Shown piece by piece: positions 1-64,000 of a stretch of 64,000 nt of DNA. The stretch comes from Streptomyces solicavernae (lineage in GTDB: Bacteria > Actinomycetota > Actinomycetes > Streptomycetales > Streptomycetaceae): positions 310,001-374,000 of the forward strand of contig NZ_JASCIR010000001.1 in assembly GCF_029968095.1 (NCBI RefSeq), given 5' to 3'. Each line of letters opens with the position of its first letter. Position 1 is the stretch's first letter. The notes below the pieces were generated by a model. It made no database searches. It saw only the letters and a list, made by a program, of their open reading frames with translations, and was not told the origin of the DNA. Made by a program: the position numbers and the translations under genes.

Positions 1-371
1 AGCAGGATCGCCGTACGGGCGGGGGCGGACGGCTTGTGCCAGGTGCCGCGCGGGACGGTGAAGAGCGAGCCGGCGGGGAGCACGACGGTGCGCTCGCCGG
101 TCGTCTCGCGCAGCGCGATGTGCAGCTCGCCCTCGACGACGAGGAAGAACTCGTCGGTGTCCTCGTGCACATGCCACACGTGCTCGCCCTCCACCTTGGC
201 GAGCCGTACGTCGTAGTCGTTGACGCGGGTGGCGATGCGGGGGCTCCACAGGGCGTCGAAGGAGGCCAGGGCCTCGGCCACGGAGAGGGGCTGCGGGTTC
301 GGGTTCGGGCTCGGGTTCGCGGTCGGGTTCGGGTTCGGGTGCGGGTGCGGGTGCGGGTGGGTGTCGGTCAT
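1..371 (-). CDS. Cupin-domain protein (3' part cut by window edge)
   Basis: At least 123 residues are visible, starting at the ATG whose complement is at 369-371; the C-terminus lies outside the window. The N-terminus is a low-complexity tail of His-Pro then Asn-Pro/Ser-Pro dipeptides (about residues 5-27). A single-domain cupin follows with the metal-binding pattern HVWHVHEDTDEFF, a Gly-containing turn (VEGELHI) and a second motif ending in PRGTWHKP. This matches small cupins of the mannose-6-phosphate isomerase-like class, which bind a metal through His/Glu; the substrate cannot be told. It is divergent from the GlxA-type regulator, with 51 bp between the starts. The fold assignment is firm, the function open. 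Confidence 0.85.
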   Translation of the reverse strand, partial: MTDTHPHPHPHPNPNPTANPSPNPNPQPLSVAEALASFDALWSPRIATRVNDYDVRLAKVEGEHVWHVHEDTDEFFLVVEGELHIALRETTGERTVVLPAGSLFTVPRGTWHKPSAPARTAIL

Positions 372-387
372 GGGGCCATCCTCGATC

Positions 388-416
388 TTGGCCCGTGGCG
401 CCGCGAGTGCTAGAAA
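388..416 (+). promoter_or_regulatory. Candidate leaderless promoter of the GlxA-type regulator
   Basis: TTGGCC (388-393) and TAGAAA (411-416) are separated by 17 bp. The ATG at 423 lies 6 bp downstream of the -10 box, so transcription would begin at or next to the start codon. No Shine-Dalgarno sequence is visible before that ATG, which fits a leaderless mRNA, a common arrangement in Streptomyces. This is inferred from the sequence alone. Confidence 0.4.
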
Positions 417-422
417 TCGCAC

Positions 423-1457
423 ATGCCGCAAGGATCCTCGCAACCGGAATCCTCGCAACCGGACCGTGGGCACCCCGACCCGCCGCACCGGGTCGCGGTG
501 ATCGTCGACGAGAACTCCAACCCCTTCGAACTTGGATGCGCGACCGAGGTGTTCGGCCTGCGCCGCCCCGAACTCGGCTTTCGGCCCTACGAGTTCGGCC
601 TGTGCGCGGCCCGTCCCCGTACGCTGATGCGGGACGGCTTCTTCACGCTGACCGGCGTCGCGGGGCTCGCGCTCGCCGACGCCGCGGACACGGTGATCGT
701 GCCGAACCGGCCGGACACATGGGTGGCGCGCCGGGCGGCCGTCCTGGACGCGGTGCGGCGGGCGCACGAGCGCGGCGCGCGGCTCATCGGCTTCTGCAGC
801 GGCGCGTTCACGCTCGCCGAGGCCGGAGTCCTGGACGGGCGGCGGGCCACGGCGCACTGGCAGTGGGCCGATGAGTTCCGGTCCCGCTTCCCCGCGGTCC
901 GGCTTGAGCCGGACGTGCTGTTCGTGGACGACGGGGACATCCTCACGTCGGCGGGCAGCGCGGCCGCCCTGGACCTGGGCCTGCACGTGGTGCGCCGCGA
1001 CTTCGGCGTCGAGGTGGCGGCTTCGGTGAGCCGGCGCCTGGTCTTCGCCGCCCATCGGGACGGCGGGCAGCGGCAGTTCGTGGAGCGGCCGGTGCCGGAG
1101 GTGCGCGACGAGTCGCTCGGCCCGCTGCTCGCCTGGGCGAAGGAACGGCTCGACGGTCCGCTCTCGGTCGCCTCTCTCGCGGCCCGTGCCGGGGTCAGCC
1201 AGGCGACGCTGCACCGCCGGTTCCGCGCCCAGTTGGGTACGACGCCGCTGGCGTGGCTGACCGGTGAGCGGGTCGCGTACGCCTGCCGCCTTATCGAGCG
1301 CGGCGAGGCCCGGCTCGACGTGGTGGCACGCCGCAGCGGTCTCGGCACGGCCGCCAACCTCCGTACCAGGATGCGGAGTCAGACGGGTCTCAGCCCTTCC
1401 GAATACAGGGGCAGGTTCGGGCCCGGGCGGGCCGGGAGAGATCGATCACAGCTTTGA
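423..1457 (+). CDS. GlxA family transcriptional regulator (DJ-1/PfpI + AraC HTH)
   Basis: The 344-aa protein has a DJ-1/PfpI-like domain at about residues 22-190 with the nucleophile-elbow-like GFCSGAF near residue 124, and the family signature TSAGSAAALDLGLHVV. A C-terminal AraC-type double helix-turn-helix follows (about 235-335; AGVSQATLHRRFRAQLG and a second HTH around SGLGTAANLRTRM). GlxA-type proteins are DNA-binding regulators whose N-terminal domain probably senses a ligand; targets here are unknown. The first 20 residues are Gln/Ser/Pro-rich with a short duplication (SSQPE/SSQPD). The start at 423 fits a leaderless promoter. The neighbouring divergent cupin is a possible target. Confidence 0.9.
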   Translation: MPQGSSQPESSQPDRGHPDPPHRVAVIVDENSNPFELGCATEVFGLRRPELGFRPYEFGLCAARPRTLMRDGFFTLTGVAGLALADAADTVIVPNRPDTWVARRAAVLDAVRRAHERGARLIGFCSGAFTLAEAGVLDGRRATAHWQWADEFRSRFPAVRLEPDVLFVDDGDILTSAGSAAALDLGLHVVRRDFGVEVAASVSRRLVFAAHRDGGQRQFVERPVPEVRDESLGPLLAWAKERLDGPLSVASLAARAGVSQATLHRRFRAQLGTTPLAWLTGERVAYACRLIERGEARLDVVARRSGLGTAANLRTRMRSQTGLSPSEYRGRFGPGRAGRDRSQL

Positions 1458-1466
1458 GCAGGTCAC

Positions 1467-1742
1467 GTGCCGTACGGTGCCGCGGTGACACAAGCAATGA
1501 GCCGTATCCCCGGTACCCCGATGACCATGACCAAGGACCCGCAGCAGCCGACCGCCTCTCCCGCCCCAGCCTCTCCCGCCCCAGTCTCTCCCACCCCGGC
1601 CTCTTCCGTCGGCGCTCCGGCGACGAGTACGCCGATCTATGACGCGCTGGTGCGCGAGTGGTACGAGGAGGGGCGCAATTCCGGTGCGCAGCGCGGCGGG
1701 GGCGCCGAGTCCGGCGCCGGGACCGATTCCGCCGCCGCGTAG
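1467..1742 (+). CDS. Small hypothetical protein, Pro/Ala/Ser-rich
   Basis: This is a 91-residue frame if translation begins at the GTG at 1467; ATGs at 1497 and 1521 are alternatives. The middle is a Pro/Ala/Ser linker of SPAP-type repeats. It is followed by a conserved-looking stretch, PIYDALVREWYEEGRNSG, and a Gly/Ala tail. I do not recognise a family. The acidic/aromatic YDALVREWYEEGR block, and the loss of bias after the stop, argue for a real small gene rather than a GC-rich chance frame. It starts 9 bp after the GlxA-type gene. No signal peptide or membrane segment is visible. Confidence 0.5.
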   Translation: MPYGAAVTQAMSRIPGTPMTMTKDPQQPTASPAPASPAPVSPTPASSVGAPATSTPIYDALVREWYEEGRNSGAQRGGGAESGAGTDSAAA

Positions 1743-2021
1743 TCCCCCGGCCCTGGACCACACCGGCCCCGCCGACGCCAGCAGACGCCGTTCCCGGCAG
1801 GGCACCGCCGCGACCGCCGCCCTGGCCTCGCCGGTCACCGTTCCCCGGCGCGAGCCGACCGACACGAAGTGACCCACGTGCGCCGGCCCGCGCAAGGTGT
1901 CCGACGTGACCCGCTCAACGCCCACGCCGCGCGCAGGCGTTGCCGCCGGGCGTCCGGCCCGTCCGGTGGTCGGGGACGGGCCGTGGGGCGGTAGACGGCG
2001 TGCTCGGGGCGACGGCGTCGG

Positions 2022-2726
2022 TCAGGTCGCCGGTGCCGCCTCCCTGCACCCCTCGTGGCCCCAGCCCCGCGCGATCTTCGTGATCTTCTCGCCGACGTCG
2101 TACCGCGACTGGCAGTGGCCGCAGCGGCCGGGGAACTTCGCCTTGATCACGGCGCCGCCGCCCGTGCGCGGGGCGCGGCCGCCCGCCGTCTTCTTGCGGG
2201 CGCGGGCCGCCCGCGGCCTGTCCTCGGTCTGCGGCCCCGGCTCGGGGAAGCCGTCCGCGCCGTGCGAGGTGCCCGCGGCCCGCTGCTCGGTGGCCGCGGT
2301 GCTGGCGGCGGCGTCGGCGATAGCGTTCAGCGGGTCGCCGTCGACCTGGTGCGCCAGGACGTGCACGAACTTCACGTCGCGCCCGTCGAGCAGCGCGTCG
2401 ATCCGGACGACGAGCTCCTTGTTGGCGACGGGCTTTTTCGAGGCGGTCTGCCAGCCGTTGCGCTTCCACCCGGCGATCCACTTGGTGACCGCGTTCATCG
2501 CGTACTGCGAGTCCATCCGGACCTCCAGCGGCACCGCCGGGTCCGTGGACTCCAACAGCTCGGCCAGCGCGGTCAGTTCGGCCACGTTGTTGGTGGTGAC
2601 GCCGAGCGGGCCCGCCTCCCAGCGCTGCGGGGCGCCCGCGGTGTCGGCTAGCACCCACGCCCAGGCGGCCGGACCGGGATTGATCTTCGCTGCGCCGTCA
2701 CAGGCCGCGATCATGCGTTCAGACAT
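2022..2726 (-). CDS. rnhA: Ribonuclease HI with C-terminal zinc-finger-like extension
   Basis: The 234-aa protein hydrolyses the RNA strand of RNA:DNA hybrids. The RNase H core (about residues 5-130) shows CDGAAKINPGPAAW (first catalytic Asp), NNVAELTAL (Glu), RMDSQYAMNAV (Asp), and LAHQVDGDPLNAIAD (His loop and final Asp). After a charged linker the C-terminus carries a Cys/His pattern, CGHC then HEGC about 20 residues later, which may bind zinc. Bacterial RNase HI alone is about 155 aa, so this extension is substantial. The start at 2726 follows GAGGG by only a few bases; an in-frame ATG four codons on is possible. The small Cys-rich gene immediately upstream ends 31 bp before the start, so they probably form one transcript. 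Confidence 0.93.
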   Translation of the reverse strand: MSERMIAACDGAAKINPGPAAWAWVLADTAGAPQRWEAGPLGVTTNNVAELTALAELLESTDPAVPLEVRMDSQYAMNAVTKWIAGWKRNGWQTASKKPVANKELVVRIDALLDGRDVKFVHVLAHQVDGDPLNAIADAAASTAATEQRAAGTSHGADGFPEPGPQTEDRPRAARARKKTAGGRAPRTGGGAVIKAKFPGRCGHCQSRYDVGEKITKIARGWGHEGCREAAPAT

Positions 2727-2757
2727 CCCTCGATCGTACGCGTCACCTCCGTACGGC

Positions 2758-2973
2758 TCAGAACAGCGGCAGCTGGCCCGGGAAATCCGGCGCGGCATAC
2801 CCGTCGAGGGTGCGCTGCGCCGCGTCCAGGGCTACGCGGCGCTTCGAGCCGGGGCAGGACACCAGTGCCCCGCCGCCCGTACCGACGGGCGGGTCGTGGC
2901 GGGACAACCGGCCCGCCACGACAGCGATTTCACGGGCACACTCCGGGCAGGCCCGGCGCGGAGACGAGGACAT
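2758..2973 (-). CDS. Small Cys/His-rich hypothetical protein (71 aa)
   Basis: The frame begins at the ATG complementary to 2971-2973 and reads MSSSPRRACPECAREI, then SRHDPPVG and LVSCPGSKR, ending DFPGQLPLF. CPEC plus a downstream His and Cys could form a zinc-binding treble-clef or knuckle. It is basic in its second half. No family is recognised. It lies between the 393-aa unknown gene and the RNase HI gene, in the same orientation with gaps of 71 and 31 bp, so it could be co-transcribed with the nuclease. That the RNase HI C-terminus also carries a Cys/His motif is suggestive of a nucleic-acid role, but this is inference. Confidence 0.6.
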   Translation of the reverse strand: MSSSPRRACPECAREIAVVAGRLSRHDPPVGTGGGALVSCPGSKRRVALDAAQRTLDGYAAPDFPGQLPLF

Positions 2974-3044
2974 ACGACCAGTGTGCCCCGTACCACTGAC
3001 AGTCCCCGCACCACCGGAAGCACCACCGGAAGCACCACCGGCGG

Positions 3045-4226
3045 TCACTGCTCGTCGGCCGCCGCCTTGCGCAGGGCGGTGATGCAGGCGCCGATGGCCT
3101 GCTGGAGCTGTTCGAGGCGCTGCACCATGTCGTCCTCGTAGATGTCGTCGGCGTCGTCGAGGGTCAGCTCCTCGAATACCTTCGTCGCCTTGTCCAGGCT
3201 GCTGTAGAAGTTCGTCCGCCGCTCCTGCACGCGCAGCTCGGGGTCCCGCTCGACGGCCTCCTCGACGGCCTGCGCGGCGAGATCCCTGACGGTGTCGTAC
3301 GCCTCCGTCGCCCACTCGCCGGCCTCCTCGTCGCCGTCCAGCTCGTCCAGCAGGGACAGGTGGCGCTCGGCCTCCTGGCGCAGCTCGGCGGGGGCTTCGA
3401 GCTTCTGGCCGGCCGGGGTCTTCAACGCCCCCTGCTCGGCGATCTGCCGGACGAAGCCGATCCGGTCGGCCGCCTTGGCCTCCTGCGCGACGGCCTTCTT
3501 GAGCACGTCGGTACGGGCGATGTCCCGGGCCAGTTCGGTCTGCAGCGCCGGGTCCTCCCTGACCCGGTCGAGCAGCGCGGCGCGGGCGGCCTGGGCGGTG
3601 GAGGGGTCGGCGAGGATCGCGGCGCGCAGCGCGGTCGGGTTCTCGGCGACCTCCAGGGCCTTGGTGGGGCGGATGCCCTCGGCCTCGGCGGCGGCGGTGA
3701 TGGCGGTGCCGCGCGCGGACGTGGCGCTGTTGCGGGAGACGTAGTACGAGAGCCAGGTGTCCGCGTCCGGGAGGTCGATCTCGGCACCGGGTTCCAGGGC
3801 CTCGAACTGCGGGACGAGCCCGTCGTCGGCCGCCGCGTCCCAGGCCCGGTAGAACCGCAGCACGCGCTCCGGGGAGCAGCCGGCCAGCTCGCCGAACCGC
3901 TTCGCGGACACCTTCGGCGTCTCCCCGGAGGACTGCCCGCCGGGCCGTACGCTCCGGGCCACCTTGAGGGCGAAGGCCCAGCCGCCGGTACGGGCGTACA
4001 CGCCGAACGCGTCGGCGTCGCGCACGATGCGCTCGTCCACGGCGGCGGCCTCGCCCGGCACGGGCTCGTCCACGGCGGCGGCCTCGCCCGGCGCGGGCTC
4101 GTCCACGGCGGCGGGGTCCGCGGGTTCCGCGTCGGGGTGCTCGCCCTCGGGCGCCGGGGCCGGGGTCCACTCCGCTCCCGCCATCAGGTCGGCGTCCGAG
4201 GTGGGGGGCGTGATCGCTACGGTCAC
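3045..4226 (-). CDS. Hypothetical protein, acidic N-terminus, mostly helical (393 aa)
   Basis: The GTG start at 4226 follows AGGAG. Residues 20-65 are acidic and Pro/Ala-rich with a repeated unit of the form AAVDEP(A/V)PGE. The centre (about 95-130: KVSAKRFGELAGCSPERVLRFYRAW) looks like a helix-turn-helix. The rest is charged, Ala-rich helix with regularly spaced Arg/Glu (about 190-310) ending in RLEQLQQAIGACITAL, likely a coiled coil. No membrane segment or signal peptide is present. The composition recalls DNA-binding or partition-like proteins, but no family is recognised. It is divergent from the paralogous membrane genes to the right (128-bp gap) and precedes the small Cys-rich gene and rnhA in the same direction. 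Confidence 0.75.
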   Translation of the reverse strand: MTVAITPPTSDADLMAGAEWTPAPAPEGEHPDAEPADPAAVDEPAPGEAAAVDEPVPGEAAAVDERIVRDADAFGVYARTGGWAFALKVARSVRPGGQSSGETPKVSAKRFGELAGCSPERVLRFYRAWDAAADDGLVPQFEALEPGAEIDLPDADTWLSYYVSRNSATSARGTAITAAAEAEGIRPTKALEVAENPTALRAAILADPSTAQAARAALLDRVREDPALQTELARDIARTDVLKKAVAQEAKAADRIGFVRQIAEQGALKTPAGQKLEAPAELRQEAERHLSLLDELDGDEEAGEWATEAYDTVRDLAAQAVEEAVERDPELRVQERRTNFYSSLDKATKVFEELTLDDADDIYEDDMVQRLEQLQQAIGACITALRKAAADEQ

Positions 4227-4354
4227 GGGGACTCTCCTGGCTGCTTTGCGACGACAACGACGCGGCTACGAACAAAGCACGCATCTTATGCGCAGCTGAG
4301 TGGCCCCGGACACGTGTCCTAGACTCGCAGCACCCGAAGCAGGAGCCCCTTCAG

Positions 4355-5005
4355 ATGCCATCCGCCGTGCAGGTCCCGCCGGACAAGTGCGCCTTCGACC
4401 ACGCCGCGACGCGTCGCAACTGGCAGCGGGCGCGGCTGCGGGCGGGCGCCATGCTCCCCCTGGTCGTCCTGCTGCTGCTCGCCACCCTCACCGTGATGGG
4501 GCTGCTCGGCGACCGGCACGGCTCGCCCCCGATGTGGATGCGCATCGCCGGGTTCGTGTGCCTGGTGGCGGCGCCGTTCGTGTTCGCGGCCGCCCTGTAC
4601 TCGCTCGGGCCGGTGCTGCGGCTGCGCCGGATCCGCCGGGTGCTCCGCGAGTACCCGTGGGAGTACCGCGCCGCCGTACGCCCCTGCCCCGGCGTCAAGG
4701 ACGTGATGGCGCTGCCCGTGCAGCTGCGGACGGAGCCCGGCGGTGCGTGGTCCAAGGCGATGCGCGCGATCAACCCGCTGCAGCGCAAGCGCTGGTCGGG
4801 CGCGATGGAGCAGGGGGCGTGGTTCGCGGGCGACCCGGAGTTCGGCGGGGTGATCGCCGAGCCGGGCGGCCGGGAGCTGATGACCCTTGAGCGCGGCAGC
4901 CGTACGCCCCTGGAGGAGTACCGGGCGATCACCCGCGACACGGACCGGATCGCCCGCGCGAAGCGGGCGGGGCTGGCTTCCCTCGGCGCGGGGCTGCGGG
5001 GCTGA
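4355..5005 (+). CDS. Two-TM membrane protein, member 1 of a tandem paralogous trio
   Basis: The 216-aa protein has two hydrophobic segments (about residues 30-52 and 64-86) separated by a short loop, then a cytosolic-looking C-terminal domain. It shares with the next two genes an N-terminal CAFDHAATRRNW-like block (FDDPGTR-W in the others), an Arg-rich stretch after TM2, a central variable region, an RxW-SGAMEQGAWF segment and a C-terminal GGRELMTL. This is the most diverged copy. No family is recognised. AGGAG lies about 10 bp before the ATG. Confidence 0.8.
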   Translation: MPSAVQVPPDKCAFDHAATRRNWQRARLRAGAMLPLVVLLLLATLTVMGLLGDRHGSPPMWMRIAGFVCLVAAPFVFAAALYSLGPVLRLRRIRRVLREYPWEYRAAVRPCPGVKDVMALPVQLRTEPGGAWSKAMRAINPLQRKRWSGAMEQGAWFAGDPEFGGVIAEPGGRELMTLERGSRTPLEEYRAITRDTDRIARAKRAGLASLGAGLRG

Positions 5006-5077
5006 ACGCACGACGGCCCGCCGTCCCCGTACGACGTATTGCGGTTCTGGAAGAAGAAAAAACGACACGGAGTATGT

Positions 5078-5692
5078 ATGCACACGCAGGTCGCCCCGCC
5101 GTTGACACGGTCCGCGTTCGACGACCCCGGGACCCGGGCGCACTGGACGCGGGCGTTCCGCCTGACGCTCACCAACTTGCTGGTCAGGGCCGCCGTTTGG
5201 GTGGCGCTCCTGGTCACGGCCAAGGTGGCGGAGGACGACGCGATCGCCGGGCCGGCGTCTCTCCTCTCCATGATCACGGCGTTCCTGCTGATCCTGCCGT
5301 CGATCAAGCTGCGGTGGCTGCTCATGGTGGGCAGGGTCCTCAAGTCGGGTCCCTGGCAGGCCTGTTCGGCGGTGCTCCGCAACGACGTCAAGCGGCAGAA
5401 CGGCAAGGCCGTGGAGGTGCGGTTCGACGACGCGTACGAGGACAGCGGCCGCGCGGAGCCCGTCGGGGGCGGCTCGACCGTGCTGGGGAAGGACTCGGGC
5501 GCGCCGGGGAAGGGCGGCGCGGCAACCGTCGGCGAGGGCGCGAGGCTGCTCCGCGCCCGCACCTGGCGGAGCCGCATCCGCTGGTCCGACGAGCTGACCG
5601 AGGGGGCCTGGGTGGTGGTCGACGACCCGCGCCTGCCCGGCGTCCTGGCCCGGCCGGGCGGCTCCGGCTTCATGACCCTGCACGGCTCCTGA
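5078..5692 (+). CDS. Two-TM membrane protein, member 2 of the trio
   Basis: I place the start at the ATG at 5078, five bases after GGAG, rather than an upstream TTG at 5039 that would add a Lys-rich extension. The 204-aa protein carries TM segments near residues 33-52 and 60-80, the motif RSAFDDPGTRAHWTRAFRLT, then GRVLKSGPWQACSAV, a Gly/Asp-rich variable insert (about 120-155), RTWRSRIRWSDE and PGGSGFMTLHG. It is clearly paralogous to the following gene, which shares RVLKSGPW. The three genes lie head-to-tail with gaps of 72 and 27 bp and are probably one operon. Function is unknown. Confidence 0.82.
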   Translation: MHTQVAPPLTRSAFDDPGTRAHWTRAFRLTLTNLLVRAAVWVALLVTAKVAEDDAIAGPASLLSMITAFLLILPSIKLRWLLMVGRVLKSGPWQACSAVLRNDVKRQNGKAVEVRFDDAYEDSGRAEPVGGGSTVLGKDSGAPGKGGAATVGEGARLLRARTWRSRIRWSDELTEGAWVVVDDPRLPGVLARPGGSGFMTLHGS

Positions 5693-5719
5693 TCCACACC
5701 ACCCACAGAAGGAGCATGC

Positions 5720-6283
5720 GTGAAGACGCAGGCCCCCCTGCCCATGACCAAGTACGCGTTCGACGACCCGGGCACGCGGGAGGCGTGGACCAAGGGGTTC
5801 CGGGTGACGCTCGTCAACTTCCTTGTCCGGGCCGTCATATGGGTCGGTCTGCTGATCACGGCGATGGTCGGGCCCGACCGGGACGGCAGTCAGGTAGTCA
5901 CCGGTCTCGCGGCCTTCCTCTCGATGGTCACCGCCTTCCTGCTGATCCGTCCGGCGCGCAAGCTCCAGTGGCAGCTGCTCGTGGCCCGCGTACTCAAGTC
6001 CGGCCCGTGGCGCGGCTGTACGGCGGTCCGCAGGCCGGACGTGAAGGTGCCGTCGGGGCTGCCGGTCGAGGTGTCGGCCGGGGCGGGCGGCGATGACGCC
6101 GGGGACGGCCCGGTCGGCAAGGAGTCGCGGGTGCTGTCCGCGCGGACCTGGCGGCGCCGGGTGCCGTGGTCGGAGGAGGCGGCGCAGGAGTCGTGGGTCG
6201 TGACGAGCGAGGACCCCCGGCTGCCCTCCGTGCTGGCCCGGCGCGGCGGCTTCGACCCGGTGACACTGCACCGGGTGCGCTGA
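5720..6283 (+). CDS. Two-TM membrane protein, member 3 of the trio
   Basis: The 187-aa protein starts at a GTG preceded by AAGGAG. It shares KYAFDDPGTREAWTKGFRVT, two TM segments (about residues 32-50 and 60-78), RVLKSGPWRGC, RTWRRRVPWSEEAAQESWVV and FDPVTLHRV with the preceding gene. The central region between the Cys of PWRGC and RTWRRR is shorter and differs strongly, suggesting that the outer blocks are the conserved core and the middle is free to vary. The gene sits 27 bp after member 2. The C-terminal domain could be a cytosolic ligand-binding or interaction module, but nothing specific can be claimed. Confidence 0.82.
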   Translation: MKTQAPLPMTKYAFDDPGTREAWTKGFRVTLVNFLVRAVIWVGLLITAMVGPDRDGSQVVTGLAAFLSMVTAFLLIRPARKLQWQLLVARVLKSGPWRGCTAVRRPDVKVPSGLPVEVSAGAGGDDAGDGPVGKESRVLSARTWRRRVPWSEEAAQESWVVTSEDPRLPSVLARRGGFDPVTLHRVR

Positions 6284-6380
6284 TCCCCCGCGGGGCGCCC
6301 CCCCCATTGCCGTCTTCGTAGCCCCGCAACGGCCGCTCGTCTCCCCCGTATTCACGGCCGCTCGTATCTCGTCCCTACGG

Positions 6381-7415
6381 CTACTCACCTCCCGTACGAC
6401 GCCCGCCGCCGCGGACCCGGCTGCCCGCCGGTGTGCCGCGGCGGTGGAGTCGGGGTGGGCGGGCGTCGCCGTCGGGGGCGAGCAGGGGGTCCACGGGGCC
6501 GCCCGTGCGGTGTTCGAGGTGGATGCCGTGGAAGACGAGGCGGGTCAGGCTGAGCGCGATCAGGGCCTCGGCCCAGTAGAACGCGGCGTAGTCGAGGAGG
6601 CAGCCGTTGGGCGGCGAGCCCGGGGCCGCGTTGCGGAGGCCGACCAGGGCGAACAGGCTCGCCGCCATCCAGCCGAGGGCGGGCCAGACGAGGCCGCGGC
6701 GCTGGCCGACGACCAGCCAGCAGGCGACCGCCACCGCGAGGGCGATCGCCCACATCGCGGCGATCATGAACCAGGCCATGATGAACGTGGACCGGGACCG
6801 TTTGACGGTGCCGCCGATCTCCGCCACCGCGTCCTTGTACCGCGTCTCCTCCGGGGCGATCGCGAAGTTCGGGTCCTGGTCGCGGTAGGTGACGGCGACC
6901 GGGACGGCGTCCGTGCCGGTGGTGGTGGCGGTCAGTACGAGCCGGGTGTCGTACCGGTCGAAGGGGTAGTCGGACGGGGTGCCGTCGGCGAGGGCCACCT
7001 GGAACTCCTTGCGCCAGACGGGGCTGCGCCGGTCGAAGGTCAGCTCGTCGTGGTCGGCACCGTTGACGTAGACGGTCAGGTTCGGGTCAGCGTCTCCGAC
7101 GGGGCGGGCGTACTTGCCGCGCGGCACGGCGTTCAGCTGCAGCGTCATGCGCCGGTCGCCGGGGCTGGTGCGCTGGACGGTCACCTCGACGTCGAGCCGG
7201 TCGTCGGCACGGTGGTCCCCGACGTGCACGGGCCGCTGGCGTACGGCGCGTTCGTTGAGGTAGAGGCCGACGCCGGTGCCGAACAGGGCGAGCAGCGCGG
7301 CGAGGCCGACGAGGGCCCCGCGCCAGGGCAGCTCGGCCGTGGCACGGCGGGCCCGCGCGGCGGCTGGCACCAGGGCGCGCACACCGCGGGGGCGCCGTCC
7401 GACGGGCGGTGACAT
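6381..7415 (-). CDS. DUF4436 family membrane protein
   Basis: The 344-aa protein has one TM helix near residues 33-52. A large extracytoplasmic beta-rich domain follows (about 60-215, with VEVTVQRTSPGDRRMTLQLN and the Asp/Arg-rich SDYPFDRYDTRLVLTA). The C-terminal membrane part has four helices (about 220-315; AWFMIAAMWAIALAVAVACW, ALGWMAASLFALVGLRNAAPG). The Y-PFD-Y pattern and the membrane layout match the uncharacterised DUF4436 family of actinobacteria. The last 30 residues are Arg/Gly-rich. It is divergent from the metallopeptidase-like gene across a 398-bp gap. Function is unknown. Confidence 0.85.
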   Translation of the reverse strand: MSPPVGRRPRGVRALVPAAARARRATAELPWRGALVGLAALLALFGTGVGLYLNERAVRQRPVHVGDHRADDRLDVEVTVQRTSPGDRRMTLQLNAVPRGKYARPVGDADPNLTVYVNGADHDELTFDRRSPVWRKEFQVALADGTPSDYPFDRYDTRLVLTATTTGTDAVPVAVTYRDQDPNFAIAPEETRYKDAVAEIGGTVKRSRSTFIMAWFMIAAMWAIALAVAVACWLVVGQRRGLVWPALGWMAASLFALVGLRNAAPGSPPNGCLLDYAAFYWAEALIALSLTRLVFHGIHLEHRTGGPVDPLLAPDGDARPPRLHRRGTPAGSRVRGGGRRTGGE

Positions 7416-7513
7416 GCCACGATCCTCAACCGTCCGACGGGCCCACGCCGGGTGGGGTCACCCAGGCGGTGGTGCGGGGCCTGCGTGCCCGACGCGGCCT
7501 GAGCCGTACGCGT

Positions 7514-7552
7514 ACGGGCGGCCGCGTGCACCACCCGCACGCGGCCGCCCGT
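7514..7552. other. Perfect 16-bp hairpin in the 398-bp divergent intergenic region
   Basis: ACGGGCGGCCGCGTGC (7514-7529), a 7-base loop, then its exact complement at 7537-7552. No T-tract follows on either strand. It lies in the gap 7416-7813, where I find no convincing gene. It could be a terminator of a lost gene, a 5'-leader structure for either flanking gene, or a large operator. Confidence 0.7.
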
Positions 7553-7813
7553 CCTCGCGCTCCGGCAGCGGGCCCCGAACGGACTCCGAACTGCCCGAGG
7601 CCCGAGTGCCCGTGCCCTGCCCGTCCGGCGCTCTTCTGCCACTCACCTCGGCATACGTGTCTTGTTTTCTGCTGGTTCGGACTTCGGCGAGCCGGTTACA
7701 TGGGGCCCGCCGGATCGCGTATTCCGTCGCCTTGCACGGAGAACTCGCCAGGGCCGAGAGCCACCGGCGTCCGTACACGCAGGGAAGGGTTCTGGGACAT
7801 AACTGACCGGCAT

Positions 7814-8314
7814 ATGCGGCTCGCCGCGAAGGGCCTTCTCGCGTGCCTGCCCGAGTTCCCCCGCCCATGGAATGTCGACGCGCTCTGCCAGGAACTGGCG
7901 CGCCTCGGCGGCCGACCGCTCACCCTGCACTCCGTCGACCTGCCGGAATTTCCTTTCGGCATGTGGATCGACGACGGGCGCGGCGACCGCATCCTGTACC
8001 GCTCGTCCGCCACCGGATACCACCGGGACCACATCGTGCTCCATGAGATCTGCCATCTCCTCGTCGCCCGCGAACGGCACCCGGCGGTACGACGGGTCCT
8101 CCCGCCGACCGACGGCGTCCGTCCGCCCATGGCCCTGCGCGCGGCCGACCGGCCCGCCGCCCCCGCGCCCGTACTGGCCCACAGCCCGGCCGAGGAGGAG
8201 CTGGCCGAGACCTTCGCCTCGCTCGCCCTGAAGCGGGCCGGGCGGCTGCGTCCCCGTGACATCAGCCCGGTCGAGCAGCGCGCGGCGGAGCTCCTGGGGG
8301 TGTCCCGTGCATGA
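7814..8314 (+). CDS. ImmA/IrrE-type zinc metallopeptidase-like protein
   Basis: The 166-aa protein from ATG 7814 (the frame is open further upstream, so the start is uncertain) has the HExxH zinc-protease signature in HIVLHEICHLLVARE at about residue 77, and a downstream acidic EEELAETFASLAL that would supply the third ligand. IrrE/ImmA peptidases act on transcription regulators. Proteins of this kind are often annotated in Streptomyces as a regulator or toxin component and are commonly paired with an MAB_1171c-like membrane protein. The next gene overlaps it by 8 bp, so the two are translationally coupled. No XRE-type antitoxin gene is next to it, which is unusual for ImmA pairs. Confidence 0.8.
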   Translation: MRLAAKGLLACLPEFPRPWNVDALCQELARLGGRPLTLHSVDLPEFPFGMWIDDGRGDRILYRSSATGYHRDHIVLHEICHLLVARERHPAVRRVLPPTDGVRPPMALRAADRPAAPAPVLAHSPAEEELAETFASLALKRAGRLRPRDISPVEQRAAELLGVSRA

Positions 8315-9509
8315 CGTTCCCGCCTGGGTCGAGACGATGCGCGGGGTGGTCCTCGCGGTCGTGTGGACGGTGCTCGTCCTGCGGATTCCCGCACTCCGCC
8401 GGTCCGGTCAACGGCCGGTCTGGGCGGTCCTGTTGGTGCTCGCCGCCGGTTCGCTGCTCATCCAGGCCCAGGTGGGCGCCTGGGTCGACGAGGTCACGGG
8501 CGTGCCGAAGGCCGGCGAGCTGGCCGTCACGCTGATCGCGCTCACGGACTTCGCGGTGGTGTGGTGGTTCGCGCTCACCCTGCGCGCCGTGGACCGGCCC
8601 ACGCCCGCCTGGCTGCGCCGCGCGCCCCTCGGCTGCGCGCTCATCACGGCCGTCGCCGCCACCGCGTTCTTCGCCCTGGCCGACGAGCAGCACCGGTACG
8701 GCGAGCAGGCGCAGGGCTGGTGGGTGGCGTACGCGCTGGTCTGGATCGGGTACGGACTGGTCACGGCGGTCGGCGCTGCGGCCGTGTTCTGGCGGTACGG
8801 GCTGCGCATGCTCAGCCCGACGCTGCGGGCGAGCATGCTGCTGCTCGCGGTCGGCACCAGCGCCGAGCTGCCGTACCTGGTGATCCGGGCCATCCGCTGG
8901 TTCGACCCGGAAGCCTCGCCGGCGCTCGCGCTCGCCGGGTTCTGGTGCTCGTTCGCGCGGTTCGTCCTGGTCGCGCTCGGCTGCTCGCTCGCCGCGATCG
9001 ACCCGCTGCGCAAGGCCTCGCTGTTCTGGTACCGGCGGCAGCGGCTCTTCCGGCTGTGGCGACTGCTGCGGCAGGCCACCCCGGAACTCCTCGTCGTCAC
9101 ACCGCAGTCGCGGCTCTCCGATCTGCTGACGTTCCGCAATTCCTGGGAGTTGCTGCACCAGCGCGTCATCGACATTCGCGACAGCATCATTTTCCTGCGG
9201 GACGGCTGGGCCTCCGAGGATCTGCTGCGGGAGGCCGCGCGCCACATCCAGGAGAGCGAACTCAGAGAACGCGAGCGGCTGTTGGCCACCGCATGCTGGA
9301 TCGAGGCGGCCCGGCGTGACGCGCTGGCCGGTGAGCCGCGCCGCCACGAAGAGGTGCGTTCCGGCCTGCTGCCCGAGGTGCACGGCTCGGAGTCCACCAT
9401 GCCGCGCGAAATCACGTATCTCGTACGCCTCTACCGGTTCCTGAGTTCTCGTCACGTATCGGAATTCGCCGCCCGTATGCGGCAGCCGCAGGACGCGGCG
9501 ACGGGCTGA
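8307..9509 (+). CDS. MAB_1171c-like integral membrane protein
   Basis: The 400-aa protein starts at a GTG that overlaps the stop region of the metallopeptidase gene. The N-terminal half has seven or so hydrophobic helices (about residues 10-235; for example VLAVVWTVLVLRIPAL, LITAVAATAFFALAD, FVLVALGCSLAAIDPL). The C-terminal half is cytosolic, with RYLWRLRQATPE-like and FRNSWELLHQRVIDIRDSIIFLRDGW motifs. This layout matches the MAB_1171c family of putative transporters seen with ImmA-like partners in actinobacteria. A 17-bp stem terminator follows 39 bp downstream. The pair may form a membrane sensor with a proteolytic regulator, as inference from the coupling. Confidence 0.8.
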   Translation: MHDVPAWVETMRGVVLAVVWTVLVLRIPALRRSGQRPVWAVLLVLAAGSLLIQAQVGAWVDEVTGVPKAGELAVTLIALTDFAVVWWFALTLRAVDRPTPAWLRRAPLGCALITAVAATAFFALADEQHRYGEQAQGWWVAYALVWIGYGLVTAVGAAAVFWRYGLRMLSPTLRASMLLLAVGTSAELPYLVIRAIRWFDPEASPALALAGFWCSFARFVLVALGCSLAAIDPLRKASLFWYRRQRLFRLWRLLRQATPELLVVTPQSRLSDLLTFRNSWELLHQRVIDIRDSIIFLRDGWASEDLLREAARHIQESELRERERLLATACWIEAARRDALAGEPRRHEEVRSGLLPEVHGSESTMPREITYLVRLYRFLSSRHVSEFAARMRQPQDAATG

Positions 9510-9547
9510 GCGGGCACGGGACGCCCGGAAGGCGCTTGTAAGAGTTT

Positions 9548-9591
9548 GCGAAGGCTTGCACTGGCACCCAGTGCAAGCCTTCGCCCCTTTT
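9548..9591 (+). terminator. Intrinsic terminator after the MAB_1171c-like gene
   Basis: GCGAAGGCTTGCACTGG (9548-9564) and its exact complement (9568-9584) form a perfect 17-bp stem with a CAC loop, followed by CCCCTTTT. It is placed 39 bp after the stop of the upstream gene and about 35 bp before the amylase promoter. Confidence 0.85.
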
Positions 9592-9626
9592 GCCACCTCC
9601 TTCAACGACCCATCTTGCGCGGAGGG

Positions 9627-9656
9627 TTGACCTCTCCTTCAGGCCGGGACTAGCTT
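9627..9656 (+). promoter_or_regulatory. Candidate promoter of the alpha-amylase gene
   Basis: TTGACC (9627-9632) and TAGCTT (9651-9656) are spaced by 18 bp, a good vegetative-type match for this GC content. The leader to the ATG at 9733 is about 70 nt and contains the operator-like repeats described separately. Confidence 0.6.
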
Positions 9657-9674
9657 CAGCGCCGCATTCGTCAT

Positions 9675-9699
9675 CTTGCTGCAAGATTTTGCATCAAGG
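9675..9699. promoter_or_regulatory. MalR/Reg1-like operator repeats upstream of amylase
   Basis: CTTGCTGCAAG (9675-9685) is an inverted repeat, followed by TTTTGCATCAAGG (9687-9699). Repeats built on CTTGCAG/TTGCA are the known targets of the LacI-family regulator MalR/Reg1 in front of Streptomyces amylase and mal genes. The position just downstream of the -10 box would allow roadblock or promoter occlusion. The LacI gene at 59501-60556 is a candidate ligand. Confidence 0.6.
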
Positions 9700-9732
9700 T
9701 GGCGGCTCACCCCCACTTGAAGAAGGATCTCC

Positions 9733-11187
9733 ATGAGCAAGCTCAGCAGGTCCCTGATCGCCGCAGCCGCGGCGGGCTCCGCCGCGCTCCTGGGCGCCGC
9801 CGCGCTGCAGCCCGCGAACGCGAGCCCCGCTCCCGCCCCCGAGGCCGCCGCGAAGAAGAAGCCGAAGGCCGAGAAGGCCGCGGGGAAGGACGTGATCGCC
9901 AACCTGTGGTCGTGGAACTGGAAGTCGGTGGGCGCCGAGTGCACCGACGTCCTCGGCCCCTCCGGGTACGCGGCCGTGTGGGTCGCGCCGCCCGCCGAGT
10001 CCATCGCCCACCCCGACGGAAACTGGTGGGACGTCTACCAGCCCGTCAACTACGAGCTGAACAGCCGCTTCGGCGACAAGGAGGCCTTCGCCGCGATGAC
10101 GAAGGCCTGCAACGACGCCGGGGTGAAGGTCTACACGGACGCCGTCGTCAACCACACCGCGGCGCTCACCGGCACCGGCTACGGCGGCACCCAGGTGAGC
10201 GACAAGTACCGGCCCGCCATGTACCAGCGCGGCGACTACAACGTCGACGTCTGCAACCGCACGATCAGCAACTGGAGCGACAAGTGGGAGGTGCAGAACT
10301 GCGAGTTGCTCGGCCTGCCCGACCTGAAGACCGGCAGTGACGCGGTCCGCTCGAAGATCGCCGGGTATCTCAACTCGCAGATAGCCCTCGGCGTTTCGGG
10401 CTTCCGCATCGACGCGTCGAAGCACATGCCGGCGGCCGACCTGGAGGCGATCGTCGGCAAGCTGGACTCGACGTCGGACGGTTCGCGCCCCTACGTCTTC
10501 CACGAGGTGTTCCCCGGTCCGACGCCCGCGCCCGACGAGTACTACGGCAGCGGCAAGGTCCTCGACTTCTCCGCCGCCGACCGGCTCAAGTCCGCGTTCC
10601 AGGGCGACATCGCGTCCCTGAAGGACTTCGGCAACGGGCAGCTGCCCGCCGACAAGTCCGTGTCGTTCGTGACCAACCACGACACCGAGCGCTCGGGCCG
10701 CCACCTGTCGTACAAGGACGGCGACACGGCGGTGCTCGCCAACGTCTTCCAGCTGGGCTGGACCCACGCCGACCCGACGGTCTACGCGGGCTTCACGTAC
10801 GAGAACAAGGACGCCTCCCCGCCCGCGGACGGCGACGGCTTCGTCACCGGCACGGACTGCGGCAACGGCGCCTGGTACTGCCTGGACCGGGACCCGCGGA
10901 TCACCGGCATGGTCGGCTGGCGCACGGCCGTCGGCGACGCCGAGGTCAGCGACTTCCAGTCGCCGCAGGGCAACGTCATCGGCTTCGGCCGCGGCGACAA
11001 GGGCTTCGTCGCCGTGAACAACACCGGCGGAGCGGTGACCGCCGAGTTCAGCACGCAGGTGCCGGACGGCACGTACCGCGACGTGCTGAGCGGCGACACG
11101 GCCGGTGAAGTGACCGTCTCCGGCGGCAAGGTGACGCTGGAACTCCCCGCGAAGTCGGCGGTGGCGTTCCACCCCGGTCAGGCCTGA
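9733..11187 (+). CDS. Secreted alpha-amylase (GH13), without starch-binding domain
   Basis: The 484-aa enzyme has a Sec signal peptide (Lys/Arg-containing n-region, then an Ala-rich core ending PANA at about residue 30). A Lys/Ala-rich linker follows, then the GH13 barrel. Visible conserved regions are VYTDAVVNHTA (region I), GFRIDASKH (catalytic nucleophile Asp near 225), FHEVFPG (acid/base Glu near 258) and FVTNHDTER (third Asp near 317), then a C-terminal beta domain to residue 484. Streptomyces amylases are often around 560-570 aa with a C-terminal CBM20, which is absent here. The ATG follows AGAAGGA. The enzyme would release maltodextrins from starch, supplying the mal genes at the right end of the window. 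Confidence 0.93.
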   Translation: MSKLSRSLIAAAAAGSAALLGAAALQPANASPAPAPEAAAKKKPKAEKAAGKDVIANLWSWNWKSVGAECTDVLGPSGYAAVWVAPPAESIAHPDGNWWDVYQPVNYELNSRFGDKEAFAAMTKACNDAGVKVYTDAVVNHTAALTGTGYGGTQVSDKYRPAMYQRGDYNVDVCNRTISNWSDKWEVQNCELLGLPDLKTGSDAVRSKIAGYLNSQIALGVSGFRIDASKHMPAADLEAIVGKLDSTSDGSRPYVFHEVFPGPTPAPDEYYGSGKVLDFSAADRLKSAFQGDIASLKDFGNGQLPADKSVSFVTNHDTERSGRHLSYKDGDTAVLANVFQLGWTHADPTVYAGFTYENKDASPPADGDGFVTGTDCGNGAWYCLDRDPRITGMVGWRTAVGDAEVSDFQSPQGNVIGFGRGDKGFVAVNNTGGAVTAEFSTQVPDGTYRDVLSGDTAGEVTVSGGKVTLELPAKSAVAFHPGQA

Positions 11188-11200
11188 CCACGCCGCTTCC

Positions 11201-11310
11201 TCAAGCGCCGGACGAGCGGGAATCCAGCCCGTCCGGCGCTTGAACCCAGCCCGTCCGGCGCTTGAACCCAGCCCGTCCGGCGCTTGAGGACGAGCCCGTC
11301 CGGCGCTTGA
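11201..11310. repeat. Array of the Streptomyces interspersed repeat, terminator-like
   Basis: One inverted copy (TCAAGCGCCGGACG, 11201-11214) is followed by four direct copies of its complement CGTCCGGCGCTTGA at 11230, 11252, 11274 and 11297. The inverted copy can pair with any of them; with the first it forms a 14-bp stem and 15-nt loop 13 bp after the amylase stop. This element recurs in Streptomyces intergenic regions, and further copies occur here near 18040 and 56635. It probably terminates amylase transcription and that of the convergent GntR gene. Confidence 0.75.
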
Positions 11311-11371
11311 GGACGAGCCCGCAGGGCGATCGGACGACGCCCGGGGCAACGGCACCCCACCCCGCGGGAAC

Positions 11372-12058
11372 TTACGCCGCCGGCAACCGCTTCCGGATCC
11401 CGTCGAAGTGCCGCCGCATCGCCTCCGCCGCCCGCGCCCCGTCCCCCGCCCGCAGCGCCGCGACGATCTCCGCGTGCTGGGCGCAGGTGCGGTGCGGGTC
11501 CTGGTGGTCGTCCGCGAGGTCGTCGCGGACCTGCCGCATCGCCGCCCAGAACGCGTCGAGCACCTCGCTGAGCAGGTGGTTGCCGAGCGAACGGTAGAGG
11601 GCCAGGTGGAAGGCCCGGTCGGTGGCCGCGTCCACCGCGCCCTCGTCCGCCTCGCGCTCCATCCGCCGTACGAGCCCGTCCAGCACGTCGAGGTCGTCGG
11701 CCGGTACCGTCGCGGCGACGGTGGCGATCACGCCGGACTCCAACGCCTCGCGCAGCTCCATGAGTTCGTACAGGCTCGGCTCCCCGCGCCGGTGCCGGAC
11801 CGCCGCACGGAAGGCGATCCCGTCCACCAGCGGATCGAGCGAGAGCGAGCCGACGTACGTGCCGAAGCCGTGCCGGATCTCGATGACCCGCACCGCCTGC
11901 AGCGCCTTCAGTGCCTCGCGTACGGAGTTGCGGCTCATGTCAAGGAGCTCGCACAGCTCGGACTCGGTGGGCAGCGGATCGCCGGGACCGAGCTTCCGGT
12001 CGAGGATCAGCTGCCTGATCCGCGCCTGCGCCGTCTCGCTGAGATTCCCTCGCGCCAT
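11372..12058 (-). CDS. FadR/GntR-family regulator (NanR-like by context)
   Basis: The 228-aa protein has an N-terminal winged helix (LGPGDPLPTESELCELLDMSRNSVREALKALQAVRVIEIRHGFGTYV) at about residues 10-75 and a C-terminal all-helical FCD domain (about 90-215), with metal-ligand-like residues in ATDRAFHLALYRSLGN, CAQHAEIVAAL and AMRRHFDGI. FCD proteins bind small carboxylates or sugars. It is divergent from a nanA-nanK-nanE-transporter set with a 133-bp promoter region between, so it most likely regulates that set. The ATG start is preceded by AAAGGAAACGGAAG. The name NanR is inferred from position only. Confidence 0.88.
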   Translation of the reverse strand: MARGNLSETAQARIRQLILDRKLGPGDPLPTESELCELLDMSRNSVREALKALQAVRVIEIRHGFGTYVGSLSLDPLVDGIAFRAAVRHRRGEPSLYELMELREALESGVIATVAATVPADDLDVLDGLVRRMEREADEGAVDAATDRAFHLALYRSLGNHLLSEVLDAFWAAMRQVRDDLADDHQDPHRTCAQHAEIVAALRAGDGARAAEAMRRHFDGIRKRLPAA

Positions 12059-12124
12059 CTTCCGTTTCCTTTGCCTTCGCCTCTTGACCAGCCACGTACA
12101 CGCCGGTCTATGGTGACCCGACAT

Positions 12125-12148
12125 GGGACATCCTACGTCCTACGTCCC
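12125..12148. promoter_or_regulatory. Candidate operator between GntR and the nan-type operon
   Basis: GGGAC (12125-12129) and GTCCC (12144-12148) are inverted arms around direct repeats of CCTACGT. It lies between the divergent starts (12058 and 12192). The match is short, and this is only a candidate for FadR-type binding. Confidence 0.3.
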
Positions 12149-12191
12149 GTCGTACCACCGCATCGTTCCGATTCGTTCTGGAGTCACCGCC

Positions 12192-13151
12192 ATGCCCCTC
12201 GCCTCGCCCCTCACGGGCGTCGTCCCGCCCGTCTGCACCCCGCTCACCCCGGACGGCGAGGTCGACACCGCGTCCCTGGCGCGGCTCGTCGAGCATCTGG
12301 TCGGGGGCGGTGTGCACGGCCTGTTCGCGCTCGGCTCGACCAGCGAGGTCGCGTACCTCACGGACGTGCAGCGGGCCACCGCCCTGGAGGCCGTGGTGAC
12401 CGCCGCGGCCGGACGCGTCCCCGTCCTCGCGGGCGTCATCGACACCACCACCGCCCGCGTCGTCGAGCACGCCCGCACGGCCGAACGCCTCGGCGCCGAC
12501 GCGCTCGTCGCGACCGCGCCCTTCTACACCCGCACCCACGCCACGGAGATCGCCGGCCACTTCCGCGCCCTGCGCGCCGCGGTCGACCTGCCGCTGTTCG
12601 CGTACGACATCCCGGTGGCCGTGCACAGCAAGCTCACGCCCGACCTGGTCCGGGAGCTCGCCGGGGACGGCACGCTCGCCGGGCTCAAGGACAGCAGCGG
12701 CGACGAGGGCTCGCTGCGCCGGCTCCTGGTCGAGCTCGGCGGCCGCGAGGGCCGCGCCACCGGTCCGGCCCCGCACTTCGCGGTGCTCACCGGCTCCGAA
12801 CTGACCGTCGACGCCGCCCTCCTTGCGGGCTGCGACGGTGTGGTCCCGGGCCTCGGCAACGTCGACCCGGCCGGTTACGTACGCCTCTACGAGGCCGCGC
12901 GCGCCGGGGACCTGGAGCTGGCCGCCAAGGAGCAGGAGCGGCTCGTCGGGCTGTTCGGCATGGTGGACTGCGGGCCGGAGGCCGACATGGGGCGCAGCTC
13001 GTCCGCGCTCGGCTCGTTCAAGGCGGCGCTGTGGCTGCTCGCCGTCATCGGGCACCGTGGCACCGCGCGCCCGCAGATCCCCCTTTCCGACGAGTCGGTG
13101 GCCGAGGTGGCGGCGCGGCTGCGCGGCGCCGGTCTCGTGCCGGTGCGATGA
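12192..13151 (+). CDS. Dihydrodipicolinate synthase / N-acetylneuraminate lyase family
   Basis: The 319-aa class I aldolase has the family's TIM-barrel motifs: PPVCTPLTPDGEVD at the N-terminus, LFALGSTSEVAYL (the GxxGE-type phosphate/carboxylate loop), VATAPFYTRT, LFAYDIPVAVHSKL with the catalytic Tyr, and LAGLKDSSGDEG with the Schiff-base Lys. True DapA is usually elsewhere with lysine genes. Here the neighbours are a ROK kinase, an N-acetylmannosamine-6-phosphate epimerase and a sialate-type MFS carrier, so N-acetylneuraminate lyase activity (sialic acid to ManNAc plus pyruvate) is the best reading. The start ATG follows TGGAG. The stop overlaps the next start as ATGA. Confidence 0.88.
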   Translation: MPLASPLTGVVPPVCTPLTPDGEVDTASLARLVEHLVGGGVHGLFALGSTSEVAYLTDVQRATALEAVVTAAAGRVPVLAGVIDTTTARVVEHARTAERLGADALVATAPFYTRTHATEIAGHFRALRAAVDLPLFAYDIPVAVHSKLTPDLVRELAGDGTLAGLKDSSGDEGSLRRLLVELGGREGRATGPAPHFAVLTGSELTVDAALLAGCDGVVPGLGNVDPAGYVRLYEAARAGDLELAAKEQERLVGLFGMVDCGPEADMGRSSSALGSFKAALWLLAVIGHRGTARPQIPLSDESVAEVAARLRGAGLVPVR

Positions 13152-14182
13152 GTTCCGGCCGAGAGGGGCCTGTGGGGCCCGTCGTCGGTCTGGACCTCGG
13201 CGGTACGAAGATCGCCGCCGCGCTCGTCGCCGCCGACGGCACGGTCCTGGCCCGGCACACCCGGCCGACCCCGGCCACCGAGGGTGCGCGGGCCGTCCTG
13301 GACGCGCTGGCCGCGGCCGCGACCGCCGTGGCGTCCGGCGCCTCGTCCCGCGTCTCGTCCGGCGTCGCGTCCCGTGCCTTGTCTGGCGTCTCGTCCGGCG
13401 TCTCGTCCGGCGTCTCGTCCGGCGCCGAGGTCACCGCCGAGTTCACCGCTGTGGGCGTGGCCGCCGCCGGGGTGATCGACCCGGTGAGCGGAACCGTCAC
13501 CGGGGCCACGGACACGATCAGCGGCTGGCGCGGCACACCGCTCGCCCCGGCCCTCGCCGCCCGCCTCGGCACGCCGGTGGCCTGTGACAACGACGTACGC
13601 GCCACGGCCGGGCCGGAACTCGCGGCGCTGCCGCCCGGCTCCTCGCTGCTGTATCTGGCGGTCGGAACCGGAATCGGCGGCGCGGTCGCCGTCGACGGCC
13701 GGATGGCGCACGGCAACAGCGGCGTCGCCGGGCACATCGGACATCTGCCGAGCCCGGAGGCGGAGGGGGTGCCGTGCAGCTGCGGCGCCGTCGGCCACCT
13801 GGAGGCGGTGGCGGCGGGGCCCGGCATCACGGCCCTGTACGAACGGCTCTCCGCTCGGCGCGCCGAGCGGCTGCAGACGGTCGCGGACCACGCCGACCGC
13901 GGGGACGCCGCCGCCGCGCAGGCCATCGCGGTCGGCGCGCGCGCCGCGGGCCGCGCCCTCGGCGGCCTGGCCAACGCCCTCGGGCCCGACAGGGTCGTGG
14001 TCGGCGGCGGAGTGACCGGCCTCGGCCCCCGCTACCTCGGCCCGCTCGCCGACGCCTTCACGGCCGAACTCCTGCCCCCACTGGAGCAGTTGCGCCCCGA
14101 GCCGCCACGCTTCGGCGCGGACGCGGCCGTACGAGGAGCGGCCCTGCTCACGTCCACGGCGCCCCTGCACACCCCGGCCTGA
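13148..14182 (+). CDS. ROK-family sugar kinase, probable N-acetylmannosamine kinase
   Basis: The 344-aa protein has the ATP-binding GLDLGGTKIAAALV, the catalytic-base motif ACDNDVRATA, GTGIGGAVAVDG, GHIGHLP and a zinc-motif region reading CSCGAVGHLEAVAAGPG. ROK kinases normally have CxCGxxGCxE; here the third Cys is His. A low-complexity insert of repeated VSSG/ASR units (about residues 64-93, DNA 13337-13425) enlarges the N-terminal domain and has no counterpart in the family. The ATGA overlap with the lyase gene indicates translational coupling. ManNAc kinase activity is inferred from the cluster; a generic glucokinase is the alternative. Confidence 0.87.
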   Translation: MSSGREGPVGPVVGLDLGGTKIAAALVAADGTVLARHTRPTPATEGARAVLDALAAAATAVASGASSRVSSGVASRALSGVSSGVSSGVSSGAEVTAEFTAVGVAAAGVIDPVSGTVTGATDTISGWRGTPLAPALAARLGTPVACDNDVRATAGPELAALPPGSSLLYLAVGTGIGGAVAVDGRMAHGNSGVAGHIGHLPSPEAEGVPCSCGAVGHLEAVAAGPGITALYERLSARRAERLQTVADHADRGDAAAAQAIAVGARAAGRALGGLANALGPDRVVVGGGVTGLGPRYLGPLADAFTAELLPPLEQLRPEPPRFGADAAVRGAALLTSTAPLHTPA

Positions 14183-14298
14183 CCGGCACCCGTACCAGGG
14201 CAGCCGCCCCTCCCCTTGCCCCTCACCTGTCCCCCTTTCCTGTCCCACTTTCCTGTCCTGTCCCACTTTCCTGTCCCGCCTCCCCATCCGGAGTGACC

Positions 14299-15012
14299 AT
14301 GACGGCACCGCCGTACCCCCGAGATCCCAAGCCCCTGCCCGACGCACTCGCCGGCCGCCTGATCGTCTCCTGCCAGGCGCCGCCCGGCGACCCGATGCGG
14401 GACACCGCCGCCCTGGTGCTCCTCGCCCGCTGCGCGCAGGCGGGCGGGGCGGCCGGGATACGGGCCAACGAGCCGGCGGCGGTGGCCGCGATCCGGGCCG
14501 AGGTCGACCTGCCGCTCGTCGGCCTGTGGAAGGACGGCGACACCGGCGTCTACATCACGCCGACCGTCCGCCACGCCCTGGCCGTGGCCGAGGCCGGCGC
14601 CGACATCGTGGCCGCCGACGCGACGGACCGCCCGCGCCCCGACGGCTCGGCCTTCGCCGGGCTCGTCGCCGCCGTGCACGCGGCCGGAGCCCTGGTGATG
14701 GCCGACGTGGCCACCCACGCCGAGGGCGTCGCCGCCGCCGCGCAGGGCGCCGACCTGATCTCCACCACCCTCTCCGGGTACACCCCCGGCTCGCCGCGCC
14801 AGGACGGACCCGACCTCGACCTGGTGGCCTCGCTCTCGGCGGCCGTGCCCGTACCGGTGGTCGCGGAGGGCCGCCTGCACACGCCCGAGGAGGCCGCAGA
14901 GGCCCTGGCCCGCGGGGCGCACAGCGTCGTCGTCGGCACCGCCATCACCGCGCCCACGGCCTTGACGCGCCGCTTCGCCGCGGCCGTCGCCGGCACGGCG
15001 CCCCGCCCCTGA
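14299..15012 (+). CDS. nanE: N-acetylmannosamine-6-phosphate 2-epimerase
   Basis: The 237-aa TIM-barrel protein matches NanE: LIVSCQAPPGDPM at the substrate site, GGAAGIRANEP, LPLVGLWKDGD, YITPT, ADIVAADATDRPRP, MADVATHAEG, LISTTLSGYT and VVAEGRLHTPEEA with VVVGTAITAP at the phosphate-binding end. It converts ManNAc-6-P to GlcNAc-6-P. The ATG at 14299 lies six bases after CGGAG; a GTG two codons earlier is in frame. A 116-bp gap with a pyrimidine-rich CTTTCCTGTCCCA repeat separates it from the kinase. No nagA or nagB gene is in the cluster. Confidence 0.92.
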   Translation: MTAPPYPRDPKPLPDALAGRLIVSCQAPPGDPMRDTAALVLLARCAQAGGAAGIRANEPAAVAAIRAEVDLPLVGLWKDGDTGVYITPTVRHALAVAEAGADIVAADATDRPRPDGSAFAGLVAAVHAAGALVMADVATHAEGVAAAAQGADLISTTLSGYTPGSPRQDGPDLDLVASLSAAVPVPVVAEGRLHTPEEAAEALARGAHSVVVGTAITAPTALTRRFAAAVAGTAPRP

Positions 15013-15146
15013 CCCCGTACCCCCTGTACGGCCCGCACGCCCCCGTACGCCCCTGTACGGCCCCGCACGTCCCGAGTTCCGCCTGCCCCTGTCCCGGCCG
15101 ACCCGGTCGTCTCGACGGTGAGACGATCCGGCACTCTGGAGTAACC

Positions 15147-16634
15147 GTGTCCCACATGACCCCACCCCGCCCGCTCCCCTGGTACCGCGAAGTCGGCCGT
15201 ACGCAGTGGAAGTCCTTCGCCGCCGCCTGGATCGGCTATGTCCTGGACGGCTTCGACTTCGTCCTGATCGCCCTCGTCCTGACCGAGATCAGCGACGAGT
15301 TCGGCCTGAGCACGGTCCAGGCCGCCAGCCTGGTGTCCGGCGCGTTCATCACGCGCTGGCTCGGCGGCGCGGTGCTCGGCGCGCTCGGCGACCGCTACGG
15401 CCGCAAGCTGTCCATGGTCCTGAGCATCGTCCTGTTCTCCGTCGGCACGTTCGCCTGCGGCTTCGCCTGGGACTACACCAGCCTGTTCGTGGCGCGGCTC
15501 GCCATCGGCATGGGCATGGCCGGCGAGTACAGCGCCAGCGCCACGTATGTCATGGAGAGCTGGCCCGCCCGCGTCCGCAACCGGGCCAGCGGCTTTCTGA
15601 TCTCCGGCTTCTCGATCGGTTCGGTGCTCGCCGCGCAGGTCTACAACTGGGTCGTGCCCACGCTCGGCTGGCGCTGGATGTTCTACGTGGGTCTCGTCCC
15701 GATCGTGATGGCGCTGTGGATGCGCCGGACGCTGCCCGAGGCCACCGAGTGGACCCAGGCCGTCGGGGAGCGGGAGGCGAAGCCGAACCCGTTCCGCCCG
15801 CTGTTCGCCGACCGGACCCGTGCGACGGTCAACACGGTGCTCGCGGTGGTCGCGACGGTCTCCCTCTTCGCCGTGTTCACCCCGCTCGGCACGGGTCTGG
15901 TGCCGGTCCTTTCGGTGCTCGCCGGACTGTCTCTGGCCGCGTTCGCGGTGCAGCTGGGCGGCCGGCGCGGCTGGCCGCTGTACCTGGCGATGATCGTCAC
16001 GGTGTTCTTCGCGTTCCTCTACACCTGGCCGATCCAGGCCCTGCTGCCCACGTATCTGAAGACCGAGCTCGGCTACAGCGCGGACCAGGTCACCGACGTC
16101 CTGTACTTCGCGGGCTTCGGCACGATGGCGGGCTGCTGGCTCGCCGGGTTCGTCGGCGACTGGATCGGCACGAAGAAGGCGTACGCGTTCACGCTGCTCG
16201 CCTCGCTCGTGTTCGTGTTCCCGGTGTTCGCGGTCCAGGACGACCTGCTGCTCCTGGGTGCGCTGCTGTTCGTGCTGCAGGCGTTCAGCTTCGGCATCTC
16301 GGGACTGCTTCCGCGGTACATCGGCGGGCACTTCCCCACGGAGGTACGGGGAGCCGCGCTCGGTTTCACGTACAACGTGGGGGCGCTCGGCGGCGCCGTC
16401 GCGCCGGTGCTCGGTGCGCAGTTGGCGTCCGGCATGGACCTGGGGCAGGCGCTCGCGGTGCTGACGTTCGCGGGGACGGTCCTGGTCGTCGTCCTGGTCG
16501 GCTTCGACGTGCCGGGGCGGCTCGGCCGGCTCACCGACCCGGACAGCGTGCCGGACCACCTGGCGGCGTCCGCCGCCGCGGCGCCGGACGGCCTGCCGGA
16601 GCGGCAGCCGCAGGGGCAGCCGCAGGCCGGCTGA
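15147..16634 (+). CDS. MFS transporter, sialate:H+ symporter-like
   Basis: The 495-aa protein has twelve predicted TM helices, with the MFS signature GDRYGRKLSM between TM2 and TM3 and GFVGDWIGTKKAY in the second half. The N-terminal WKSFAAAWIGYVLDGFDFVLIALVL is typical of the sialate/lactate:H+ symporter branch. A weakly conserved extra helix pair between TM6 and TM7 (VLAVVATVSLFAVF, VLSVLAGLSLAAFAVQL) is as in NanT, which has 14 helices. The C-terminus is Ala/Gln/Pro-rich. GTG 15147 is chosen because TCTGGAG ends five bases before it. Its position as the last gene of the nan-type set supports sialic-acid import. Confidence 0.88.
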   Translation: MSHMTPPRPLPWYREVGRTQWKSFAAAWIGYVLDGFDFVLIALVLTEISDEFGLSTVQAASLVSGAFITRWLGGAVLGALGDRYGRKLSMVLSIVLFSVGTFACGFAWDYTSLFVARLAIGMGMAGEYSASATYVMESWPARVRNRASGFLISGFSIGSVLAAQVYNWVVPTLGWRWMFYVGLVPIVMALWMRRTLPEATEWTQAVGEREAKPNPFRPLFADRTRATVNTVLAVVATVSLFAVFTPLGTGLVPVLSVLAGLSLAAFAVQLGGRRGWPLYLAMIVTVFFAFLYTWPIQALLPTYLKTELGYSADQVTDVLYFAGFGTMAGCWLAGFVGDWIGTKKAYAFTLLASLVFVFPVFAVQDDLLLLGALLFVLQAFSFGISGLLPRYIGGHFPTEVRGAALGFTYNVGALGGAVAPVLGAQLASGMDLGQALAVLTFAGTVLVVVLVGFDVPGRLGRLTDPDSVPDHLAASAAAAPDGLPERQPQGQPQAG

Positions 16635-16652
16635 CCGTCCGCCCCGCGAGAC

Positions 16653-16667
16653 GGTGTGGGCCACACC
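16653..16667. promoter_or_regulatory. GGTGTGG-g-CCACACC palindrome upstream of the Cyt-like gene
   Basis: A perfect 7-bp inverted repeat with a one-base centre, 102 bp before the Cyt-homologue start and 19 bp after the transporter stop. It may be an operator or a small terminator stem. Between it and the gene lies a purine-rich repeat of AGAGCCAGAGCAC units (about 16711-16760). Confidence 0.4.
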
Positions 16668-16768
16668 ACACCGGCAAAGGCATACTGTCGCCCGCCAGTT
16701 GATCACGCGAGGCACAGAGCCAGAGCCAGAGCACAGAGCCAGAGCACAGAGGCACAGGGGAGAAGCCG

Positions 16769-17431
16769 ATGACGGACACGACGACGGACCACGGCAGCAC
16801 ACAGCCCGGACAGTCCACCGCCCCCCGCACTCCCCGCACGCCTCACACTCCCCGCTCCCCTGTCGCCTTCAAGCCCGTGATCGCGGTGACCCCCGCCTGC
16901 GCCGAGCAGGCGGGGGCCGCCGAGGCCCGGCTCCAGTCGGCGCTCGCCGAGGCCACGGAGACGGCCGGGGCATTCCGCTTCGGTCCCGTGCAGGCGGCGG
17001 CGAAGGAGCTGCCGGGCGCGTCGATCGTCCGGATCATCCCCGGCTTCGGGCTGCAGGAGCAGGCGCCGACGCACGTCATGGTGCTCACCCTGAAGCAGGC
17101 GGTCCGCCAGGCGCTGTCGCTGCCGCTGGGCGACGAGGCCTTCTGGGAGCGGGTCGAGGAGACTCTGACGTCCGCGTTCATCGGCCTCGGCGACCAGCTG
17201 GACGCCCCGCACCTGGTCCTGCATCCGGCGGACGAGGGCACGCGCTACGACTACCACCTGCTGTTCGCCCTCCAGGACGAGGAGACCGAGGGATTCCTCT
17301 ACGTGGTCGCGTTCTGCGTCCACGTGACGGTGGGCCTCGACCGGGATCAGGTCCTCGGCCTCTCGGTGACGGACCCGGCGCCGTACACGCTGGGCCTTGA
17401 CGCGCTGTGCGTACGCCAGCCGGTGGGCTGA
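16769..17431 (+). CDS. Cyt-type (type-2) cytolytic delta-endotoxin homologue
   Basis: The 220-aa protein aligns by eye along its length with the Bacillus thuringiensis Cyt1/Cyt2 fold. FWERVEETLTSAFIGLGDQLD corresponds to the Cyt FWNSVEATIKGTF-NLDTQID helix, YDYHLLFALQDEETEGFLYVVAFCVHVTVGLDRDQVLGL to the YYYNILFSIQNEDTG-PLAFEVSVDVEKQKVL strands, and PYTLGLDAL to the last strand. The N-terminus (about residues 1-32) is a Thr/Pro/His-rich tail, perhaps the equivalent of the propeptide that is removed to activate Cyt toxins. No signal peptide is present, as in Cyt toxins, which accumulate in the cell. RBS GGGGAG precedes the ATG. No accessory p20-like gene is seen. Pore formation is inferred from the family. 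Confidence 0.8.
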   Translation: MTDTTTDHGSTQPGQSTAPRTPRTPHTPRSPVAFKPVIAVTPACAEQAGAAEARLQSALAEATETAGAFRFGPVQAAAKELPGASIVRIIPGFGLQEQAPTHVMVLTLKQAVRQALSLPLGDEAFWERVEETLTSAFIGLGDQLDAPHLVLHPADEGTRYDYHLLFALQDEETEGFLYVVAFCVHVTVGLDRDQVLGLSVTDPAPYTLGLDALCVRQPVG

Positions 17432-17475
17432 ACTCGGGACCCGCCGCGGCCGGACTCCCCGGCTACGGTGGCCGG

Positions 17476-17961
17476 ATGGAACAGCGCATCAGCCTGATCA
17501 CGCTCGGCGTCCGCGACCTGGCCCGCTCCCGTTCCTTCTACGAGGCCCTCGGCTGGCGCGGCCAGGAGGTCCAGGAGACGGTCTTCTTCCAGGCGGGCGG
17601 CCAGGGCCTGGTCCTGTGGGACCGCGCAAAGCTGGCCGCCGACTGCGGGGTGGAGTCCGCCGAGGCTCCCGACACCTCCGGCTTGGGCGGCTTCGGCGGC
17701 TCCGGCGGATTCGGCGGATTCGGCGGTATCGCCCTCGCCCACAACGTCCGCTCGGCGGCGGAGGTGGACGAGCTGCTCGCCACGGCCCGGCGGGCGGCGG
17801 CACGCATCACGAAACCGGGCAGGCTATCCGAACTCGGCTTCTACACCGGCGTGTTCCTGGACCCGGACGGCCACGCCTGGGAGATCGCCCACAACCCGGG
17901 GTTCCCGTTGTCGGACGACGGCTCGCTCACGATTCCCGACCTGACGCAGGACGAGGGCTGA
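17476..17961 (+). CDS. VOC (glyoxalase/dioxygenase superfamily) protein with Gly/Phe-rich insert
   Basis: The 161-aa protein begins ISLITLGVRDLARSRSFYEALGW, the usual start of a VOC module, and ends with FYTGVFLDPDGHAWEIAHNPGF, supplying the terminal metal-ligand Glu of the fold. Between the two beta-alpha-beta modules lies a repeat of GGF/GGS units (about residues 77-91; DNA 17690-17727), a minisatellite taken into the coding sequence. The substrate is unknown; the family includes lactoylglutathione lyases, antibiotic-binding proteins and dioxygenases. It starts 45 bp after the Cyt homologue and may share its transcript. Confidence 0.85.
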   Translation: MEQRISLITLGVRDLARSRSFYEALGWRGQEVQETVFFQAGGQGLVLWDRAKLAADCGVESAEAPDTSGLGGFGGSGGFGGFGGIALAHNVRSAAEVDELLATARRAAARITKPGRLSELGFYTGVFLDPDGHAWEIAHNPGFPLSDDGSLTIPDLTQDEG

Positions 17962-18035
17962 CGGCCCTGCGCTCTTCCCCGCCCCGCCCCTGAACCCCGT
18001 TTCGAAGGCCAGCCCCGGAGCACGAGCCGAGTTTC

Positions 18036-18057
18036 AGCCCGTCCGGCGTTTGAACCA
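18036..18057 (+). repeat. Copy of the Streptomyces interspersed repeat
   Basis: CAGCCCGTCCGGCGTTTGAA matches the element arrayed at 11201-11310 with one substitution. It is next to a run of seven A residues that forms the T-tract of the leftward terminator. Confidence 0.7.
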
Positions 18058-18107
18058 GCAAAAAAAGCCGCCGCATTTCGGGCGATCCCCCGCGTCGCCC
18101 GAAATGC
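18054..18107 (-). terminator. Leftward intrinsic terminator upstream of the TetR gene
   Basis: GCATTTCGGGCGA (18073-18085) and its exact complement (18095-18107) form a 13-bp stem. On the minus strand it is followed by GGCGGC and seven T. No minus-strand gene lies immediately to the right; the first minus-strand transcript that would reach it is that of the LVIVD gene, reading antisense through tetR. Confidence 0.75.
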
Positions 18108-18160
18108 GAACGGCCTGGCCGGGACGGATCCCGCAGGGGTCCGGCCGACACCGCGCTGAG

Positions 18161-18184
18161 TATAGTTGGCTGGGAGCCAGTCAA
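18161..18184 (+). promoter_or_regulatory. TetR promoter -10 with overlapping autoregulatory operator
   Basis: TATAGT (18161-18166) is a near-consensus -10 box. It overlaps the palindrome TTG-N-CTGG-NNN-CCAG-N-CAA (18166-18184), 16 bp before the TetR start. The placement over -10 and +1 is that of a TetR autorepression site. Confidence 0.65.
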
Positions 18185-18199
18185 CGCAGGAGTTACAGG

Positions 18200-18982
18200 A
18201 TGTCTCCCCGAAGCGCAGCGGTCAACGAGGAATTGCGGCGGCGGTCCCGCGAGCGGCTGCTCGACGCGGCCGTGACGCTCGTGGGCGAGCGCGGCTACGA
18301 GGCGACGACGCTCGGTGACATCGCGGACCTGGCCGGTTCGGCGCGCGGCCTGATCTCGTACTACTTCCCCGGCAAGCGCCAGCTGCTGCAGTCCGCCGTG
18401 CACCGCCTGATGCACCTCACCCTGGAAGCCGGCCTGGAGCGGGAGCCGCGTACCGACGACGGGCGGGAGCGGCTCGCCCGGGCGATCGACTCGATCCTCG
18501 GCCTCGCGCAGGAGCGGCCGGTGCTGATGCGGACGCACATGGCGGGCATCCTGCAGGCCGAGGGCTTCGTGCAGTGCCCGGAGCAGCAGCGGCTCGCGGA
18601 GCTGCTGAAGGACACGGTGCGGCGGTACGGCGCCGAGGACGTGGACGTGGACGTCGAATACCCCTTGCTGCGCGCCCTGTTGATGGGCGCCGTGGTCGCC
18701 GTGCTGCTCCCGGGCGCACCGATGCCCGCGGGCACGCTGCGCGCCGAGCTGTTCCAGCGGTACGGGCTCGACTGGGAGTCCGGGTTCCCGCCGGGCGAGA
18801 AACCGCCCGGCGGTCACCGTTCGACGCTGGCCCCGGTGGGCGGCGCGCAGCCGCACACCGGGGCGAGGGGCGAGCCGTCGACCGTGCCGCGGCCCGCCGA
18901 TGCCCGTCAGGCGGCTCAGTCGGCCCAGTCGGCTCAGTCGGCCCAGTCGGCTCAGGCGGCTCAGGCGGCTCAGGCGAAGTAG
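18200..18982 (+). CDS. TetR/AcrR-family regulator with repetitive C-terminal tail
   Basis: The 260-aa protein has a TetR HTH at about residues 14-60 (LLDAAVTLVGERGYEATTLGDIADLAGSARGLISYYFPGKRQLL) and a helical ligand domain to about 195. The remaining 60 residues are low complexity and end in AQS/AQA triplets produced by a 9-bp DNA repeat (about 18915-18975). The ATG at 18200 follows CAGGAG, and a palindrome over the -10 box suggests autorepression. It converges with the LVIVD gene and overlaps it by 13 bp. The ligand and other targets are unknown. Confidence 0.88.
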   Translation: MSPRSAAVNEELRRRSRERLLDAAVTLVGERGYEATTLGDIADLAGSARGLISYYFPGKRQLLQSAVHRLMHLTLEAGLEREPRTDDGRERLARAIDSILGLAQERPVLMRTHMAGILQAEGFVQCPEQQRLAELLKDTVRRYGAEDVDVDVEYPLLRALLMGAVVAVLLPGAPMPAGTLRAELFQRYGLDWESGFPPGEKPPGGHRSTLAPVGGAQPHTGARGEPSTVPRPADARQAAQSAQSAQSAQSAQAAQAAQAK

Positions 18983-20469
18983 TTGGGCTGCGTCTGCACG
19001 TTGAGCTCGTGCATCCGGACCCGCTTCGCCGGATCCGTACGCCTGTCGTCGATCTTCAGCACGTCGAGGCCCTTGGCCATGTCGTTCGAGTAGATGTGGC
19101 CGTTGTAGTAGTACGCCGACCACGAGCCGCCCGTCCGGCTGCCGTCCGTGGACAGCGGTCCGCGCTCGAAGTACGCGATCTCCTTCGGCTTCGACGAGTC
19201 GGTGAAGTCCCAGACGGAGACGCCGCCCTGGTACCAGGCCTGGACCATGAGGTCCTTGCCCTTGACCGGGATCAGCGAGCCGTTGTGGGCGACACAGTTC
19301 TCGGTGTCCGCCTGGTGGCGCGGGATCTTGAAGTAGCTCTTGAAGACCAGCTTGCGGTCGTCGCCCTTGCCCTTGATCTCGTAGATGCCGTCGGCGCCGC
19401 GCTCCGGTCCGACCTCCGCGTTGCAGGTGGCCGCGCCGCCGCCGCCGAGCTCGTCGGTGAAGACCACCTTGTCGGCGTCCTGGTTGAAGGTCGCCGAGTG
19501 CCAGAACGCGAAGTTCACGTTGTCCTGCACCTGGTCGATGACCTTCGGCTGCTCCGGATCCTCGATGTCGAAGAGGATCCCGTCACCCATGCACGCGCCC
19601 GCCGCGAGGTCCTTGGAGGGCAGCACGGTGATGTCGTGGCAGCCGGTGGTCTTCGAGACGCCCGGGTTGGTGGGCCCGCCCGGGTTGCCGCCGCCGTCCT
19701 CGCCCTCACCGGGGAACAGCACGGGGAAGCCGACGACCTTCGCCTTGTCGGGCGCGTTGCGCGGCACCTTGATGACGGAGATGCCGTCGTGCGGCGGCTG
19801 GCAGTCGGGGAACGTGGCGCTCGGCGAGTACGAGGAGACGTACACGTAGACGTTCCTGCGCTCAGGCACCAGGGTGTGGGTGTGCGAGCCGCAGGCGGTC
19901 TCGACGGCGGCGACGTACTTCGGGTTGCGCTTGTCGCTGATGTCGAAGACCTTCATGCCCTCCCAGGAGGACTTCTCGGTCGCCGGCTGCGTGGTGCTGT
20001 TGCAACTGCTGTCGCTGCGCGAGGAGTCGGTGGACAGGAACAGCAGGTTCCCGGAGACCGACACGTCGTTCTGCGAGCCGGGGCAGAGCACCTGGGCGAC
20101 GGTCCTCGGCTTCTTCGGGTTGCTGATGTCGAAGATGCGGAAGCCGTCGTAGTTGCCGGCGAAGGCGTACTTGCCCTGGAACGCCAGGTCCGAATTGGTG
20201 CCCGACAGTGCGCCCTTGGGGATGTTCGCGAGGTGCTCGATGTTGTCGGAGTGGACGATCTCGTTCGGCTCGGGTATCTCGCCGCTCTCGATCGCCTTTT
20301 CGGCCTCGGCCTGCTCGCTCTTCGAGACCTCGCGCTTGGTGGGCGCGTCGCCCGGGTCGGGGGTCGCCGCGGCAGGTCCAGCGGTCAGGAGTGCTGCGGC
20401 GAGTCCGGCGGCCGCGGCGAAGACGCCCAGGCGTCTACGTCGCGCTCGGGGTTCGATGAACAGGGTCAC
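18970..20469 (-). CDS. Secreted LVIVD-repeat beta-propeller protein
   Basis: The 499-aa protein starts at a GTG after AGGAGGGG. The N-terminus is Arg-rich (EPRARRRRLGVF) with an Ala/Leu core and a likely cleavage after PAAA near residue 36, so it is exported by Sec or Tat. The rest is a propeller of LVIVD-type repeats (GFRIFDISNPKKPRTV, GMKVFDISDKRNPKYV, GISVIKV, GILFDIEDPEQPKVI, GVSVWDFTDSSKPKEI, GLDVLKIDDRRTDP). Several Cys and His residues (GSHTHTL, GCHDITV, FAFWHSATF) may form disulfides or bind metal. The function of such proteins in Streptomyces is not established. There is no terminator between it and tetR. Confidence 0.85.
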   Translation of the reverse strand: MTLFIEPRARRRRLGVFAAAAGLAAALLTAGPAAATPDPGDAPTKREVSKSEQAEAEKAIESGEIPEPNEIVHSDNIEHLANIPKGALSGTNSDLAFQGKYAFAGNYDGFRIFDISNPKKPRTVAQVLCPGSQNDVSVSGNLLFLSTDSSRSDSSCNSTTQPATEKSSWEGMKVFDISDKRNPKYVAAVETACGSHTHTLVPERRNVYVYVSSYSPSATFPDCQPPHDGISVIKVPRNAPDKAKVVGFPVLFPGEGEDGGGNPGGPTNPGVSKTTGCHDITVLPSKDLAAGACMGDGILFDIEDPEQPKVIDQVQDNVNFAFWHSATFNQDADKVVFTDELGGGGAATCNAEVGPERGADGIYEIKGKGDDRKLVFKSYFKIPRHQADTENCVAHNGSLIPVKGKDLMVQAWYQGGVSVWDFTDSSKPKEIAYFERGPLSTDGSRTGGSWSAYYYNGHIYSNDMAKGLDVLKIDDRRTDPAKRVRMHELNVQTQPNYFA

Positions 20470-20737
20470 TGCGTCCCCTCCTAGTAGCCGTTCAGAGTTG
20501 AACGGTTCACGGACACCCGCAGTATCGTGCTCGCCATGCTCATATCAACAGATGGCAACGTACTTGTCATGGAAGTTTCTGATCACCTACGTAAGGAAGC
20601 GTGCTAGGACGGTCTCGTTCGAGCTCCCGAAGCCCCGAGGACGCGGCCCTGCTTCACGGGCTTCTCCACGGCCTTCGGTACGGGGCCCCGCGCAGCTCTC
20701 GTCACGTCCGTCAACACGTGTGCCACTGGAGGCAGTT

Positions 20738-21475
20738 GTGCCGAACCGCCGCAGATCGATGCGCTCCCACGTGCTCACCGCCGCAGCTGCGGTCGCCCTG
20801 ACCGGGGTCGCCCTGACCGGTTGTGACTCCTCGTCGGCAAGCGACAAGGCGGCCGCGGAGGGCTCCGGCAAGGACGGCCCGTCCGTGATCGCCCCGGGCA
20901 GACCCGGCGAGGAGAACGAGCGGCTCTCGCCCGAGGAGGCGGCCGCGAAGAGCGACGACGACACCCCCAATTCGGCGGACTTCGCCTACGCCGAGATGAT
21001 GATCGAGCACCACGCGCAAGCGCTTGTCATGACCGAACTCGTCCCCGAACGCGCCGACTCGGAGAAGGTGAAGCGCCTCGCGGACCGCATCAGCGCCGCA
21101 CAGGGGCCCGAGATCGACGCGATGAAGGGCTGGCTGAAGAAGCACGACGCCCACCGCCGCAAGGGGGACGGTTCCCGCGGTGGCTCGCACGGCGGCTCGC
21201 ACGGAGACCGCCACGGAGACAGCCACGGTGACGGCCACGGCGGCGCCTCGATGCCCGGGATGGCGACGGAGGCTCAGCTCAAGACGCTGCGCGCGGCGGA
21301 GGGCGCGGCGTTCGACGAACTGTTCCTGAAGCTGATGATCACGCACCACGGCGGCGCCGTGACGATGGCCACCGATCTGCTGGCCGAGGGCAACAACATC
21401 CGGATCGAGGAGATGGCCAACGACACGGTGGCCCAGCAGAGCGCCGAGATCAACCGGATGCGTGGCATGTCCTGA
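20738..21475 (+). CDS. DUF305-family lipoprotein
   Basis: The 245-aa protein starts at a GTG after TGGAGG. It has RRR before a hydrophobic segment that ends in the lipobox ALTGC (about residue 28), so it is a lipoprotein. The DUF305 core has two His-pair helices, FAYAEMMIEHHAQALVMTEL and LMITHHGGAVTMATDLL. Between them is a His/Gly/Asp-rich loop of GGSHGD units (about 147-170), which would bind metal ions well. DUF305 proteins are ferritin-like helical bundles, and some are associated with copper or oxidative stress. No copper genes are adjacent, so that role is only a suggestion. Confidence 0.88.
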   Translation: MPNRRRSMRSHVLTAAAAVALTGVALTGCDSSSASDKAAAEGSGKDGPSVIAPGRPGEENERLSPEEAAAKSDDDTPNSADFAYAEMMIEHHAQALVMTELVPERADSEKVKRLADRISAAQGPEIDAMKGWLKKHDAHRRKGDGSRGGSHGGSHGDRHGDSHGDGHGGASMPGMATEAQLKTLRAAEGAAFDELFLKLMITHHGGAVTMATDLLAEGNNIRIEEMANDTVAQQSAEINRMRGMS

Positions 21476-21659
21476 GCAACCGCAGCCGCGCCGGACCACG
21501 TCAAGCCGGGCGACGCCAGGGCGCGCCGGGCCGCCCCGGCCACGCCGGGCCACGCCGGGCCGCGTGCGCCTCCCCGTGCGGGCGCGGCGGTGCGATGCTG
21601 GAAGCACCCCGGGGCACCACCCCTCGGAACTGGGCACCACCCTTCGGAAGGAGCCCGCC

Positions 21660-23159
21660 GTGCTGCATGTCGCCGTCGTCGGATCGGGACCGAGCGGGGT
21701 CTACACCGCCCAGACCCTGCTGGCGCACGCGCACTCCGCGGAGACCGGACAGCCGGGCGCCGCAGCTCCTGGGGCTCCCGGGGCTCCCGCGGCTTCCGCG
21801 GCTTCCGGGGCTTCCGCAGCTCCTGGGGCTCCCGGGGCTCCCGCGGCTTCCGGCGCTGACGTCCGCGTCGACGTTCTCGACCGGCTGCCGTGCCCGTACG
21901 GCCTGGTCAGATACGGCGTGGCGCCGGACCACGAGAAGATCAAATCACTGCAGAACAACCTGCGTACGGTCCTCGACGATCCACGCGTACGCTTCCTCGG
22001 CGGCGTCGAGGTCGGCCCCGGCGGCGTCTCCCCCGCGCAGCTCCTGGAGCTGTACGACGCGGTGGTGTACTGCGTGGGCGCGGCCACCGACCGGCATCTG
22101 GGCATCCCCGGCGAGGAGCTGCCGGGGAGCTGGTCGGCCACCGAGTTCGTGTCCTGGTACAGCGCCCACCCGGACGCGGCCGGGAACGGTTCCGCTCGCG
22201 CCTTCGTACGCGGGGTGCGCTCGGCCGTCGTGATCGGCGTGGGGAACGTCGCGGTGGACGTGACCCGCATCCTCGCCCGCGGCGCCGACGAGCTCCGGCC
22301 CACCGACATGCCGCAGGGCGTCCTCGACGCGCTGGCCGGGAGCGCGGTGCGGGACGTGCACATGGTGGGCAGGCGCGGCCCCTCGCAGGCCAGGTTCACG
22401 ACGAAGGAGCTGCGGGAACTCGGCACCCTCGCGGACGCCGAAGTCCTGGTGGACCCGGCCGAGTTGGCGCTCGACCCCGCCTGCGCCGACCTCGCCTCGC
22501 TGCCCGCGCCGAACCGTCGCAACGTAGAGGTCCTCAAGGCCTGGGCCGACCGGCCGCCGCAGGGCCGCGCCACTCGCCGGATCCACCTGCGCTTCTTCCT
22601 GCGCCCCGTCGAACTCCTGGCGGCGGAGGGGCGGGTGGCCGCGGTGCGGTTCGAGCGGACCGAACCGGACGAGTCGGCCGGAGCGGGCGGGGTGCGCGGC
22701 ACGGGCAGGTTCGAGGAGATCCAGGCGGAGTTGGTGCTGCGCTCGGTCGGCTATCGCGGGGTCGCGCTGGAGGGGATGCCGTTCGACCCCGCGTCGGGCA
22801 CGGTGCCGCACGAGGCGGGCCGGGTGCTGCGTGCGGGGCGGGTCTCGCCCGGCGAGTACGTGGCGGGCTGGATCAAGCGCGGCCCGACCGGTGTGATCGG
22901 CACGAACCGTCCGTGCGCGAAGGAGACCGTCAACTCCCTGCTGGCCGACGCCGGTTCACGCCCCCACCCGCACGGCTCCGCCGACCCGCTCACCGCCCTG
23001 CGCACCCTCGGCCTCCGCCCGGTCGAGTGGACCGGCTGGCAGTCCATCGAACGCGCGGAGTCCGCCCTCGGCGCCTCCCTCGGCCGGGGCCCGGTGAAGA
23101 TCCCGGACTGGGCGGGGCTGTTCGCTGCGGCGCGCGGGGGTACGGGGACAGACGAGTAG
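21660..23159 (+). CDS. Ferredoxin--NADP+ reductase, FprA/adrenodoxin-reductase type
   Basis: The 499-aa flavoprotein has the FAD-binding VAVVGSGPSGVYTAQTLL at the N-terminus, CPYGLVRYGVAPDHEKIK, the second nucleotide-binding VVIGVGNVAVDVTRILAR, VGRRGPSQARFT, RSVGYRG and the C-terminal GWIKRGPTGVIGTN, all typical of mycobacterial FprA and adrenodoxin reductase. It would pass electrons between NADPH and ferredoxin. A Gly/Ala/Pro/Ser repeat (about residues 32-63, DNA 21755-21850) is inserted in the loop after the first FAD-binding helix. Usual family length is about 455, consistent with this insert. The GTG start follows GAAGGAG. Confidence 0.92.
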   Translation: MLHVAVVGSGPSGVYTAQTLLAHAHSAETGQPGAAAPGAPGAPAASAASGASAAPGAPGAPAASGADVRVDVLDRLPCPYGLVRYGVAPDHEKIKSLQNNLRTVLDDPRVRFLGGVEVGPGGVSPAQLLELYDAVVYCVGAATDRHLGIPGEELPGSWSATEFVSWYSAHPDAAGNGSARAFVRGVRSAVVIGVGNVAVDVTRILARGADELRPTDMPQGVLDALAGSAVRDVHMVGRRGPSQARFTTKELRELGTLADAEVLVDPAELALDPACADLASLPAPNRRNVEVLKAWADRPPQGRATRRIHLRFFLRPVELLAAEGRVAAVRFERTEPDESAGAGGVRGTGRFEEIQAELVLRSVGYRGVALEGMPFDPASGTVPHEAGRVLRAGRVSPGEYVAGWIKRGPTGVIGTNRPCAKETVNSLLADAGSRPHPHGSADPLTALRTLGLRPVEWTGWQSIERAESALGASLGRGPVKIPDWAGLFAAARGGTGTDE

Positions 23160-23201
23160 CCGCGCACGCGCGGCGCGGGCTCAGACCTCGCCCAGGCGCG
23201 T

Positions 23202-23388
23202 GGGCTCAGTCAGGTCCTGTCCGGGCGCGCGGGCTCAGTCAGGTCCTGTCCGGGCGCGCGGGCTCAGTCAGGTCCTGTCCGGGCGCGCGGGCTCAGTCAG
23301 GCCCTGTCCGGGCGCGTGGGCTCAGGCCCGGCCAGAAGGGGCTCAGACCCAGTCCAGGCGCGCGAGCCCAGGCCCGCTCAGAGGGGGC
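23202..23388. repeat. 29-bp tandem repeat between ferredoxin reductase and arsR-type gene
   Basis: Units beginning GGGCTCAGTCAGGTCCTGTC start at 23202, 23231, 23260, 23289 and 23318, an exact 29-bp period, then decay into degenerate copies up to the ArsR stop. The four full units are nearly identical, with one substitution in the fourth. There are no unique spacers, so it is not a CRISPR array. Confidence 0.9.
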
Positions 23389-23781
23389 TCACGCCCCGTC
23401 CAGGCGCTCCGCCTGGCGTGCGGCCGCGCGCAGGACGCCGTCGAGGAGCCCGGGGAAGAGCGCGTCCAGGTCGTCGCGGCGCAGACCGCTCATCTTGGCC
23501 GTGCCCCGGTAGCACTGCCGGATCACACCGCTCTCGCGCAGCACCCGGAAGTGGTGCGTGGTGGTCGATTTGGTGACCGGAAGTTCGAAGTACGAGCAGG
23601 CCAGCTCCCGCTCGCACAGGGCCAGTTCACGCACGATGCGCAGCCGCATCGGGTCGGAGAGCGCATGCAGGACGGCCTCCAGGCGGATCTCGCCGAACTC
23701 GGGGTGCGGCAGGGCACGGCCACTGCTCTTCGTCGCGGCGGTCACGGCAGCTCCACTCGTCGGGCGGTCGTCCAGACCCAT
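23389..23781 (-). CDS. ArsR-family winged-helix regulator
   Basis: The 130-aa protein has an ArsR-type HTH: LEAVLHALSDPMRLRIVRELALCERELACSYFELPVTKSTTTHHFRVLRESGVIRQCYRGTAKMSGLRRDDLDALFPGLL. The THHFRVLRESG helix is the DNA-recognition element. No CxC metal motif in helix 3 is evident, though Cys residues are present (CERELAC). It is divergent from the Old Yellow Enzyme gene across a 111-bp region with repeated CGTACTA boxes, so it probably controls that gene and itself. Redox or electrophile sensing through the Cys pair is possible but unproven. Confidence 0.88.
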   Translation of the reverse strand: MGLDDRPTSGAAVTAATKSSGRALPHPEFGEIRLEAVLHALSDPMRLRIVRELALCERELACSYFELPVTKSTTTHHFRVLRESGVIRQCYRGTAKMSGLRRDDLDALFPGLLDGVLRAAARQAERLDGA

Positions 23782-23782
23782 T

Positions 23783-23836
23783 GTACGAGAACCCTCGTAG
23801 TTTGACAGGTCTCGTACTACGGCAGGTATCGTACTA
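23783..23836. promoter_or_regulatory. Operator-like repeats and promoter between arsR-type and OYE genes
   Basis: GTACGAGA (23783-23790) is the inverse of TCTCGTAC (23810-23817). TCTCGTACTA (23810-23819) is repeated as TATCGTACTA (23827-23836), 17 bp apart. TTGACA at 23802-23807 could be the -35 box of the OYE promoter, with a long 19-bp spacer to TATCGT. The repeats therefore overlay the promoter. Confidence 0.5.
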
Positions 23837-23892
23837 AGCGAGCCGGTCCCGCCCACGCGGAGCCGGAGCCCGTCCCCCGATTGGAGACTCCT

Positions 23893-24975
23893 GTGAGTGC
23901 CCTGTTCGAGCCGTACACCCTCCGTTCGGTGACGTTCCCCAACCGCGTGTGGATGGCCCCCATGTGCCAGTACTCGGCGGAGGTCTTCGGCCCGAACGCC
24001 GGCGTCGCCGGCGACTGGCACTTCGCCCACTACGGCGCCCGCGCCACCGGCGGCACCGGACTCGTCCTGGTCGAAGCCACCGCCGTCAGCCCGGAGGGCC
24101 GGATCAGCCCCGCCGACCTCGGCATCTGGAACGACGCCCAGGCCGAGGCGCTGGCCCGGATCACCGCGTACCTCAAGGCGCGCGGGACCGTCCCCGGCAT
24201 CCAGATCGCGCACGCCGGCCGCAAGGCGTCCACGGACCGCCCCTGGCAGAACCGCGGCGGCCCGGTCGGCGCCGACGAGCACGGCTGGCAGCCGGTCGGC
24301 CCGAGCCCGGTGGCGTTCCGGGACGACCACCCCGTACCGACCGAGCTGACCGTCGACCGGATCCACGAGATCGTGGGCCAGTTCGCCGACGCCGCGCGGC
24401 GCGCGCTCGCCGCGGGCTTCGAGGTCGTCGAGGTGCACGGCGCGCACGGCTACCTCATCCACGAGTTCCTCTCCCCGCACTCCAACAAGCGCACCGACGC
24501 CTACGGCGGCTCGTACGAGAACCGGACCCGCTTCGCCCTCGAAGTCGTCGACGCCGTACGGGCGGTGTGGCCCGAGGACAAGCCGCTGTTCTTCCGCATC
24601 TCGGCCACCGACTGGCTGGACGACGGCGGCTGGACCGCCGACGACACGGTGCGCTTCGCGCGGGACCTCAAGGCGCACGGCGTCGACCTGCTCGACGTCT
24701 CCTCCGGCGCCAACGTGTCCGGCGTGAAGATCCCGGTCGGCCCCGGCTACCAGGTGCCGTTCGCCGCCCGCGTCAAGAACGAGACCGGCCTGCCGGTCGC
24801 CGCGGTCGGCCTGATCACCGACGCCCGGCAGGCCGAGAAGATCCTCGGCAACGGCGAGGCGGACGCGGTACTCCTCGGCCGCGAGCTGCTGCGCAACCCC
24901 TCCTGGGCGCTGCACGCGGCGCGCGAACTGGACGCGGACATCCGGGTTCCGAACCAGTACGCCTGGGCGATCTGA
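23893..24975 (+). CDS. NADH:flavin oxidoreductase / Old Yellow Enzyme (YqjM class)
   Basis: The 360-aa TIM-barrel FMN enzyme starts at a GTG six bases after GGAG. Motifs include RVWMAPMCQYSA with the active-site Cys of the thermophilic-like/YqjM class, IQIAHAGRKAS, VEVHGAHGYLIHEFLSPHSNKRTDAYGGS (catalytic His/His), DVSSGANVSG, and VAAVGLITDARQAEKIL with LGRELLRNPSWAL at the phosphate end. Such enzymes reduce activated C=C bonds using NAD(P)H. Divergent ArsR control suggests induction by an electrophile. A 16-bp minisatellite begins about ten bases after its stop. Confidence 0.93.
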   Translation: MSALFEPYTLRSVTFPNRVWMAPMCQYSAEVFGPNAGVAGDWHFAHYGARATGGTGLVLVEATAVSPEGRISPADLGIWNDAQAEALARITAYLKARGTVPGIQIAHAGRKASTDRPWQNRGGPVGADEHGWQPVGPSPVAFRDDHPVPTELTVDRIHEIVGQFADAARRALAAGFEVVEVHGAHGYLIHEFLSPHSNKRTDAYGGSYENRTRFALEVVDAVRAVWPEDKPLFFRISATDWLDDGGWTADDTVRFARDLKAHGVDLLDVSSGANVSGVKIPVGPGYQVPFAARVKNETGLPVAAVGLITDARQAEKILGNGEADAVLLGRELLRNPSWALHAARELDADIRVPNQYAWAI

Positions 24976-24985
24976 CGAGGGACAG

Positions 24986-25117
24986 CGGACGCGCGGACGA
25001 GCGGGCGCGCGGACGAGCGGGCGCGCGGACGAGCGGGCGCGCGGACGAGCGGGCGAGCGGACGAGCGGGCGAGCGGACGAGCGGGCGAGCGGACGAGCGG
25101 GCGCGCGGACGAGCGGG
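24986..25117. repeat. 16-bp tandem repeat downstream of OYE gene
   Basis: About eight units of GCGGACGAGCGGGCGC with a C/A alternation at one position (CGCGC or CGAGC). It starts about 10 bp after the stop codon at 24975. The remaining sequence up to 25312 holds no convincing gene. Confidence 0.88.
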
Positions 25118-25312
25118 CGACACTCCGGAGTGCGATGCTCGCCCCCGCGTTCCGCATGTCACCCTCCGAACAAGGGAGTTGATGCCGCTCGCCGGTGACC
25201 CGCCACGGGCCCGCCGCGCACGCCCCGCGGGCGGCCCCCGCCGCCCGCGCCGCACCGGTCGCGTTCGCGCACGCCCTCCCACGGACCCTGACGGACCCGT
25301 ACGATCGGCGCA

Positions 25313-25741
25313 ATGGACGACATCTTTCCCGCTGAGGCCCTGATCGGCGCCGAACGACGGCTCGGCGCCGCCGTCCTGGCCCGGGACACGGACGCCCTCG
25401 ACCGGATGCTGCACCCGCAATTCGTCTCCGTCCGCCCGGACGGCCGCAGCCTGGTCCGCAGCGAGGAAATAGAGGAACTGTCCACGGGGCGCCTGGTCGT
25501 GTCCGAGCTCGTCCCGGAGGAGACCCTCGCGACCGTCAACGGCCGCGCCGGTATCACCCGCCGCACGCTGAACGCCACGGGCCACTGGCGCGGACGCCCG
25601 TTCAACGCGCGCGTGCTGTGCACCCGTACCTGGGTCCAAGTCCCCGACGGCTGGCTGCTGCTGCTCTCCCGCGTGGGGCCCGCACCGGACGAGCCGGTCC
25701 TGGACCCGAAGTGCGGAGTGCGGCTCACCGCGCGGTGCTGA
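25313..25741 (+). CDS. SnoaL/NTF2-like (DUF4440) protein
   Basis: The 142-aa protein has LIGAERRLGAAVLARDTDALDRMLHPQFVSVRPDGRSLVRSEEIEEL, then beta strands (GITRRTLNATGHWRGRPFNARVLCTRTWVQ-DGWLLLLSRVGP). This is the cone-shaped NTF2-like fold seen in DUF4440 proteins and SnoaL cyclases. Function in this fold varies widely, so no substrate can be named. It stands alone and converges with aroQ, separated by a strong bidirectional terminator. No clear RBS precedes the ATG, so the transcript may be leaderless. Confidence 0.82.
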   Translation: MDDIFPAEALIGAERRLGAAVLARDTDALDRMLHPQFVSVRPDGRSLVRSEEIEELSTGRLVVSELVPEETLATVNGRAGITRRTLNATGHWRGRPFNARVLCTRTWVQVPDGWLLLLSRVGPAPDEPVLDPKCGVRLTARC

Positions 25742-25782
25742 ACCGCCCTCCACCAGGCAGCGGTGCCGACAGCCCTCCAGCA

Positions 25783-25814
25783 GGCAGGGGCGCGCTCAAC
25801 AGCGCGCCCCTGCC
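25783..25814. terminator. Bidirectional terminator hairpin
   Basis: GGCAGGGGCGCGCT (25783-25796) and its exact complement (25801-25814) form a 14-bp stem with a CAAC loop. It lies between the convergent DUF4440 and aroQ genes and has no T-tract, as is common in Streptomyces. Confidence 0.75.
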
Positions 25815-25830
25815 TCCGTACTGCGGCCGC

Positions 25831-26292
25831 TCAGGCCGCCGCGGACTTCGCCAGCCGGTCGAGGCCCTCGATCGCCAGGCGGTACCCCTCCGTGCCGAAA
25901 CCGACGACGATGCCCGCCGCGGCCGGCGAGAGGTACGAATGGTTCCGGAACGGCTCCCGCGCGTGGACGTTGGAGATGTGCACCTCGATCGCGCGCAGCC
26001 CGACGCCCTTGATCGCGTCGTGCATCGCCACCGAGGTGTGCGTGTACGCACCGGCGTTGATCACCGCCCCGACGAGCCGCCCCTCGGCCTGCGCCCGGCC
26101 CGCCTCGTGGATCCAGTCGATCAGCTCGCCCTCGTGGTTGGACTGCCGGCAGTCCGCGGTCAGGCCGAGCCCCGCCGCGGTCTCCTCGCACAGCGCCTCG
26201 ACGTCCTTCAGGGTCTGCGCCCCGTAGATGCCGGGCTCACGGGTGCCGAGCAGGTTGAGATTGGGGCCGTTGAGGATCAGTACCGTTGCCAT
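25831..26292 (-). CDS. aroQ: 3-dehydroquinate dehydratase, type II
   Basis: The 153-aa protein shows the full type II signature [20 protein letters not shown] with the catalytic Tyr, [56 protein letters not shown] with the catalytic His, and VVGFGTEGY. It dehydrates 3-dehydroquinate in the shikimate pathway, or acts in quinate catabolism. Streptomyces often has more than one copy. No other shikimate gene is near. The start ATG (complement at 26290-26292) is 63 bp from the divergent methyltransferase start. Confidence 0.96.
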
Positions 26293-26355
26293 GGCCCCAG
26301 CGTACGGCGGGGTCGGCCGGGGTCCGGCGGCGGGCGTCCGCGTTAGCTTCGAGGT

Positions 26356-27348
26356 ATGGGACACGCTTCTTCTGCCGCTTCCGGGCGCTCGGCTTCTGCC
26401 GCTTCAAGGCCCTCGGCGCCGCGCGTGCGGCTCTCACTGCCCGAGGCGGTCGCGGCCGGTCCTGTGGTCCTGGACGGCGGGATGTCCAACCAGCTGGAGT
26501 CCGCCGGGCACGACCTCGGTGACGCGCTCTGGTCGGCGCGGCTGCTCGCGGACCGGCCGGAGGCCGTCGTGGACGCCCATCTCGCGTACTACGAGGCGGG
26601 CGCGAGCGTCGCCATCACGGCCAGCTACCAGGCGACGTACGAGGGCTTCGCGCGGTACGGCCTCGACTCCGCACGCACGAGCGAACTGTTGCACCTGAGT
26701 GTGCAGTCGGCGCGCGAGGCCGCCGCGCGCGCCCTCGCCGGCGGAGTGCGCCGCCCGCTGTGGGTGGCCGCCTCCGCCGGGCCGTACGGGGCGATGCTCG
26801 CGGACGGTTCGGAGTACCGCGGGCGGTACGGGCTCACGGTGGACGCGCTCGAACGCTTCCACCGGCCCCGCCTGGAGACGCTGGCCGCGGTCCGGCCCGA
26901 CGTCCTCGCCCTGGAGACCGTGCCGGACACGGACGAGGCGCGGGCGCTGCTGCGCGCGGTGCGCGGTCTCGGCGTGCCCGCCTGGCTGTCGTACAGCGTG
27001 GCGGGGACGCGGACCCGGGCCGGGCAGCCGCTGGCGGACGCCTTCGCGCTCGCCGCCGAAAGCGACGAGGTCTTCGCGGTCGGCGTCAACTGCTGCAGCC
27101 CCCGCGACGCCGACGTGGCCGTGCCGCTCGCCGCGCGGGTGACCGGCAAGCCCGTCGTGGTCTACCCCAACAGCGGCGAGCGCTGGGACGCCACGGCCCG
27201 CGCCTTGCGGGGTCCGGCCACGTTCTCGGCCGAGCGGGTACCGGGATGGGTGGACGCGGGCGCCCGGCTGGTGGGCGGCTGTTGCCGGGTGGGCCCCGGG
27301 GAGATCGCGGCGATCGGCTCGCTCGTGGCGGGCGGCGGAGAACGCTGA
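26356..27348 (+). CDS. mmuM: Homocysteine S-methyltransferase
   Basis: The 330-aa enzyme has the zinc-binding Cys set of the betaine/homocysteine methyltransferase family: GVNCCSP near residue 240 and the tandem GGCCRVGP near the C-terminus. The N-terminal [16 protein letters not shown] and [17 protein letters not shown] are also typical. It transfers a methyl group from S-methylmethionine or SAM to homocysteine. The first 20 residues are Ala/Ser repeats ([12 protein letters not shown]). The true start could be slightly downstream, since no strong RBS precedes the ATG. Confidence 0.92.
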
Positions 27349-27481
27349 GCACGGTGAGCGCCCGGCGCTGAGCTCATTTGCGCAGGTCCGGGGTGTTTTC
27401 CGGGCCGTTGTCAGTGGCCGGGTGCAGACTGAGCCATGTCGTGACAACGACGTCAACCGACATGTACCGGAGGTGGTCGGC

Positions 27482-28567
27482 ATGCCGACCGAAGTTCTGC
27501 TCGCCGTGGGCACTCGCAAGGGACTGTTCCTCGGACGCAGGCGAGGCGTCGCCTGGGAGTTCGACGGTCCGCACTTCAACGCGCAGGCGGTGTACTCCGT
27601 CGCGATCGACACCCGGGGGGACACACCGCGGCTCCTCGCGGGCGGGGACAGCGCCCACTGGGGTCCCTCGGTCTTCCACTCCGACGACCTGGGCGCCACC
27701 TGGACCGAACCCGCCAAGCCGCCCGTCAAGTTCCCCAAGGACACCGGGGCTTCGCTGGAGCGCGTCTGGCAGCTGCACCCCTCGGCGGCCGAGCCGGACG
27801 TGGTGTATGCGGGCACGGAACCCGCCGCCCTGTACCGCTCGGAGGACCGCGGCGAGAGCTTCGAGCTCGTCCGGCCGCTGTGGGAGCACCCGACGCGCTC
27901 GCAGTGGGTGCCGGGCGGTGGCGGCGAGGGGCTGCACACGGTCCTGACCGACGCCCGGGACCCGGCGGCGATCACGGTCGCCGTGTCCACGGCCGGGGTG
28001 TTCCGCACCAAGGACGGCGGCGCGAGCTGGGCACCCTCCAACTCCGGGGTGTCGGCGGTGTTCCTGCCCGACCCGGACCCGGAGTTCGGGCAGTGCGTGC
28101 ACAAGGTCGCCCGGGACGCCGCCGCGCCGGACCGGCTGTATCTGCAGAACCACTGGGGGGTCTACCGCAGCGACGACGACGGCGCGAGCTGGACGGACAT
28201 CGGCGAGGGCCTGCCGTCCGACTTCGGCTTCGCGGTGGCCGCCCACCCGCACCGCGCGGACACGGCGTATGTCTTCCCGATCAACGCCGACATCGACCGG
28301 GTCCCCGCCGAGCACCGCTGCCGGGTCTTCCGCACCCAGGACGCGGGCAAGACCTGGCAGCCGCTCTCCGAGGGCCTGCCCGAGACCGACCACTACGGCA
28401 CGGTGCTGCGGGACGCGCTCTGCACGGACGACGCGGACCCGGCGGGCGTCTACTTCGGCAACCGCAACGGCGAGGTGTACGCGAGCGCGGACGACGGCGA
28501 GAGCTGGCACCAGCTCGCCTCACATCTGCCGGACGTGCTGTGCGTACGGGCGGCGGTGATCGACTGA
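27482..28567 (+). CDS. BNR/Asp-box repeat protein (cytosolic propeller)
   Basis: The 361-aa protein starts after GGAGGTGG. It contains at least six Asp-box motifs of the form SxDxGxxW/F: SDDLGATW, SEDRGESF, TKDGGASW, SDDDGASW, TQDAGKTW, SADDGESW. It begins VLLAVGTRKGLFLG and has no signal peptide. Automatic annotation often calls such proteins exo-alpha-sialidases, but the sialidase RIP motif and arginine triad are not apparent. The layout is closer to YCF48/VPS10-type propellers. The function is unknown. A purine/GC repeat follows directly after the stop. Confidence 0.82.
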   Translation: MPTEVLLAVGTRKGLFLGRRRGVAWEFDGPHFNAQAVYSVAIDTRGDTPRLLAGGDSAHWGPSVFHSDDLGATWTEPAKPPVKFPKDTGASLERVWQLHPSAAEPDVVYAGTEPAALYRSEDRGESFELVRPLWEHPTRSQWVPGGGGEGLHTVLTDARDPAAITVAVSTAGVFRTKDGGASWAPSNSGVSAVFLPDPDPEFGQCVHKVARDAAAPDRLYLQNHWGVYRSDDDGASWTDIGEGLPSDFGFAVAAHPHRADTAYVFPINADIDRVPAEHRCRVFRTQDAGKTWQPLSEGLPETDHYGTVLRDALCTDDADPAGVYFGNRNGEVYASADDGESWHQLASHLPDVLCVRAAVID

Positions 28568-28735
28568 GCCGCAGCCGCAGCCGCAGCCGCCGCAGCCGCC
28601 GAGCGGGCTCGGAGTCGGCCCCGGGGCCGGGCTCGGTGTCGGGCTCGAAGTCGGCCCCGGAGCCGGGCTCGGAGTCGGCCCCGGAGTCGGGCTCGGAGCC
28701 GGGCTCGGGGTTGATCGCCGGGTCCGTTGCACCAG
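28568..28735. repeat. Degenerate GC-rich tandem repeats before ung
   Basis: AGCCGC units (28568-28600) are followed by about six imperfect copies of an 18-24-bp unit containing GGAGTCGGCCCCGGAG and GGGCTCGG. The array begins at the stop codon of the BNR gene. Confidence 0.75.
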
Positions 28736-28747
28736 TAGGGTGACGCC

Positions 28748-29425
28748 GTGGCAGCACGACCGTTGAGAGAAATCGTCGAACCAGGGTGGGCCCGGGCGCT
28801 GGAGCCGGTGGCCGAACGCATCGCCGGTATGGGGGACTTCCTGCGCGCGGAGATCGCCGCGGGCCGGACCTACCTCCCGTCCGGGGCGCACGTCCTGAGA
28901 GCCTTCCAGCAGCCCTTCGACGAGGTGAAGGTGCTGATCGTGGGCCAGGACCCGTACCCGACGCCGGGCCATGCGGTGGGGCTGAGCTTCTCCGTCGCGC
29001 CCGAGGTCCGGCCGCTGCCGCCCAGCCTGATCAACATCTACCAGGAGCTGGGCTCCGACCTGGGGCTGCCGCAGCCGGGCAACGGCGACCTCACGCCGTG
29101 GACCCGGCAGGGCGTGCTGCTGCTCAACAGGGCGCTCACCACGGCGCCCCGGCGTCCGGCGGCGCACCGCGGCAAGGGCTGGGAAGAGGTCACCGAGCAG
29201 GCCATCCGGGCCCTGGCCGCGCGGGGCCGCCCGCTGGTGTCGGTCCTGTGGGGCCGGGACGCCCGCAATCTCCGGCCGCTGCTCGGCGACCTACCGGCGG
29301 TGGAGTCTTCGCACCCCTCGCCGATGTCCGCGGACCGCGGCTTCTTCGGCTCGCGCCCGTTCAGCCGCGTCAACGACCTGCTCGTCCGGCAGGGTGCGCA
29401 GCCCGTGGACTGGCGGCTGCCATGA
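28748..29425 (+). CDS. ung: Uracil-DNA glycosylase, family 1
   Basis: The 225-aa enzyme removes uracil from DNA. Motifs: [18 protein letters not shown] (water-activating loop with the catalytic Asp), [11 protein letters not shown] (uracil-binding Asn), and [23 protein letters not shown] (minor-groove loop with the catalytic His). The GTG at 28748 gives the family's usual length; no strong Shine-Dalgarno precedes it. The stop overlaps the next gene as ATGA. Confidence 0.96.
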
Positions 29426-30549
29426 CCGCTGCCGCGCCCTGGGTGCTCGGCGTCGACTCGGGCGGCTCCGGCCTGCGCGTCGCGCTGGCACCGGCGAGCG
29501 GCGGGGGCGGGGACGGGGACGGGGACGACAGGCCGCGGAGCCTGGTCTCCCGTGCGCCCGTCCGCACGGGCCCGGCGGGGATCGACGCCGGGCATCTGAT
29601 GGATCAACTGGCGCCGATGGCCCGGGAGTTGATCGATGGCGCGGGCGGCGGGGCGGTCGCCGCCGTGGCCGTGGGCGCCGCGGGCATGGCGACCCTCGGC
29701 GACGACCTGCGGGAGCGTCTGCCCGGCGCGCTCGGGGAGGCTTTCGCGGTGCGGCGGCTCGCGCTCGCGGCGGACGCGGTGACGGCGTACGCGGGGGCGC
29801 TGGGCCAGCGCGCCGGCGCGGTCGTCGCGGCGGGCACCGGCCTGATCGCGCTCGGCACCGATCTGCGGGCCTGGCGGCGGGCCGACGGCTGGGGGCACCT
29901 GCTCGGCGACTGCGGCGGCGGCGCCTGGATCGGGCGGGCCGGCCTGGACGCGGCGATGCGGGCGTACGACGGTCGGCGCGGCGGATCGCGGGCGCTCCTC
30001 GCCTGCGCCGAGGCGAGGTTCGACGGGCCGGTGCACGAGCTGCCGGGCAAGCTCTACCCGCGCACCGACCGGCCCGCGGTGCTCGCCTCGTTCGCGCCCG
30101 ACGTGGCCCGCTGCGCGGCGGCCGACGACCAAGTGGCGGCGGGCATCCTGCGCCAGGCGGCAGCACACATCGCGGAGGCGGCGGTCGCCGTGTGCCCGAA
30201 CGGCGCGGACGGCCAAGTGGCCCTCACCGGCGGCCTGTTCAAGACGGGCGCGCCGCTGCTCGTACCGCTCCGGGAAGAACTGGCCGCCCAACTGCCCACC
30301 GCACGCGCCGTGGTGGCGGACGGCGACCCGCTCGACGGCGCCGTGGCCCTCGCCCGGGCGCTCGCGGCCGGGACGCTGCGGCTGCCGCACGACGGGCGGA
30401 TGCTGCACGTGCCGCAGGAGAACCCCGGGAGAACGCAGGCTGCGCCGCAGAAGAGCCCCGGGACAACTCAGGCTGCGCCGCAGGAGAACCCCGGGACAAC
30501 TCAGGCCGTGCCGCAGGCGAGCCCCGAGGGGACGCAGACGCCGCCCTGA
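29422..30549 (+). CDS. BadF/BadG-type ATPase, N-acetylglucosamine-kinase-like, with repeat tail
   Basis: The 375-aa protein has the ASKHA ATP-binding [16 protein letters not shown], a second phosphate loop [42 protein letters not shown] (BadF/GlcNAc kinase signature) and [11 protein letters not shown]. This family includes eukaryotic-type GlcNAc kinase and related sugar kinases, so a GlcNAc or glucosamine role is plausible. The last 45 residues are four imperfect copies of a PQ-NPGTTQAA unit (DNA about 30411-30540), an unstructured extension not found in the family. It overlaps ung by four bases, so the two are coupled. Confidence 0.85.
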
Positions 30550-30695
30550 CCTGCGGGTGTGTCGATACGCGGCAACTCGGGCGCCGATCCCGACAGTCAC
30601 GAAATTCGCCGCTGAACGGATAAATCCGGACGGATACCCCTCAGGTGGCACCTGCCCGAACAGAGGCAGACGGGAAACCAGTAGCATGCGGCGCC

Positions 30696-31622
30696 ATGAG
30701 CTCCCCCACTGGGCCCGACAACGGCCTGCCCGTACGAATGCCGCGACCCCGACAGCCCGGCCGGCACCGCCGTCCGGAACCCGCGGTGGCTCCCGAGGGA
30801 GCACCCGCGCTGGTTCTCGCCGTGCCCGGCGCGCCCACCGCGGCGACGCGCGGCCTCGCCGAAGAGGTCGTCAGCATCGCCCGTTCCGAGCTGCCCGGCC
30901 TCGACGCCAGGATCGGCTACCTCGACGGTGACGACGCCGAGTACCCCACGCTGACCGCCGTCCTCGCGCACTCCGCCGAGCAGCGCACCGCCCGCTACCA
31001 GCAGGCACTCGCCGCCGGCCAGGACGTGCCCGCGCCGCAGGGCCCCGTCGCCGTCGTCGTGCCGCTGCTCGCGGGGCCCGACAACGCGCTGATGCGCCAG
31101 GTCCGCCAGGCCGTCATGGACAGCCGGGTGGCCGCCGAGCTGACCGATGTGCTCGGCCCGCACCCGCTGCTCGCCGAGGCGCTGCACGTGCGCCTCTCGG
31201 AGGCCGGCCTCGCCCGCGCCGACCGGGCGCGCCTGTTCACCGTCGCCACGGCCGCGGACGGCATCATCCTCGCGACCATCGGCGGCGAGGAGGCCGTGCA
31301 GGCGGCCGGGATCACCGGCATGCTGCTCGCCGCGCGCCTCGCCGTGCCGGTGATGGCCGCCGCGCTCGACCAGGACGGTGCCATCGCGGCCACCGCCGAC
31401 CAGCTGCGCGGCTCCGGTTCCGCGCACCTGGCGCTCGCCCCGCACCTGATCGGCCCCGAGGTGCCCGAGGGCCTCCTCGACGCCGCCGCCAAGGACGCGG
31501 GCTGCGCGTACGCCGAAGCGCTGGGCGCGTACCCGGCGATCGGCAAGCTGGCGCTCTCGCAGTACATGGCCGCGCTCGGCATCACTCCGCCGCAGGCGCA
31601 GGGCACCCCGCAGTCGCGTTGA
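30696..31622 (+). CDS. Sirohydrochlorin chelatase (CbiX)-like protein lacking metal His
   Basis: The 308-aa protein carries two CbiX-like half domains. The first is ALVLAVPGAPTAATRGLAEEVVSIARSELPGLDARIGYLDGDDAEYPTLTAVLA, then VAVVVPLLAGPDN. The second contains LTDVLGPHPLLAEALHVRLSEAG. In active chelatases the first strand ends in HGS with a metal-binding His; here it reads AVPGAP, so that ligand is missing. GPHPLLAEAL matches the LGPHP motif of the family. It may be a non-catalytic or differently active relative. No siroheme, cobalamin or nitrite-reductase genes are adjacent. Confidence 0.78.
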   Translation: MSSPTGPDNGLPVRMPRPRQPGRHRRPEPAVAPEGAPALVLAVPGAPTAATRGLAEEVVSIARSELPGLDARIGYLDGDDAEYPTLTAVLAHSAEQRTARYQQALAAGQDVPAPQGPVAVVVPLLAGPDNALMRQVRQAVMDSRVAAELTDVLGPHPLLAEALHVRLSEAGLARADRARLFTVATAADGIILATIGGEEAVQAAGITGMLLAARLAVPVMAAALDQDGAIAATADQLRGSGSAHLALAPHLIGPEVPEGLLDAAAKDAGCAYAEALGAYPAIGKLALSQYMAALGITPPQAQGTPQSR

Positions 31623-31728
31623 GCGGCATACCGGGCGCCTTACCGCCCGCAGGCGCCGGTCCTCAGGGCCCGTCCCCCGGATTTCAGGGTGGCGGGCCCT
31701 TCGCGTGCACTGCCGCACGGTCTGCGGC

Positions 31729-31790
31729 GCCGCCGCACGAACCGCGCCGCCGCACGAACCGCGCCGCCGCGCGATCTGCGCCGCCGTACC
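31729..31790. repeat. 17-bp repeat between convergent genes
   Basis: Three imperfect copies of a unit containing CGCCGCACGAACCGCG in the 177-bp gap between the CbiX-like gene and the lactonase gene. No clear terminator with a T-tract is seen in this gap. Confidence 0.65.
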
Positions 31791-31799
31791 CTCCGCGTC

Positions 31800-32840
31800 T
31801 CAGCCGCGGCCGAAGACCACGCAGGAGGCCGCCGGGGCGGGCACGGAGCCGGTGCGGCGCGGAAGGCCCGAGTCCGGGTCGACGGTGAACCAGGTGACGT
31901 CGCCGGAGCGCTCGTTCGCCGCGTACAGGAAGCGGCCCGAGGGGTGCAAGGCCAGGTCGCGGGGCCAGTGGCCGCCGCAGTCGACGGTGGTGGTGAGGCG
32001 CAGGCCCGGTCCGTCGGCCGTGTGCGGGTCGGCGGCGAGGACGGAGATGACGTCCTCGCCGCGCGTCGCGGTCCACACGAAGCGTCCGTCGGGCGCGACG
32101 ACGACCGCCGAGGGATGGGCGCCCCCGCTCGGGTCGGCGTCCAGGACGGGGATCTCGGCGCGGGGTGCGAGCCGCCCGGCGGCCGGGTCCCAGGCGCAGA
32201 CGGTGAGCGTCGGGGCCAGCTCGTTCAGTACGTACACGGTCCGGCCGTCGGGGTGGAAGGCGAGGTGGCGCGGTCCGCTGCCGGGGCGCAGGACCGTCTC
32301 GCCGTGCTGCCGCAGCACGCCCTCGGCGAGGGTGCTGACGCCCACGGTGTCGGTGCCGAGGTCGACGGTGAGGATCCAGCCGCCGCTGGGGGCCGGCAGC
32401 ACCTGGTGGGCGTGCGGGCCCTCCTGCCGGTCCGGGTCGGGGCCCGTCCCGTGGTGCGCCCGTACGCGACCGGGCGCGGGCGCCGCGTCGGCGTCCAGGG
32501 GCAGCCAGGAGACGCTGCCCGAGCCGTAGTTGGCGGTGAGGAGGTGGCCCGCGGCGAGCGCGAGGTGGGTGGGGCCGGAGCCCTGGACGGGCGCGGGCGG
32601 CGCGATGAGCTCCGGGACGTCGCCGCGTACGGAGAAGGCGGCGGCCGCGCCGTCCTCGGTCTCGCTCACCGCGTACAGGACGTCCCCGCCGGGCGGCAGC
32701 GCGAGGTACGAGGGGTCGGGGACGGCGTCGGTGGCGGCCAGGGGTGTGAGCGCGCCGCTGTCCGGGTCGACGGCGGCGACGGTGACGCCGCGCCCTCCGG
32801 CGGAAGTGAAGGAACCGATGTACGCCCGGACGCTGCCCAC
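31800..32840 (-). CDS. Lactonase-family (YbhE/6-phosphogluconolactonase-like) beta-propeller
   Basis: The 346-aa protein begins at a GTG after AAAGGGG (a longer frame to 32885 lacks an RBS). It opens VRAYIGSFTSAGGRGVTVAAVD and has seven-bladed propeller motifs: PSYLALPPGGDVLYAVSE, THLALAAGHLLTANYGSGSVSWLPL, GPHAHQVLPAPSGGWILTVDLGTD, GPRHLAFHPDGRTVYVLNEL, HPSAVVVAPDGRFVWTATRGEDVISVL, and WPRDLALHPSGRFLYAANERSGDVTWF. This is the Pgl/YbhE lactonase family. No signal peptide is seen, so it is cytosolic. The lactone substrate cannot be assigned, as the family includes 6-phosphogluconolactonases and other lactonases. Confidence 0.87.
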   Translation of the reverse strand: MGSVRAYIGSFTSAGGRGVTVAAVDPDSGALTPLAATDAVPDPSYLALPPGGDVLYAVSETEDGAAAAFSVRGDVPELIAPPAPVQGSGPTHLALAAGHLLTANYGSGSVSWLPLDADAAPAPGRVRAHHGTGPDPDRQEGPHAHQVLPAPSGGWILTVDLGTDTVGVSTLAEGVLRQHGETVLRPGSGPRHLAFHPDGRTVYVLNELAPTLTVCAWDPAAGRLAPRAEIPVLDADPSGGAHPSAVVVAPDGRFVWTATRGEDVISVLAADPHTADGPGLRLTTTVDCGGHWPRDLALHPSGRFLYAANERSGDVTWFTVDPDSGLPRRTGSVPAPAASCVVFGRG

Positions 32841-32932
32841 GGGTGACCCCTTTACCGGCGACGGTGGTGGTGCCTGTCGGGGCACGACGGTAGCAGGCGG
32901 TCTAGACCAGAGGGGTCAGTATCCAGCCCCTG

Positions 32933-32972
32933 GACCCGGCCACCCGGCCACCCGGCCACCCGGCCCGACCGC
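32933..32972. repeat. ACCCGGCC tandem repeat
   Basis: Four to five copies of an 8-bp ACCCGGCC unit, about 40 bp before the end of the FUSC gene. Confidence 0.7.
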
Positions 32973-33013
32973 GTGGGACCCGCGGAACGCGCTCCGGAAG
33001 CACCCCCGTACCC

Positions 33014-34525
33014 TCACGCCCCCACGGGCACCCGGTGGGACCTGCGCAACGGCACCGCCAGTTCCAGCAAGGACCGCTCCAGCGCCGACAGGTGGGCCAG
33101 CACCGGTTCCGGGCCCGCCGGCTGGGCCGCGGGCGTCTCGCCCGGCCGGCTCCGCCGCCCCGCGACCGGCGTGTCCGTCAGCGCTTCGACGGCCGCCTCC
33201 ACCCGCCGGCACGCGGCGGCCAGCCGCGCGTCGTGGGAGGCCTCCGGGTCCGCGGCGACCGCGGCGAGCCCGCGCACCTCGCGCGCACAGTCGTCGAGCA
33301 GCGCGAGCACCCGCCGCGCGCGCCCCTTGCGGGCCTTCATCGGGGTGAGCGGATGCACGAGGGGCGCGAGGGACAGCCGTACGCGCCCCAGGTTCTGTTC
33401 GAGCTCCGCCACGCGCGCTCCCGGGTCGGCAGCCGCGCTCCCCGCGAGCCGGGCGGCGGCATCGGCCGTGCAGGCGTGCACCGACCACAGCGCGCGCTCC
33501 ACCCACGCGTCGGTTACGGAGTGCGTGGTGACCGGCAGCACGAGCAGCACTGCCAGCACGGCTCCGAGCGCGCCGACCGCCGTCTCGCTCACCCGTAGGG
33601 CAAGCAGCCCGGTGTCGAGCACACCGAGCAGCCCGTACAGCATGCTCGCCATCACCGTCACGGCGAGCATCATCCACGTATACGAAACGGCGGCGGTATA
33701 GAAGATTCCGAACACACACACCGCGATGACCACGGCCGCGACCACCGGCTCATGATGCAGCGGGACGGCGACAGCCAAGCCCAGCACCACTCCCAGCACC
33801 GTTCCCAGGAACCGCCTGAAACCGCGCACCACTGTCTCGCCACGCGAGGTCGTGTTGACGAACACCCACCAGGCGGCGCCGACGGCCCAATACCAACGCT
33901 GTTCGGAGAGCACCTGCCCAGCCGCGAGTGCGAGGCCGGCTCCCACGACTGCCTGTACGGCCTGCCGGGTCGTCATCCGAGCGAGCCCGTTGCCCCCTGT
34001 CGGGGCGGCGACCACGGCTGGTGCGGGCATCCGGCGCTCGTAGCACCACAGCACGAATCGCACTGCGGACGATGCCGCCAGAGACAGGAGCATGGCCCCG
34101 TAGAGCTCGGGCAGCTGACTGGGCACAGCATGCAGAAACTGGGCCACGAAAAGGGTCATGAAGGCAAATACGCCGAGCGAGTGCCCGCGCGGCCCCCAGC
34201 GGCGCGCGTACACCCCTGCTCCCACGACTGCCAGGAACACCGCGTCCAGGGCGAGGGGCTCGTCATGCAGGACGGCCCCGAGCGCGAGCACCGGCAACCC
34301 GACAACAGGCATCAGCACAGTCGTCAGCGCCTGCCCACGGACTGTCACATCCGTGACCGTGAACAGGGCGAGCAGCGCCGCCAGTCCCCCGGTGATGGCG
34401 GCCACCAGTGAAAACCCAACCGCCCCGCACAACGCCACGGCGAGCCCGATGCCCAGCACGGCCCGGCTCGCGAACCGCAGCCGCATCCGACCCGGATCCG
34501 GCGCCACGAACACCCTCTTCAGCAA
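33014..34525 (-). CDS. FUSC-family transporter
   Basis: The 503-aa protein from the TTG at 34525 (product MLKRVFVAPDPG...) matches the normal N-terminus of actinobacterial FUSC proteins; the frame is open to 34630. It has two groups of about six TM helices (about residues 20-165 and 195-345). GWWVFVNTTSRGETVVRGFRRFLGTVLGV-type sequence sits at the start of the second group, the FUSC hallmark. A cytosolic helical tail with coiled-coil character follows (about 355-500). FUSC proteins resemble aromatic-acid exporters such as AaeB/YccS. The substrate is unknown. It is divergent from the STAND/WD40 gene. Confidence 0.85.
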   Translation of the reverse strand: MLKRVFVAPDPGRMRLRFASRAVLGIGLAVALCGAVGFSLVAAITGGLAALLALFTVTDVTVRGQALTTVLMPVVGLPVLALGAVLHDEPLALDAVFLAVVGAGVYARRWGPRGHSLGVFAFMTLFVAQFLHAVPSQLPELYGAMLLSLAASSAVRFVLWCYERRMPAPAVVAAPTGGNGLARMTTRQAVQAVVGAGLALAAGQVLSEQRWYWAVGAAWWVFVNTTSRGETVVRGFRRFLGTVLGVVLGLAVAVPLHHEPVVAAVVIAVCVFGIFYTAAVSYTWMMLAVTVMASMLYGLLGVLDTGLLALRVSETAVGALGAVLAVLLVLPVTTHSVTDAWVERALWSVHACTADAAARLAGSAAADPGARVAELEQNLGRVRLSLAPLVHPLTPMKARKGRARRVLALLDDCAREVRGLAAVAADPEASHDARLAAACRRVEAAVEALTDTPVAGRRSRPGETPAAQPAGPEPVLAHLSALERSLLELAVPLRRSHRVPVGA

Positions 34526-34639
34526 GTTGCCCCGCCCGCTCCGCACACGAGGTGCGCGATTACATGAGTTCCGACATGAGAAAGGCGCCGCGGAGATCCT
34601 CCAGGATCCGCAGCGCCATCGCCCGATCATCGAAGCATG

Positions 34640-35008
34640 AAGGCGACCGATGGTTCAACAGCGACCATCTTTACTAGGCCAATGGCACACTACGGCCGTG
34701 CCTCGCTCAGCCGCAGCAGAACCAACGGACCAGCTCACGGTTCACCGTCGAGGTTCAGGATCCGATCGACGTCTACATGGTGCGACGGCCGGGTGCGGGT
34801 GCCCTCGGAACGTGAGGAGGATTGCGGCCCCAAGTACGTCCAGTACGAGGGCGATCCGGGCGCACTCCCCCAGCCTTCGGCCGGGGACCCCCAGAGCACG
34901 CTCCCCCAACGCCCCAACGCCCCAACGGAAACGCGGGAGTTGGGGGTGGCTGTAGCCTTCGGCAGTCGGCAGCACCAGGGATGCGGGCTGTTTCAAGGAG
35001 CGGTGTAA
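34640..35008. other. Intergenic region with REP-like palindrome
   Basis: This 370-bp region between FUSC and the STAND gene has lower GC in its left part and no supportable gene. At 34865-34896 it holds CTCCCCCAGCCTTCGGCC followed by GGGGACCCCC, a form of the palindromic CTCCCCCAGCCTTCGGC element that recurs in Streptomyces genomes. It is followed by ACGCCCCA repeats. The RBS AAGGAG of the STAND gene is at 34995-35000. Confidence 0.6.
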
Positions 35009-38000
35009 GTGACCGGCAGGCGGGTCGTCGCAGTCGTCGTGCTCACTGTCGCTACGGGTGTCGCGGCGGCTCTGGCGGCGCTGGCGGGCAATGCGGCAAG
35101 TTCCCAGGAGCGCTGGCCAGGCGTTTTGGACGTGCTGCGTCGGCACCCGTGGCCGTCGCTGCTGGTGCTCACCTTTCTGGTCGTGGTGGCTGGTGTGGCG
35201 TTGTTCTGGGCGCAGGACCGTCCGGCTGCGGGGGCGGACGATCCGCCTCCTCCGCCGCCCGCGCAGGTGCCTGGCTGGGTGGTCGACAGGGCGGAGAGCG
35301 CCCGGGCCGTGGCTGCGGTGTGCGGAACGAGGCGCGGTGCAGTGGGCATCACCACGGCGCTGGAGGGTGCGGGCGGGTTCGGCAAGACCACGCTGGCCGG
35401 CGTGGTGTGTGCCGCTCCCCGGGTACGGCGGCGTTTTCGGGGCCGGGTGTATCTCATCACCCTGGGCCGGGAGGTGCGCGGGCGGGCCGCGATTGCCGCG
35501 AAGGTCGCCGAGGCCACGGAGTTCATCACCGGAGACACCCGCACCTTCACCGACCCGCAGGCGGCCGGGGCCCATCTGGGGCGGCTTCTGGGCCAGCGGC
35601 GGCGTACCCTGCTGGTCCTCGACGACGTCTGGACGCCCGAGCAACTGGCCCCATTCCTGATCGGGGGCAGCCGGTGTGTGCGGCTGGTGACCACACGCGT
35701 TCCCTCCGTGCTGCCGCCCGGGGCGGCGCGTATCCGGATCGATGAGATGTCACCCGCCCAGGCCCGGCAGGTGCTGACCTGGAACTTGCCGGGCCTGCCT
35801 GAGGAAGTGGTCCAGGGCCTGTTGCGCGTGACTGGGCAGTGGGCGCTGCTGCTGCGCCAGGTCAACCGGCTGCTCGCGCGGGAAGTGGCCACCGGGGTCG
35901 CAGCGGCCGATGCCGGCCGGGACGTGCTGCGGCGGCTGGGGCAGCACGGGCCGACAGCAGCGGACGACCCGGGCACGGCGCTGGACCTGGACGACCCGCA
36001 GCAACGGGCCAAGGCGGTCCGGGCGACCGTCGAGGCCGCCACCACCCTCCTGCCCGCCGGCGGGTACCAGCGCTTCGCCGAGCTGGGTGTGTTCGCCGAG
36101 GACGAGGCCATCCCCGTCTCGCTGGTCGCCCGGCTGTGGCAGGCCACCGGCGCCCTCACCGCGGCCGAAGCCCGGCAGCTGTGCCGCACCCTGGACGAGC
36201 TGTCCCTGCTCACCCTCACCCCGGCAGTCGGCGGCACGGTCAGCCTGCACGACGTCATCCGCGACTATCTGCGCGGGGAACTCGGCCCCACCCGCCTGGC
36301 CGCCCTGCACACCGCCCTGGTGGACACGGTCGAAGCCGGTCTGCCCCCGGCCGACCCGCTCGCGCCCTCGGCGCCACGGCCCGGCGCCGCCTGGTGGACG
36401 CTGCCCGACGGCTACCTGTCCGATCACCTCATCGCCCACCTGCTCGCCGCAGGCCGCTCAGCCCAAGCCGAAGCCGTCGCCGGCGATCTGCGCTGGGTGG
36501 AGACCCGGCTGCACCAGCGCGGCCCCACTGCCCCCTGGTCCGACCTGGATCAGATACCCACCCCCACCGCGGCCTCCCGGGCCCGCGACCTCGCCCGGAT
36601 CGGCCATTTCCTCGCCCCGACCGAACCCGCCCACCTGTTGACCGCCGTCCTGTACAACCGCCTGGAGCCAGTGGCCGACTGGCACGACCAGGTGACCGCC
36701 CGGCAGGACCAGTCCGGCCAGGCGACCCTGACCAACCGCTGGCCCTCACCAGACCTGGCCGACCCCGCCCTGCAGCGCACCCTGACCGGGCACACGGCCT
36801 CGGTGAGAGCGGTGGCGATCGCCCCGGACGGCACCTGGCTCGCCACCGTCGCCGACGACGGCGACCTCTTCCGCGCGGGGGAAGTGAGGATCTGGGACCG
36901 GGCCACCGGCGCCTGCACCAAGACCCTGACCGGACATACCCGCGGAGTGAATGCCGTGGCCATTGCTCCGGACGGCACCTGGCTCGCCACCGTCGGCGAC
37001 GTCAGCCTCTTCGGGCGGGGCGGTGTGCGGATCTGGGACCGGGCCACCGGCACCTGCACCGCCGGCTTGCCCGGACACATCAGCAAGGTGAGGGCGGTGG
37101 CGATCGCCCCGGACGGCACCTGGCTCGCCACCGGCAGCGGCGTCATTCCCGGGGGCGGGGAGGTGCAGATCCGGGATCAGGCCACCGGCACCCGTACTGC
37201 CAGCTTGCGCGCCGGCCCGGTGGAGGCGCTGGCGATATCCCCGGACGGCACCTGGCTCGCCACGGCCGACGGTACGACGGTACGGATCTGGGACCGGGCC
37301 ACCACCACCTGCACCCACACGCTGACCGGACACACCCGCTGGGTGCGGGACGTGGCGATTGCTCCGGACGGCACCTGGCTGGCCACCGCAGGCGATGACG
37401 GGACGGTACGGATCTGGGACGGGGCAACCGGCACCTGCACCCACACACTGACCGGAAACACCGGCAGAGTGCAGGCCGTCGCGATCGCTCCGGACGGCAC
37501 CTGGCTCGCCACCGCCAGCGGCGAGACGGTGCGGATCTGGGACCGGTCCACCGGCACCTGCACCCACACACTGACCGGACACACCGGCAGAGTGCAGGCC
37601 GTCGCGATCGCCCCGGACGGCACCTGGCTCGCCACTGGAGGTGACGACAGAACCGTGCGGATCTGGGACCGGCCCGCGAGCAGTGCCGCCGCTGCGGGAC
37701 GCTCCCACAGGGTGGATGTGGTGGCGGTTGCTCCGGACGGCACCTGGCTGGCCACCGCAGGCGATGACGGGACGGTACGGATCTGGGACGGGGCAACCGG
37801 CACCTGCACCCACACGCTGACCGGACACACCGGCAGAGTGCAGGCCGTCGCGATCGCTCCGGACGGCACCTGGCTCGCCACCGCCAGCGGCGAGACGGTG
37901 CGGATCTGGGACCGGTCCACCGGCACCTCCACCCGCACCCTGACCGGACACACCAGCGAAGTGCAGGCCGTCGCGATCGCTCCGGACGGCACCTGGCTCG

Positions 38001-38689
38001 CCACCGCCAGCGGCGAGACGGTGCGGCCCGTGAACCTCAGCAGGACCAGGAGGGGAGACCTCCCACCCGGCGGGGTGCTGCGGACCACGGACCGAGACGC
38101 CGAACGCGGCGAGATCGTTACTCCCGGGGAGGTGCGGATCTGGGACCGGGCCACCGGCGCCTGCACCAACACGCTGATCGGACACAGGGGCAGCATGCGG
38201 GCCGTGGCGATTGCCCCGGACGGCACCTGGCTCGCCGCCCTCATCAATTCGGCGGTGTGGATCTGGGACCGGGCCACCGGCACCCGCACCGACACCCTTG
38301 GATACAACGGCAGTGTGGATGCCATGGCCCTTGCTCCGGACGGCACCTGGCTCGCCACCATCGGCCACGGCTATGACCTTTCCCGTGAGGAGAGAGTGCA
38401 GATCTGGGACCGGGCCTCCGGCATCTGCACCCACACCCTGACCGGACACACCGGCAGAGTGCAGGCCGTGGCGATCGCCCCGGACGGCACCAGGCTGGCC
38501 ACGACCGGCAGCGACGGGACGGTGCGGATCTGGGACTGGGCACTGGAACACCCTGTCGTCCAGGTACGGACGGACGACTCTCCGGCCGCCTGCGCCTGGA
38601 CTCCCGAGGGCCGAGGCTTGATAGTCGGCGGCGCTCAAGGACTGTATTTCTACGACTTCCGTCCCGGGGCACCCACTCACGGCCATTGA
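35009..38689 (+). CDS. Membrane-anchored STAND/NB-ARC ATPase with ~14 WD40 repeats
   Basis: The 1226-aa protein starts at a GTG eight bases after AAGGAG. Residues about 5-27 and 49-68 are two TM helices joined by a short loop, then a Pro-run (78-84). An NB-ARC/AP-ATPase follows: P-loop GAGGFGKTTLAG (about 120-131), Walker B LLVLDDVW (201-208), sensor RLVTTR (225-230), then winged-helix and helical arm regions (about 250-585), including ELGVFAEDEAIP and SLHDVIRDYLRGEL. From about 589 to the C-terminus there are thirteen clear WD40 blades of the form TLTGHT-V-AVAIAPDGTWLAT-VRIWDRATG plus one degenerate last blade, enough for two seven-bladed propellers as in Apaf-1. Blade 10 carries an insert of about 35 residues. 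Such proteins are signal-responsive switches; ligand, effector and role here are unknown. Confidence 0.9.
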   Translation: MTGRRVVAVVVLTVATGVAAALAALAGNAASSQERWPGVLDVLRRHPWPSLLVLTFLVVVAGVALFWAQDRPAAGADDPPPPPPAQVPGWVVDRAESARAVAAVCGTRRGAVGITTALEGAGGFGKTTLAGVVCAAPRVRRRFRGRVYLITLGREVRGRAAIAAKVAEATEFITGDTRTFTDPQAAGAHLGRLLGQRRRTLLVLDDVWTPEQLAPFLIGGSRCVRLVTTRVPSVLPPGAARIRIDEMSPAQARQVLTWNLPGLPEEVVQGLLRVTGQWALLLRQVNRLLAREVATGVAAADAGRDVLRRLGQHGPTAADDPGTALDLDDPQQRAKAVRATVEAATTLLPAGGYQRFAELGVFAEDEAIPVSLVARLWQATGALTAAEARQLCRTLDELSLLTLTPAVGGTVSLHDVIRDYLRGELGPTRLAALHTALVDTVEAGLPPADPLAPSAPRPGAAWWTLPDGYLSDHLIAHLLAAGRSAQAEAVAGDLRWVETRLHQRGPTAPWSDLDQIPTPTAASRARDLARIGHFLAPTEPAHLLTAVLYNRLEPVADWHDQVTARQDQSGQATLTNRWPSPDLADPALQRTLTGHTASVRAVAIAPDGTWLATVADDGDLFRAGEVRIWDRATGACTKTLTGHTRGVNAVAIAPDGTWLATVGDVSLFGRGGVRIWDRATGTCTAGLPGHISKVRAVAIAPDGTWLATGSGVIPGGGEVQIRDQATGTRTASLRAGPVEALAISPDGTWLATADGTTVRIWDRATTTCTHTLTGHTRWVRDVAIAPDGTWLATAGDDGTVRIWDGATGTCTHTLTGNTGRVQAVAIAPDGTWLATASGETVRIWDRSTGTCTHTLTGHTGRVQAVAIAPDGTWLATGGDDRTVRIWDRPASSAAAAGRSHRVDVVAVAPDGTWLATAGDDGTVRIWDGATGTCTHTLTGHTGRVQAVAIAPDGTWLATASGETVRIWDRSTGTSTRTLTGHTSEVQAVAIAPDGTWLATASGETVRPVNLSRTRRGDLPPGGVLRTTDRDAERGEIVTPGEVRIWDRATGACTNTLIGHRGSMRAVAIAPDGTWLAALINSAVWIWDRATGTRTDTLGYNGSVDAMALAPDGTWLATIGHGYDLSREERVQIWDRASGICTHTLTGHTGRVQAVAIAPDGTRLATTGSDGTVRIWDWALEHPVVQVRTDDSPAACAWTPEGRGLIVGGAQGLYFYDFRPGAPTHGH

Positions 38690-38786
38690 CCCGTGATCCG
38701 TGGCAGCCGACGGCGTGGCCGGCGCGACGGGCGAAGCGGTCACCGACGGCGTCGGCTCGGTGCGATGTTCCCGCTGCCCGACCGAC

Positions 38787-38893
38787 GGGCCAGCGGGCCA
38801 GCGGGCCAGCGGGCCAGCGGACCGATGGACCGGCGGACCGGCGGACCGGCGGACCGGCGGACCGGCGGACCGGCGGACCGGCGGACCGGCGGA
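38787..38893. repeat. 8-bp minisatellite abutting the M23 peptidase stop
   Basis: Four GGGCCAGC units are followed by one GGACCGAT and eight GGACCGGC units. The array ends at the base before the stop codon of the minus-strand peptidase gene. It fills most of the 204-bp gap after the STAND gene. Confidence 0.9.
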
Positions 38894-39817
38894 CTAGATG
38901 CGGATCCCGCGCTTCGCCAGGTACGTGATCGGGTTGATATCGGACCCGTAGCCGCGGCGGGCGCGGATCTCCAGGTGCAGGTGGGGGCCGGTGGAGCGGC
39001 CGGTGTTGCCGCTGTCGGCGATGCGCTGCCCGGCGTGGACACGTCCGCCGTCCTTCACTCGGATCCGGGACAGATGGGCGTAGATCGAGTACCGCCCGTC
39101 CCGCATCTTGATCGTCACCGCCTTGCCGTACGCACCGGACCGGCGGGCCAGGACGACGACGCCCGCGGCGACCGAGTACACGGGGGTGCCCTGCGGCACG
39201 GCCAGGTCGACCCCGGTGTGGTAGCCCGCGAGCCAGTCGCCGCGGACGCGGTAGCCCGTGGTGATGCGGTAGCTGCGGGTCAGCGGGCGGGCATAGGGGC
39301 GGCCCATCGCGGGGGCGCCCGCGGCCTCGGGCCCTGCGGCGGACTCGCCGGGGCACAGCGCGCGCCCCTCGGTCCAGCGCCCGGCGCCGCCGCCGGTCCA
39401 GGACCAGGGTCCGGTGGGTGCGGTCTCGCGGGCCCAGTCCGTGCCCCGGCCCGGCGCCGGCCAGCCGCCCTGCCGGTCCTGCCCCGCGGGTTCGGCGCAG
39501 GCGCCCACGAGGCCGGGGTCGCGCAGGTCCGTCCCGGTCAGCCCGAACCGGGACTCGTCGACGGCGGCGAGCAGTTCCTCGTACTCCTGGTCGTAGAACG
39601 CGCTGCACCCTCCGGTCAGGGCGGCGTCGGCCGGGTCGAGCAGGGCGCTCTCGGGGACCGGCAGGCGGAAGCCGGTCAGGGCGCCGCCGCCGAAGAGCCC
39701 GGCCACCAGGCCGAGCGCCCGCCGGCGGGTCGCGTTCGGGGCAGCGGGGCGGGCGCCCGGGGTGGCCGGGGCCGGCCGCTGCGCGGTGCTGCTGTCTTCG
39801 CTCACCTCGTCAGCCAT
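38894..39817 (-). CDS. M23-family metallopeptidase (cell-wall endopeptidase), probably exported
   Basis: The 307-aa protein has RRRALGLVAGLFGGGALTGF at about residues 31-50, a twin-Arg-like exported N-terminus. The LytM/M23 domain (about 185-300) contains GYRVRGDWLAGYHTGVDL (first zinc His and Asp), GVVVLARRSGAYGKAVTIKM, YAHLSRIRV, and TGPHLHLEIR (HxH ligand pair). It would cleave peptidoglycan peptide cross-links. The middle region (about 60-180) is Gly/Pro/Trp-rich with no domain recognised. A 274-bp divergent region separates it from the Lrp/AsnC-type regulator. Confidence 0.88.
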   Translation of the reverse strand: MADEVSEDSSTAQRPAPATPGARPAAPNATRRRALGLVAGLFGGGALTGFRLPVPESALLDPADAALTGGCSAFYDQEYEELLAAVDESRFGLTGTDLRDPGLVGACAEPAGQDRQGGWPAPGRGTDWARETAPTGPWSWTGGGAGRWTEGRALCPGESAAGPEAAGAPAMGRPYARPLTRSYRITTGYRVRGDWLAGYHTGVDLAVPQGTPVYSVAAGVVVLARRSGAYGKAVTIKMRDGRYSIYAHLSRIRVKDGGRVHAGQRIADSGNTGRSTGPHLHLEIRARRGYGSDINPITYLAKRGIRI

Positions 39818-39982
39818 ACGAACGAGCACAAGGGCTCCCCCGCCCTCCGTGCACGCCGACCGCCGCCGTCCGGAGGACCCGGAGCGTTCGCACACAGCCT
39901 CAGAGCGCGCCCGGGAGCGGCGTCCGTTGGCCCAGGCCGACGCTGTGGCCGTGCGCCATTGGTACATTCGCGGCGGAACATC

Positions 39983-40016
39983 GCGTCCGTACGGATCGAA
40001 TTGCGTACGGACGCAA
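39983..40016. promoter_or_regulatory. Large inverted repeat upstream of the Lrp/AsnC gene
   Basis: GCGTCCGTACG (39983-39993) and CGTACGGACGC (40004-40014) are perfect 11-bp arms around ten bases. The right part also forms a nested palindrome TTGCGT-ACGG-ACGCAA (40001-40016). It lies 76 bp before the regulator start, in the region shared with the divergent M23 gene, and is a good candidate for Lrp-type autoregulation. Confidence 0.5.
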
Positions 40017-40091
40017 GGAACGCCGCGGACGGAGCACACCGGGAGCACACCGGGAGCGCACCGTCCGGGCTGGGGCAGGAGGCCGGTCGGC

Positions 40092-40580
40092 ATGGCGGTG
40101 GACGCACTCGACACCCGTATTCTCCGGCTACTGCTTGAGCAGCCGCGCACGAGCGTGCGGGAGTACGCGCGAATCCTCGGCATCGCGCGCGGCACCCTGC
40201 AGGCGCGGCTCGACCGGCTTGAGCGGGAGGGCGTGATCACCGGGGCGGGGCCGACCCTGTCACCGGCCGCGCTCGGCCACCCGGTGTTGGCGTTCGTGCA
40301 CATCGAGGTCACCCAGGGGCACCTGGACGAGGTGGGGGACGCGCTGGCCTCGGTGCCGGAGATCATCGAGGCGTTCTCGATCACCGGGGGCGGCGATCTG
40401 CTGACCCGCGTCGCCGCCCGGGACAACGCCCACCTGGAGGACCTCATCCAGCAGCTCATCCAGCTGCCGGGCGTGGTCCGCACCCGCACCGAGGTCGCGC
40501 TGCGCGAGCGCGTCCCGCACCGGCTGCTGCCGCTGGTGGCGTCGGTGGGCGCGGCGGCGGAGCGCAGCGAGAGGCGCTGA
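40092..40580 (+). CDS. Lrp/AsnC-family transcriptional regulator
   Basis: The 162-aa protein has the AsnC HTH (LDTRILRLLLEQPRTSVREYARILGIARGTLQARLDRLEREGVI) at residues 5-50 and an RAM ligand domain (FVHIEVTQGHLDEVGDALASVPEIIEAFSITGGGDLLTRVAARDNAHLEDLIQQLIQLPGVVRTRTEVAL). Proteins of this type respond to amino acids. AGGAGG precedes the ATG. A 27-bp minisatellite begins in the bases just before its stop codon and continues downstream. Confidence 0.92.
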   Translation: MAVDALDTRILRLLLEQPRTSVREYARILGIARGTLQARLDRLEREGVITGAGPTLSPAALGHPVLAFVHIEVTQGHLDEVGDALASVPEIIEAFSITGGGDLLTRVAARDNAHLEDLIQQLIQLPGVVRTRTEVALRERVPHRLLPLVASVGAAAERSERR

Positions 40581-40713
40581 GCCACCGGCCACCGCGAGCA
40601 GCACAGAGCCACCGGCCACCGCGAGCAGCACAGAGCCACCGGCCACCGCGAGCAGCACAGAGCCACCGGCCACCGCGAGCAGCACAGAGCCACCGGCCAC
40701 CGCGAGAAGCGCC
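40579..40713. repeat. 27-bp tandem repeat starting at the Lrp stop codon
   Basis: Five units of a 27-bp sequence beginning GAGCCACCGGCCACCGCGAG start at 40579, 40606, 40633, 40660 and 40687. They are identical except at the end of the last one. The first unit includes the TGA stop of the regulator gene, so the array sits exactly at the gene end. Confidence 0.92.
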
Positions 40714-40743
40714 GACCCACCGGGCCTTGGCATGCTGGGACGC

Positions 40744-41481
40744 ATGAGCACTACGAGCAGCAGCCCCGGCCCGGCGGGACACCCGGGACACCCCCTGGCG
40801 CACACCGCCGTCGTCTTCGATCTGGACGGCACCCTCGTGGACAGCGAGCCCAACTACTTCGAGGCCGGCCGGCAGCTGCTCGCCGCCCACGGCGTCCCGG
40901 ACTTCGGCTGGCGGGAGCACGAGCAGTACGTCGGCATCAGCACGGCCGAGACGCTGGCGATCTGGCGGGAGAAGTACGCCCTGAAGGCGCCGCTCGACGA
41001 GCTGCTTGCCGAGAAGAACCGGCTGTACCTGGAGCTGGCGGCGGCCGGGACGTACGCCTACCCGGAGATGCGTGCCTTCGTGGAGCTGCTGCACGCGCGG
41101 GGGGTGCCGATGGCCGTGGCGTCGGGTTCGTCGCGCGCGGCGATCACCGCGATCCTGCGGGGTACGGGCCTGGACGCGCTGCTGACGACGCTCGTCTCCG
41201 CCGAGGAGGTGCCGCAGGGGAAGCCGGAGCCCGATGTGTTCCTGGAGGCCGCCCGCCGCCTCGGCGTTCCGCCGGCCGCCTGTGTCGTGCTTGAGGACGC
41301 GGCGCCGGGCGCGGTGGCCGCGCACAAGGCGGGCATGCAGTGCATCGCGATCCCGTACGTGGCGGCCACCGCCGACGACCCGGCCTTCGCCACGGGGGGC
41401 CTCGTGTTCCCGGGCGGCCAGCTGCAGTTCACGGCCCGCGCGGCCTACGACTGGCTGCTCGCCTCGCGCGCCGAATCCTGA
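40744..41481 (+). CDS. HAD-superfamily hydrolase (beta-phosphoglucomutase/GPH-like)
   Basis: The 245-aa protein has motif I VVFDLDGTLVDSE (nucleophile and acid Asp), motif II MAVASGSSRAAI, motif III GKPEPDVFLEAARRLGV (Lys), and motif IV VVLEDAAPGAVAAHKAG, with a helical cap domain of the subclass I type. Enzymes of this branch are sugar-phosphate phosphatases or phosphoglucomutases. An ATG four codons upstream (40732) is also possible. The 3' end overlaps that of the convergent acyltransferase gene by 37 bp. Confidence 0.9.
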   Translation: MSTTSSSPGPAGHPGHPLAHTAVVFDLDGTLVDSEPNYFEAGRQLLAAHGVPDFGWREHEQYVGISTAETLAIWREKYALKAPLDELLAEKNRLYLELAAAGTYAYPEMRAFVELLHARGVPMAVASGSSRAAITAILRGTGLDALLTTLVSAEEVPQGKPEPDVFLEAARRLGVPPAACVVLEDAAPGAVAAHKAGMQCIAIPYVAATADDPAFATGGLVFPGGQLQFTARAAYDWLLASRAES

Positions 41482-42629
41482 CGGGACGGGAACGGGGACG
41501 GAGACGGGGACGGGGACGGGGACGGGGACGGGGACGGGGACGTGACCGGACCGCTCCGTCGGTCCGCGGAGGACTGACCAGGCGTCAGAAAGCGCGGGAA
41601 TCCGGGTTCGACGACGGGGCGCAGGACACGGCGGACCGGCGCGCTGGACAGCAGCAAGGTCAGGGCGACGCCGAACACCGCGAGCGCCGGCAGCGCCGCC
41701 GCGCCGAGCCTGCCGACCAGGTCGTACGCCCCGTACACCTGCCCGGCCTGGACGAGGAGGCCGTGCACCAGGAACGGGAACATGGTCGCCGCGCCGAGTG
41801 CCGTGAACACGGTGCGCCGGGCCGGGACCAGCGCGAGGAACGCCACGGTCAGCGTGGCCGACACGGCGAACAGGCCGAGCCGGATCGCGAGGTACGTCAG
41901 GGAACCGGTGTGCAGCTCGGCGTTGTTGGCGCGCATGTAGAGCCAGTTGGCGTTGAGGTGCGGCGCGACGGCGTACGCGAGGCCGAGCGCGGTGAGCAGC
42001 ACCGGCGGGGCCAGGCAGCGGACCGCCCGGGTGCGGAGCCGGTGGAAGTGCTCGGGGCGGAGCCGCAGTCCGAGGACGAACCAGGGCAGGAACATCAGGA
42101 CGCGGGGCAGGGCGAGTTCGTAGCCGATGCCGGTGAGGCCGGCGGCGAGCGAGATCAGCACGGCCACGGCGACCGGGTACCGCACGGCCCGCCACACGGG
42201 CGCGGTGATGCGCCACAGGAAGAGCGCGACCAGGAACCACAGGAGGTAGACGGGTTCGGTCGGCGTGAGGGAGAACGGGGCGTCGTAGAGCAGGGTCTGC
42301 AGCGCCTTGTAGGCGACGGTGAACAGCAGGTACGGCGCGAGTACGCGGGCGAGCAGGGCCCTGATCTGCGGTCCGGTGCCGGTGAATCCGCGGGAGAAGA
42401 GACCGCAGAGCAGCACGAAGGCCGGCATGTGGAACAGGTAGACGACGGTGTACGCGGCCTTGGCGGTGTCCATGTCCCGTACGAGTGCGGCCCAGTTGTG
42501 GCCGATGACGACCAGGACGACGAGCAGGAACTTGGCGTTGTCGAAGAAGGGGTCGCGTCCCGTCGGGGGGTGCGGGTCGGCGCGGGCGCGGTGGCGGCGC
42601 AGGGGCTGGAGCGTGGTGGAGAGGGTCAC
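41445..42629 (-). CDS. Acyltransferase-3 family membrane protein with Ser-Pro tail
   Basis: The 394-aa protein starts at a GTG (complement at 42627-42629). It has about ten TM helices and the acyltransferase-3 signature FFDNAKFLLVVLVVIGHNWAALV with the conserved His, then VVYLFHMPAFVLLCGLFSRGF and YLLWFLVALFLWRI. These enzymes O-acylate sugars or other hydroxyl groups at the membrane. The C-terminus ends in about eight Ser-Pro repeats encoded by a GACGGG hexanucleotide array (41482-41545), reading into sequence complementary to the end of the HAD gene. The Ser-Pro tail is likely a recent expansion. Confidence 0.85.
   Translation of the reverse strand: MTLSTTLQPLRRHRARADPHPPTGRDPFFDNAKFLLVVLVVIGHNWAALVRDMDTAKAAYTVVYLFHMPAFVLLCGLFSRGFTGTGPQIRALLARVLAPYLLFTVAYKALQTLLYDAPFSLTPTEPVYLLWFLVALFLWRITAPVWRAVRYPVAVAVLISLAAGLTGIGYELALPRVLMFLPWFVLGLRLRPEHFHRLRTRAVRCLAPPVLLTALGLAYAVAPHLNANWLYMRANNAELHTGSLTYLAIRLGLFAVSATLTVAFLALVPARRTVFTALGAATMFPFLVHGLLVQAGQVYGAYDLVGRLGAAALPALAVFGVALTLLLSSAPVRRVLRPVVEPGFPRFLTPGQSSADRRSGPVTSPSPSPSPSPSPSPSPFPSRQDSAREASSQS
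41482..41545. repeat. Hexanucleotide GACGGG array inside the acyltransferase 3' end
   Basis: About ten GACGGG/GACGGGG-type units begin directly after the HAD stop at 41481. On the minus strand they encode Ser-Pro dipeptides of the acyltransferase tail. Confidence 0.88.
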
Positions 42630-42694
42630 GGGCGGCTGCTTCCTCGCATGGGTGCTTCCTTGTGTCGCTTCCCTGTGTGAACGAGACACGGCGA

Positions 42695-42726
42695 GAGCCG
42701 TGCCGCGGAGGTGTGCGGCACGGCTC
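42695..42726 (-). terminator. Terminator after the protease inhibitor gene
   Basis: GAGCCGTGCCGC (42695-42706) and its exact complement (42715-42726) form a 12-bp stem with an 8-base loop. It is 43 bp after the stop of the SSI-type inhibitor in the direction of transcription. Confidence 0.7.
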
Positions 42727-42768
42727 GGCGTGGCGATCGGAGCGGTGCGGGGTGGGGGTCGGACGGGG

Positions 42769-43203
42769 TCAGAAGGTGAAGACCTCGCCGGTGGCCGCCT
42801 CGGCCTCGCAGGCGTTCGCGAAGGTCTTCCACTGGTTCACGTAGCGGCCGTACCACTGGCCGTAGGCGTGCACGGTGACCGGCTTGTACTGCTTGGTGCA
42901 CACCTGGTCGGGGCTCTTGTTGAGCTTGTGGATGTCGCCGTCCACGTCGCGGAGCAGCTTGCAGGCGGCCTGCGGTGTGGGGTGGGTGCCGCCGGGCGGG
43001 CTGCAGGTCAGAAGCGCGAAGGAGGCCTCCGACGGCACGGTGTTGTGGGTGCCGTCGTACTTGATCAGGGCCAGCTTCGCGCCGGGCCGCGGCGCCTTTG
43101 GGGCGGGCTCCGACGCGGCGGCGGCGACGGGCTGGGCCCCGAGTGCGAGCGCACAGAGCGCGGCGGCGAGGGCCACGCGGGTGCGGGGGATGCGTGCAGT
43201 CAT
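42769..43203 (-). CDS. Subtilisin-inhibitor-like (SSI) secreted protease inhibitor, P1 Lys
   Basis: The 144-aa precursor has a Sec signal peptide (RIPRTRVALAAALCALALGAQPVAAAA, cleavage near residue 30). A mature domain of about 113 residues has the SSI disulfide framework: LLTCSPPGGTHPTPQAACKLL, then VCTKQYKPVTVHAYGQWYGR and FANACEAEA. In SSI the reactive loop reads CP-Met-VY; here it is CT-Lys-QY, so P1 is Lys, which predicts inhibition of trypsin-like proteases as well as subtilisins. Such inhibitors restrain the organism's own extracellular proteases during development. Confidence 0.93.
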   Translation of the reverse strand: MTARIPRTRVALAAALCALALGAQPVAAAASEPAPKAPRPGAKLALIKYDGTHNTVPSEASFALLTCSPPGGTHPTPQAACKLLRDVDGDIHKLNKSPDQVCTKQYKPVTVHAYGQWYGRYVNQWKTFANACEAEAATGEVFTF

Positions 43204-43293
43204 AAGTCATACGTGTAGCTCTTCGGCCACCGTCGGTCCGCGACCGTCACCCGGCTGGCGCGTGTCGCCGCGGCGGGCAGCGAGGCCGTCGGA

Positions 43294-43356
43294 GCTGCCG
43301 AAGCTGCCGAAGCTGCCGAAGCTGCCGAAGCTGCCGAAGCTGCCGAAGCTGCCGAA
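43294..43356. repeat. 9-bp GCTGCCGAA tandem repeat
   Basis: Seven consecutive GCTGCCGAA units from 43294 to 43356, in the 377-bp divergent region between the inhibitor and the dehydrogenase. A minus-strand frame here would read Phe-Gly-Ser repeats but has no other coding support. Confidence 0.9.
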
Positions 43357-43492
43357 GCGCAGTGCCTGCAGGTCAGGCACCAACGCCCTCCGCACGGCAC
43401 CCCGTTACCCGGAACGGGTACCTTCCCCGGCAGGCCGCCGGTCCCCCGATGTCCGGCGGCCTCGGAGAAGTATGGCCTCAGCAGGGACCGAG

Positions 43493-43520
43493 TGGAACAG
43501 TTTTCTAGAAAACACTTCCA
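43493..43520. promoter_or_regulatory. 28-bp AT-rich palindrome upstream of the dehydrogenase
   Basis: TGGAACAGTTTTCT (43493-43506) faces AGAAAACACTTCCA (43507-43520). Twelve of fourteen positions are symmetric, with a perfect 14-bp core GTTTTCTAGAAAAC. It is 61 bp before the GTG of the hydroxyacid dehydrogenase and stands out in 72% GC DNA. The binding protein is not identified. Confidence 0.65.
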
Positions 43521-43580
43521 GTAAGAGCCCGGACAGGGCCGCAGAGAGCCGCAGACCGGCCCCGATGAAGGGAGCACCAA

Positions 43581-44618
43581 GTGACCGCACCTCGCCCCGA
43601 ATTGCACCTGCCGTCCCGGCCGCGTGTCCTGCTCGCCATGGCGGACCGGGCGCTCGCCATGCAGTTCGGCCCCGCCGAGCGCGCCCGGTTGCACGCGCTC
43701 GCGGAGGTTGAAGAACCGCTCTCCGTAAGGGAGTTGACGTCGCCGGACGCCCGCCGCCGGCTGGCGGACGCGGAGGTGCTCATCACCTCGTGGGGCTGTC
43801 CGCGCCTCGGTGCGGGCGTGCTCGCCGCCGCCCCGCGTCTGCGGGCCGTGCTGCACGCGGCCGGTTCGGTGCGCGGGCATGTCACGGACGCGGTGTTCGA
43901 CCGGGGTGTCCTCGTCACGACGGCCGCGGACGCCAACGCCGAGCCCGTCGCCCACTTCACCCTGGCCGCCGTCCTGTGGGCGTTCAAGAAGGCCCCGTTC
44001 CTCGCGCAGGACGCCCGTACGTACCGCGACGACCTGAGTTACGTGGACGGGCGCGGCGAGCTGAGCGGCGTCGGCCGGACCGTGGTCGTCGTCGGCTTCT
44101 CCCGCATCGGCAGCCGCCTGGTCCGGCTGTTGCGCGAGCTCGACCTGGCCCGTGTCCTGGTCGTCGACCCGGTGGCCGACCCGGCGGCGGTCCGTGCGGC
44201 GGGCGCCGAACCGGCGGGCCTCGGCGAAGCGCTGCCGCAGGCCGACGTGCTGACCCTGCACGCGCCCGCGCTGCCCGAGACCCGGCACCTGATCGGCGCC
44301 GCCGAACTCGCGGCGCTGCCCCCGGACGCGGTACTGATCAACACCGCGCGCGGCAGTCTGGTCGACACCCCGGCCCTGGAACGGGCGTGCGCGGCGGGCC
44401 TGCACGCGGTCCTCGACGTCACCGAGCCCGAACCGCTGCCCGCCGGCTCGCCGCTGTACGACCTGCCGAACGTGATGCTGACTCCGCACATCGCGGGCTC
44501 CCTCGGCTCGGAGGCCCGCCGGATGAGCGGCATGGCCCTGACCGAACTGGAACGCCTCACGGGCGGCCTGCCCCCGCTCTCCCCGGTCACCCGGGACACG
44601 CTGGCGGTACAAGCATGA
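43581..44618 (+). CDS. D-isomer-specific 2-hydroxyacid dehydrogenase
   Basis: The 345-aa NAD-dependent enzyme starts at a GTG seven bases after GGGAG. Features: VLITSWGCPRLGAGVLAAAPRLRAVLHAAGSV, the dinucleotide-binding GRTVVVVGFSRIGSRLVRLL, LTLHAPALPETRHLIG, VLINTARGSLVDTPAL (catalytic Arg), VLDVTEPEPLPAGSPLYDLPNVMLTPHIAG (Glu and His). The catalytic triad of the family is complete. Substrate is unknown. It is behind a prominent palindrome, so it is probably regulated by a specific repressor or activator not encoded next to it. Confidence 0.92.
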   Translation: MTAPRPELHLPSRPRVLLAMADRALAMQFGPAERARLHALAEVEEPLSVRELTSPDARRRLADAEVLITSWGCPRLGAGVLAAAPRLRAVLHAAGSVRGHVTDAVFDRGVLVTTAADANAEPVAHFTLAAVLWAFKKAPFLAQDARTYRDDLSYVDGRGELSGVGRTVVVVGFSRIGSRLVRLLRELDLARVLVVDPVADPAAVRAAGAEPAGLGEALPQADVLTLHAPALPETRHLIGAAELAALPPDAVLINTARGSLVDTPALERACAAGLHAVLDVTEPEPLPAGSPLYDLPNVMLTPHIAGSLGSEARRMSGMALTELERLTGGLPPLSPVTRDTLAVQA

Positions 44619-44762
44619 TGCGCGGCCAGGCCTCCGCTCCCTGACGGGCTTCGACGGGGCGGGCGTCCACACCGAGCGGGACACCGGCCCGCTCGGCGCG
44701 CACACGGCGACCCCCTGACGGACGGCCACCGCCCCCACGCCCGGCACGGTCCTCGCGGGTGG

Positions 44763-45110
44763 TCAGCGGTGGCTGACGACGTTGACCACCCGGCCGTCCG
44801 GATCGCGGACGAAGAAGCGTCGTACGCCCCACTCCTCGTCCTGCAGCGGATGCACGATCTCCGCGCCTGCGGCCCGCAGCCCGGCATGGACCGCGTCCAC
44901 GTCCTCGACCTCCACGCTGAGGTCCGGGACGACGGGCGCCGTCGCGTCGTGCGTCATGAAGCTGACCTGGGCGGTGGGGTTGGACGGCGAGGCAAGCGTC
45001 ATGATCCAACCCCGGTGCATGACCTCCTCGAAGCCCAACTTGCCGTAGAAATCCCGGTTCTGCTCCATGTCCTGCGTACGGAAGTCGGGCATGGCCCGGC
45101 GGATGGTCAT
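44763..45110 (-). CDS. VOC/glyoxalase-family protein (bleomycin-resistance-like)
   Basis: The 115-aa protein has MPDFRTQDMEQNRDFYGKLGFEEVMHRGWIMTLASP, then DLSVEVEDVDAVHAGLRAAGAEIVHPLQDEEWGVRRFFVRDPDGRVVNVVSH. This is the single VOC domain of the glyoxalase/bleomycin-resistance class, with the C-terminal DPDGRVVNV motif. ATG 45110 lies nine bases after AGGAG; a GTG two codons earlier (45116) is in frame. The substrate is unknown. Confidence 0.87.
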   Translation of the reverse strand: MTIRRAMPDFRTQDMEQNRDFYGKLGFEEVMHRGWIMTLASPSNPTAQVSFMTHDATAPVVPDLSVEVEDVDAVHAGLRAAGAEIVHPLQDEEWGVRRFFVRDPDGRVVNVVSHR

Positions 45111-45199
45111 GGTCACTCACTCCTGTCCACGGCGCTACGACGACGGTGCTGCGTCCCTGATTCTCTCCGGCGGCACTGACACGGGGTCTGGGACGTCTC

Positions 45200-45901
45200 C
45201 TACGGCGCCAGTACGTCCAGCTCCTCCAGGGCGCCGAGGGTGATCTCGCGGGTCAGCTGCTCGGCCCGTGCCGCGTCACGCTCGCGGACCGCCTCGGCGA
45301 CCTTGACGTGCAGGGTGACGGCCGCCGGGTCGGGGTCCTCGAACATCACCTGGTGGTGCGTACGGCCGGTGAGGACCTCCGCGACGACGTCGCCGAGGCG
45401 GGCGAACATCTCGTTGCCGGAGGCGCGCAGGATCGTGCGGTGGAACTCGATGTCGTGCAGCAGATAGCCCTCAAGCTGCCGGCCGCGTGAGTTCGCGACC
45501 ATGCCGATGGCGCACTCGGTGAGGGTCGCGCACTGCTCGGCCGTCGCGTGCGTCGCCGCGAGGCCCGCCGCGGCCGGCTCGACGGCGGAGCGCAGCACGG
45601 TCAGCGAGCGCAGCTGCCGCGGCCGGTCGGCGCCGGCCAGGCGCCAGCGGATGACCTGCGGGTCGTACACGTTCCACTCCGGCGCCGGGAGGACCGTCAC
45701 GCCGACGCGGCGGCGCGACTCCACCAGGTGCATGGACTCCAGGACGCGCACCGCCTCGCGCATGACGGAGCGCGACACCTCGAACTCCTTCGACAGCTCG
45801 TCCATCCGCAGGACGCTGCCGGGCGGGTAGTCGCCGCCGGTGATGGCGGGCCCGAGGGTGTCCAGAACGCGGGCGTGCAGCCCTCGGACCTGTGCAGTCA
45901 T
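45200..45901 (-). CDS. FadR/GntR-family regulator of the gluconate genes
   Basis: The 233-aa protein has a winged helix (ITGGDYPPGSVLRMDELSKEFEVSRSVMREAVRVLESMHLVESRRRVGVTVL) and an FCD ligand domain with the metal ligands in LLHDIEFHRTILRASGNEMF and HVKVAEAV-RD. It is divergent from gluconokinase and the GntP permease, so a repressor of gluconate utilisation is the likely role, with gluconate or 6-phosphogluconate as the inducer. The intergenic region contains AT-rich inverted repeats. Confidence 0.9.
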   Translation of the reverse strand: MTAQVRGLHARVLDTLGPAITGGDYPPGSVLRMDELSKEFEVSRSVMREAVRVLESMHLVESRRRVGVTVLPAPEWNVYDPQVIRWRLAGADRPRQLRSLTVLRSAVEPAAAGLAATHATAEQCATLTECAIGMVANSRGRQLEGYLLHDIEFHRTILRASGNEMFARLGDVVAEVLTGRTHHQVMFEDPDPAAVTLHVKVAEAVRERDAARAEQLTREITLGALEELDVLAP

Positions 45902-45941
45902 GCCGTAAGCCTACGAGGCGGGAATACCCGAAGATAAGTCT

Positions 45942-46001
45942 GACTTTTAAGTCACAGGCTCTTGAATTCCTCAGACCTTATGGGTTTCAGTGTCGTGACA
46001 C
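45942..46001. promoter_or_regulatory. Palindromes in the gluconate divergent promoter region
   Basis: GACTT-TT-AAGTC (45942-45953) and GTGTC-GT-GACAC (45990-46001) lie between the divergent GntR and gluconokinase starts, within AT-richer sequence. The first is 41 bp upstream of the GntR start and is the better operator candidate. Confidence 0.45.
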
Positions 46002-46054
46002 ACGACCCCGGCCGTGTGCACCGGATGTCGAAGAGGACAGACAGCGAGGCAGCA

Positions 46055-46594
46055 ATGGACACCCCCCATGTCGTCGTAGTCATGGGCGTGGCAGGGACCG
46101 GCAAGACCACGATCGGCCCCCTGCTCGCGGCCCGGCTCGGCGTCCCGTACGCCGAGGGCGACGACTTCCACCCCGAGGCGAACATCGCCAAGATGTCGGC
46201 GGGCACCCCGCTGACCGACGACGACCGGTGGCCGTGGCTGGACGCCATCGGCTTCTGGGCGCACGGCCGGGCCGGGCTCGGCGGGGTGGTCAGCAGCTCG
46301 GCGCTGAAGCGGAGTTACCGCGAAAGGCTGCGGTCGGCCGCACCGGGCGTCGTCTTCGTCCACCTGACCGGTTCGCGCGCGCTCATCGAGGACCGGATGT
46401 CGCACCGCAAGGGCCACTTCATGCCGACGGCCCTGCTCGACTCGCAGTTCGCCACGCTCCAGCCGCTCGGCGCGGACGAGGCGGGCGTCGACGTCGACGT
46501 GTCGGGCAGCCCCGAGGAGATCACCGCGCGCGCCGTCGCCGCCCTGAGCGCCCTCGACCGGGCGGGCGACGGCGGCGGGTCCTGCCCAAAGTGA
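46055..46594 (+). CDS. gntK: Gluconokinase, shikimate-kinase-like fold
   Basis: The 179-aa enzyme phosphorylates gluconate to 6-phosphogluconate. It shows the P-loop VVVMGVAGTGKTTIG, YAEGDDFHPEANIAKMSAGTPLTDDDRWPWLDAI (the GntK substrate signature), SSALKRSYRERLR and HFMPTALLDSQFATLQPL. An upstream open frame to 45962 would add a poorly conserved N-terminus; ATG 46055 follows GCGAGGC and gives the family's usual length. The permease gene follows after 131 bp. Confidence 0.94.
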   Translation: MDTPHVVVVMGVAGTGKTTIGPLLAARLGVPYAEGDDFHPEANIAKMSAGTPLTDDDRWPWLDAIGFWAHGRAGLGGVVSSSALKRSYRERLRSAAPGVVFVHLTGSRALIEDRMSHRKGHFMPTALLDSQFATLQPLGADEAGVDVDVSGSPEEITARAVAALSALDRAGDGGGSCPK

Positions 46595-46725
46595 CCCCGC
46601 CCGCCCCGAAGTGACCTGAAGTGACCTCGCGCCGCCGTCCCCCGCGGCGCAGCCCGGCCGCGCCCGCACACTCCGGCGTGCCCGGCACTCCCCCGTAACC
46701 ACCCCTCTCCTCCAAGGAGATCACC

Positions 46726-48144
46726 GTGACCAGTCTCAGCGTGGAGACGTTGGCAGCGGACGCCGTCGAGCCGATCACCTCGGCGGGCCATGCCCAGCTC
46801 GGGATCGCCGTCCTCGCGGGCATCGCCGTCATCGTCCTGCTCATCACCAAGTTCAAGATGCACGCGTTCCTGGCGCTGACCATCGGGTCGCTGGCGCTCG
46901 GGGCCTTCGCGGGCGCCCCGCTCGACAAGGCGATCACGAGCTTCACGGCCGGGCTCGGCTCGACCGTCGCGGGTGTCGGCGTGCTGATCGCGCTCGGTGC
47001 GATCCTCGGCAAGCTGCTCGCGGACTCCGGCGGCGCCGACCGGATCGTCGACACCATCCTGGCCAGGGCCGGCGGCCGTTCCATGCCCTGGGCGATCGTG
47101 CTGATCGCCAGCGTCATCGGGCTCCCGCTGTTCTTCGAGGTCGGCATCGTGCTGCTGATCCCGGTCGTGCTGATGGTCGCCCAGCGCGGCAACTACTCGC
47201 TGATGCGCATCGGCATCCCGGCCCTCGCCGGCCTCTCCGTGATGCACGGCCTGATCCCGCCGCACCCCGGCCCGCTCGTCGCCATCGACGCGGTCGACGC
47301 CAACCTCGGCGTCACCCTCGCGCTCGGCGTGCTCGTCGCCATCCCCACGGTGATCATCGCCGGTCCGGTGTTCTCGAAGATCGCGGCCCGCTGGGTCGAC
47401 ATCCCGGTGCCCGAGAAGATGGTGCAGGGCTCCTCCGGCACCCTCGACAAGCGCCTCTCCGACGGCGCCGCGAAGCTCCCCGGCTTCGGCGCGACGATAG
47501 CCACCGTGCTGCTGCCCGTCGCCCTGATGCTGTCCAAGGCGCTCGTCGACATCGTCGTGGACAACCCGGAGCACACCGTCCAGCGCGTCTTCGACGTGAT
47601 CGGCTCGCCCCTGATCGCGCTGCTCGCGGCGGTCGTGGTCGGCATGTTCACGCTGGGCCGGGCCGCCGGGTTCACCAAGGGGAGGATCACGGCCACGGTC
47701 GAGAAGTCGCTCGGCCCGATCGCCGGCATCCTGCTGATCGTCGGCGCGGGCGGCGGCTTCAAGCAGACGCTGATCGACTCAGGAGTCGGCGCGATGGTCC
47801 TGGAGATCTCCAAGGACTGGGCCATCCCGGCACTGCTGCTCGCCTGGCTGATCGCGGTCGTCATCCGCCTGGCAACGGGCTCCGCGACCGTCGCGACGGT
47901 CTCCGCCGCGGGCCTGGTCGCGCCGCTCGCCGCCGACATGTCGACCACGCACACCGCCCTGCTCGTCCTCGCGATCGGCGCCGGCTCGCTGTTCTTCAGC
48001 CATGTGAACGACGCGGGGTTCTGGCTGGTCAAGGAGTACTTCGGCATGAACGTCGGCCAGACGATCAAGACCTGGTCGGCCATGGAGACGATCATCTCCG
48101 TCGTCGCCGGGGCCCTGGTGCTGCTGCTCTCGCTCATCATCTAG
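46726..48144 (+). CDS. gntP: GntP-family gluconate:H+ symporter
   Basis: The 472-aa membrane protein starts at a GTG after AAGGAG. It has about twelve to fourteen hydrophobic helices, with GntP motifs GLPLFFEVGIVLLIPVVLM, HGLIPPHPGPLVAIDA (the conserved HPPxPGP-like loop), GAGGGFKQTLIDSGVG, RLATGSATVATVSAAGL and FSHVNDAGFWLVKEYFGM. It imports gluconate for the gluconokinase encoded upstream. A strong hairpin lies 42 bp after the stop. Confidence 0.93.
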   Translation: MTSLSVETLAADAVEPITSAGHAQLGIAVLAGIAVIVLLITKFKMHAFLALTIGSLALGAFAGAPLDKAITSFTAGLGSTVAGVGVLIALGAILGKLLADSGGADRIVDTILARAGGRSMPWAIVLIASVIGLPLFFEVGIVLLIPVVLMVAQRGNYSLMRIGIPALAGLSVMHGLIPPHPGPLVAIDAVDANLGVTLALGVLVAIPTVIIAGPVFSKIAARWVDIPVPEKMVQGSSGTLDKRLSDGAAKLPGFGATIATVLLPVALMLSKALVDIVVDNPEHTVQRVFDVIGSPLIALLAAVVVGMFTLGRAAGFTKGRITATVEKSLGPIAGILLIVGAGGGFKQTLIDSGVGAMVLEISKDWAIPALLLAWLIAVVIRLATGSATVATVSAAGLVAPLAADMSTTHTALLVLAIGAGSLFFSHVNDAGFWLVKEYFGMNVGQTIKTWSAMETIISVVAGALVLLLSLII

Positions 48145-48186
48145 CGCACCGGCCCCCTTCGGCCTCCGACCTCCGGCCTCCGGCCG

Positions 48187-48231
48187 CCGACCGCCCCGTC
48201 TCGACTCCCGTACGTCGAGGCGGGGCGTCGG
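48187..48231 (+). terminator. Terminator after the gluconate operon
   Basis: CCGACCGCCCCGTCTCGAC and GTCGAGGCGGGGCGTCGG pair over 17 of 19 positions around an 8-base loop, followed by CTTTCC. Placed 42 bp after the permease stop. Confidence 0.75.
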
Positions 48232-48426
48232 CTTTCCCCGTGCGCGGCGCCTTGTGGACTGCCGTACGGATCAGGCCACTTCGGCGTTGCGGTGCCGCGC
48301 ACGGCAGCACGGTGATTACCGTGCGTAGGTCGAGCGGCGGCTCCGGACGGGCCGCCCCCCGTCCCGTACGAGGAGCCGCGCGTGCAGCCGACCGGACCGC
48401 CCCGCAGGGACCGCGCCGGGTCCGCC

Positions 48427-48660
48427 ATGGACCGCACCGCCCTGCGGACCGCGCTGGCCGCTGCGGGAGTGCCCGACGGCCACTACCGCATCGAGGGCGT
48501 CCACGAACCGGCCCCCACGCCCCCGGACTTCCTGTTCCTGCGCAGGTCACCGGACGGCGCTTGGGAGACCGGCGCATACGAGCGCGGCCTGTACGAAGTG
48601 ATCACCCATCACGGCACGGAGGCCGAGGCCTGCGCGGCGCTGCTGCGTCTGCTCACCTGA
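48427..48660 (+). CDS. Small acidic hypothetical protein (77 aa)
   Basis: From ATG 48427 the product begins MDRTALRTALAAAGVPDGHY and ends YERGLYEVITHHGTEAEACAALLRLL; an upstream start at 48382 is also open. The pattern of an N-terminal helix, beta strands with a YERG-like turn and a C-terminal EEACRYLL-like helix resembles small proteins encoded beside polymorphic-toxin (TNT-type) genes in actinobacteria. This is from memory of the pattern and is not certain. No toxin gene is adjacent, so it may be an orphan. A hairpin terminator follows 22 bp after the stop. Confidence 0.6.
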   Translation: MDRTALRTALAAAGVPDGHYRIEGVHEPAPTPPDFLFLRRSPDGAWETGAYERGLYEVITHHGTEAEACAALLRLLT

Positions 48661-48682
48661 CGGGCCCCGGTCCCCGCCGCCC

Positions 48683-48720
48683 GCGGCCCCGGAGTGTGCG
48701 ACGGCACGCTCCGGGGCCGC
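48683..48720 (+). terminator. Terminator after the small acidic protein gene
   Basis: GCGGCCCCGGAG (48683-48694) pairs exactly with CTCCGGGGCCGC (48709-48720), with further GTG/CAC pairing inside the loop. It separates the 77-aa gene from the membrane protein gene. Confidence 0.7.
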
Positions 48721-48771
48721 ACCCCTGCCTCGTGCCGTTCCCCCCATCCCGTACGGAGAAGGATCCCAGCC

Positions 48772-49539
48772 ATGCGTGCGCCCGCACTCCCCTACCGGCA
48801 GCTCAACAGTCTGGCGACCTGGTTCCTGGCGACGGCGGCGCTCGCCGCGGGTGCGGTGCTGCTGTGGTCCACCGATCCGCCGGCCGCCGAACTCCGGTCC
48901 CTGGCCGGGGAGGTGCTGATCACGTCGGTGGGGATCGCCGTCCTGGTGAACCTCGTCAACAAGCGCCGGGACCGGCAGGAGTTGGCCGAGGCGATCGGGC
49001 TGCGGCACGACGTCGAGCACAGCGGGCTGCTTGCGGTGGGCGCCGACTACCTCGACCTGGTCGACTGGGGCCACCACCTGTCCCGCACCCGCACCCTCGA
49101 CGTGTCCGGCGCCTGGTCGACGACGTGGCGCGGCGCGCACCGCGAGGAGTTGCTGCGGCTGGTGCGGCGGCCCGGCGCGAAGGTGCGGTTCTTCCTGGCC
49201 GATCACACCGACCCGGCGTGTGTGACCGAGCTGAGCGCGCGCTTCCACCCCGTCTGCACCGAGCACGACGTGCGGGCGAAGGTGCAGGAGGCGGTCGCGG
49301 ACTGCGTGCGGCTCGCGGCGGCGGCGCCGGCCGGGGCGGTGGAGGTCTGGGCGTGCCCGGGTTTCCGGGCAGCGACGATCTACCGGATGGACGACGCGCT
49401 GGTGGTCACGCAGTACCACTCGCAGCCGGACCGGCAGTCGGTGCCGAGCCACGCGTACCGTCCCGGATCGCCGCTGCACTCCTTCTACGAAAGGGAGTTG
49501 GCGGCGATCCGGGACGCGAGCAAGCAGATCTTTCCGTGA
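48772..49539 (+). CDS. Two-TM membrane protein with possible PLD-like cytosolic domain
   Basis: The 255-aa protein starts 5 bp after GGATCCC within a GGAGAAGGA context. It has two TM helices (about residues 15-35 and 50-66), then a cytosolic domain. Strands LDVSGAWSTTW, AKVRFFLAD and VEVWACPGFRAATIYRMDDALVVTQYHS resemble the phospholipase-D-like fold found in DUF5919-type proteins, where an HxK-like motif is absent and the domain may bind a ligand. The last part, SPLHSFYERELAAIRDAS, is amphipathic. The 2TM-plus-soluble-domain layout is used by several effector or sensor proteins. The assignment is tentative. Confidence 0.6.
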   Translation: MRAPALPYRQLNSLATWFLATAALAAGAVLLWSTDPPAAELRSLAGEVLITSVGIAVLVNLVNKRRDRQELAEAIGLRHDVEHSGLLAVGADYLDLVDWGHHLSRTRTLDVSGAWSTTWRGAHREELLRLVRRPGAKVRFFLADHTDPACVTELSARFHPVCTEHDVRAKVQEAVADCVRLAAAAPAGAVEVWACPGFRAATIYRMDDALVVTQYHSQPDRQSVPSHAYRPGSPLHSFYERELAAIRDASKQIFP

Positions 49540-49579
49540 GCCCCTGTCGTTCGTCCGTGAGCCCGTGTCGTTTCCGGGC

Positions 49580-49996
49580 TCAGCCCTTGGAGGCCTGATT
49601 GAAGCGGAGCATGTTGCCCGCGGGGTCGCGGAACGCGCAGTCACGGACGCCGTACGGCTGGTCGACGGGCTCCTGGAACACGTCGCCGCCGGCGGCGCGG
49701 ATGCGTTCGAAGGTGGCGTCGACGTCGCCCGTCTGGAAGATTACGCCGCGCAGCAGGCCCTTGGCGAGGAGTTCGGCCATGGCCTTGCGGTCCTCGGGGG
49801 ACGCGTTCGGGTCGGCGAGCGGCGGTTCGAGGACGATGTTCACGTCGGGCTGGTCGGGTGAGCCGACTGTCACCCAGCGCATGCCCTCGAAGCCGACGTC
49901 GTTGCGTACTTCGAGGCCGAGCACGTCCCGGTAGAAGGCGAGCGCCTTGTCGTGGTCGTCGACGGCGATGAAGCAGGTGGAGAGGTTGATGTCCAT
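49580..49996 (-). CDS. VOC-family protein (glyoxalase-like)
   Basis: The 138-aa protein begins MDINLSTCFIAVDDHDKALAFYRDVLGLEVRNDVGFEGMRWVTVGSPDQPDVNIVLEPP and ends with GVIFQTGDVDATFERIRAAGGDVFQEPVDQPYGVRDCAFRDPAGNMLRFNQ. This is a VOC domain with the GVRDCAFRDPAGN-type metal-ligand end. It probably forms an operon with the AraC-family gene upstream, which ends 10 bp before its start. The AraC protein may regulate it. The substrate is unknown. Confidence 0.88.
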   Translation of the reverse strand: MDINLSTCFIAVDDHDKALAFYRDVLGLEVRNDVGFEGMRWVTVGSPDQPDVNIVLEPPLADPNASPEDRKAMAELLAKGLLRGVIFQTGDVDATFERIRAAGGDVFQEPVDQPYGVRDCAFRDPAGNMLRFNQASKG

Positions 49997-50006
49997 GCGT
50001 GTCACG

Positions 50007-50429
50007 CTAGGCACCCGGCGCGGGCTTCGCTTCTCCGTTCCTGACCGGCCGGGTGTAGACCTTCGCGATGCAGGGAGGGACGGCGGCGCCGTCGGCGTGG
50101 TCACGGGCCCGGTAGGCGCTGGGGCTCTCGCCGACCAGCTCGGTGAAGCGGGAGCTGAACGAGCCGAGTGACGTACAGCCCACCTCGAAGCACACCTCGG
50201 TCACGGACAGGTCGCCGCGCCGAAGGAGCGCCTTGGCGCGCTCGATGCGGCGGGTCATCAGATAGCTGTACGGGGTCTCTCCGTACGCGGCGCGGAAGCT
50301 GCGGGAGAAGTGGCCCGGCGATATGAGGGCGACGCGGGCGAGAGCGGGCACGTCCAGCGGCTGTCCGTAGTCGCGGTCCATGACGTCGCGCGCCTTGCGC
50401 AGCCGGACGAGATCCTCAAGATTGCTCAC
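50007..50429 (-). CDS. AraC-family transcriptional regulator (single-domain)
   Basis: The 140-aa protein consists of just the AraC DNA-binding domain: DYGQPLDVPALARVALISPGHFSRSFRAAYGETPYSYLMTRRIERAKALLRRGDLSVTEVCFEVGCTSLGSFSSRFTELVGESPSAYR, covering both HTH motifs. It lacks an N-terminal sensor, so ligand input, if any, must come from another protein. GTG at 50429 is the chosen start. It precedes the VOC gene in the same direction with a 10-bp gap. Confidence 0.88.
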   Translation of the reverse strand: MSNLEDLVRLRKARDVMDRDYGQPLDVPALARVALISPGHFSRSFRAAYGETPYSYLMTRRIERAKALLRRGDLSVTEVCFEVGCTSLGSFSSRFTELVGESPSAYRARDHADGAAVPPCIAKVYTRPVRNGEAKPAPGA

Positions 50430-50437
50430 TCGTCCAG

Positions 50438-50476
50438 TTTTCCACAGGCTCGGCGGGCCGGACGAGGCTATCCACA
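50438..50476. promoter_or_regulatory. Two DnaA-box-like sites upstream of the AraC-VOC pair
   Basis: TTTTCCACA (50438-50446) and CTATCCACA (50468-50476) lie in a 30-bp direct repeat that also shares AGGCTC-GCGGGC. They resemble the TTATCCACA box, but only two are present and there is no replication gene here. Confidence 0.35.
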
Positions 50477-50508
50477 GGCTCTGCGGGCGGTAGGCGGCTC
50501 GACTATGG

Positions 50509-50733
50509 TCACTGTGTGTGAACAGCACGGAGGCGCGTGAGGAGGGCACGGGCCGCCGGGCCGTCCGGCCCGTCCGTGCGCCAGGCGAGGGCGACGCGGC
50601 CGCGAAGGGTGCGGTCGGCCAAGGGGGCGGTGCGGGCGGAGAGTGCCGGAGGGGCGGCTCGTGACGGGCGGGCGCGCCTGAGGCGTGCGGTTCGGCGCGC
50701 CCGCCCGAACGAGGTCAACCCCCACAAGGTCAA
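50509..50733 (-). pseudogene. LysR-family regulator, C-terminal remnant
   Basis: The minus-strand frame from about 50650 to a stop at 50509 reads TAPLADRTLRGRVALAWRTDGPDGPAARALLTRLRAVHTQ. The piece RVALAWRTDGPDGPAARALL is the usual C-terminal end of Streptomyces LysR-type effector domains. Upstream the frame turns to low-complexity Arg/Ala sequence and runs into the end of the dioxygenase gene at 50730. No HTH is present, so most of the gene is missing. A chance match in GC-rich DNA is possible. Confidence 0.4.
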
Positions 50734-51407
50734 CGCTGTTGAGGGCCGGGGTGCTGGGCGGCGCGGACCACGTTCAGGACGAAGTCGAAGGTGCCCTGGC
50801 GGTCGGTGCCGTTGTCCTGGACGGTCATGAGGAGCGCGGGGTCGAAGAGGGCGTCGGTGTTGTTGCGCGGCTCGTTCGGGAAGTACAGCTGGGTGGTGAG
50901 GACGCGCTGGCCGGGCGCCTGCGCCTTGACGTGCAGGTGGCGGGTGCGGCCCGGGTAGAGGCCCGGCACGATCGTGGTCAGCGCGAAAGCGCCGGTGGAG
51001 TCGGTGAACTGGTGGCCACGGAAGGCGTATCCGGCGAGGTCGTACGCGCCGTTGTCGTCCGCCTGCCAGAAGTCGAGGAGCACATCAGGGAGCGGGGTGC
51101 AGGTACGGCTGAAGACGTAGCCGCGGACGGTGAGCGGGATGCCGGGTGTGCCGGGCGGGGCGAGATCGGTGCGCAGCGGCGAGTTGGGTTTGAAGTACGG
51201 GCCTTCCATCTGCTCGTGCGTCGGCCCGTCGCCGTCATCGCAGGTCGGGGTGGGGTCGAGGGGCCCGCCGCGGGCGGCCCCGTCCCGGGCGAGCGCGGTG
51301 CCGCCGGAGGTGAGCAGCGGCACGGTCCCGGCGACCAGGGCGGCTCTGAGCAGGGCTTTGCGGGAGAGGCCGTTGGGGGGTGGGGGCGTGGGCGGGGGCG
51401 GAGTCAT
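50730..51407 (-). CDS. Secreted intradiol ring-cleavage dioxygenase
   Basis: The 225-aa protein starts at ATG 51407 after GAGGTACCCC. It has a Pro-rich N-terminus, then LSRKALLRAALVAGTVPLL, a twin-Arg-like export signal (residues about 14-35). The dioxygenase core has EGPYFKPNSPLRTDL, VLLDFWQADDNGAYDLAGYAFRGHQFTDSTGAFALTTIVPGLYPGRTRHLHVK (Tyr, Tyr, His, His iron ligands) and LTTQLYFPNEPRNNTDALFD. Extracellular intradiol dioxygenases of Streptomyces act on catechol-type compounds. The upstream 348-bp region to 51755 contains no supportable gene. Confidence 0.9.
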   Translation of the reverse strand: MTPPPPTPPPPNGLSRKALLRAALVAGTVPLLTSGGTALARDGAARGGPLDPTPTCDDGDGPTHEQMEGPYFKPNSPLRTDLAPPGTPGIPLTVRGYVFSRTCTPLPDVLLDFWQADDNGAYDLAGYAFRGHQFTDSTGAFALTTIVPGLYPGRTRHLHVKAQAPGQRVLTTQLYFPNEPRNNTDALFDPALLMTVQDNGTDRQGTFDFVLNVVRAAQHPGPQQR

Positions 51408-51755
51408 AAGGGGTACCTCGCATTCCTCGGGCGTGGGGGCGGTGGATGCGTGGTGCTTCGGGGGTTGCTCAGGAACGTACCGGTGGACATCGGGGGTGCA
51501 CAGATTCCGGGTCGCCCCCTGGGTCGGGGTTATGGGGCGTGCTGGATCCGCCGGGCCCACACCCCCCCTCGTACCGGCCGTCGGCGAACACGCGGGCGCG
51601 GGCGACGGGTTGCTGACGTACCGGCTGATCGTGCGTCAACTTGTCGCAGTGGGCGCCGAGTTGGGGCGAGCGGGGAGGCGCCCGCGCCTCCGTAGGTGCG
51701 GGCGGCGGTGAGCCGTGACCGTGCTGCTCGCCAGCACGGCCCGACGTCGTACGTG

Positions 51756-52664
51756 TCAGGCCTCCGCGGCGGCCTTGGACTTCTCCTCGGTCGGCTCGGC
51801 GGCGGGGGTTGCGGCGGCCGCTGAAGTCGCGGTGTCGGCCGGGCCGGCGGCGGCTGCGGGAGTCGCCGTGTCGGCCGGAGTTGCGGTGGCGTCGGCAGTG
51901 GGAGTGCCGAACCAGACGGCGCCCTGCTTCTCCTCGCGCTCGATGGCGCCCTTGCGCAGCAGGCCGTTGAGGGCGTTGCGCACGGACTGGGTACTGGAGG
52001 CGCGCTCGGGGTGCTTCTGCTTCAGCTCGTCGAAGATCTCCCGCACCGTGCGGCGCTCCGGGGCGTGGCCACCGAGCAGACCGGCGATGACGTCCTGCAG
52101 GGTGGGGCCACCGGGGGTGCGGACTGTGCCGTTCTTCTTGGCCTTGGCGGCGCTGCGGACAGTGGCCTTGGGGTTTGCTGAAGGCTTGGCGGAGCGCTTG
52201 GCGTTTGCTGAGGGCTCGGTGGAGCGCTTGGCGTTTGCTGAGGGCTTGGCGGAGCGCTTGGCGTTTGCTGAGGGCTTGGCCGCCGCCTTGGCCTCTTCTT
52301 CGGCCTTGGTTGCACCCTGGGCCTGATCTCCGGCCTTGGGCGCGGCCTTCTTCGTACGCTTCGGCTTTGCGGCGGCCGTGCCCGTCGAGGCCGGCTTCTT
52401 GCGAGGGCGGCGCTGCCTCGGCAGCGAGTCGCCCGCGGTCCTCGCCTCGTCGGCGACGGTCACAGTGGTGGCGGCGGGCTCGGACTCGGCCGTGGTTCCG
52501 TGGCCGAGCGCGGCGAGCATGCCGCTCAACGCCGTGTGGTCGTCGCGGAGTTGGCCAAGGCGCGCCTCAAGCTCCTTCTGCTCCTGCTCGTTACGGGCCA
52601 GCTCCTGTGCGAACTGCGGGGCGTACCGGTCCTGGACCGAGGAGGTGAGATGGTCGTCAGACAC
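51756..52664 (-). CDS. Histone-H1-like/regulatory protein with 10-residue Lys/Ser repeats
   Basis: The 302-aa protein has an acidic-basic coiled coil at the N-terminus (QFAQELARNEQEQKELEARLGQLRDDHTALSGML), then a Lys/Ala/Pro/Arg-rich region with repeated AKPSANAKRS units (about residues 130-170). A winged-helix-like globular part follows (LQDVIAGLLGGHAPERRTVREIFDELKQKHPERASSTQSVRNALNGLLRKGAIEREEKQGAVWFG, about 187-255) and an Ala/Thr/Pro tail with repeats. The composition suggests nucleoid binding like linker-histone-type proteins. A transcription-regulator role is an alternative. It is followed by the LAETG protein gene in the other orientation. Confidence 0.8.
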   Translation of the reverse strand: MSDDHLTSSVQDRYAPQFAQELARNEQEQKELEARLGQLRDDHTALSGMLAALGHGTTAESEPAATTVTVADEARTAGDSLPRQRRPRKKPASTGTAAAKPKRTKKAAPKAGDQAQGATKAEEEAKAAAKPSANAKRSAKPSANAKRSTEPSANAKRSAKPSANPKATVRSAAKAKKNGTVRTPGGPTLQDVIAGLLGGHAPERRTVREIFDELKQKHPERASSTQSVRNALNGLLRKGAIEREEKQGAVWFGTPTADATATPADTATPAAAAGPADTATSAAAATPAAEPTEEKSKAAAEA

Positions 52665-53077
52665 AACGGCATCCTTTCGTCGGGTTGTTGGAGACGTGTG
52701 CGGATGCTACTCACGCGGATACGCCCATCGTCCACAGATCCGCCATTACCTCACCCTTGCGCGGTGCGGGAGTTGAGGGTTGAGCCGCCTGAGGCGTGCA
52801 ACGCGAGGCGCCTGCGGCGTACCACGCGAACACCCCCGCAACCCCCTCCGGACAGCAGCACACCAACCCGCAGGCGCCACCCGCCCTATGGCATGAGTCA
52901 CAGAAGAGCCGCCTGCACCGTGCACAACCTTCCGGCTATGCCCGATTCGCGGTACACCCCAGCCGCCGACGGCCCGAGCGGCGGCGGAAATCCCAGGTCG
53001 GAGTGGACATGCACCGCCCTAAACTCAACCCACTTTCGCCGCCCCACCGGCCCTCTCCTCGACCAGGAAGGTCTCCT

Positions 53078-54424
53078 GTGACGCTCAACCGTGCCCTCGC
53101 CACCGCCGTCGTGGCCGCCGTGACCACGCCGGTACTCCTCGTGGCGGCAACTCCGGCCACTGCACAGGACGTTGCCGCCACCCGCACCGCCGACCAGCAG
53201 AGCGTTCCGACGTACGCGGAGTTGCAGAAGGCGGCTGACGAGGCGAAGAAGACGTACGACGACGCCGTCGCGGCCGAGAGCGAGGGCCGCACGAAGCTGG
53301 AGGCGACGCTGGAGGCGCTGGACTCCGACTCGCACCCGTTGAAGTCAGCCGTGCTGAAGGCCGAGCAGGCCGCGGATGACGCCGCCGACGCCAAGGGCGC
53401 GGCCGACCGGGACGTGACCGACGCGAAGGCCGCGCTGGCGGCCGCCGGGACCGACGCCGAGAAGGCGGAGGCGCAGAAGGCCCTCGACGCGGCGGAGACC
53501 GCGCTGACGGAGGCCGTCGCGGCGCTGGAGTCGGCGCAGGAGAAGGCGAAGGCCGCCCGTACGGAGTTCGACGACGCGCGGGTGGCGGCGTTCCGCGCGT
53601 ACCACCTGGTGAAGAAGGCGCTGGCCGAGGCGCGCGAGGCCAAGGAGGCCGCCGACAAGGCGTTGGCGGACGCCCGCGCGTGCGTGCGCGACGACGCGCT
53701 GACGTCGGTCGCCGTGGGGCTGCCGTCGAAGGTGGTGGCGGGCGAGACCGTCGACTTCACGTTCCGCATCACCAACGGCGGTACGCGCACGCTGAGCGTC
53801 GACCCGCTGGTGGGCGTGCACCTGAAGAACGGCCGCGACGAGGCGCTGAAGGTCGAGTGGTCGGACGGCTCCGGATGGCACGCCCTCGACCCGGACGAGG
53901 GTGCCGAACACCTGGGCCGTGTCGGCGAGTTGAAGCCGGGTGCGCGCAGCGACGTGAAGATGCGGCTCACCGTCGCCCCGGAGGGTCTGGGGCAGGGTCA
54001 GGGGGCGAAGAACGCCGACGGGTTCGCGCTGTTCGCCGCCGATGCCTTCGACGCGTACAAGCCGTGTGTGCTCGGCCCGATGAAGCGCTACGACTTCGAG
54101 GTGCTGCCCGCGGGCAGCGAGCCCGGCGACGTGGACGACGCGAAGCCCGGCAAGCCCGGCAGCGGTGACGACGAGCGTCCCGGCGCGGGCAAGCCCGGCA
54201 CGGACGCGGACGGCGGCACGTCCGCGCAGGGCGGCGCGGGTGCACCGGCCGAGGCGAAGGACGAGGCCGGGGAGGGGGCCGGGGACGGGCCCCGGGGCGG
54301 CCTGGCCGAGACGGGCGCCTCCTCGGGCACGCTGCCGCTCGCCCTCGCGGGTGCGGGCGCGGTCGCGCTGGGCGCGGGTGCGGTGTTCGTCGTACGGCGT
54401 CGGAAGGCCGGCGCGGAGAGCTGA
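53078..54424 (+). CDS. LAETG sortase-anchored coiled-coil surface protein
   Basis: The 448-aa protein starts at a GTG after AGGAAGG. The signal peptide (VTLNRALATAVVAAVTTPVLLVAATPATAQ) cleaves near residue 30. A long Ala/Glu/Lys coiled coil follows (about 40-205) with heptads such as ALAEAREAKEAADKALADARA. Then a beta domain (about 210-340; VAVGLPSKVVAGETVDFTFRITNGGTRTLSVDPLVG), a Pro/Gly/Asp-rich stalk, and the C-terminal sorting signal LAETG followed by a TM segment and RRRK. LAxTG is the class E sortase motif of Streptomyces. The protein is therefore exposed on the cell wall. The binding partner is unknown. Confidence 0.85.
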   Translation: MTLNRALATAVVAAVTTPVLLVAATPATAQDVAATRTADQQSVPTYAELQKAADEAKKTYDDAVAAESEGRTKLEATLEALDSDSHPLKSAVLKAEQAADDAADAKGAADRDVTDAKAALAAAGTDAEKAEAQKALDAAETALTEAVAALESAQEKAKAARTEFDDARVAAFRAYHLVKKALAEAREAKEAADKALADARACVRDDALTSVAVGLPSKVVAGETVDFTFRITNGGTRTLSVDPLVGVHLKNGRDEALKVEWSDGSGWHALDPDEGAEHLGRVGELKPGARSDVKMRLTVAPEGLGQGQGAKNADGFALFAADAFDAYKPCVLGPMKRYDFEVLPAGSEPGDVDDAKPGKPGSGDDERPGAGKPGTDADGGTSAQGGAGAPAEAKDEAGEGAGDGPRGGLAETGASSGTLPLALAGAGAVALGAGAVFVVRRRKAGAES

Positions 54425-54467
54425 CCGTACGGGAAGTCCTCGTAGCCGTCGCCGTTGAAGCCGGGTT

Positions 54468-54499
54468 CACGCCGGGCGGCATGGGTGCCGCCCGGCGTG
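54468..54499. terminator. Bidirectional terminator hairpin
   Basis: CACGCCGGGCGGC (54468-54480) and its exact complement (54487-54499) form a 13-bp stem with a 6-base loop, between the convergent LAETG and MaoC genes. Confidence 0.75.
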
Positions 54500-54562
54500 C
54501 CCGCGTAGACGCCTGGGCGGGACTCGTCCTGCGCCGACCTGCGTGCGGGTCGCCCGGAGGGT

Positions 54563-55081
54563 TCAGGCAGCCGCGTCCGGGCGGCGCCGGAACAGGTTCA
54601 CGGCCGTGACGGTGAGGACGGGCTCGTCGCGCTGGTTGAGGACTTCGATGCGGGTGTGCACCAGGCCGCGGTCCGGCTTGGAGCGGGAGACGCGGGCGTC
54701 GAGGATCGTCGTACGGATGGCGAGGGCGTCGCCGGGCCGCACCGGGCGGACCCAGCGCAGCTCGTCGACGCCCGGGGACCCCAGGCTCGCGACCCCGCTC
54801 ACGAAGTGGTCGGCGTACAGCCGCATCATCACGGCCGTGGTGTGCCAGCCGCTCGCGATCAGGCCCTTGAACGGGCCGTGTCCTGCGGCCTCCGGTTCGG
54901 TGTGGAAGCTCTGCGGGTCGAAACGGCGGGCGAAGCCGACGATCTCCTCCTCACTGAGCGTGATGCGACCGAAGGTGTACGTGGCGCCGGGGACGTAGTC
55001 CTCGTAGTACCGGTCGTCGACGGGGGTGGCGAAGTCGGGGCTCGGCGGGATCGGTGCCGTCGTCGGGCGGGGTGCCGTCAT
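54563..55081 (-). CDS. MaoC-family hot-dog dehydratase
   Basis: The 172-aa protein has the R-hydratase signature FARRFDPQSFHTEPEAA with the catalytic Asp and His, then FKGLIASGWHTTAVMMRLYADHFV and ELRWVRPVRPGDAL, all typical of the MaoC hot-dog fold. Such proteins hydrate enoyl-CoA in polyketide, fatty acid or steroid metabolism. It stands alone. The ATG start (complement at 55079-55081) has a weak RBS. Confidence 0.92.
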   Translation of the reverse strand: MTAPRPTTAPIPPSPDFATPVDDRYYEDYVPGATYTFGRITLSEEEIVGFARRFDPQSFHTEPEAAGHGPFKGLIASGWHTTAVMMRLYADHFVSGVASLGSPGVDELRWVRPVRPGDALAIRTTILDARVSRSKPDRGLVHTRIEVLNQRDEPVLTVTAVNLFRRRPDAAA

Positions 55082-55315
55082 GTGGCGTGCCTTCCGGTGG
55101 AGTTGAGCGTGCGGCGGGCATTCTCGCCGATCGCGTGGCCGCCCGGCTCGCTTCTCGGCCAGGTGTGCGGAGGCCCGGTGGGCGGCGGCTGAGCGCGGGC
55201 GGCCCCGGTCCAGGCTCCGGACACCTATCTCAGTAAGTGAGAAACGGCCTGGTCATGACCGGGTGGGTGGCCGGTATCGTTCGCGCCGCAAGCCGACCCC
55301 GGAGGGAAGCAGCAC

Positions 55316-56575
55316 ATGTCCACGCTCCCGCAGTCCAGCAGCCCGGCCATCGACCGCGAGCAGGCCGCCGCCGACTACGCGGCCCTGCTCGACCGCTCAC
55401 TCTCGCTGAACCTCACCCGCGGCAAGCCCGACCCGCTCCAGTTGGACCTGGCGGGAGCGCTGCTCTCCTGCGACCTGTCCGACCACAAGGCGGCCGACGG
55501 CACCGACTGCCGGAACTACGGCGGCCTTCACGGGCTGCCCGAGCTGCGGGAGATATTCAGCGGGCCGCTGCAGGTGCCGGCCGGCCAGCTGGTGGCGATG
55601 GACAACTCCAGCCTGGCCCTGATGCACGACACGATCGTGCACGCGCTGCTGAGCGTGCTGCCGGGAGCGGAGCGGCGCTGGGCCGACGAGGCGGACATCG
55701 CGTTCCTGTGTCCGGTGCCCGGGTACGACCGGCACTTCGCGCTGTGCGAGCGGTTCGGCATCGAGATGATCCCGGTGCCGATGACGCCCGAGGGCCCCGA
55801 CATGGACGTGGTGGCCGAGCTGGCCGGGGGCGATCCGCGGATCAAGGGCATCTGGTGCGTGCCGAAGTACAGCAACCCGTCGGGCATCACGTTCAGCGAG
55901 GCGACCGTGCGCCGGCTCGCCGAGATGGAGACGGCCGCGCCGGACTTCCGGATCTTCTGGGACAACGCGTACGCGATGCACCACCTGACCGAGGAGGAGG
56001 TGGAGGTCGCCGACCTGCTCGCGGCCTGCGCCGACGCGAGCCACCCGGACCGGGCGTTCGTCTTCGGCTCCACGTCGAAGATCACGTTCGCCGGTGCGGG
56101 CGTCGCGTTCTTCGGTTCGTCGCCCGCGAACGTGGAGTGGTTCCTGAAGCACGCCGCGAAGCGCACCATCGGCCCGGACAAGCTGAACCAGCTGCGGCAT
56201 GTGCGCGTCCTTGGGGACACCGACGGCGTACGGGCGCACATGGCCCGGCACCGGGAACTCCTTCGCCCCAAGTTCGACCTGGTCGATCGGATCCTGGAGC
56301 GCGAGCTCGGCGGCACGGACCTGGCGACGTGGTCGCGGCCGCAGGGCGGGTACTTCGTCACGCTCGACGTGCGTGAGGGCCGCGCCCGTGAGGTCGTACG
56401 CCTCGCCGGTGAGGCCGGGGTCGCGCTGACCCCGGCCGGGGCGTCGCATCCGTACGGGCGTGACCCGCAGGACAGCACCATCCGGATCGCGCCCAGCTAC
56501 CCGGGCCTCGCCGAGCTGGAGGAGGCCATCGTCGCGCTGGCGGTGTGCGTCCGGCTGGCCTGCGCGGAGCAGTAG
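55316..56575 (+). CDS. PLP-dependent aminotransferase, aspartate aminotransferase-like (class I, subgroup Ic)
   Basis: The 419-aa enzyme has SLNLTRGKPDPLQLDL at the N-terminus, DNSSLALMHDTIVHAL, CPVPGYDRHFALCERFGI, KYSNPSGITFSE, FRIFWDNAYAMHHL, and the PLP-lysine motif FVFGSTSKITFAGAGVAFF. The C-terminal domain has GGYFVTLDV and IRIAPSYPG. This is the atypical aspartate-type aminotransferase found in Corynebacterium and Streptomyces. It would interconvert aspartate/2-oxoglutarate and oxaloacetate/glutamate. It is a single-gene unit with RBS GGAGGGAAGC. Confidence 0.88.
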   Translation: MSTLPQSSSPAIDREQAAADYAALLDRSLSLNLTRGKPDPLQLDLAGALLSCDLSDHKAADGTDCRNYGGLHGLPELREIFSGPLQVPAGQLVAMDNSSLALMHDTIVHALLSVLPGAERRWADEADIAFLCPVPGYDRHFALCERFGIEMIPVPMTPEGPDMDVVAELAGGDPRIKGIWCVPKYSNPSGITFSEATVRRLAEMETAAPDFRIFWDNAYAMHHLTEEEVEVADLLAACADASHPDRAFVFGSTSKITFAGAGVAFFGSSPANVEWFLKHAAKRTIGPDKLNQLRHVRVLGDTDGVRAHMARHRELLRPKFDLVDRILERELGGTDLATWSRPQGGYFVTLDVREGRAREVVRLAGEAGVALTPAGASHPYGRDPQDSTIRIAPSYPGLAELEEAIVALAVCVRLACAEQ

Positions 56576-56634
56576 GTTCCGGCCCCGTCCGGCGCCGTCG
56601 GAACGGGCACCGCAGTCGCCCTGCGGGCTCGTCC

Positions 56635-59376
<2,742 letters not shown>

Positions 59377-59449
59377 GGGAATCTCCTCCAGGGGTGGGCG
59401 GCCGCCCGGCGTGCGGGGACATGGATGGGCCGGGCGGCCGGTCTGTGGG

Positions 59450-59480
59450 GCGCGCGCCTCGCTCAGCCGAGGCCGCGCGC
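59450..59480 (-). terminator. Terminator between LacI-type gene and pullulanase
   Basis: GCGCGCGCCTCG and CGAGGCCGCGCGC pair with one bulge around CTCAGC. It is 20 bp after the LacI stop and 73 bp before the pullulanase start, so the pullulanase probably has its own promoter or depends on read-through. Confidence 0.55.
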
Positions 59481-59500
59481 CTGGGACTTCAGGAGTTGGG

Positions 59501-60556
59501 TCAGGACCGGGAGCGGGCCGCCGTGGAACCACGTACGACCAACTCCGGCTGGAACACGAACTCGGTGCGCTGCACCGGGTTTCCGTCGATCTCCTCAAGC
59601 AGCGCCCCGACCGCCGCCGTCGCCATCGCCTGCACCGGCTGGCGCACCGTGGTCAGCGGCGGGTCGGTGAACGGGATCAGCGGCGAGTCGTCGAAGCCCA
59701 CCACCGACACGTCCCCCGGCACGGAGAGCCCGCGCTCGCGCACCGTACGGACCGCGCCGAGCGCCATCAGGTCGCTGCCGCACACCATCGCCGTACAGCC
59801 CCGGTCGAGCAGCGCGGCCGCGGCGGCCTGGCCGCCCTCGACGGTGAACAGGGTGCGCTCCACGAGGAGTTCGGCCTGTTCGGGGCCGAGGTCGAGCAGG
59901 TCGTGCAGCGCGGCCGCGAAGCCCTCCGCCTTGCGCCGCGACGGCACGTACCGGGTCGGGCCCACCGCGAGGCCGATGCGTTCGTGGCCGAGGTCGACGA
60001 GGTGCCGTACCGCCATGCGCACCGCCGAGTGGTCGTCGGAGGAGACGCAGGAGACCGGGATCTGCTCGTTGAAGCCGTTGATGAGGACGAACGGCGTGCC
60101 GCGCTGCACCAGTTCGCGGTAGCGCGTCGGATCGGCGGACGTGTCGGCGTGCAGGCCCGACATGAACACGATGCCGCTGACGCCCCGCGCCTGAAGATGA
60201 CCGACCAGCTCGTCCTCGGTGGCGCCGCCCGGCATCTGCGTGCAGAGCATCGGCGTGTAGCCGTGCCCGGCCAGGACCTGCTCGATGACCTGCGCGAACG
60301 CCGGGAAGATGGGGTTGGTCAGCTCGGGGATCACCAGTCCCACCAGGCCCGCGCTGCGGCGCTTCAGGCGTACGGGCCGCTCGTAGCCGAGGACGTCGAG
60401 GGCGGCGAGGACACGGTGCCGGGTGGCGGCGGCGACGCCCGCGCGGCCGTTGAGCACCCGGCTCGCCGTGGCCTCGCTGACGCCCGCCTGCACGGCGATG
60501 TCGGCGAGCCGCGGCGCGGCGGGCCGGGCGGCGACCGCCTCCCTCGACAGGGTCAC
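59501..60556 (-). CDS. LacI-family regulator, MalR/Reg1-like
   Basis: The 351-aa protein has the LacI HTH (RLADIAVQAGVSEATASRVLNGRAGVAAATRHRVLAALDVLGYERP) with the hinge helix, and a periplasmic-binding-protein-like sensor (LVGLVIPELTNPIFPAFAQVIEQVL, VSCVSSDDHSAVRMAVRHLVDLGHERIGL, MVCGSDLMALGAVRTVRERGLSVPGDVSVVGFDDSPL). It starts at a GTG that overlaps the alpha-glucosidase stop by four bases, so it is the last gene of the mal operon. In Streptomyces, MalR represses mal and amylase genes. The repeats at 9675-9699 in front of the amylase gene are its likely sites. Confidence 0.88.
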   Translation of the reverse strand: MTLSREAVAARPAAPRLADIAVQAGVSEATASRVLNGRAGVAAATRHRVLAALDVLGYERPVRLKRRSAGLVGLVIPELTNPIFPAFAQVIEQVLAGHGYTPMLCTQMPGGATEDELVGHLQARGVSGIVFMSGLHADTSADPTRYRELVQRGTPFVLINGFNEQIPVSCVSSDDHSAVRMAVRHLVDLGHERIGLAVGPTRYVPSRRKAEGFAAALHDLLDLGPEQAELLVERTLFTVEGGQAAAAALLDRGCTAMVCGSDLMALGAVRTVRERGLSVPGDVSVVGFDDSPLIPFTDPPLTTVRQPVQAMATAAVGALLEEIDGNPVQRTEFVFQPELVVRGSTAARSRS

Positions 60557-62208
60557 ACCGCCCACCAGACGGTGGTGTCGGCGGGCAGCAGCACCTCGTC
60601 GGACACCTGCCCCAACTCGGCGCTGGCGAGCAGGACTTGGCCGGGCGCGGGCAGCCGTACGGCCGCGCCCGTGGTGTTGACCGTGCACACGAAGCCCGGC
60701 CGCGCGAAGGCCAGGACACCCTCGGGCGTGTCGAGCCACTGGACCGACTCGCCGGCGCCGAGGCCCGGCCGCGCGCGGCGCACGGCGAGCGCGCCGCGGT
60801 ACAGCTCCAGGGTGGAGCCCGGGTCGCCGGTCTGCGCCTCGACGCTCAGCTCGCCCCAGCCGTCCGGCTGCGGCAGCCAGCTGCCCCCGGCCCCGAAGCC
60901 GTACGAGGAGCCCTCGACGGTCCACGGGATGGGCACCCGGCAGCCGTCGCGGAAGCCGTCCTGGCCGTCGGCGCGGTGGAACGACGGGTCCTGGCGCACC
61001 TCGTCGGGCAGGTCGGTGACGTCGGGCAGGCCGAGCTCCTCGCCCTGGTACAGGTAGGCGGAGCCGGGCAGGGCCAGCATCAGGAGGGTGGCGGCGCGGG
61101 CGCGGCGCAGGCCGAGCGCGCGGTCGCCGGGGGTGCGCAGCTGGGTGCCGCCACCGGGCGGGTTGGCGAGGCGGGTGGCGTGCCGGGTCACGTCGTGGTT
61201 GGAGAGCACCCAGGTGGTGGGGGCGCCGACGGGACGCATCGCGGCGAGCGAGCCGTCGATGACGTTGCGCAGCTCGGCCGCGTCCCAACCGGCTCCCAGA
61301 TACTGGAAGTTGAAGGCCTGGTGCATCTCGTCGGGCCGGACGTAGTTCGCGGTGCGCTCCACGGTGGGCGTCCAGGCTTCGGCTACGAGGACGCGGTCCC
61401 CCGCGTACTCGGCGAGGACGGTGCGCCAGCTGCGGTAGATCTCGTGCACGCCGTCCTGGTCGAAGAACGGCATCCGGTCGTTGCCGAGCAGCTTCAGCTG
61501 GTCGCCGCTGCCGATGTCGGGCAGCCCCTCCGCCTTGACCAGGCCGTGGGCGACGTCGACACGGAATCCGTCGACGCCCATGTCGAGCCAGAACCGCAGG
61601 ATGGAGCGGAACTCGTCGCGTACGGCGGGGTGTTCCCAGTTGAAGTCGGGCTGCTCGGGCGCGAACAGGTGCAGGTACCACTCGCCGTCCGGCACCCGGG
61701 TCCAGGCGGGGCCGCCGAAGATGGACTCCCAGTCGTTGGGCGGGAGTTGACCGTCGGCGCCCTTGCCGGGCCGGAAGTGGTAGCGCTCGCGCAGCGGTGA
61801 TCCTGGGCCTTCGGCGAGGGCGCGCCGGAACCACTCGTGCCGGTCGGAGGAGTGGTTGGGCACCAGGTCGACGAGGACGCGCAGGCCGAGGGCGTGGGCC
61901 TCGCGGAGCAGCGCGTCGGCGTCGAGGAGGTCGCCGAACATCGGGTCGATGGTGCGGTAGTCGGCGACGTCGTAGCCGCCGTCGGCCTGCGGGGACGCGT
62001 AGAACGGGCTGAGCCAGACGGCGTCGACGCCGAGGTCGCGCAGGTGCGGCAGGCGGGCGCGGATTCCGGCGAGGTCGCCCATGCCGTCGCCGTCGCCGTC
62101 GGCGAAGCTGCGCGGGTACACCTGGTAGATGACGGCGTGGCGCCACCAGTCGGAGTGCTGGGCACCGGCGGTCCCGGGCTCGGTGGGGGCAGCGAGGTGC
62201 TGGGTCAT
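60553..62208 (-). CDS. aglA: Cytosolic GH13 alpha-glucosidase
   Basis: The 551-aa enzyme has WWRHAVIYQVYPRSFADGDGDGMGDLAGI, GYDVADYRTIDPMFG, VDLVPNHSSDRHEWF, DGFRVDVAHGLVK (nucleophile Asp), VAEAWTPT (acid/base Glu), VLSNHDVTRHATRL (third Asp), and a C-terminal beta domain. No signal peptide, so it hydrolyses imported maltose or maltodextrin in the cytosol. It is followed by the LacI gene and preceded by malG-type, 55 bp between, in the order malF-malG-aglA known from Streptomyces coelicolor. Confidence 0.93.
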   Translation of the reverse strand: MTQHLAAPTEPGTAGAQHSDWWRHAVIYQVYPRSFADGDGDGMGDLAGIRARLPHLRDLGVDAVWLSPFYASPQADGGYDVADYRTIDPMFGDLLDADALLREAHALGLRVLVDLVPNHSSDRHEWFRRALAEGPGSPLRERYHFRPGKGADGQLPPNDWESIFGGPAWTRVPDGEWYLHLFAPEQPDFNWEHPAVRDEFRSILRFWLDMGVDGFRVDVAHGLVKAEGLPDIGSGDQLKLLGNDRMPFFDQDGVHEIYRSWRTVLAEYAGDRVLVAEAWTPTVERTANYVRPDEMHQAFNFQYLGAGWDAAELRNVIDGSLAAMRPVGAPTTWVLSNHDVTRHATRLANPPGGGTQLRTPGDRALGLRRARAATLLMLALPGSAYLYQGEELGLPDVTDLPDEVRQDPSFHRADGQDGFRDGCRVPIPWTVEGSSYGFGAGGSWLPQPDGWGELSVEAQTGDPGSTLELYRGALAVRRARPGLGAGESVQWLDTPEGVLAFARPGFVCTVNTTGAAVRLPAPGQVLLASAELGQVSDEVLLPADTTVWWAV

Positions 62209-62263
62209 GTCTTCCCTGGGTTCGTGTGGGGTGGGCGGTGCGGCGGCGTCCTGATGGTGGTGC

Positions 62264-63154
62264 TCAGGACTTCATCGCGCCCGCCGTGAGTCCGGAGACG
62301 AGGTGCCGCTGCGCGAATCCGAAGATCACCGCCGCGGGCACGGCCACGATGACGGCCGCCGCGGTCAGCGAACCCCAGTCGCTGGTGTACTGGTTGACGA
62401 AGGTCTGCAGGCCGCCCGCGAGCGTCAGGTTCTCCTCGCCGGTCATGAACGCGGAGGCGTACGCGACCTCCGCCCAGCCGGTGATGAAGCTGTAGAACCC
62501 GGTGACGGCGAGGCCCGGCTTGGCGAGCGGCACGATCAGCCGCCAGAACGTGCCGAAGGGGTTGAGGCCGTCGACGCGCCCCGCCTCGTCGATCTCCACG
62601 GGGATGGAGTCGAAGTACCCCTTCATCATCCAGGCGCAGAACGGCACGGCGATCGTCAGATACGTGATGACGAGGCCGACGGGCTGGTTGAGCAGTCCGA
62701 GGCCGGCGAGCAGGTTGTACAGCGGCACGATCAGTACGGCCACGGGGAACATCTGCGTGATCAGGAGCAGCCACATCAGCGGGCGCATGCCGGGGAACTT
62801 GAAGCGGGAGACGGCATATCCGGTGGTCGCGGAGATGAACACGCCGATGACGGTGGTCAGTCCGACGACGAGCAGGGAGTTGCCGAGCCAGCTGAGGAAG
62901 TGGGTGTCGTTCAGTACGTGGTCGTAGTTGCCGAGGGTGAAGTCCTTCACCAGGGCGGTGGAGAACGCCTCGCTCTTCGGCTTGAACGACGTCACGAGCA
63001 GCCACATCGGCGGCAGTACGGCGACGGCCGAGGCGATCAGCAACGACACGTGCAGGACGACGGAGGCCAGCGGCCCGCGCTCGCCGCGCGGCCTGAACTT
63101 CCGTACGGGATCGTCGAGTTCGGTCTGGACATGCGTGGTCATCGAGGTCACCAC
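62264..63154 (-). CDS. malG: ABC transporter permease, MalG-type
   Basis: The 296-aa protein has six TM helices and the EAA loop EIDEAGRVDGLNPFGTFWRLIVPLAKPGL, characteristic of CUT1 sugar permeases. The N-terminus is a cytosolic tail with an upstream in-frame ATG (63142) as an alternative start. The GTG start overlaps the preceding malF-type stop (63148) by a few bases. It partners with MalF and with an extracellular binding protein outside the window to import maltodextrin. The ATPase is presumably MsiK, encoded elsewhere, as is usual in Streptomyces. Confidence 0.93.
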   Translation of the reverse strand: MVTSMTTHVQTELDDPVRKFRPRGERGPLASVVLHVSLLIASAVAVLPPMWLLVTSFKPKSEAFSTALVKDFTLGNYDHVLNDTHFLSWLGNSLLVVGLTTVIGVFISATTGYAVSRFKFPGMRPLMWLLLITQMFPVAVLIVPLYNLLAGLGLLNQPVGLVITYLTIAVPFCAWMMKGYFDSIPVEIDEAGRVDGLNPFGTFWRLIVPLAKPGLAVTGFYSFITGWAEVAYASAFMTGEENLTLAGGLQTFVNQYTSDWGSLTAAAVIVAVPAAVIFGFAQRHLVSGLTAGAMKS

Positions 63155-64000
63155 ACCTCTCCCTGCTTGCGGAGGGCGCGGCGGTAGATCACCGCGAAGA
63201 ACGACAGGAGCAGCAGGATGAGCACGCCCCAGGCGGCCGATCCGGAGAAGTCCCTTGGGCTGACGACGAACGACAGGCGATAGGCGTACGTCACCAGGAT
63301 CTCGGTGGCGTCGCCGGGCCCGCCCCGGGTCAGCAGGAAGATCACCGGGAACATGTTGAACGTCCAGATGCCGCTGATGAGGACCACGGTGCTGCCGACG
63401 GTGCGCAGGCCGGGCAGGGTGATGTGCCGGAACCGCTGCCAGGGGCCCGCCCCGTCCATCTCTGCGGCCTCGTACAGCTCACCGGGGATGGACTGGAGTC
63501 CGCCGAGCATCGCGACGAGCATGAACGGCACGCCCAGCCACACGTTCACCGTGATGACCGAGAGCTTCGCCCAGGTGGGGTCGTTGAGCCACGGGATCGC
63601 GTCGATGCCGCCGCCGGCGAGGAGCTGGTTGAGGATGCCGTTCTTCTCGTTGAAGAGCAGCCGCCAGGTGAAGACGGACACGAACGCCGGGACGGCCCAG
63701 GGCAGGATCAGCGCCATCCGGTAGAAGGAGCGGCCGGCCAGCTTGCGGTTGAGCATGGTGGCGAGGGCCAGGCCCAGCGCGAAGGACAGGGCGACACAGG
63801 ACACCGTCCACACCACGGTCCAGCCGAGCCGGTCCCAGAACACCCCGTCGGTGAGGATCGCGGTGTAGTTGTCGAGGCCGACGGACTCGTAGGTGGCGGG
63901 GATGTGGTTGACGCCGATGTGCCGTTCGACGTTGGCCTCGGTGGCGTTCGTCGTGGACAGGTAGATGCCGCGGACCAGCGGGTATCCGACGATCACGCCG
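63148..64000 (-). CDS. malF: ABC transporter permease, MalF-type (5' end outside window)
   Basis: At least 284 residues are visible in one open frame that continues beyond the right edge; the N-terminus lies outside. It has several TM helices and the CUT1 permease EAA motif in SIPGELYEAAEMDGAGPWQRFRHITLPGL. Its C-terminal RRALRKQGEVW and stop overlap the malG start. MalF and MalG together form the membrane pore. Confidence 0.92.
   Translation of the reverse strand, partial: GVIVGYPLVRGIYLSTTNATEANVERHIGVNHIPATYESVGLDNYTAILTDGVFWDRLGWTVVWTVSCVALSFALGLALATMLNRKLAGRSFYRMALILPWAVPAFVSVFTWRLLFNEKNGILNQLLAGGGIDAIPWLNDPTWAKLSVITVNVWLGVPFMLVAMLGGLQSIPGELYEAAEMDGAGPWQRFRHITLPGLRTVGSTVVLISGIWTFNMFPVIFLLTRGGPGDATEILVTYAYRLSFVVSPRDFSGSAAWGVLILLLLSFFAVIYRRALRKQGEVW

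Follow-up and report, generated by a model that had tools for sequence, protein, structure and literature searches.

A mobile, single-gene NB-ARC-WD40 protein of Streptomyces solicavernae with a predicted membrane hairpin, a candidate death or defence switch

Introduction

What does a Streptomyces do with a protein built like Apaf-1 whose gene stands alone? The question is raised by a window of 64,000 nucleotides of Streptomyces solicavernae (contig NZ_JASCIR010000001.1, positions 310,001 to 374,000). In this window, an open reading frame of 1226 amino acids at 35009..38689 encodes two predicted transmembrane (TM) helices, an NB-ARC domain, a winged helix, an APAF1_C-like helical domain and 14 WD40 blades, in that order. 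All coordinates are window positions on the + strand.

Results

The gene and its Apaf-1-like core

The frame begins with GTG, contains zero internal stops and has AAGGAG 8 bases upstream of the start codon. The database prediction for the protein (P0003) starts 111 residues further downstream, which looks like a mis-call; a near copy retains 89% identity over this protein's first 92 residues, and for this reason we regard the start at 35009 as sound. The initial annotation had listed two TM helices, an NB-ARC domain with intact motifs and 13 + 1 WD40 blades. All of these were confirmed, and the helical domain and near-identical DNA repeats were added. Its description of the gene as standing alone also held: both adjacent genes lie on the opposite strand, and even the most recurrent neighbour family is present in just 8 of 91 loci. 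The neighbours are non-defence genes, and a scan for promoters and terminators was negative.

The NB-ARC domain occupies residues 85-324 (35261..35980), with a Pfam match at residues 116-234 (E 9e-12) and structural matches over about 80-324; non-NB-ARC structural neighbours were taken as the common P-loop fold. It contains the P-loop GAGGFGKT (residues 120-127, 35366..35389), invariant except at A121, the Walker B motif LLVLDDVW (residues 201-208, 35609..35632), with D205, D206 and W208 invariant, and a TTR sensor motif (residues 228-230, 35690..35698), invariant in the aligned relatives. In the winged helix, the H-D of LHD (residues 414-415, 36248..36253), which we take to be an MHD-like motif, is invariant in relatives as well. 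The key residues (G-GGFGKT, DD.W, TTR and H414-D415) were the same in 14/14 and 40/40 proteins; 27 of the 40 had been found via P-loop/DDVW patterns, so that invariance of those two motifs can be judged fairly from the 14 alone. All the marks of AP-ATPase or NB-ARC STAND proteins are present: P-loop, Walker B, TTR sensor and winged-helix H-D.

The helical domain (residues 441-588, 36329..36772) is matched by Pfam APAF1_C at residues 468-538 under the family cut-off (E 0.0017) and is covered by a structural match to Apaf-1 that extends to residue 568. Apaf-1 and Dark were among the best structural matches of the window protein, and they share its domain order of NB-ARC, winged helix, helical domain and, at the C-terminus, two WD40 propellers. 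The window protein differs from both in a predicted TM hairpin in the place of CARD and in 7+7 near-repetitive blades. No CARD was among its Pfam matches, and no caspase partner was found for it.

WD40 blades and their apparent recombination

Blade alignment and the structure model delimited propeller 1 (blades 1-7, 36776..37684) and propeller 2 (blades 8-14 and the C-terminus, 37685..38686). There are 13 regular blades followed by one degenerate final blade; counts from profile rows are approximate, blade 10 being split in two and blade 14 missed. The model, with 13 sequences in its input, is all-beta with a low-confidence linker past blade 7, and we read the predicted arrangement as 7+7. The first match of the propellers, by sequence and by fold, was 2ymu, which we take to be Nostoc Npun_R6612, likewise a highly repetitive double propeller; its solved chain is 577 residues long, and only the propeller part of the window protein is matched.

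A 208-bp tract in blades 5-6 (37352..37559) is repeated with 3 mismatches in blades 8-9 (37721..37928). Identity between blades 6 and 9 is 98%, compared with 88% to their own orthologues, and near copies of the gene have 14, 14 and 12 blades by manual counts. From these comparisons, the blades appear to recombine within the gene. Repeat-number polymorphism together with concerted evolution, as in HET-E-type genes, was found in the window gene and its near copies. PMC1805685 describes the HNWD NLRs HET-D and HET-E of Podospora as STAND ATPases whose WD40 blades recombine and vary in number; they combine NACHT with a HET domain, whereas the window protein combines NB-ARC with a TM hairpin. In fungal NLRs with highly conserved repeats, as defined in PMC4986451, repeats are >85% identical internally over at least 100 aa. 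The window gene falls short of this, only the blade 5-6/8-9 tract (208 bp, about 69 aa) being near-identical. Mean identity among its blades is 0.68, below the internal identity cut-off of 0.7 given for Highly-Repetitive WD40 proteins in PMC5587647, which would place it in the Moderately-Repetitive class if the averaging there is the same as ours.

Variation at the top face

Family-wide, variability is highest at three blade positions, the very ones published as the three binding positions of the top face, with position R1-2 only fifth in variability among 41 family members of low internal identity. This variability need not mean defence, because PMC5587647 describes variable top-face sites as common to highly repetitive WD40 proteins in general. 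In HET-D/HET-E, the codons under selection are 7 and 9, on either side of a conserved d-a loop residue, and 25 and 27, in the b-c turn (PMC1805685); by our own correspondence these would be columns 9, 11, 27 and 29 here.

With all overlapping blade pairs pooled, pN/pS at top-face codons was 1.30 (95% 1.02-1.65) and 1.85 (1.25-2.5); with independent pairs it was 1.15 (0.91-1.5) and 1.19 (0.74-2.0), the intervals including 1. In the window gene alone, the ratio was 0.69 at the top face versus 0.56 elsewhere. These counts, like those of neighbours, rest on 91 genes, 10 of 101 loci having been removed, nine as duplicates and one for lack of the P-loop pattern, on which a further selection of relatives also depended. 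Positive selection on the top face, shown in HET-D/HET-E (PMC1805685), is only suggestive in the window family and absent in the window gene alone.

Single-gene mobility and distribution

A unit at 34903..38713 is common to the window and another Streptomyces (G104) at 91% identity, as determined by blastn and boundary alignment. Outside 34903 and 38713 there is no homology between the two loci, and the neighbour genes of the window are located elsewhere in G104, at 72-86% identity. In one relative, the corresponding interval, filled by the gene in the window, measures 212 bp. Judged by these boundaries, the gene moves as a single unit without a partner. Judged by flanking repeats and homology ends, an obvious transposon as the carrier was rejected: there are short repeats only, just upstream, and homology stops at 34903 and 38713. 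The M23 peptidase and FUSC genes were likewise rejected as operon partners: they lie on the opposite strand, and neither moves along with the gene. Nor does any partner gene look conserved, since the most frequent flank family, read as ABC ATPases, is present in only 8 of 91 loci. A caspase-like flank ORF, also assigned by reading, was present in 3 of 91.

Of 198 other genomes in the genus, 17 carry a strong homologue (E < 1e-80), only six candidates being scored per genome. When 100 other genomes were searched with the adjacent FUSC gene, the five that came closest by it gave generic NB-ARC matches only. Variable presence between relatives, proposed as a check in the initial annotation, is borne out by these results. 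Neither blastn nor tblastn matched the gene in nine FUSC neighbourhoods, drawn from 88 other genomes that have a FUSC match; on this and the 17/198 distribution, a core housekeeping gene was rejected.

The database protein search that gave P0003 used the 120 listed of 785 matches. Among the best 80 of 189 relatives, selected by P-loop/DDVW patterns, 80/80 loci are actinobacterial, most of them from mycelial genera. Such hosts would suit a role in hyphal development or kin recognition instead of phage defence, that is, a non-self sensor which, like fungal het-d and het-e, kills compartments that have fused or been invaded. Variation of top-face positions and of blade number, as in Podospora het-d/het-e (PMC1805685), also agrees with this role. 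We consider it very unlikely, its mechanism overlapping with that of the death or defence switch and the trigger being the sole difference. Moreover, strains of Streptomyces are not known to undergo hyphal fusion routinely.

Some family copies are broken or fragmentary (G026 in two pieces with a TGA, a 249-aa frame in G104 and a 172-aa frame in G005), as would be expected of a decaying, selfish or neutral gene with expanded repeats and without present function. For the window copy this is extremely improbable: it is intact, and comparison with the near copy gives a dN/dS of 0.44 overall and 0.17-0.51 in individual regions.

The membrane hairpin and its conserved loop

Hydropathy and the structure model predict TM helix 1 at residues 3-29 (35015..35095) and TM helix 2 at residues 47-69 (35147..35215), with a moderate pLDDT of only about 57-77 over the two. 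In the family hydropathy comparison, N-termini start at the first possible start codon, and some may be overlong. The loop with the helix ends (residues 28-48, 35090..35152) follows the pattern N-A-A-T..RWPG.LD.LR..PW in 133 distinct N-termini. Conservation of columns N, A, T/S and W, and partly of P, L and D, is circular, these having been fixed by the selecting pattern; at columns free of it, conservation was 0.98 (R at W+8), 0.97 (W at W+12) and 0.95 (A at N-2). The charge distribution suggests that the loop is extracytoplasmic. A hairpin-only query matched NB-ARC proteins in 17/17 cases, among proteins of 0.55-1.75 times the query length.

The hairpin might be a tether only, with the protein serving as a membrane-anchored sensor and ATPase that recruits a separate effector encoded elsewhere in the genome. 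Consistent with this, sister genes work with a separate overlapping partner gene, TM1 is of ordinary Ala/Val/Leu-rich composition, and some family members carry another hairpin or lack one altogether. However, neighbour families recur in at most 8 of 91 loci, the single gene moves without a partner, and conservation of the loop exceeds what an anchor requires. We therefore regard a mere tether as unlikely.

The hairpin by itself also matches HaaT (NCBIfam NF041717, E 5e-12), a TPR protein of cyclophane RiPP clusters, and because of this match a non-defence role is left open. In the window protein, similarity to HaaT takes in the hairpin (residues 4-74) and continues as far as residue 423 (E 9e-14; 50.5 bits against a cut-off of 1125), but HaaT has a TPR sensor and a RiPP context where the window protein has WD40. 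AfsR (E 4e-10) and FxSxx_TPR (E 1e-9) matched too, all three far under their cut-offs. The gene could accordingly encode a membrane-linked regulator of secondary metabolism, comparable to AfsR or the RiPP NB-ARC-TPR proteins, that senses a peptide or protein and turns metabolite genes on. This is decidedly improbable: adjacent gene families are too rarely repeated for a conserved cluster, the distribution is patchy and mobile, Pfam matches of residues 1-590 include no DNA-binding family, and family members carry caspase, protease, DUF4062 or an amyloid-type motif.

The N-terminal slot and a possible mechanism

In relatives, the N-terminal slot that holds the hairpin in the window protein is occupied by an amyloid-type motif or by a caspase, trypsin or DUF4062 domain. 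Members with one of these three domains were placed in a distant branch of a tree built with FastTree only, with class labels assigned by regular expression and some rows mislabelled. One relative (L172) consists of DUF4062, NB-ARC and 20 WD40 rows, its slot being as in TEP1 (PMC13174449). TEP1, NWD1 and NWD2 (DUF4062-NACHT-WD40) and Swarozyc have a NADase domain where the window protein has its membrane hairpin. No PADLOC antiphage model (Avs, bNACHT and others) matched residues 1-590 at E 0.01, and the only full-length PADLOC match falls on the WD40 part. The effector, called unclear at the outset, can be narrowed, since the slot of relatives holds known death or defence modules.

On balance, we read the gene as a probable self-contained, membrane-acting NLR-type death or defence switch. 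The initial annotation had proposed a switch with the membrane helices as effector or tether and the propellers as sensor, acting in defence or death; this fits the findings, and the HaaT match and the lack of PADLOC models for residues 1-590 weigh against it. To what is read from the sequences themselves (domain order, intact nucleotide-site motifs, homogenised blades, changed blade number, single-gene mobility and an interchangeable slot), a mechanism may be fitted. At rest, the propellers would be folded back, as in Apaf-1, onto an NB-ARC domain carrying ADP. The variable top faces would then recognise a protein that is foreign or non-self, perhaps one from a phage; exchange for ATP would lead to assembly of a ring beside the membrane, bringing several hairpins together. 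The clustered hairpins might then form a pore or otherwise disrupt the membrane, so that the hyphal compartment is killed or arrested. Points against the switch reading are the limits of the pN/pS result, the general WD40 trait, the missing PADLOC model, the HaaT match, the non-defence neighbours and the distance of the caspase/trypsin/DUF4062 branch.

More tentatively, filamentous actinobacteria may possess a mobile one-gene innate-immune receptor, a counterpart of Apaf-1 and HET-E, in which blade shuffling rewrites specificity and the death module can be exchanged; within one clade, a hairpin pore would alternate with a prion-like motif and its separate effector gene. New here are the single-gene mobility, apparent blade recombination, variable top-face positions and the interchangeable N-terminal slot with a conserved-loop hairpin. 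If the receptor reading is true, one transferable gene of a tractable bacterium would unite an Apaf-1-shaped receptor, ligand specificity and a killing module; what multicellular bacteria recognise via changing propellers, and whether a two-helix hairpin alone suffices to execute death, would become testable.

Relatives with an amyloid-type motif

Three NB-ARC-WD40 relatives have an N-terminal amyloid-type motif and, overlapping upstream, an ORF with a similar motif at its end, both recognised by pattern. They resemble bacterial amyloid (BASS/BELL) NLR signalosomes, in which the NLR N-terminus and the product of a neighbouring effector gene each bear an amyloid motif; the window gene lacks this arrangement, its protein having a fused hairpin and no partner. 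Pfam and NCBIfam gave nothing over cut-off on two of the three partner ORFs; below it were DUF6611 (E 0.0009) on one and encapsulin (E 0.026) on the other. Because the TM scores of the three partner ORFs (1.49, 1.46 and 1.25) all stay under the threshold of 1.5, the BELL label is given by motif shape and gene order only. In a survey of 61 genus genomes with a DNA pattern for the amyloid-type motif, 5 genomes matched, each with one mismatch.

Mobility of the NB-ARC-WD40 gene

The segment 34903-38713, which carries the NB-ARC-WD40 gene, was 91.4% identical in DNA to its nearest homologue in another Streptomyces genome, G104 (blastn and boundary alignment), and homology stopped at these positions on both sides. 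The G104 homologue lies at 8.82 Mb, whereas relatives of the window's FUSC-side, Lrp and HAD neighbours lie at 0.9-1.05 Mb and are 72-74%, 86% and 76% identical, respectively. A second, partial FUSC match (73%) is located 199 bp before Lrp, and genes further along the window matched at 2.05 Mb (82-85% identity). Sequence comparison thus indicates, by the gene's greater similarity than its surroundings and its other location in G104, that it was acquired or spread by horizontal transfer as a single gene.

With six candidates scored per genome, a strong homologue (E < 1e-80) was found in 17 of 198 other genomes of the genus. Some of the 17 carried several or fragmentary copies, and several strong homologues lay close to chromosome ends. 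Only generic NB-ARC matches were found in the five FUSC-nearest genomes among 100 others searched (G021, G002, G029, G013 and G059). In G091 C1 and G052 C1, homologues with identical scores occupied mirrored positions close to the two ends of the chromosome, the pattern that terminal inverted repeats would produce.

In relatives, the Lrp gene comes after the FUSC gene. A FUSC hit was present in 88 other genomes, and nine FUSC neighbourhoods from these were fetched; Lrp was in the same piece in six, and none of the nine contained a match to the NB-ARC-WD40 gene or to the M23 peptidase. The FUSC-Lrp interval, 34661-40076 in the window, is only 212 bp in one relative (L088) and holds several kb of metE-like, ABC-transporter-like or hydrolase-like genes in others (by reading translations). 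By these varied contents it is a variable slot of the genus and not a defence island. The 5 kb that follow the gene contain five short tandem arrays, at 38780-38894, 40031-40063, 40579-40723, 41483-41542 and 43293-43358, with units of 8, 11, 27, 6 and 9 bp, respectively.

Divergence of the propellers

Relative to the G104 copy, protein identity was 92-96% in the ATPase and helical parts, 89% in the first 92 residues and 85% in the propellers, where dN and dS were also highest (0.09 and 0.19). In the window gene, blades 6 and 9 were 98% identical to each other in DNA but only 88% identical to their positional orthologues; blades 5-6 and 8-9 share a 208-bp tract whose two copies differ at three positions. 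Another near copy, P0002, has 12 blades and, among the matches listed, is 92% identical in its N-terminal part. Its first blade resembles blade 1 at the start and blade 3 at the end, which reads as recombination having removed exactly two blades.

Among 97 proteins with at least 8 recognised blades, the columns most variable within a protein were 27, 9 and 11 of the 42 in the blade alignment. Published rules (PMC3419727) define three interaction positions on the top face, D-1, R1-2 and R1, to which columns 27, 9 and 11 correspond by our assignment. The same columns led in the 32 proteins of highest and the 24 of middle internal identity, and ranked 1, 5 and 2 in the 41 of low internal identity. 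At top-face codons, pN/pS was 1.30 (95% interval 1.02-1.65; 43 genes, 1122 pairs) versus 0.5 elsewhere, and 1.85 (1.25-2.5; 27 genes, 317 pairs) versus 0.5 for pairs of at least 85% identity. Independent pairs gave 1.15 (147 pairs) and 1.19 (70 pairs), both intervals including 1, and the window gene alone gave 0.69 versus 0.56 elsewhere. Diversifying selection on top-face codons is therefore suggested for the family, not for the window gene alone. In Podospora het-d/het-e, positive selection is reported at blade codons 7, 9, 25 and 27 (PMC1805685), which by our reading correspond to columns 9, 11, 27 and 29. Highly repetitive WD40 proteins are reported to show high diversity at such hotspots as a general trait (PMC5587647), so top-face variability is not specific to immunity.

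The N-terminal hairpin and its replacements

We started from 101 loci, namely the window locus, 20 others from the genus and the best 80 of 189 relatives (chosen by P-loop/DDVW patterns), and retained 91 distinct genes, 66 of which had at least two TM helices ahead of the ATPase by hydropathy. The loop of the window-type hairpin was strongly conserved in 133 distinct N-termini (N-A-A-T..RWPG.LD.LR..PW); at loop positions free of the selecting pattern, R, W and A reached 0.95-0.98 conservation. Mean net charge was +1.7 before TM1 and about -1 after TM2 (59 sequences), a bias that makes an N-in topology with a cytoplasmic ATPase likely.

In three relatives, L045, L113 and L158, the slot instead holds a motif of the GNTFNGP..IQ.GN.NQ..N.F kind. 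A similar motif ends the small ORF directly upstream in all three (L045 456-932; L158 5321-5875; L113 about 5000-5860), and the stop of this ORF overlaps the receptor start. In motif shape and gene order, these loci resemble bacterial amyloid signalosomes, in which the motif is described both at the N-terminus of an NLR and at the C-terminal end of a small BELL protein that supposedly targets membranes (PMC7889193); they are candidate prion-like receptor/effector pairs in which the receptor is of the WD40 kind. Since they share a nine-row clade with the window gene (FastTree, support 92, not starred), fused hairpin and motif-plus-partner appear to replace each other there.

Other relatives carry further modules in the slot: DUF4062 in L172 (E 5e-17), Trypsin_2 in L159 (E 1e-10) and a caspase in L168 (E 6e-38; 130.5 of 140 bits). 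The L172 gene (5386 onward) encodes DUF4062, NB-ARC and 20 WD40 rows, an order close to that of animal TEP1/NWD proteins. A preprint describes DUF4062 as an NADase in antiphage defence and places it, in TEP1, at the CARD position of the Apaf-1-like chain (PMC13174449). In L168 (857 onward), a Micromonosporaceae contig of only 3528 bases, a caspase of the EACC1-associated type is directly fused to NB-ARC and WD40, which would put a protease and an apoptosome-like receptor within one chain. On the simplest reading, the slot is for an effector or effector recruitment and the hairpin is the window gene's effector; alternatively, it could serve as a tether.

Proposed mechanism and relation to known systems

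Anatomy, intact motifs, mobility, blade exchange and slot exchange were established at the sequence level. In the proposed mechanism, the protein would rest in an autoinhibited ADP form; ligand would bind the propeller tops, rings would form, the hairpins would cluster and damage the membrane, and the hyphal compartment would die or arrest. The pore and the trigger are the weakest steps. A match to HaaT, a TPR protein of RiPP clusters, keeps alive the alternative that the protein is a regulator in signalling by peptides or metabolites.

Known kinds already include STAND ATPases that bear WD40 repeats, bacterial WD40 proteins that are highly repetitive, bacterial NLRs linked to amyloids and fungal WD40 NLRs that evolve rapidly; a published paper also mentions that NLRs from multicellular bacteria can contain WD repeats (PMC9815663). 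In the open-licence literature searched, we found no account of the actinobacterial NB-ARC-WD40 family as a mobile receptor encoded by one gene, in which a conserved membrane hairpin alternates with an amyloid-type motif plus partner gene.

Nine further NB-ARC proteins (P0121-P0129; 1172-1186 aa, one 686), five of them named S. albidoflavus, carry part of the window-type hairpin and have few or no Pfam WD40 hits; they may be built on the same chassis, with propellers that have diverged strongly.
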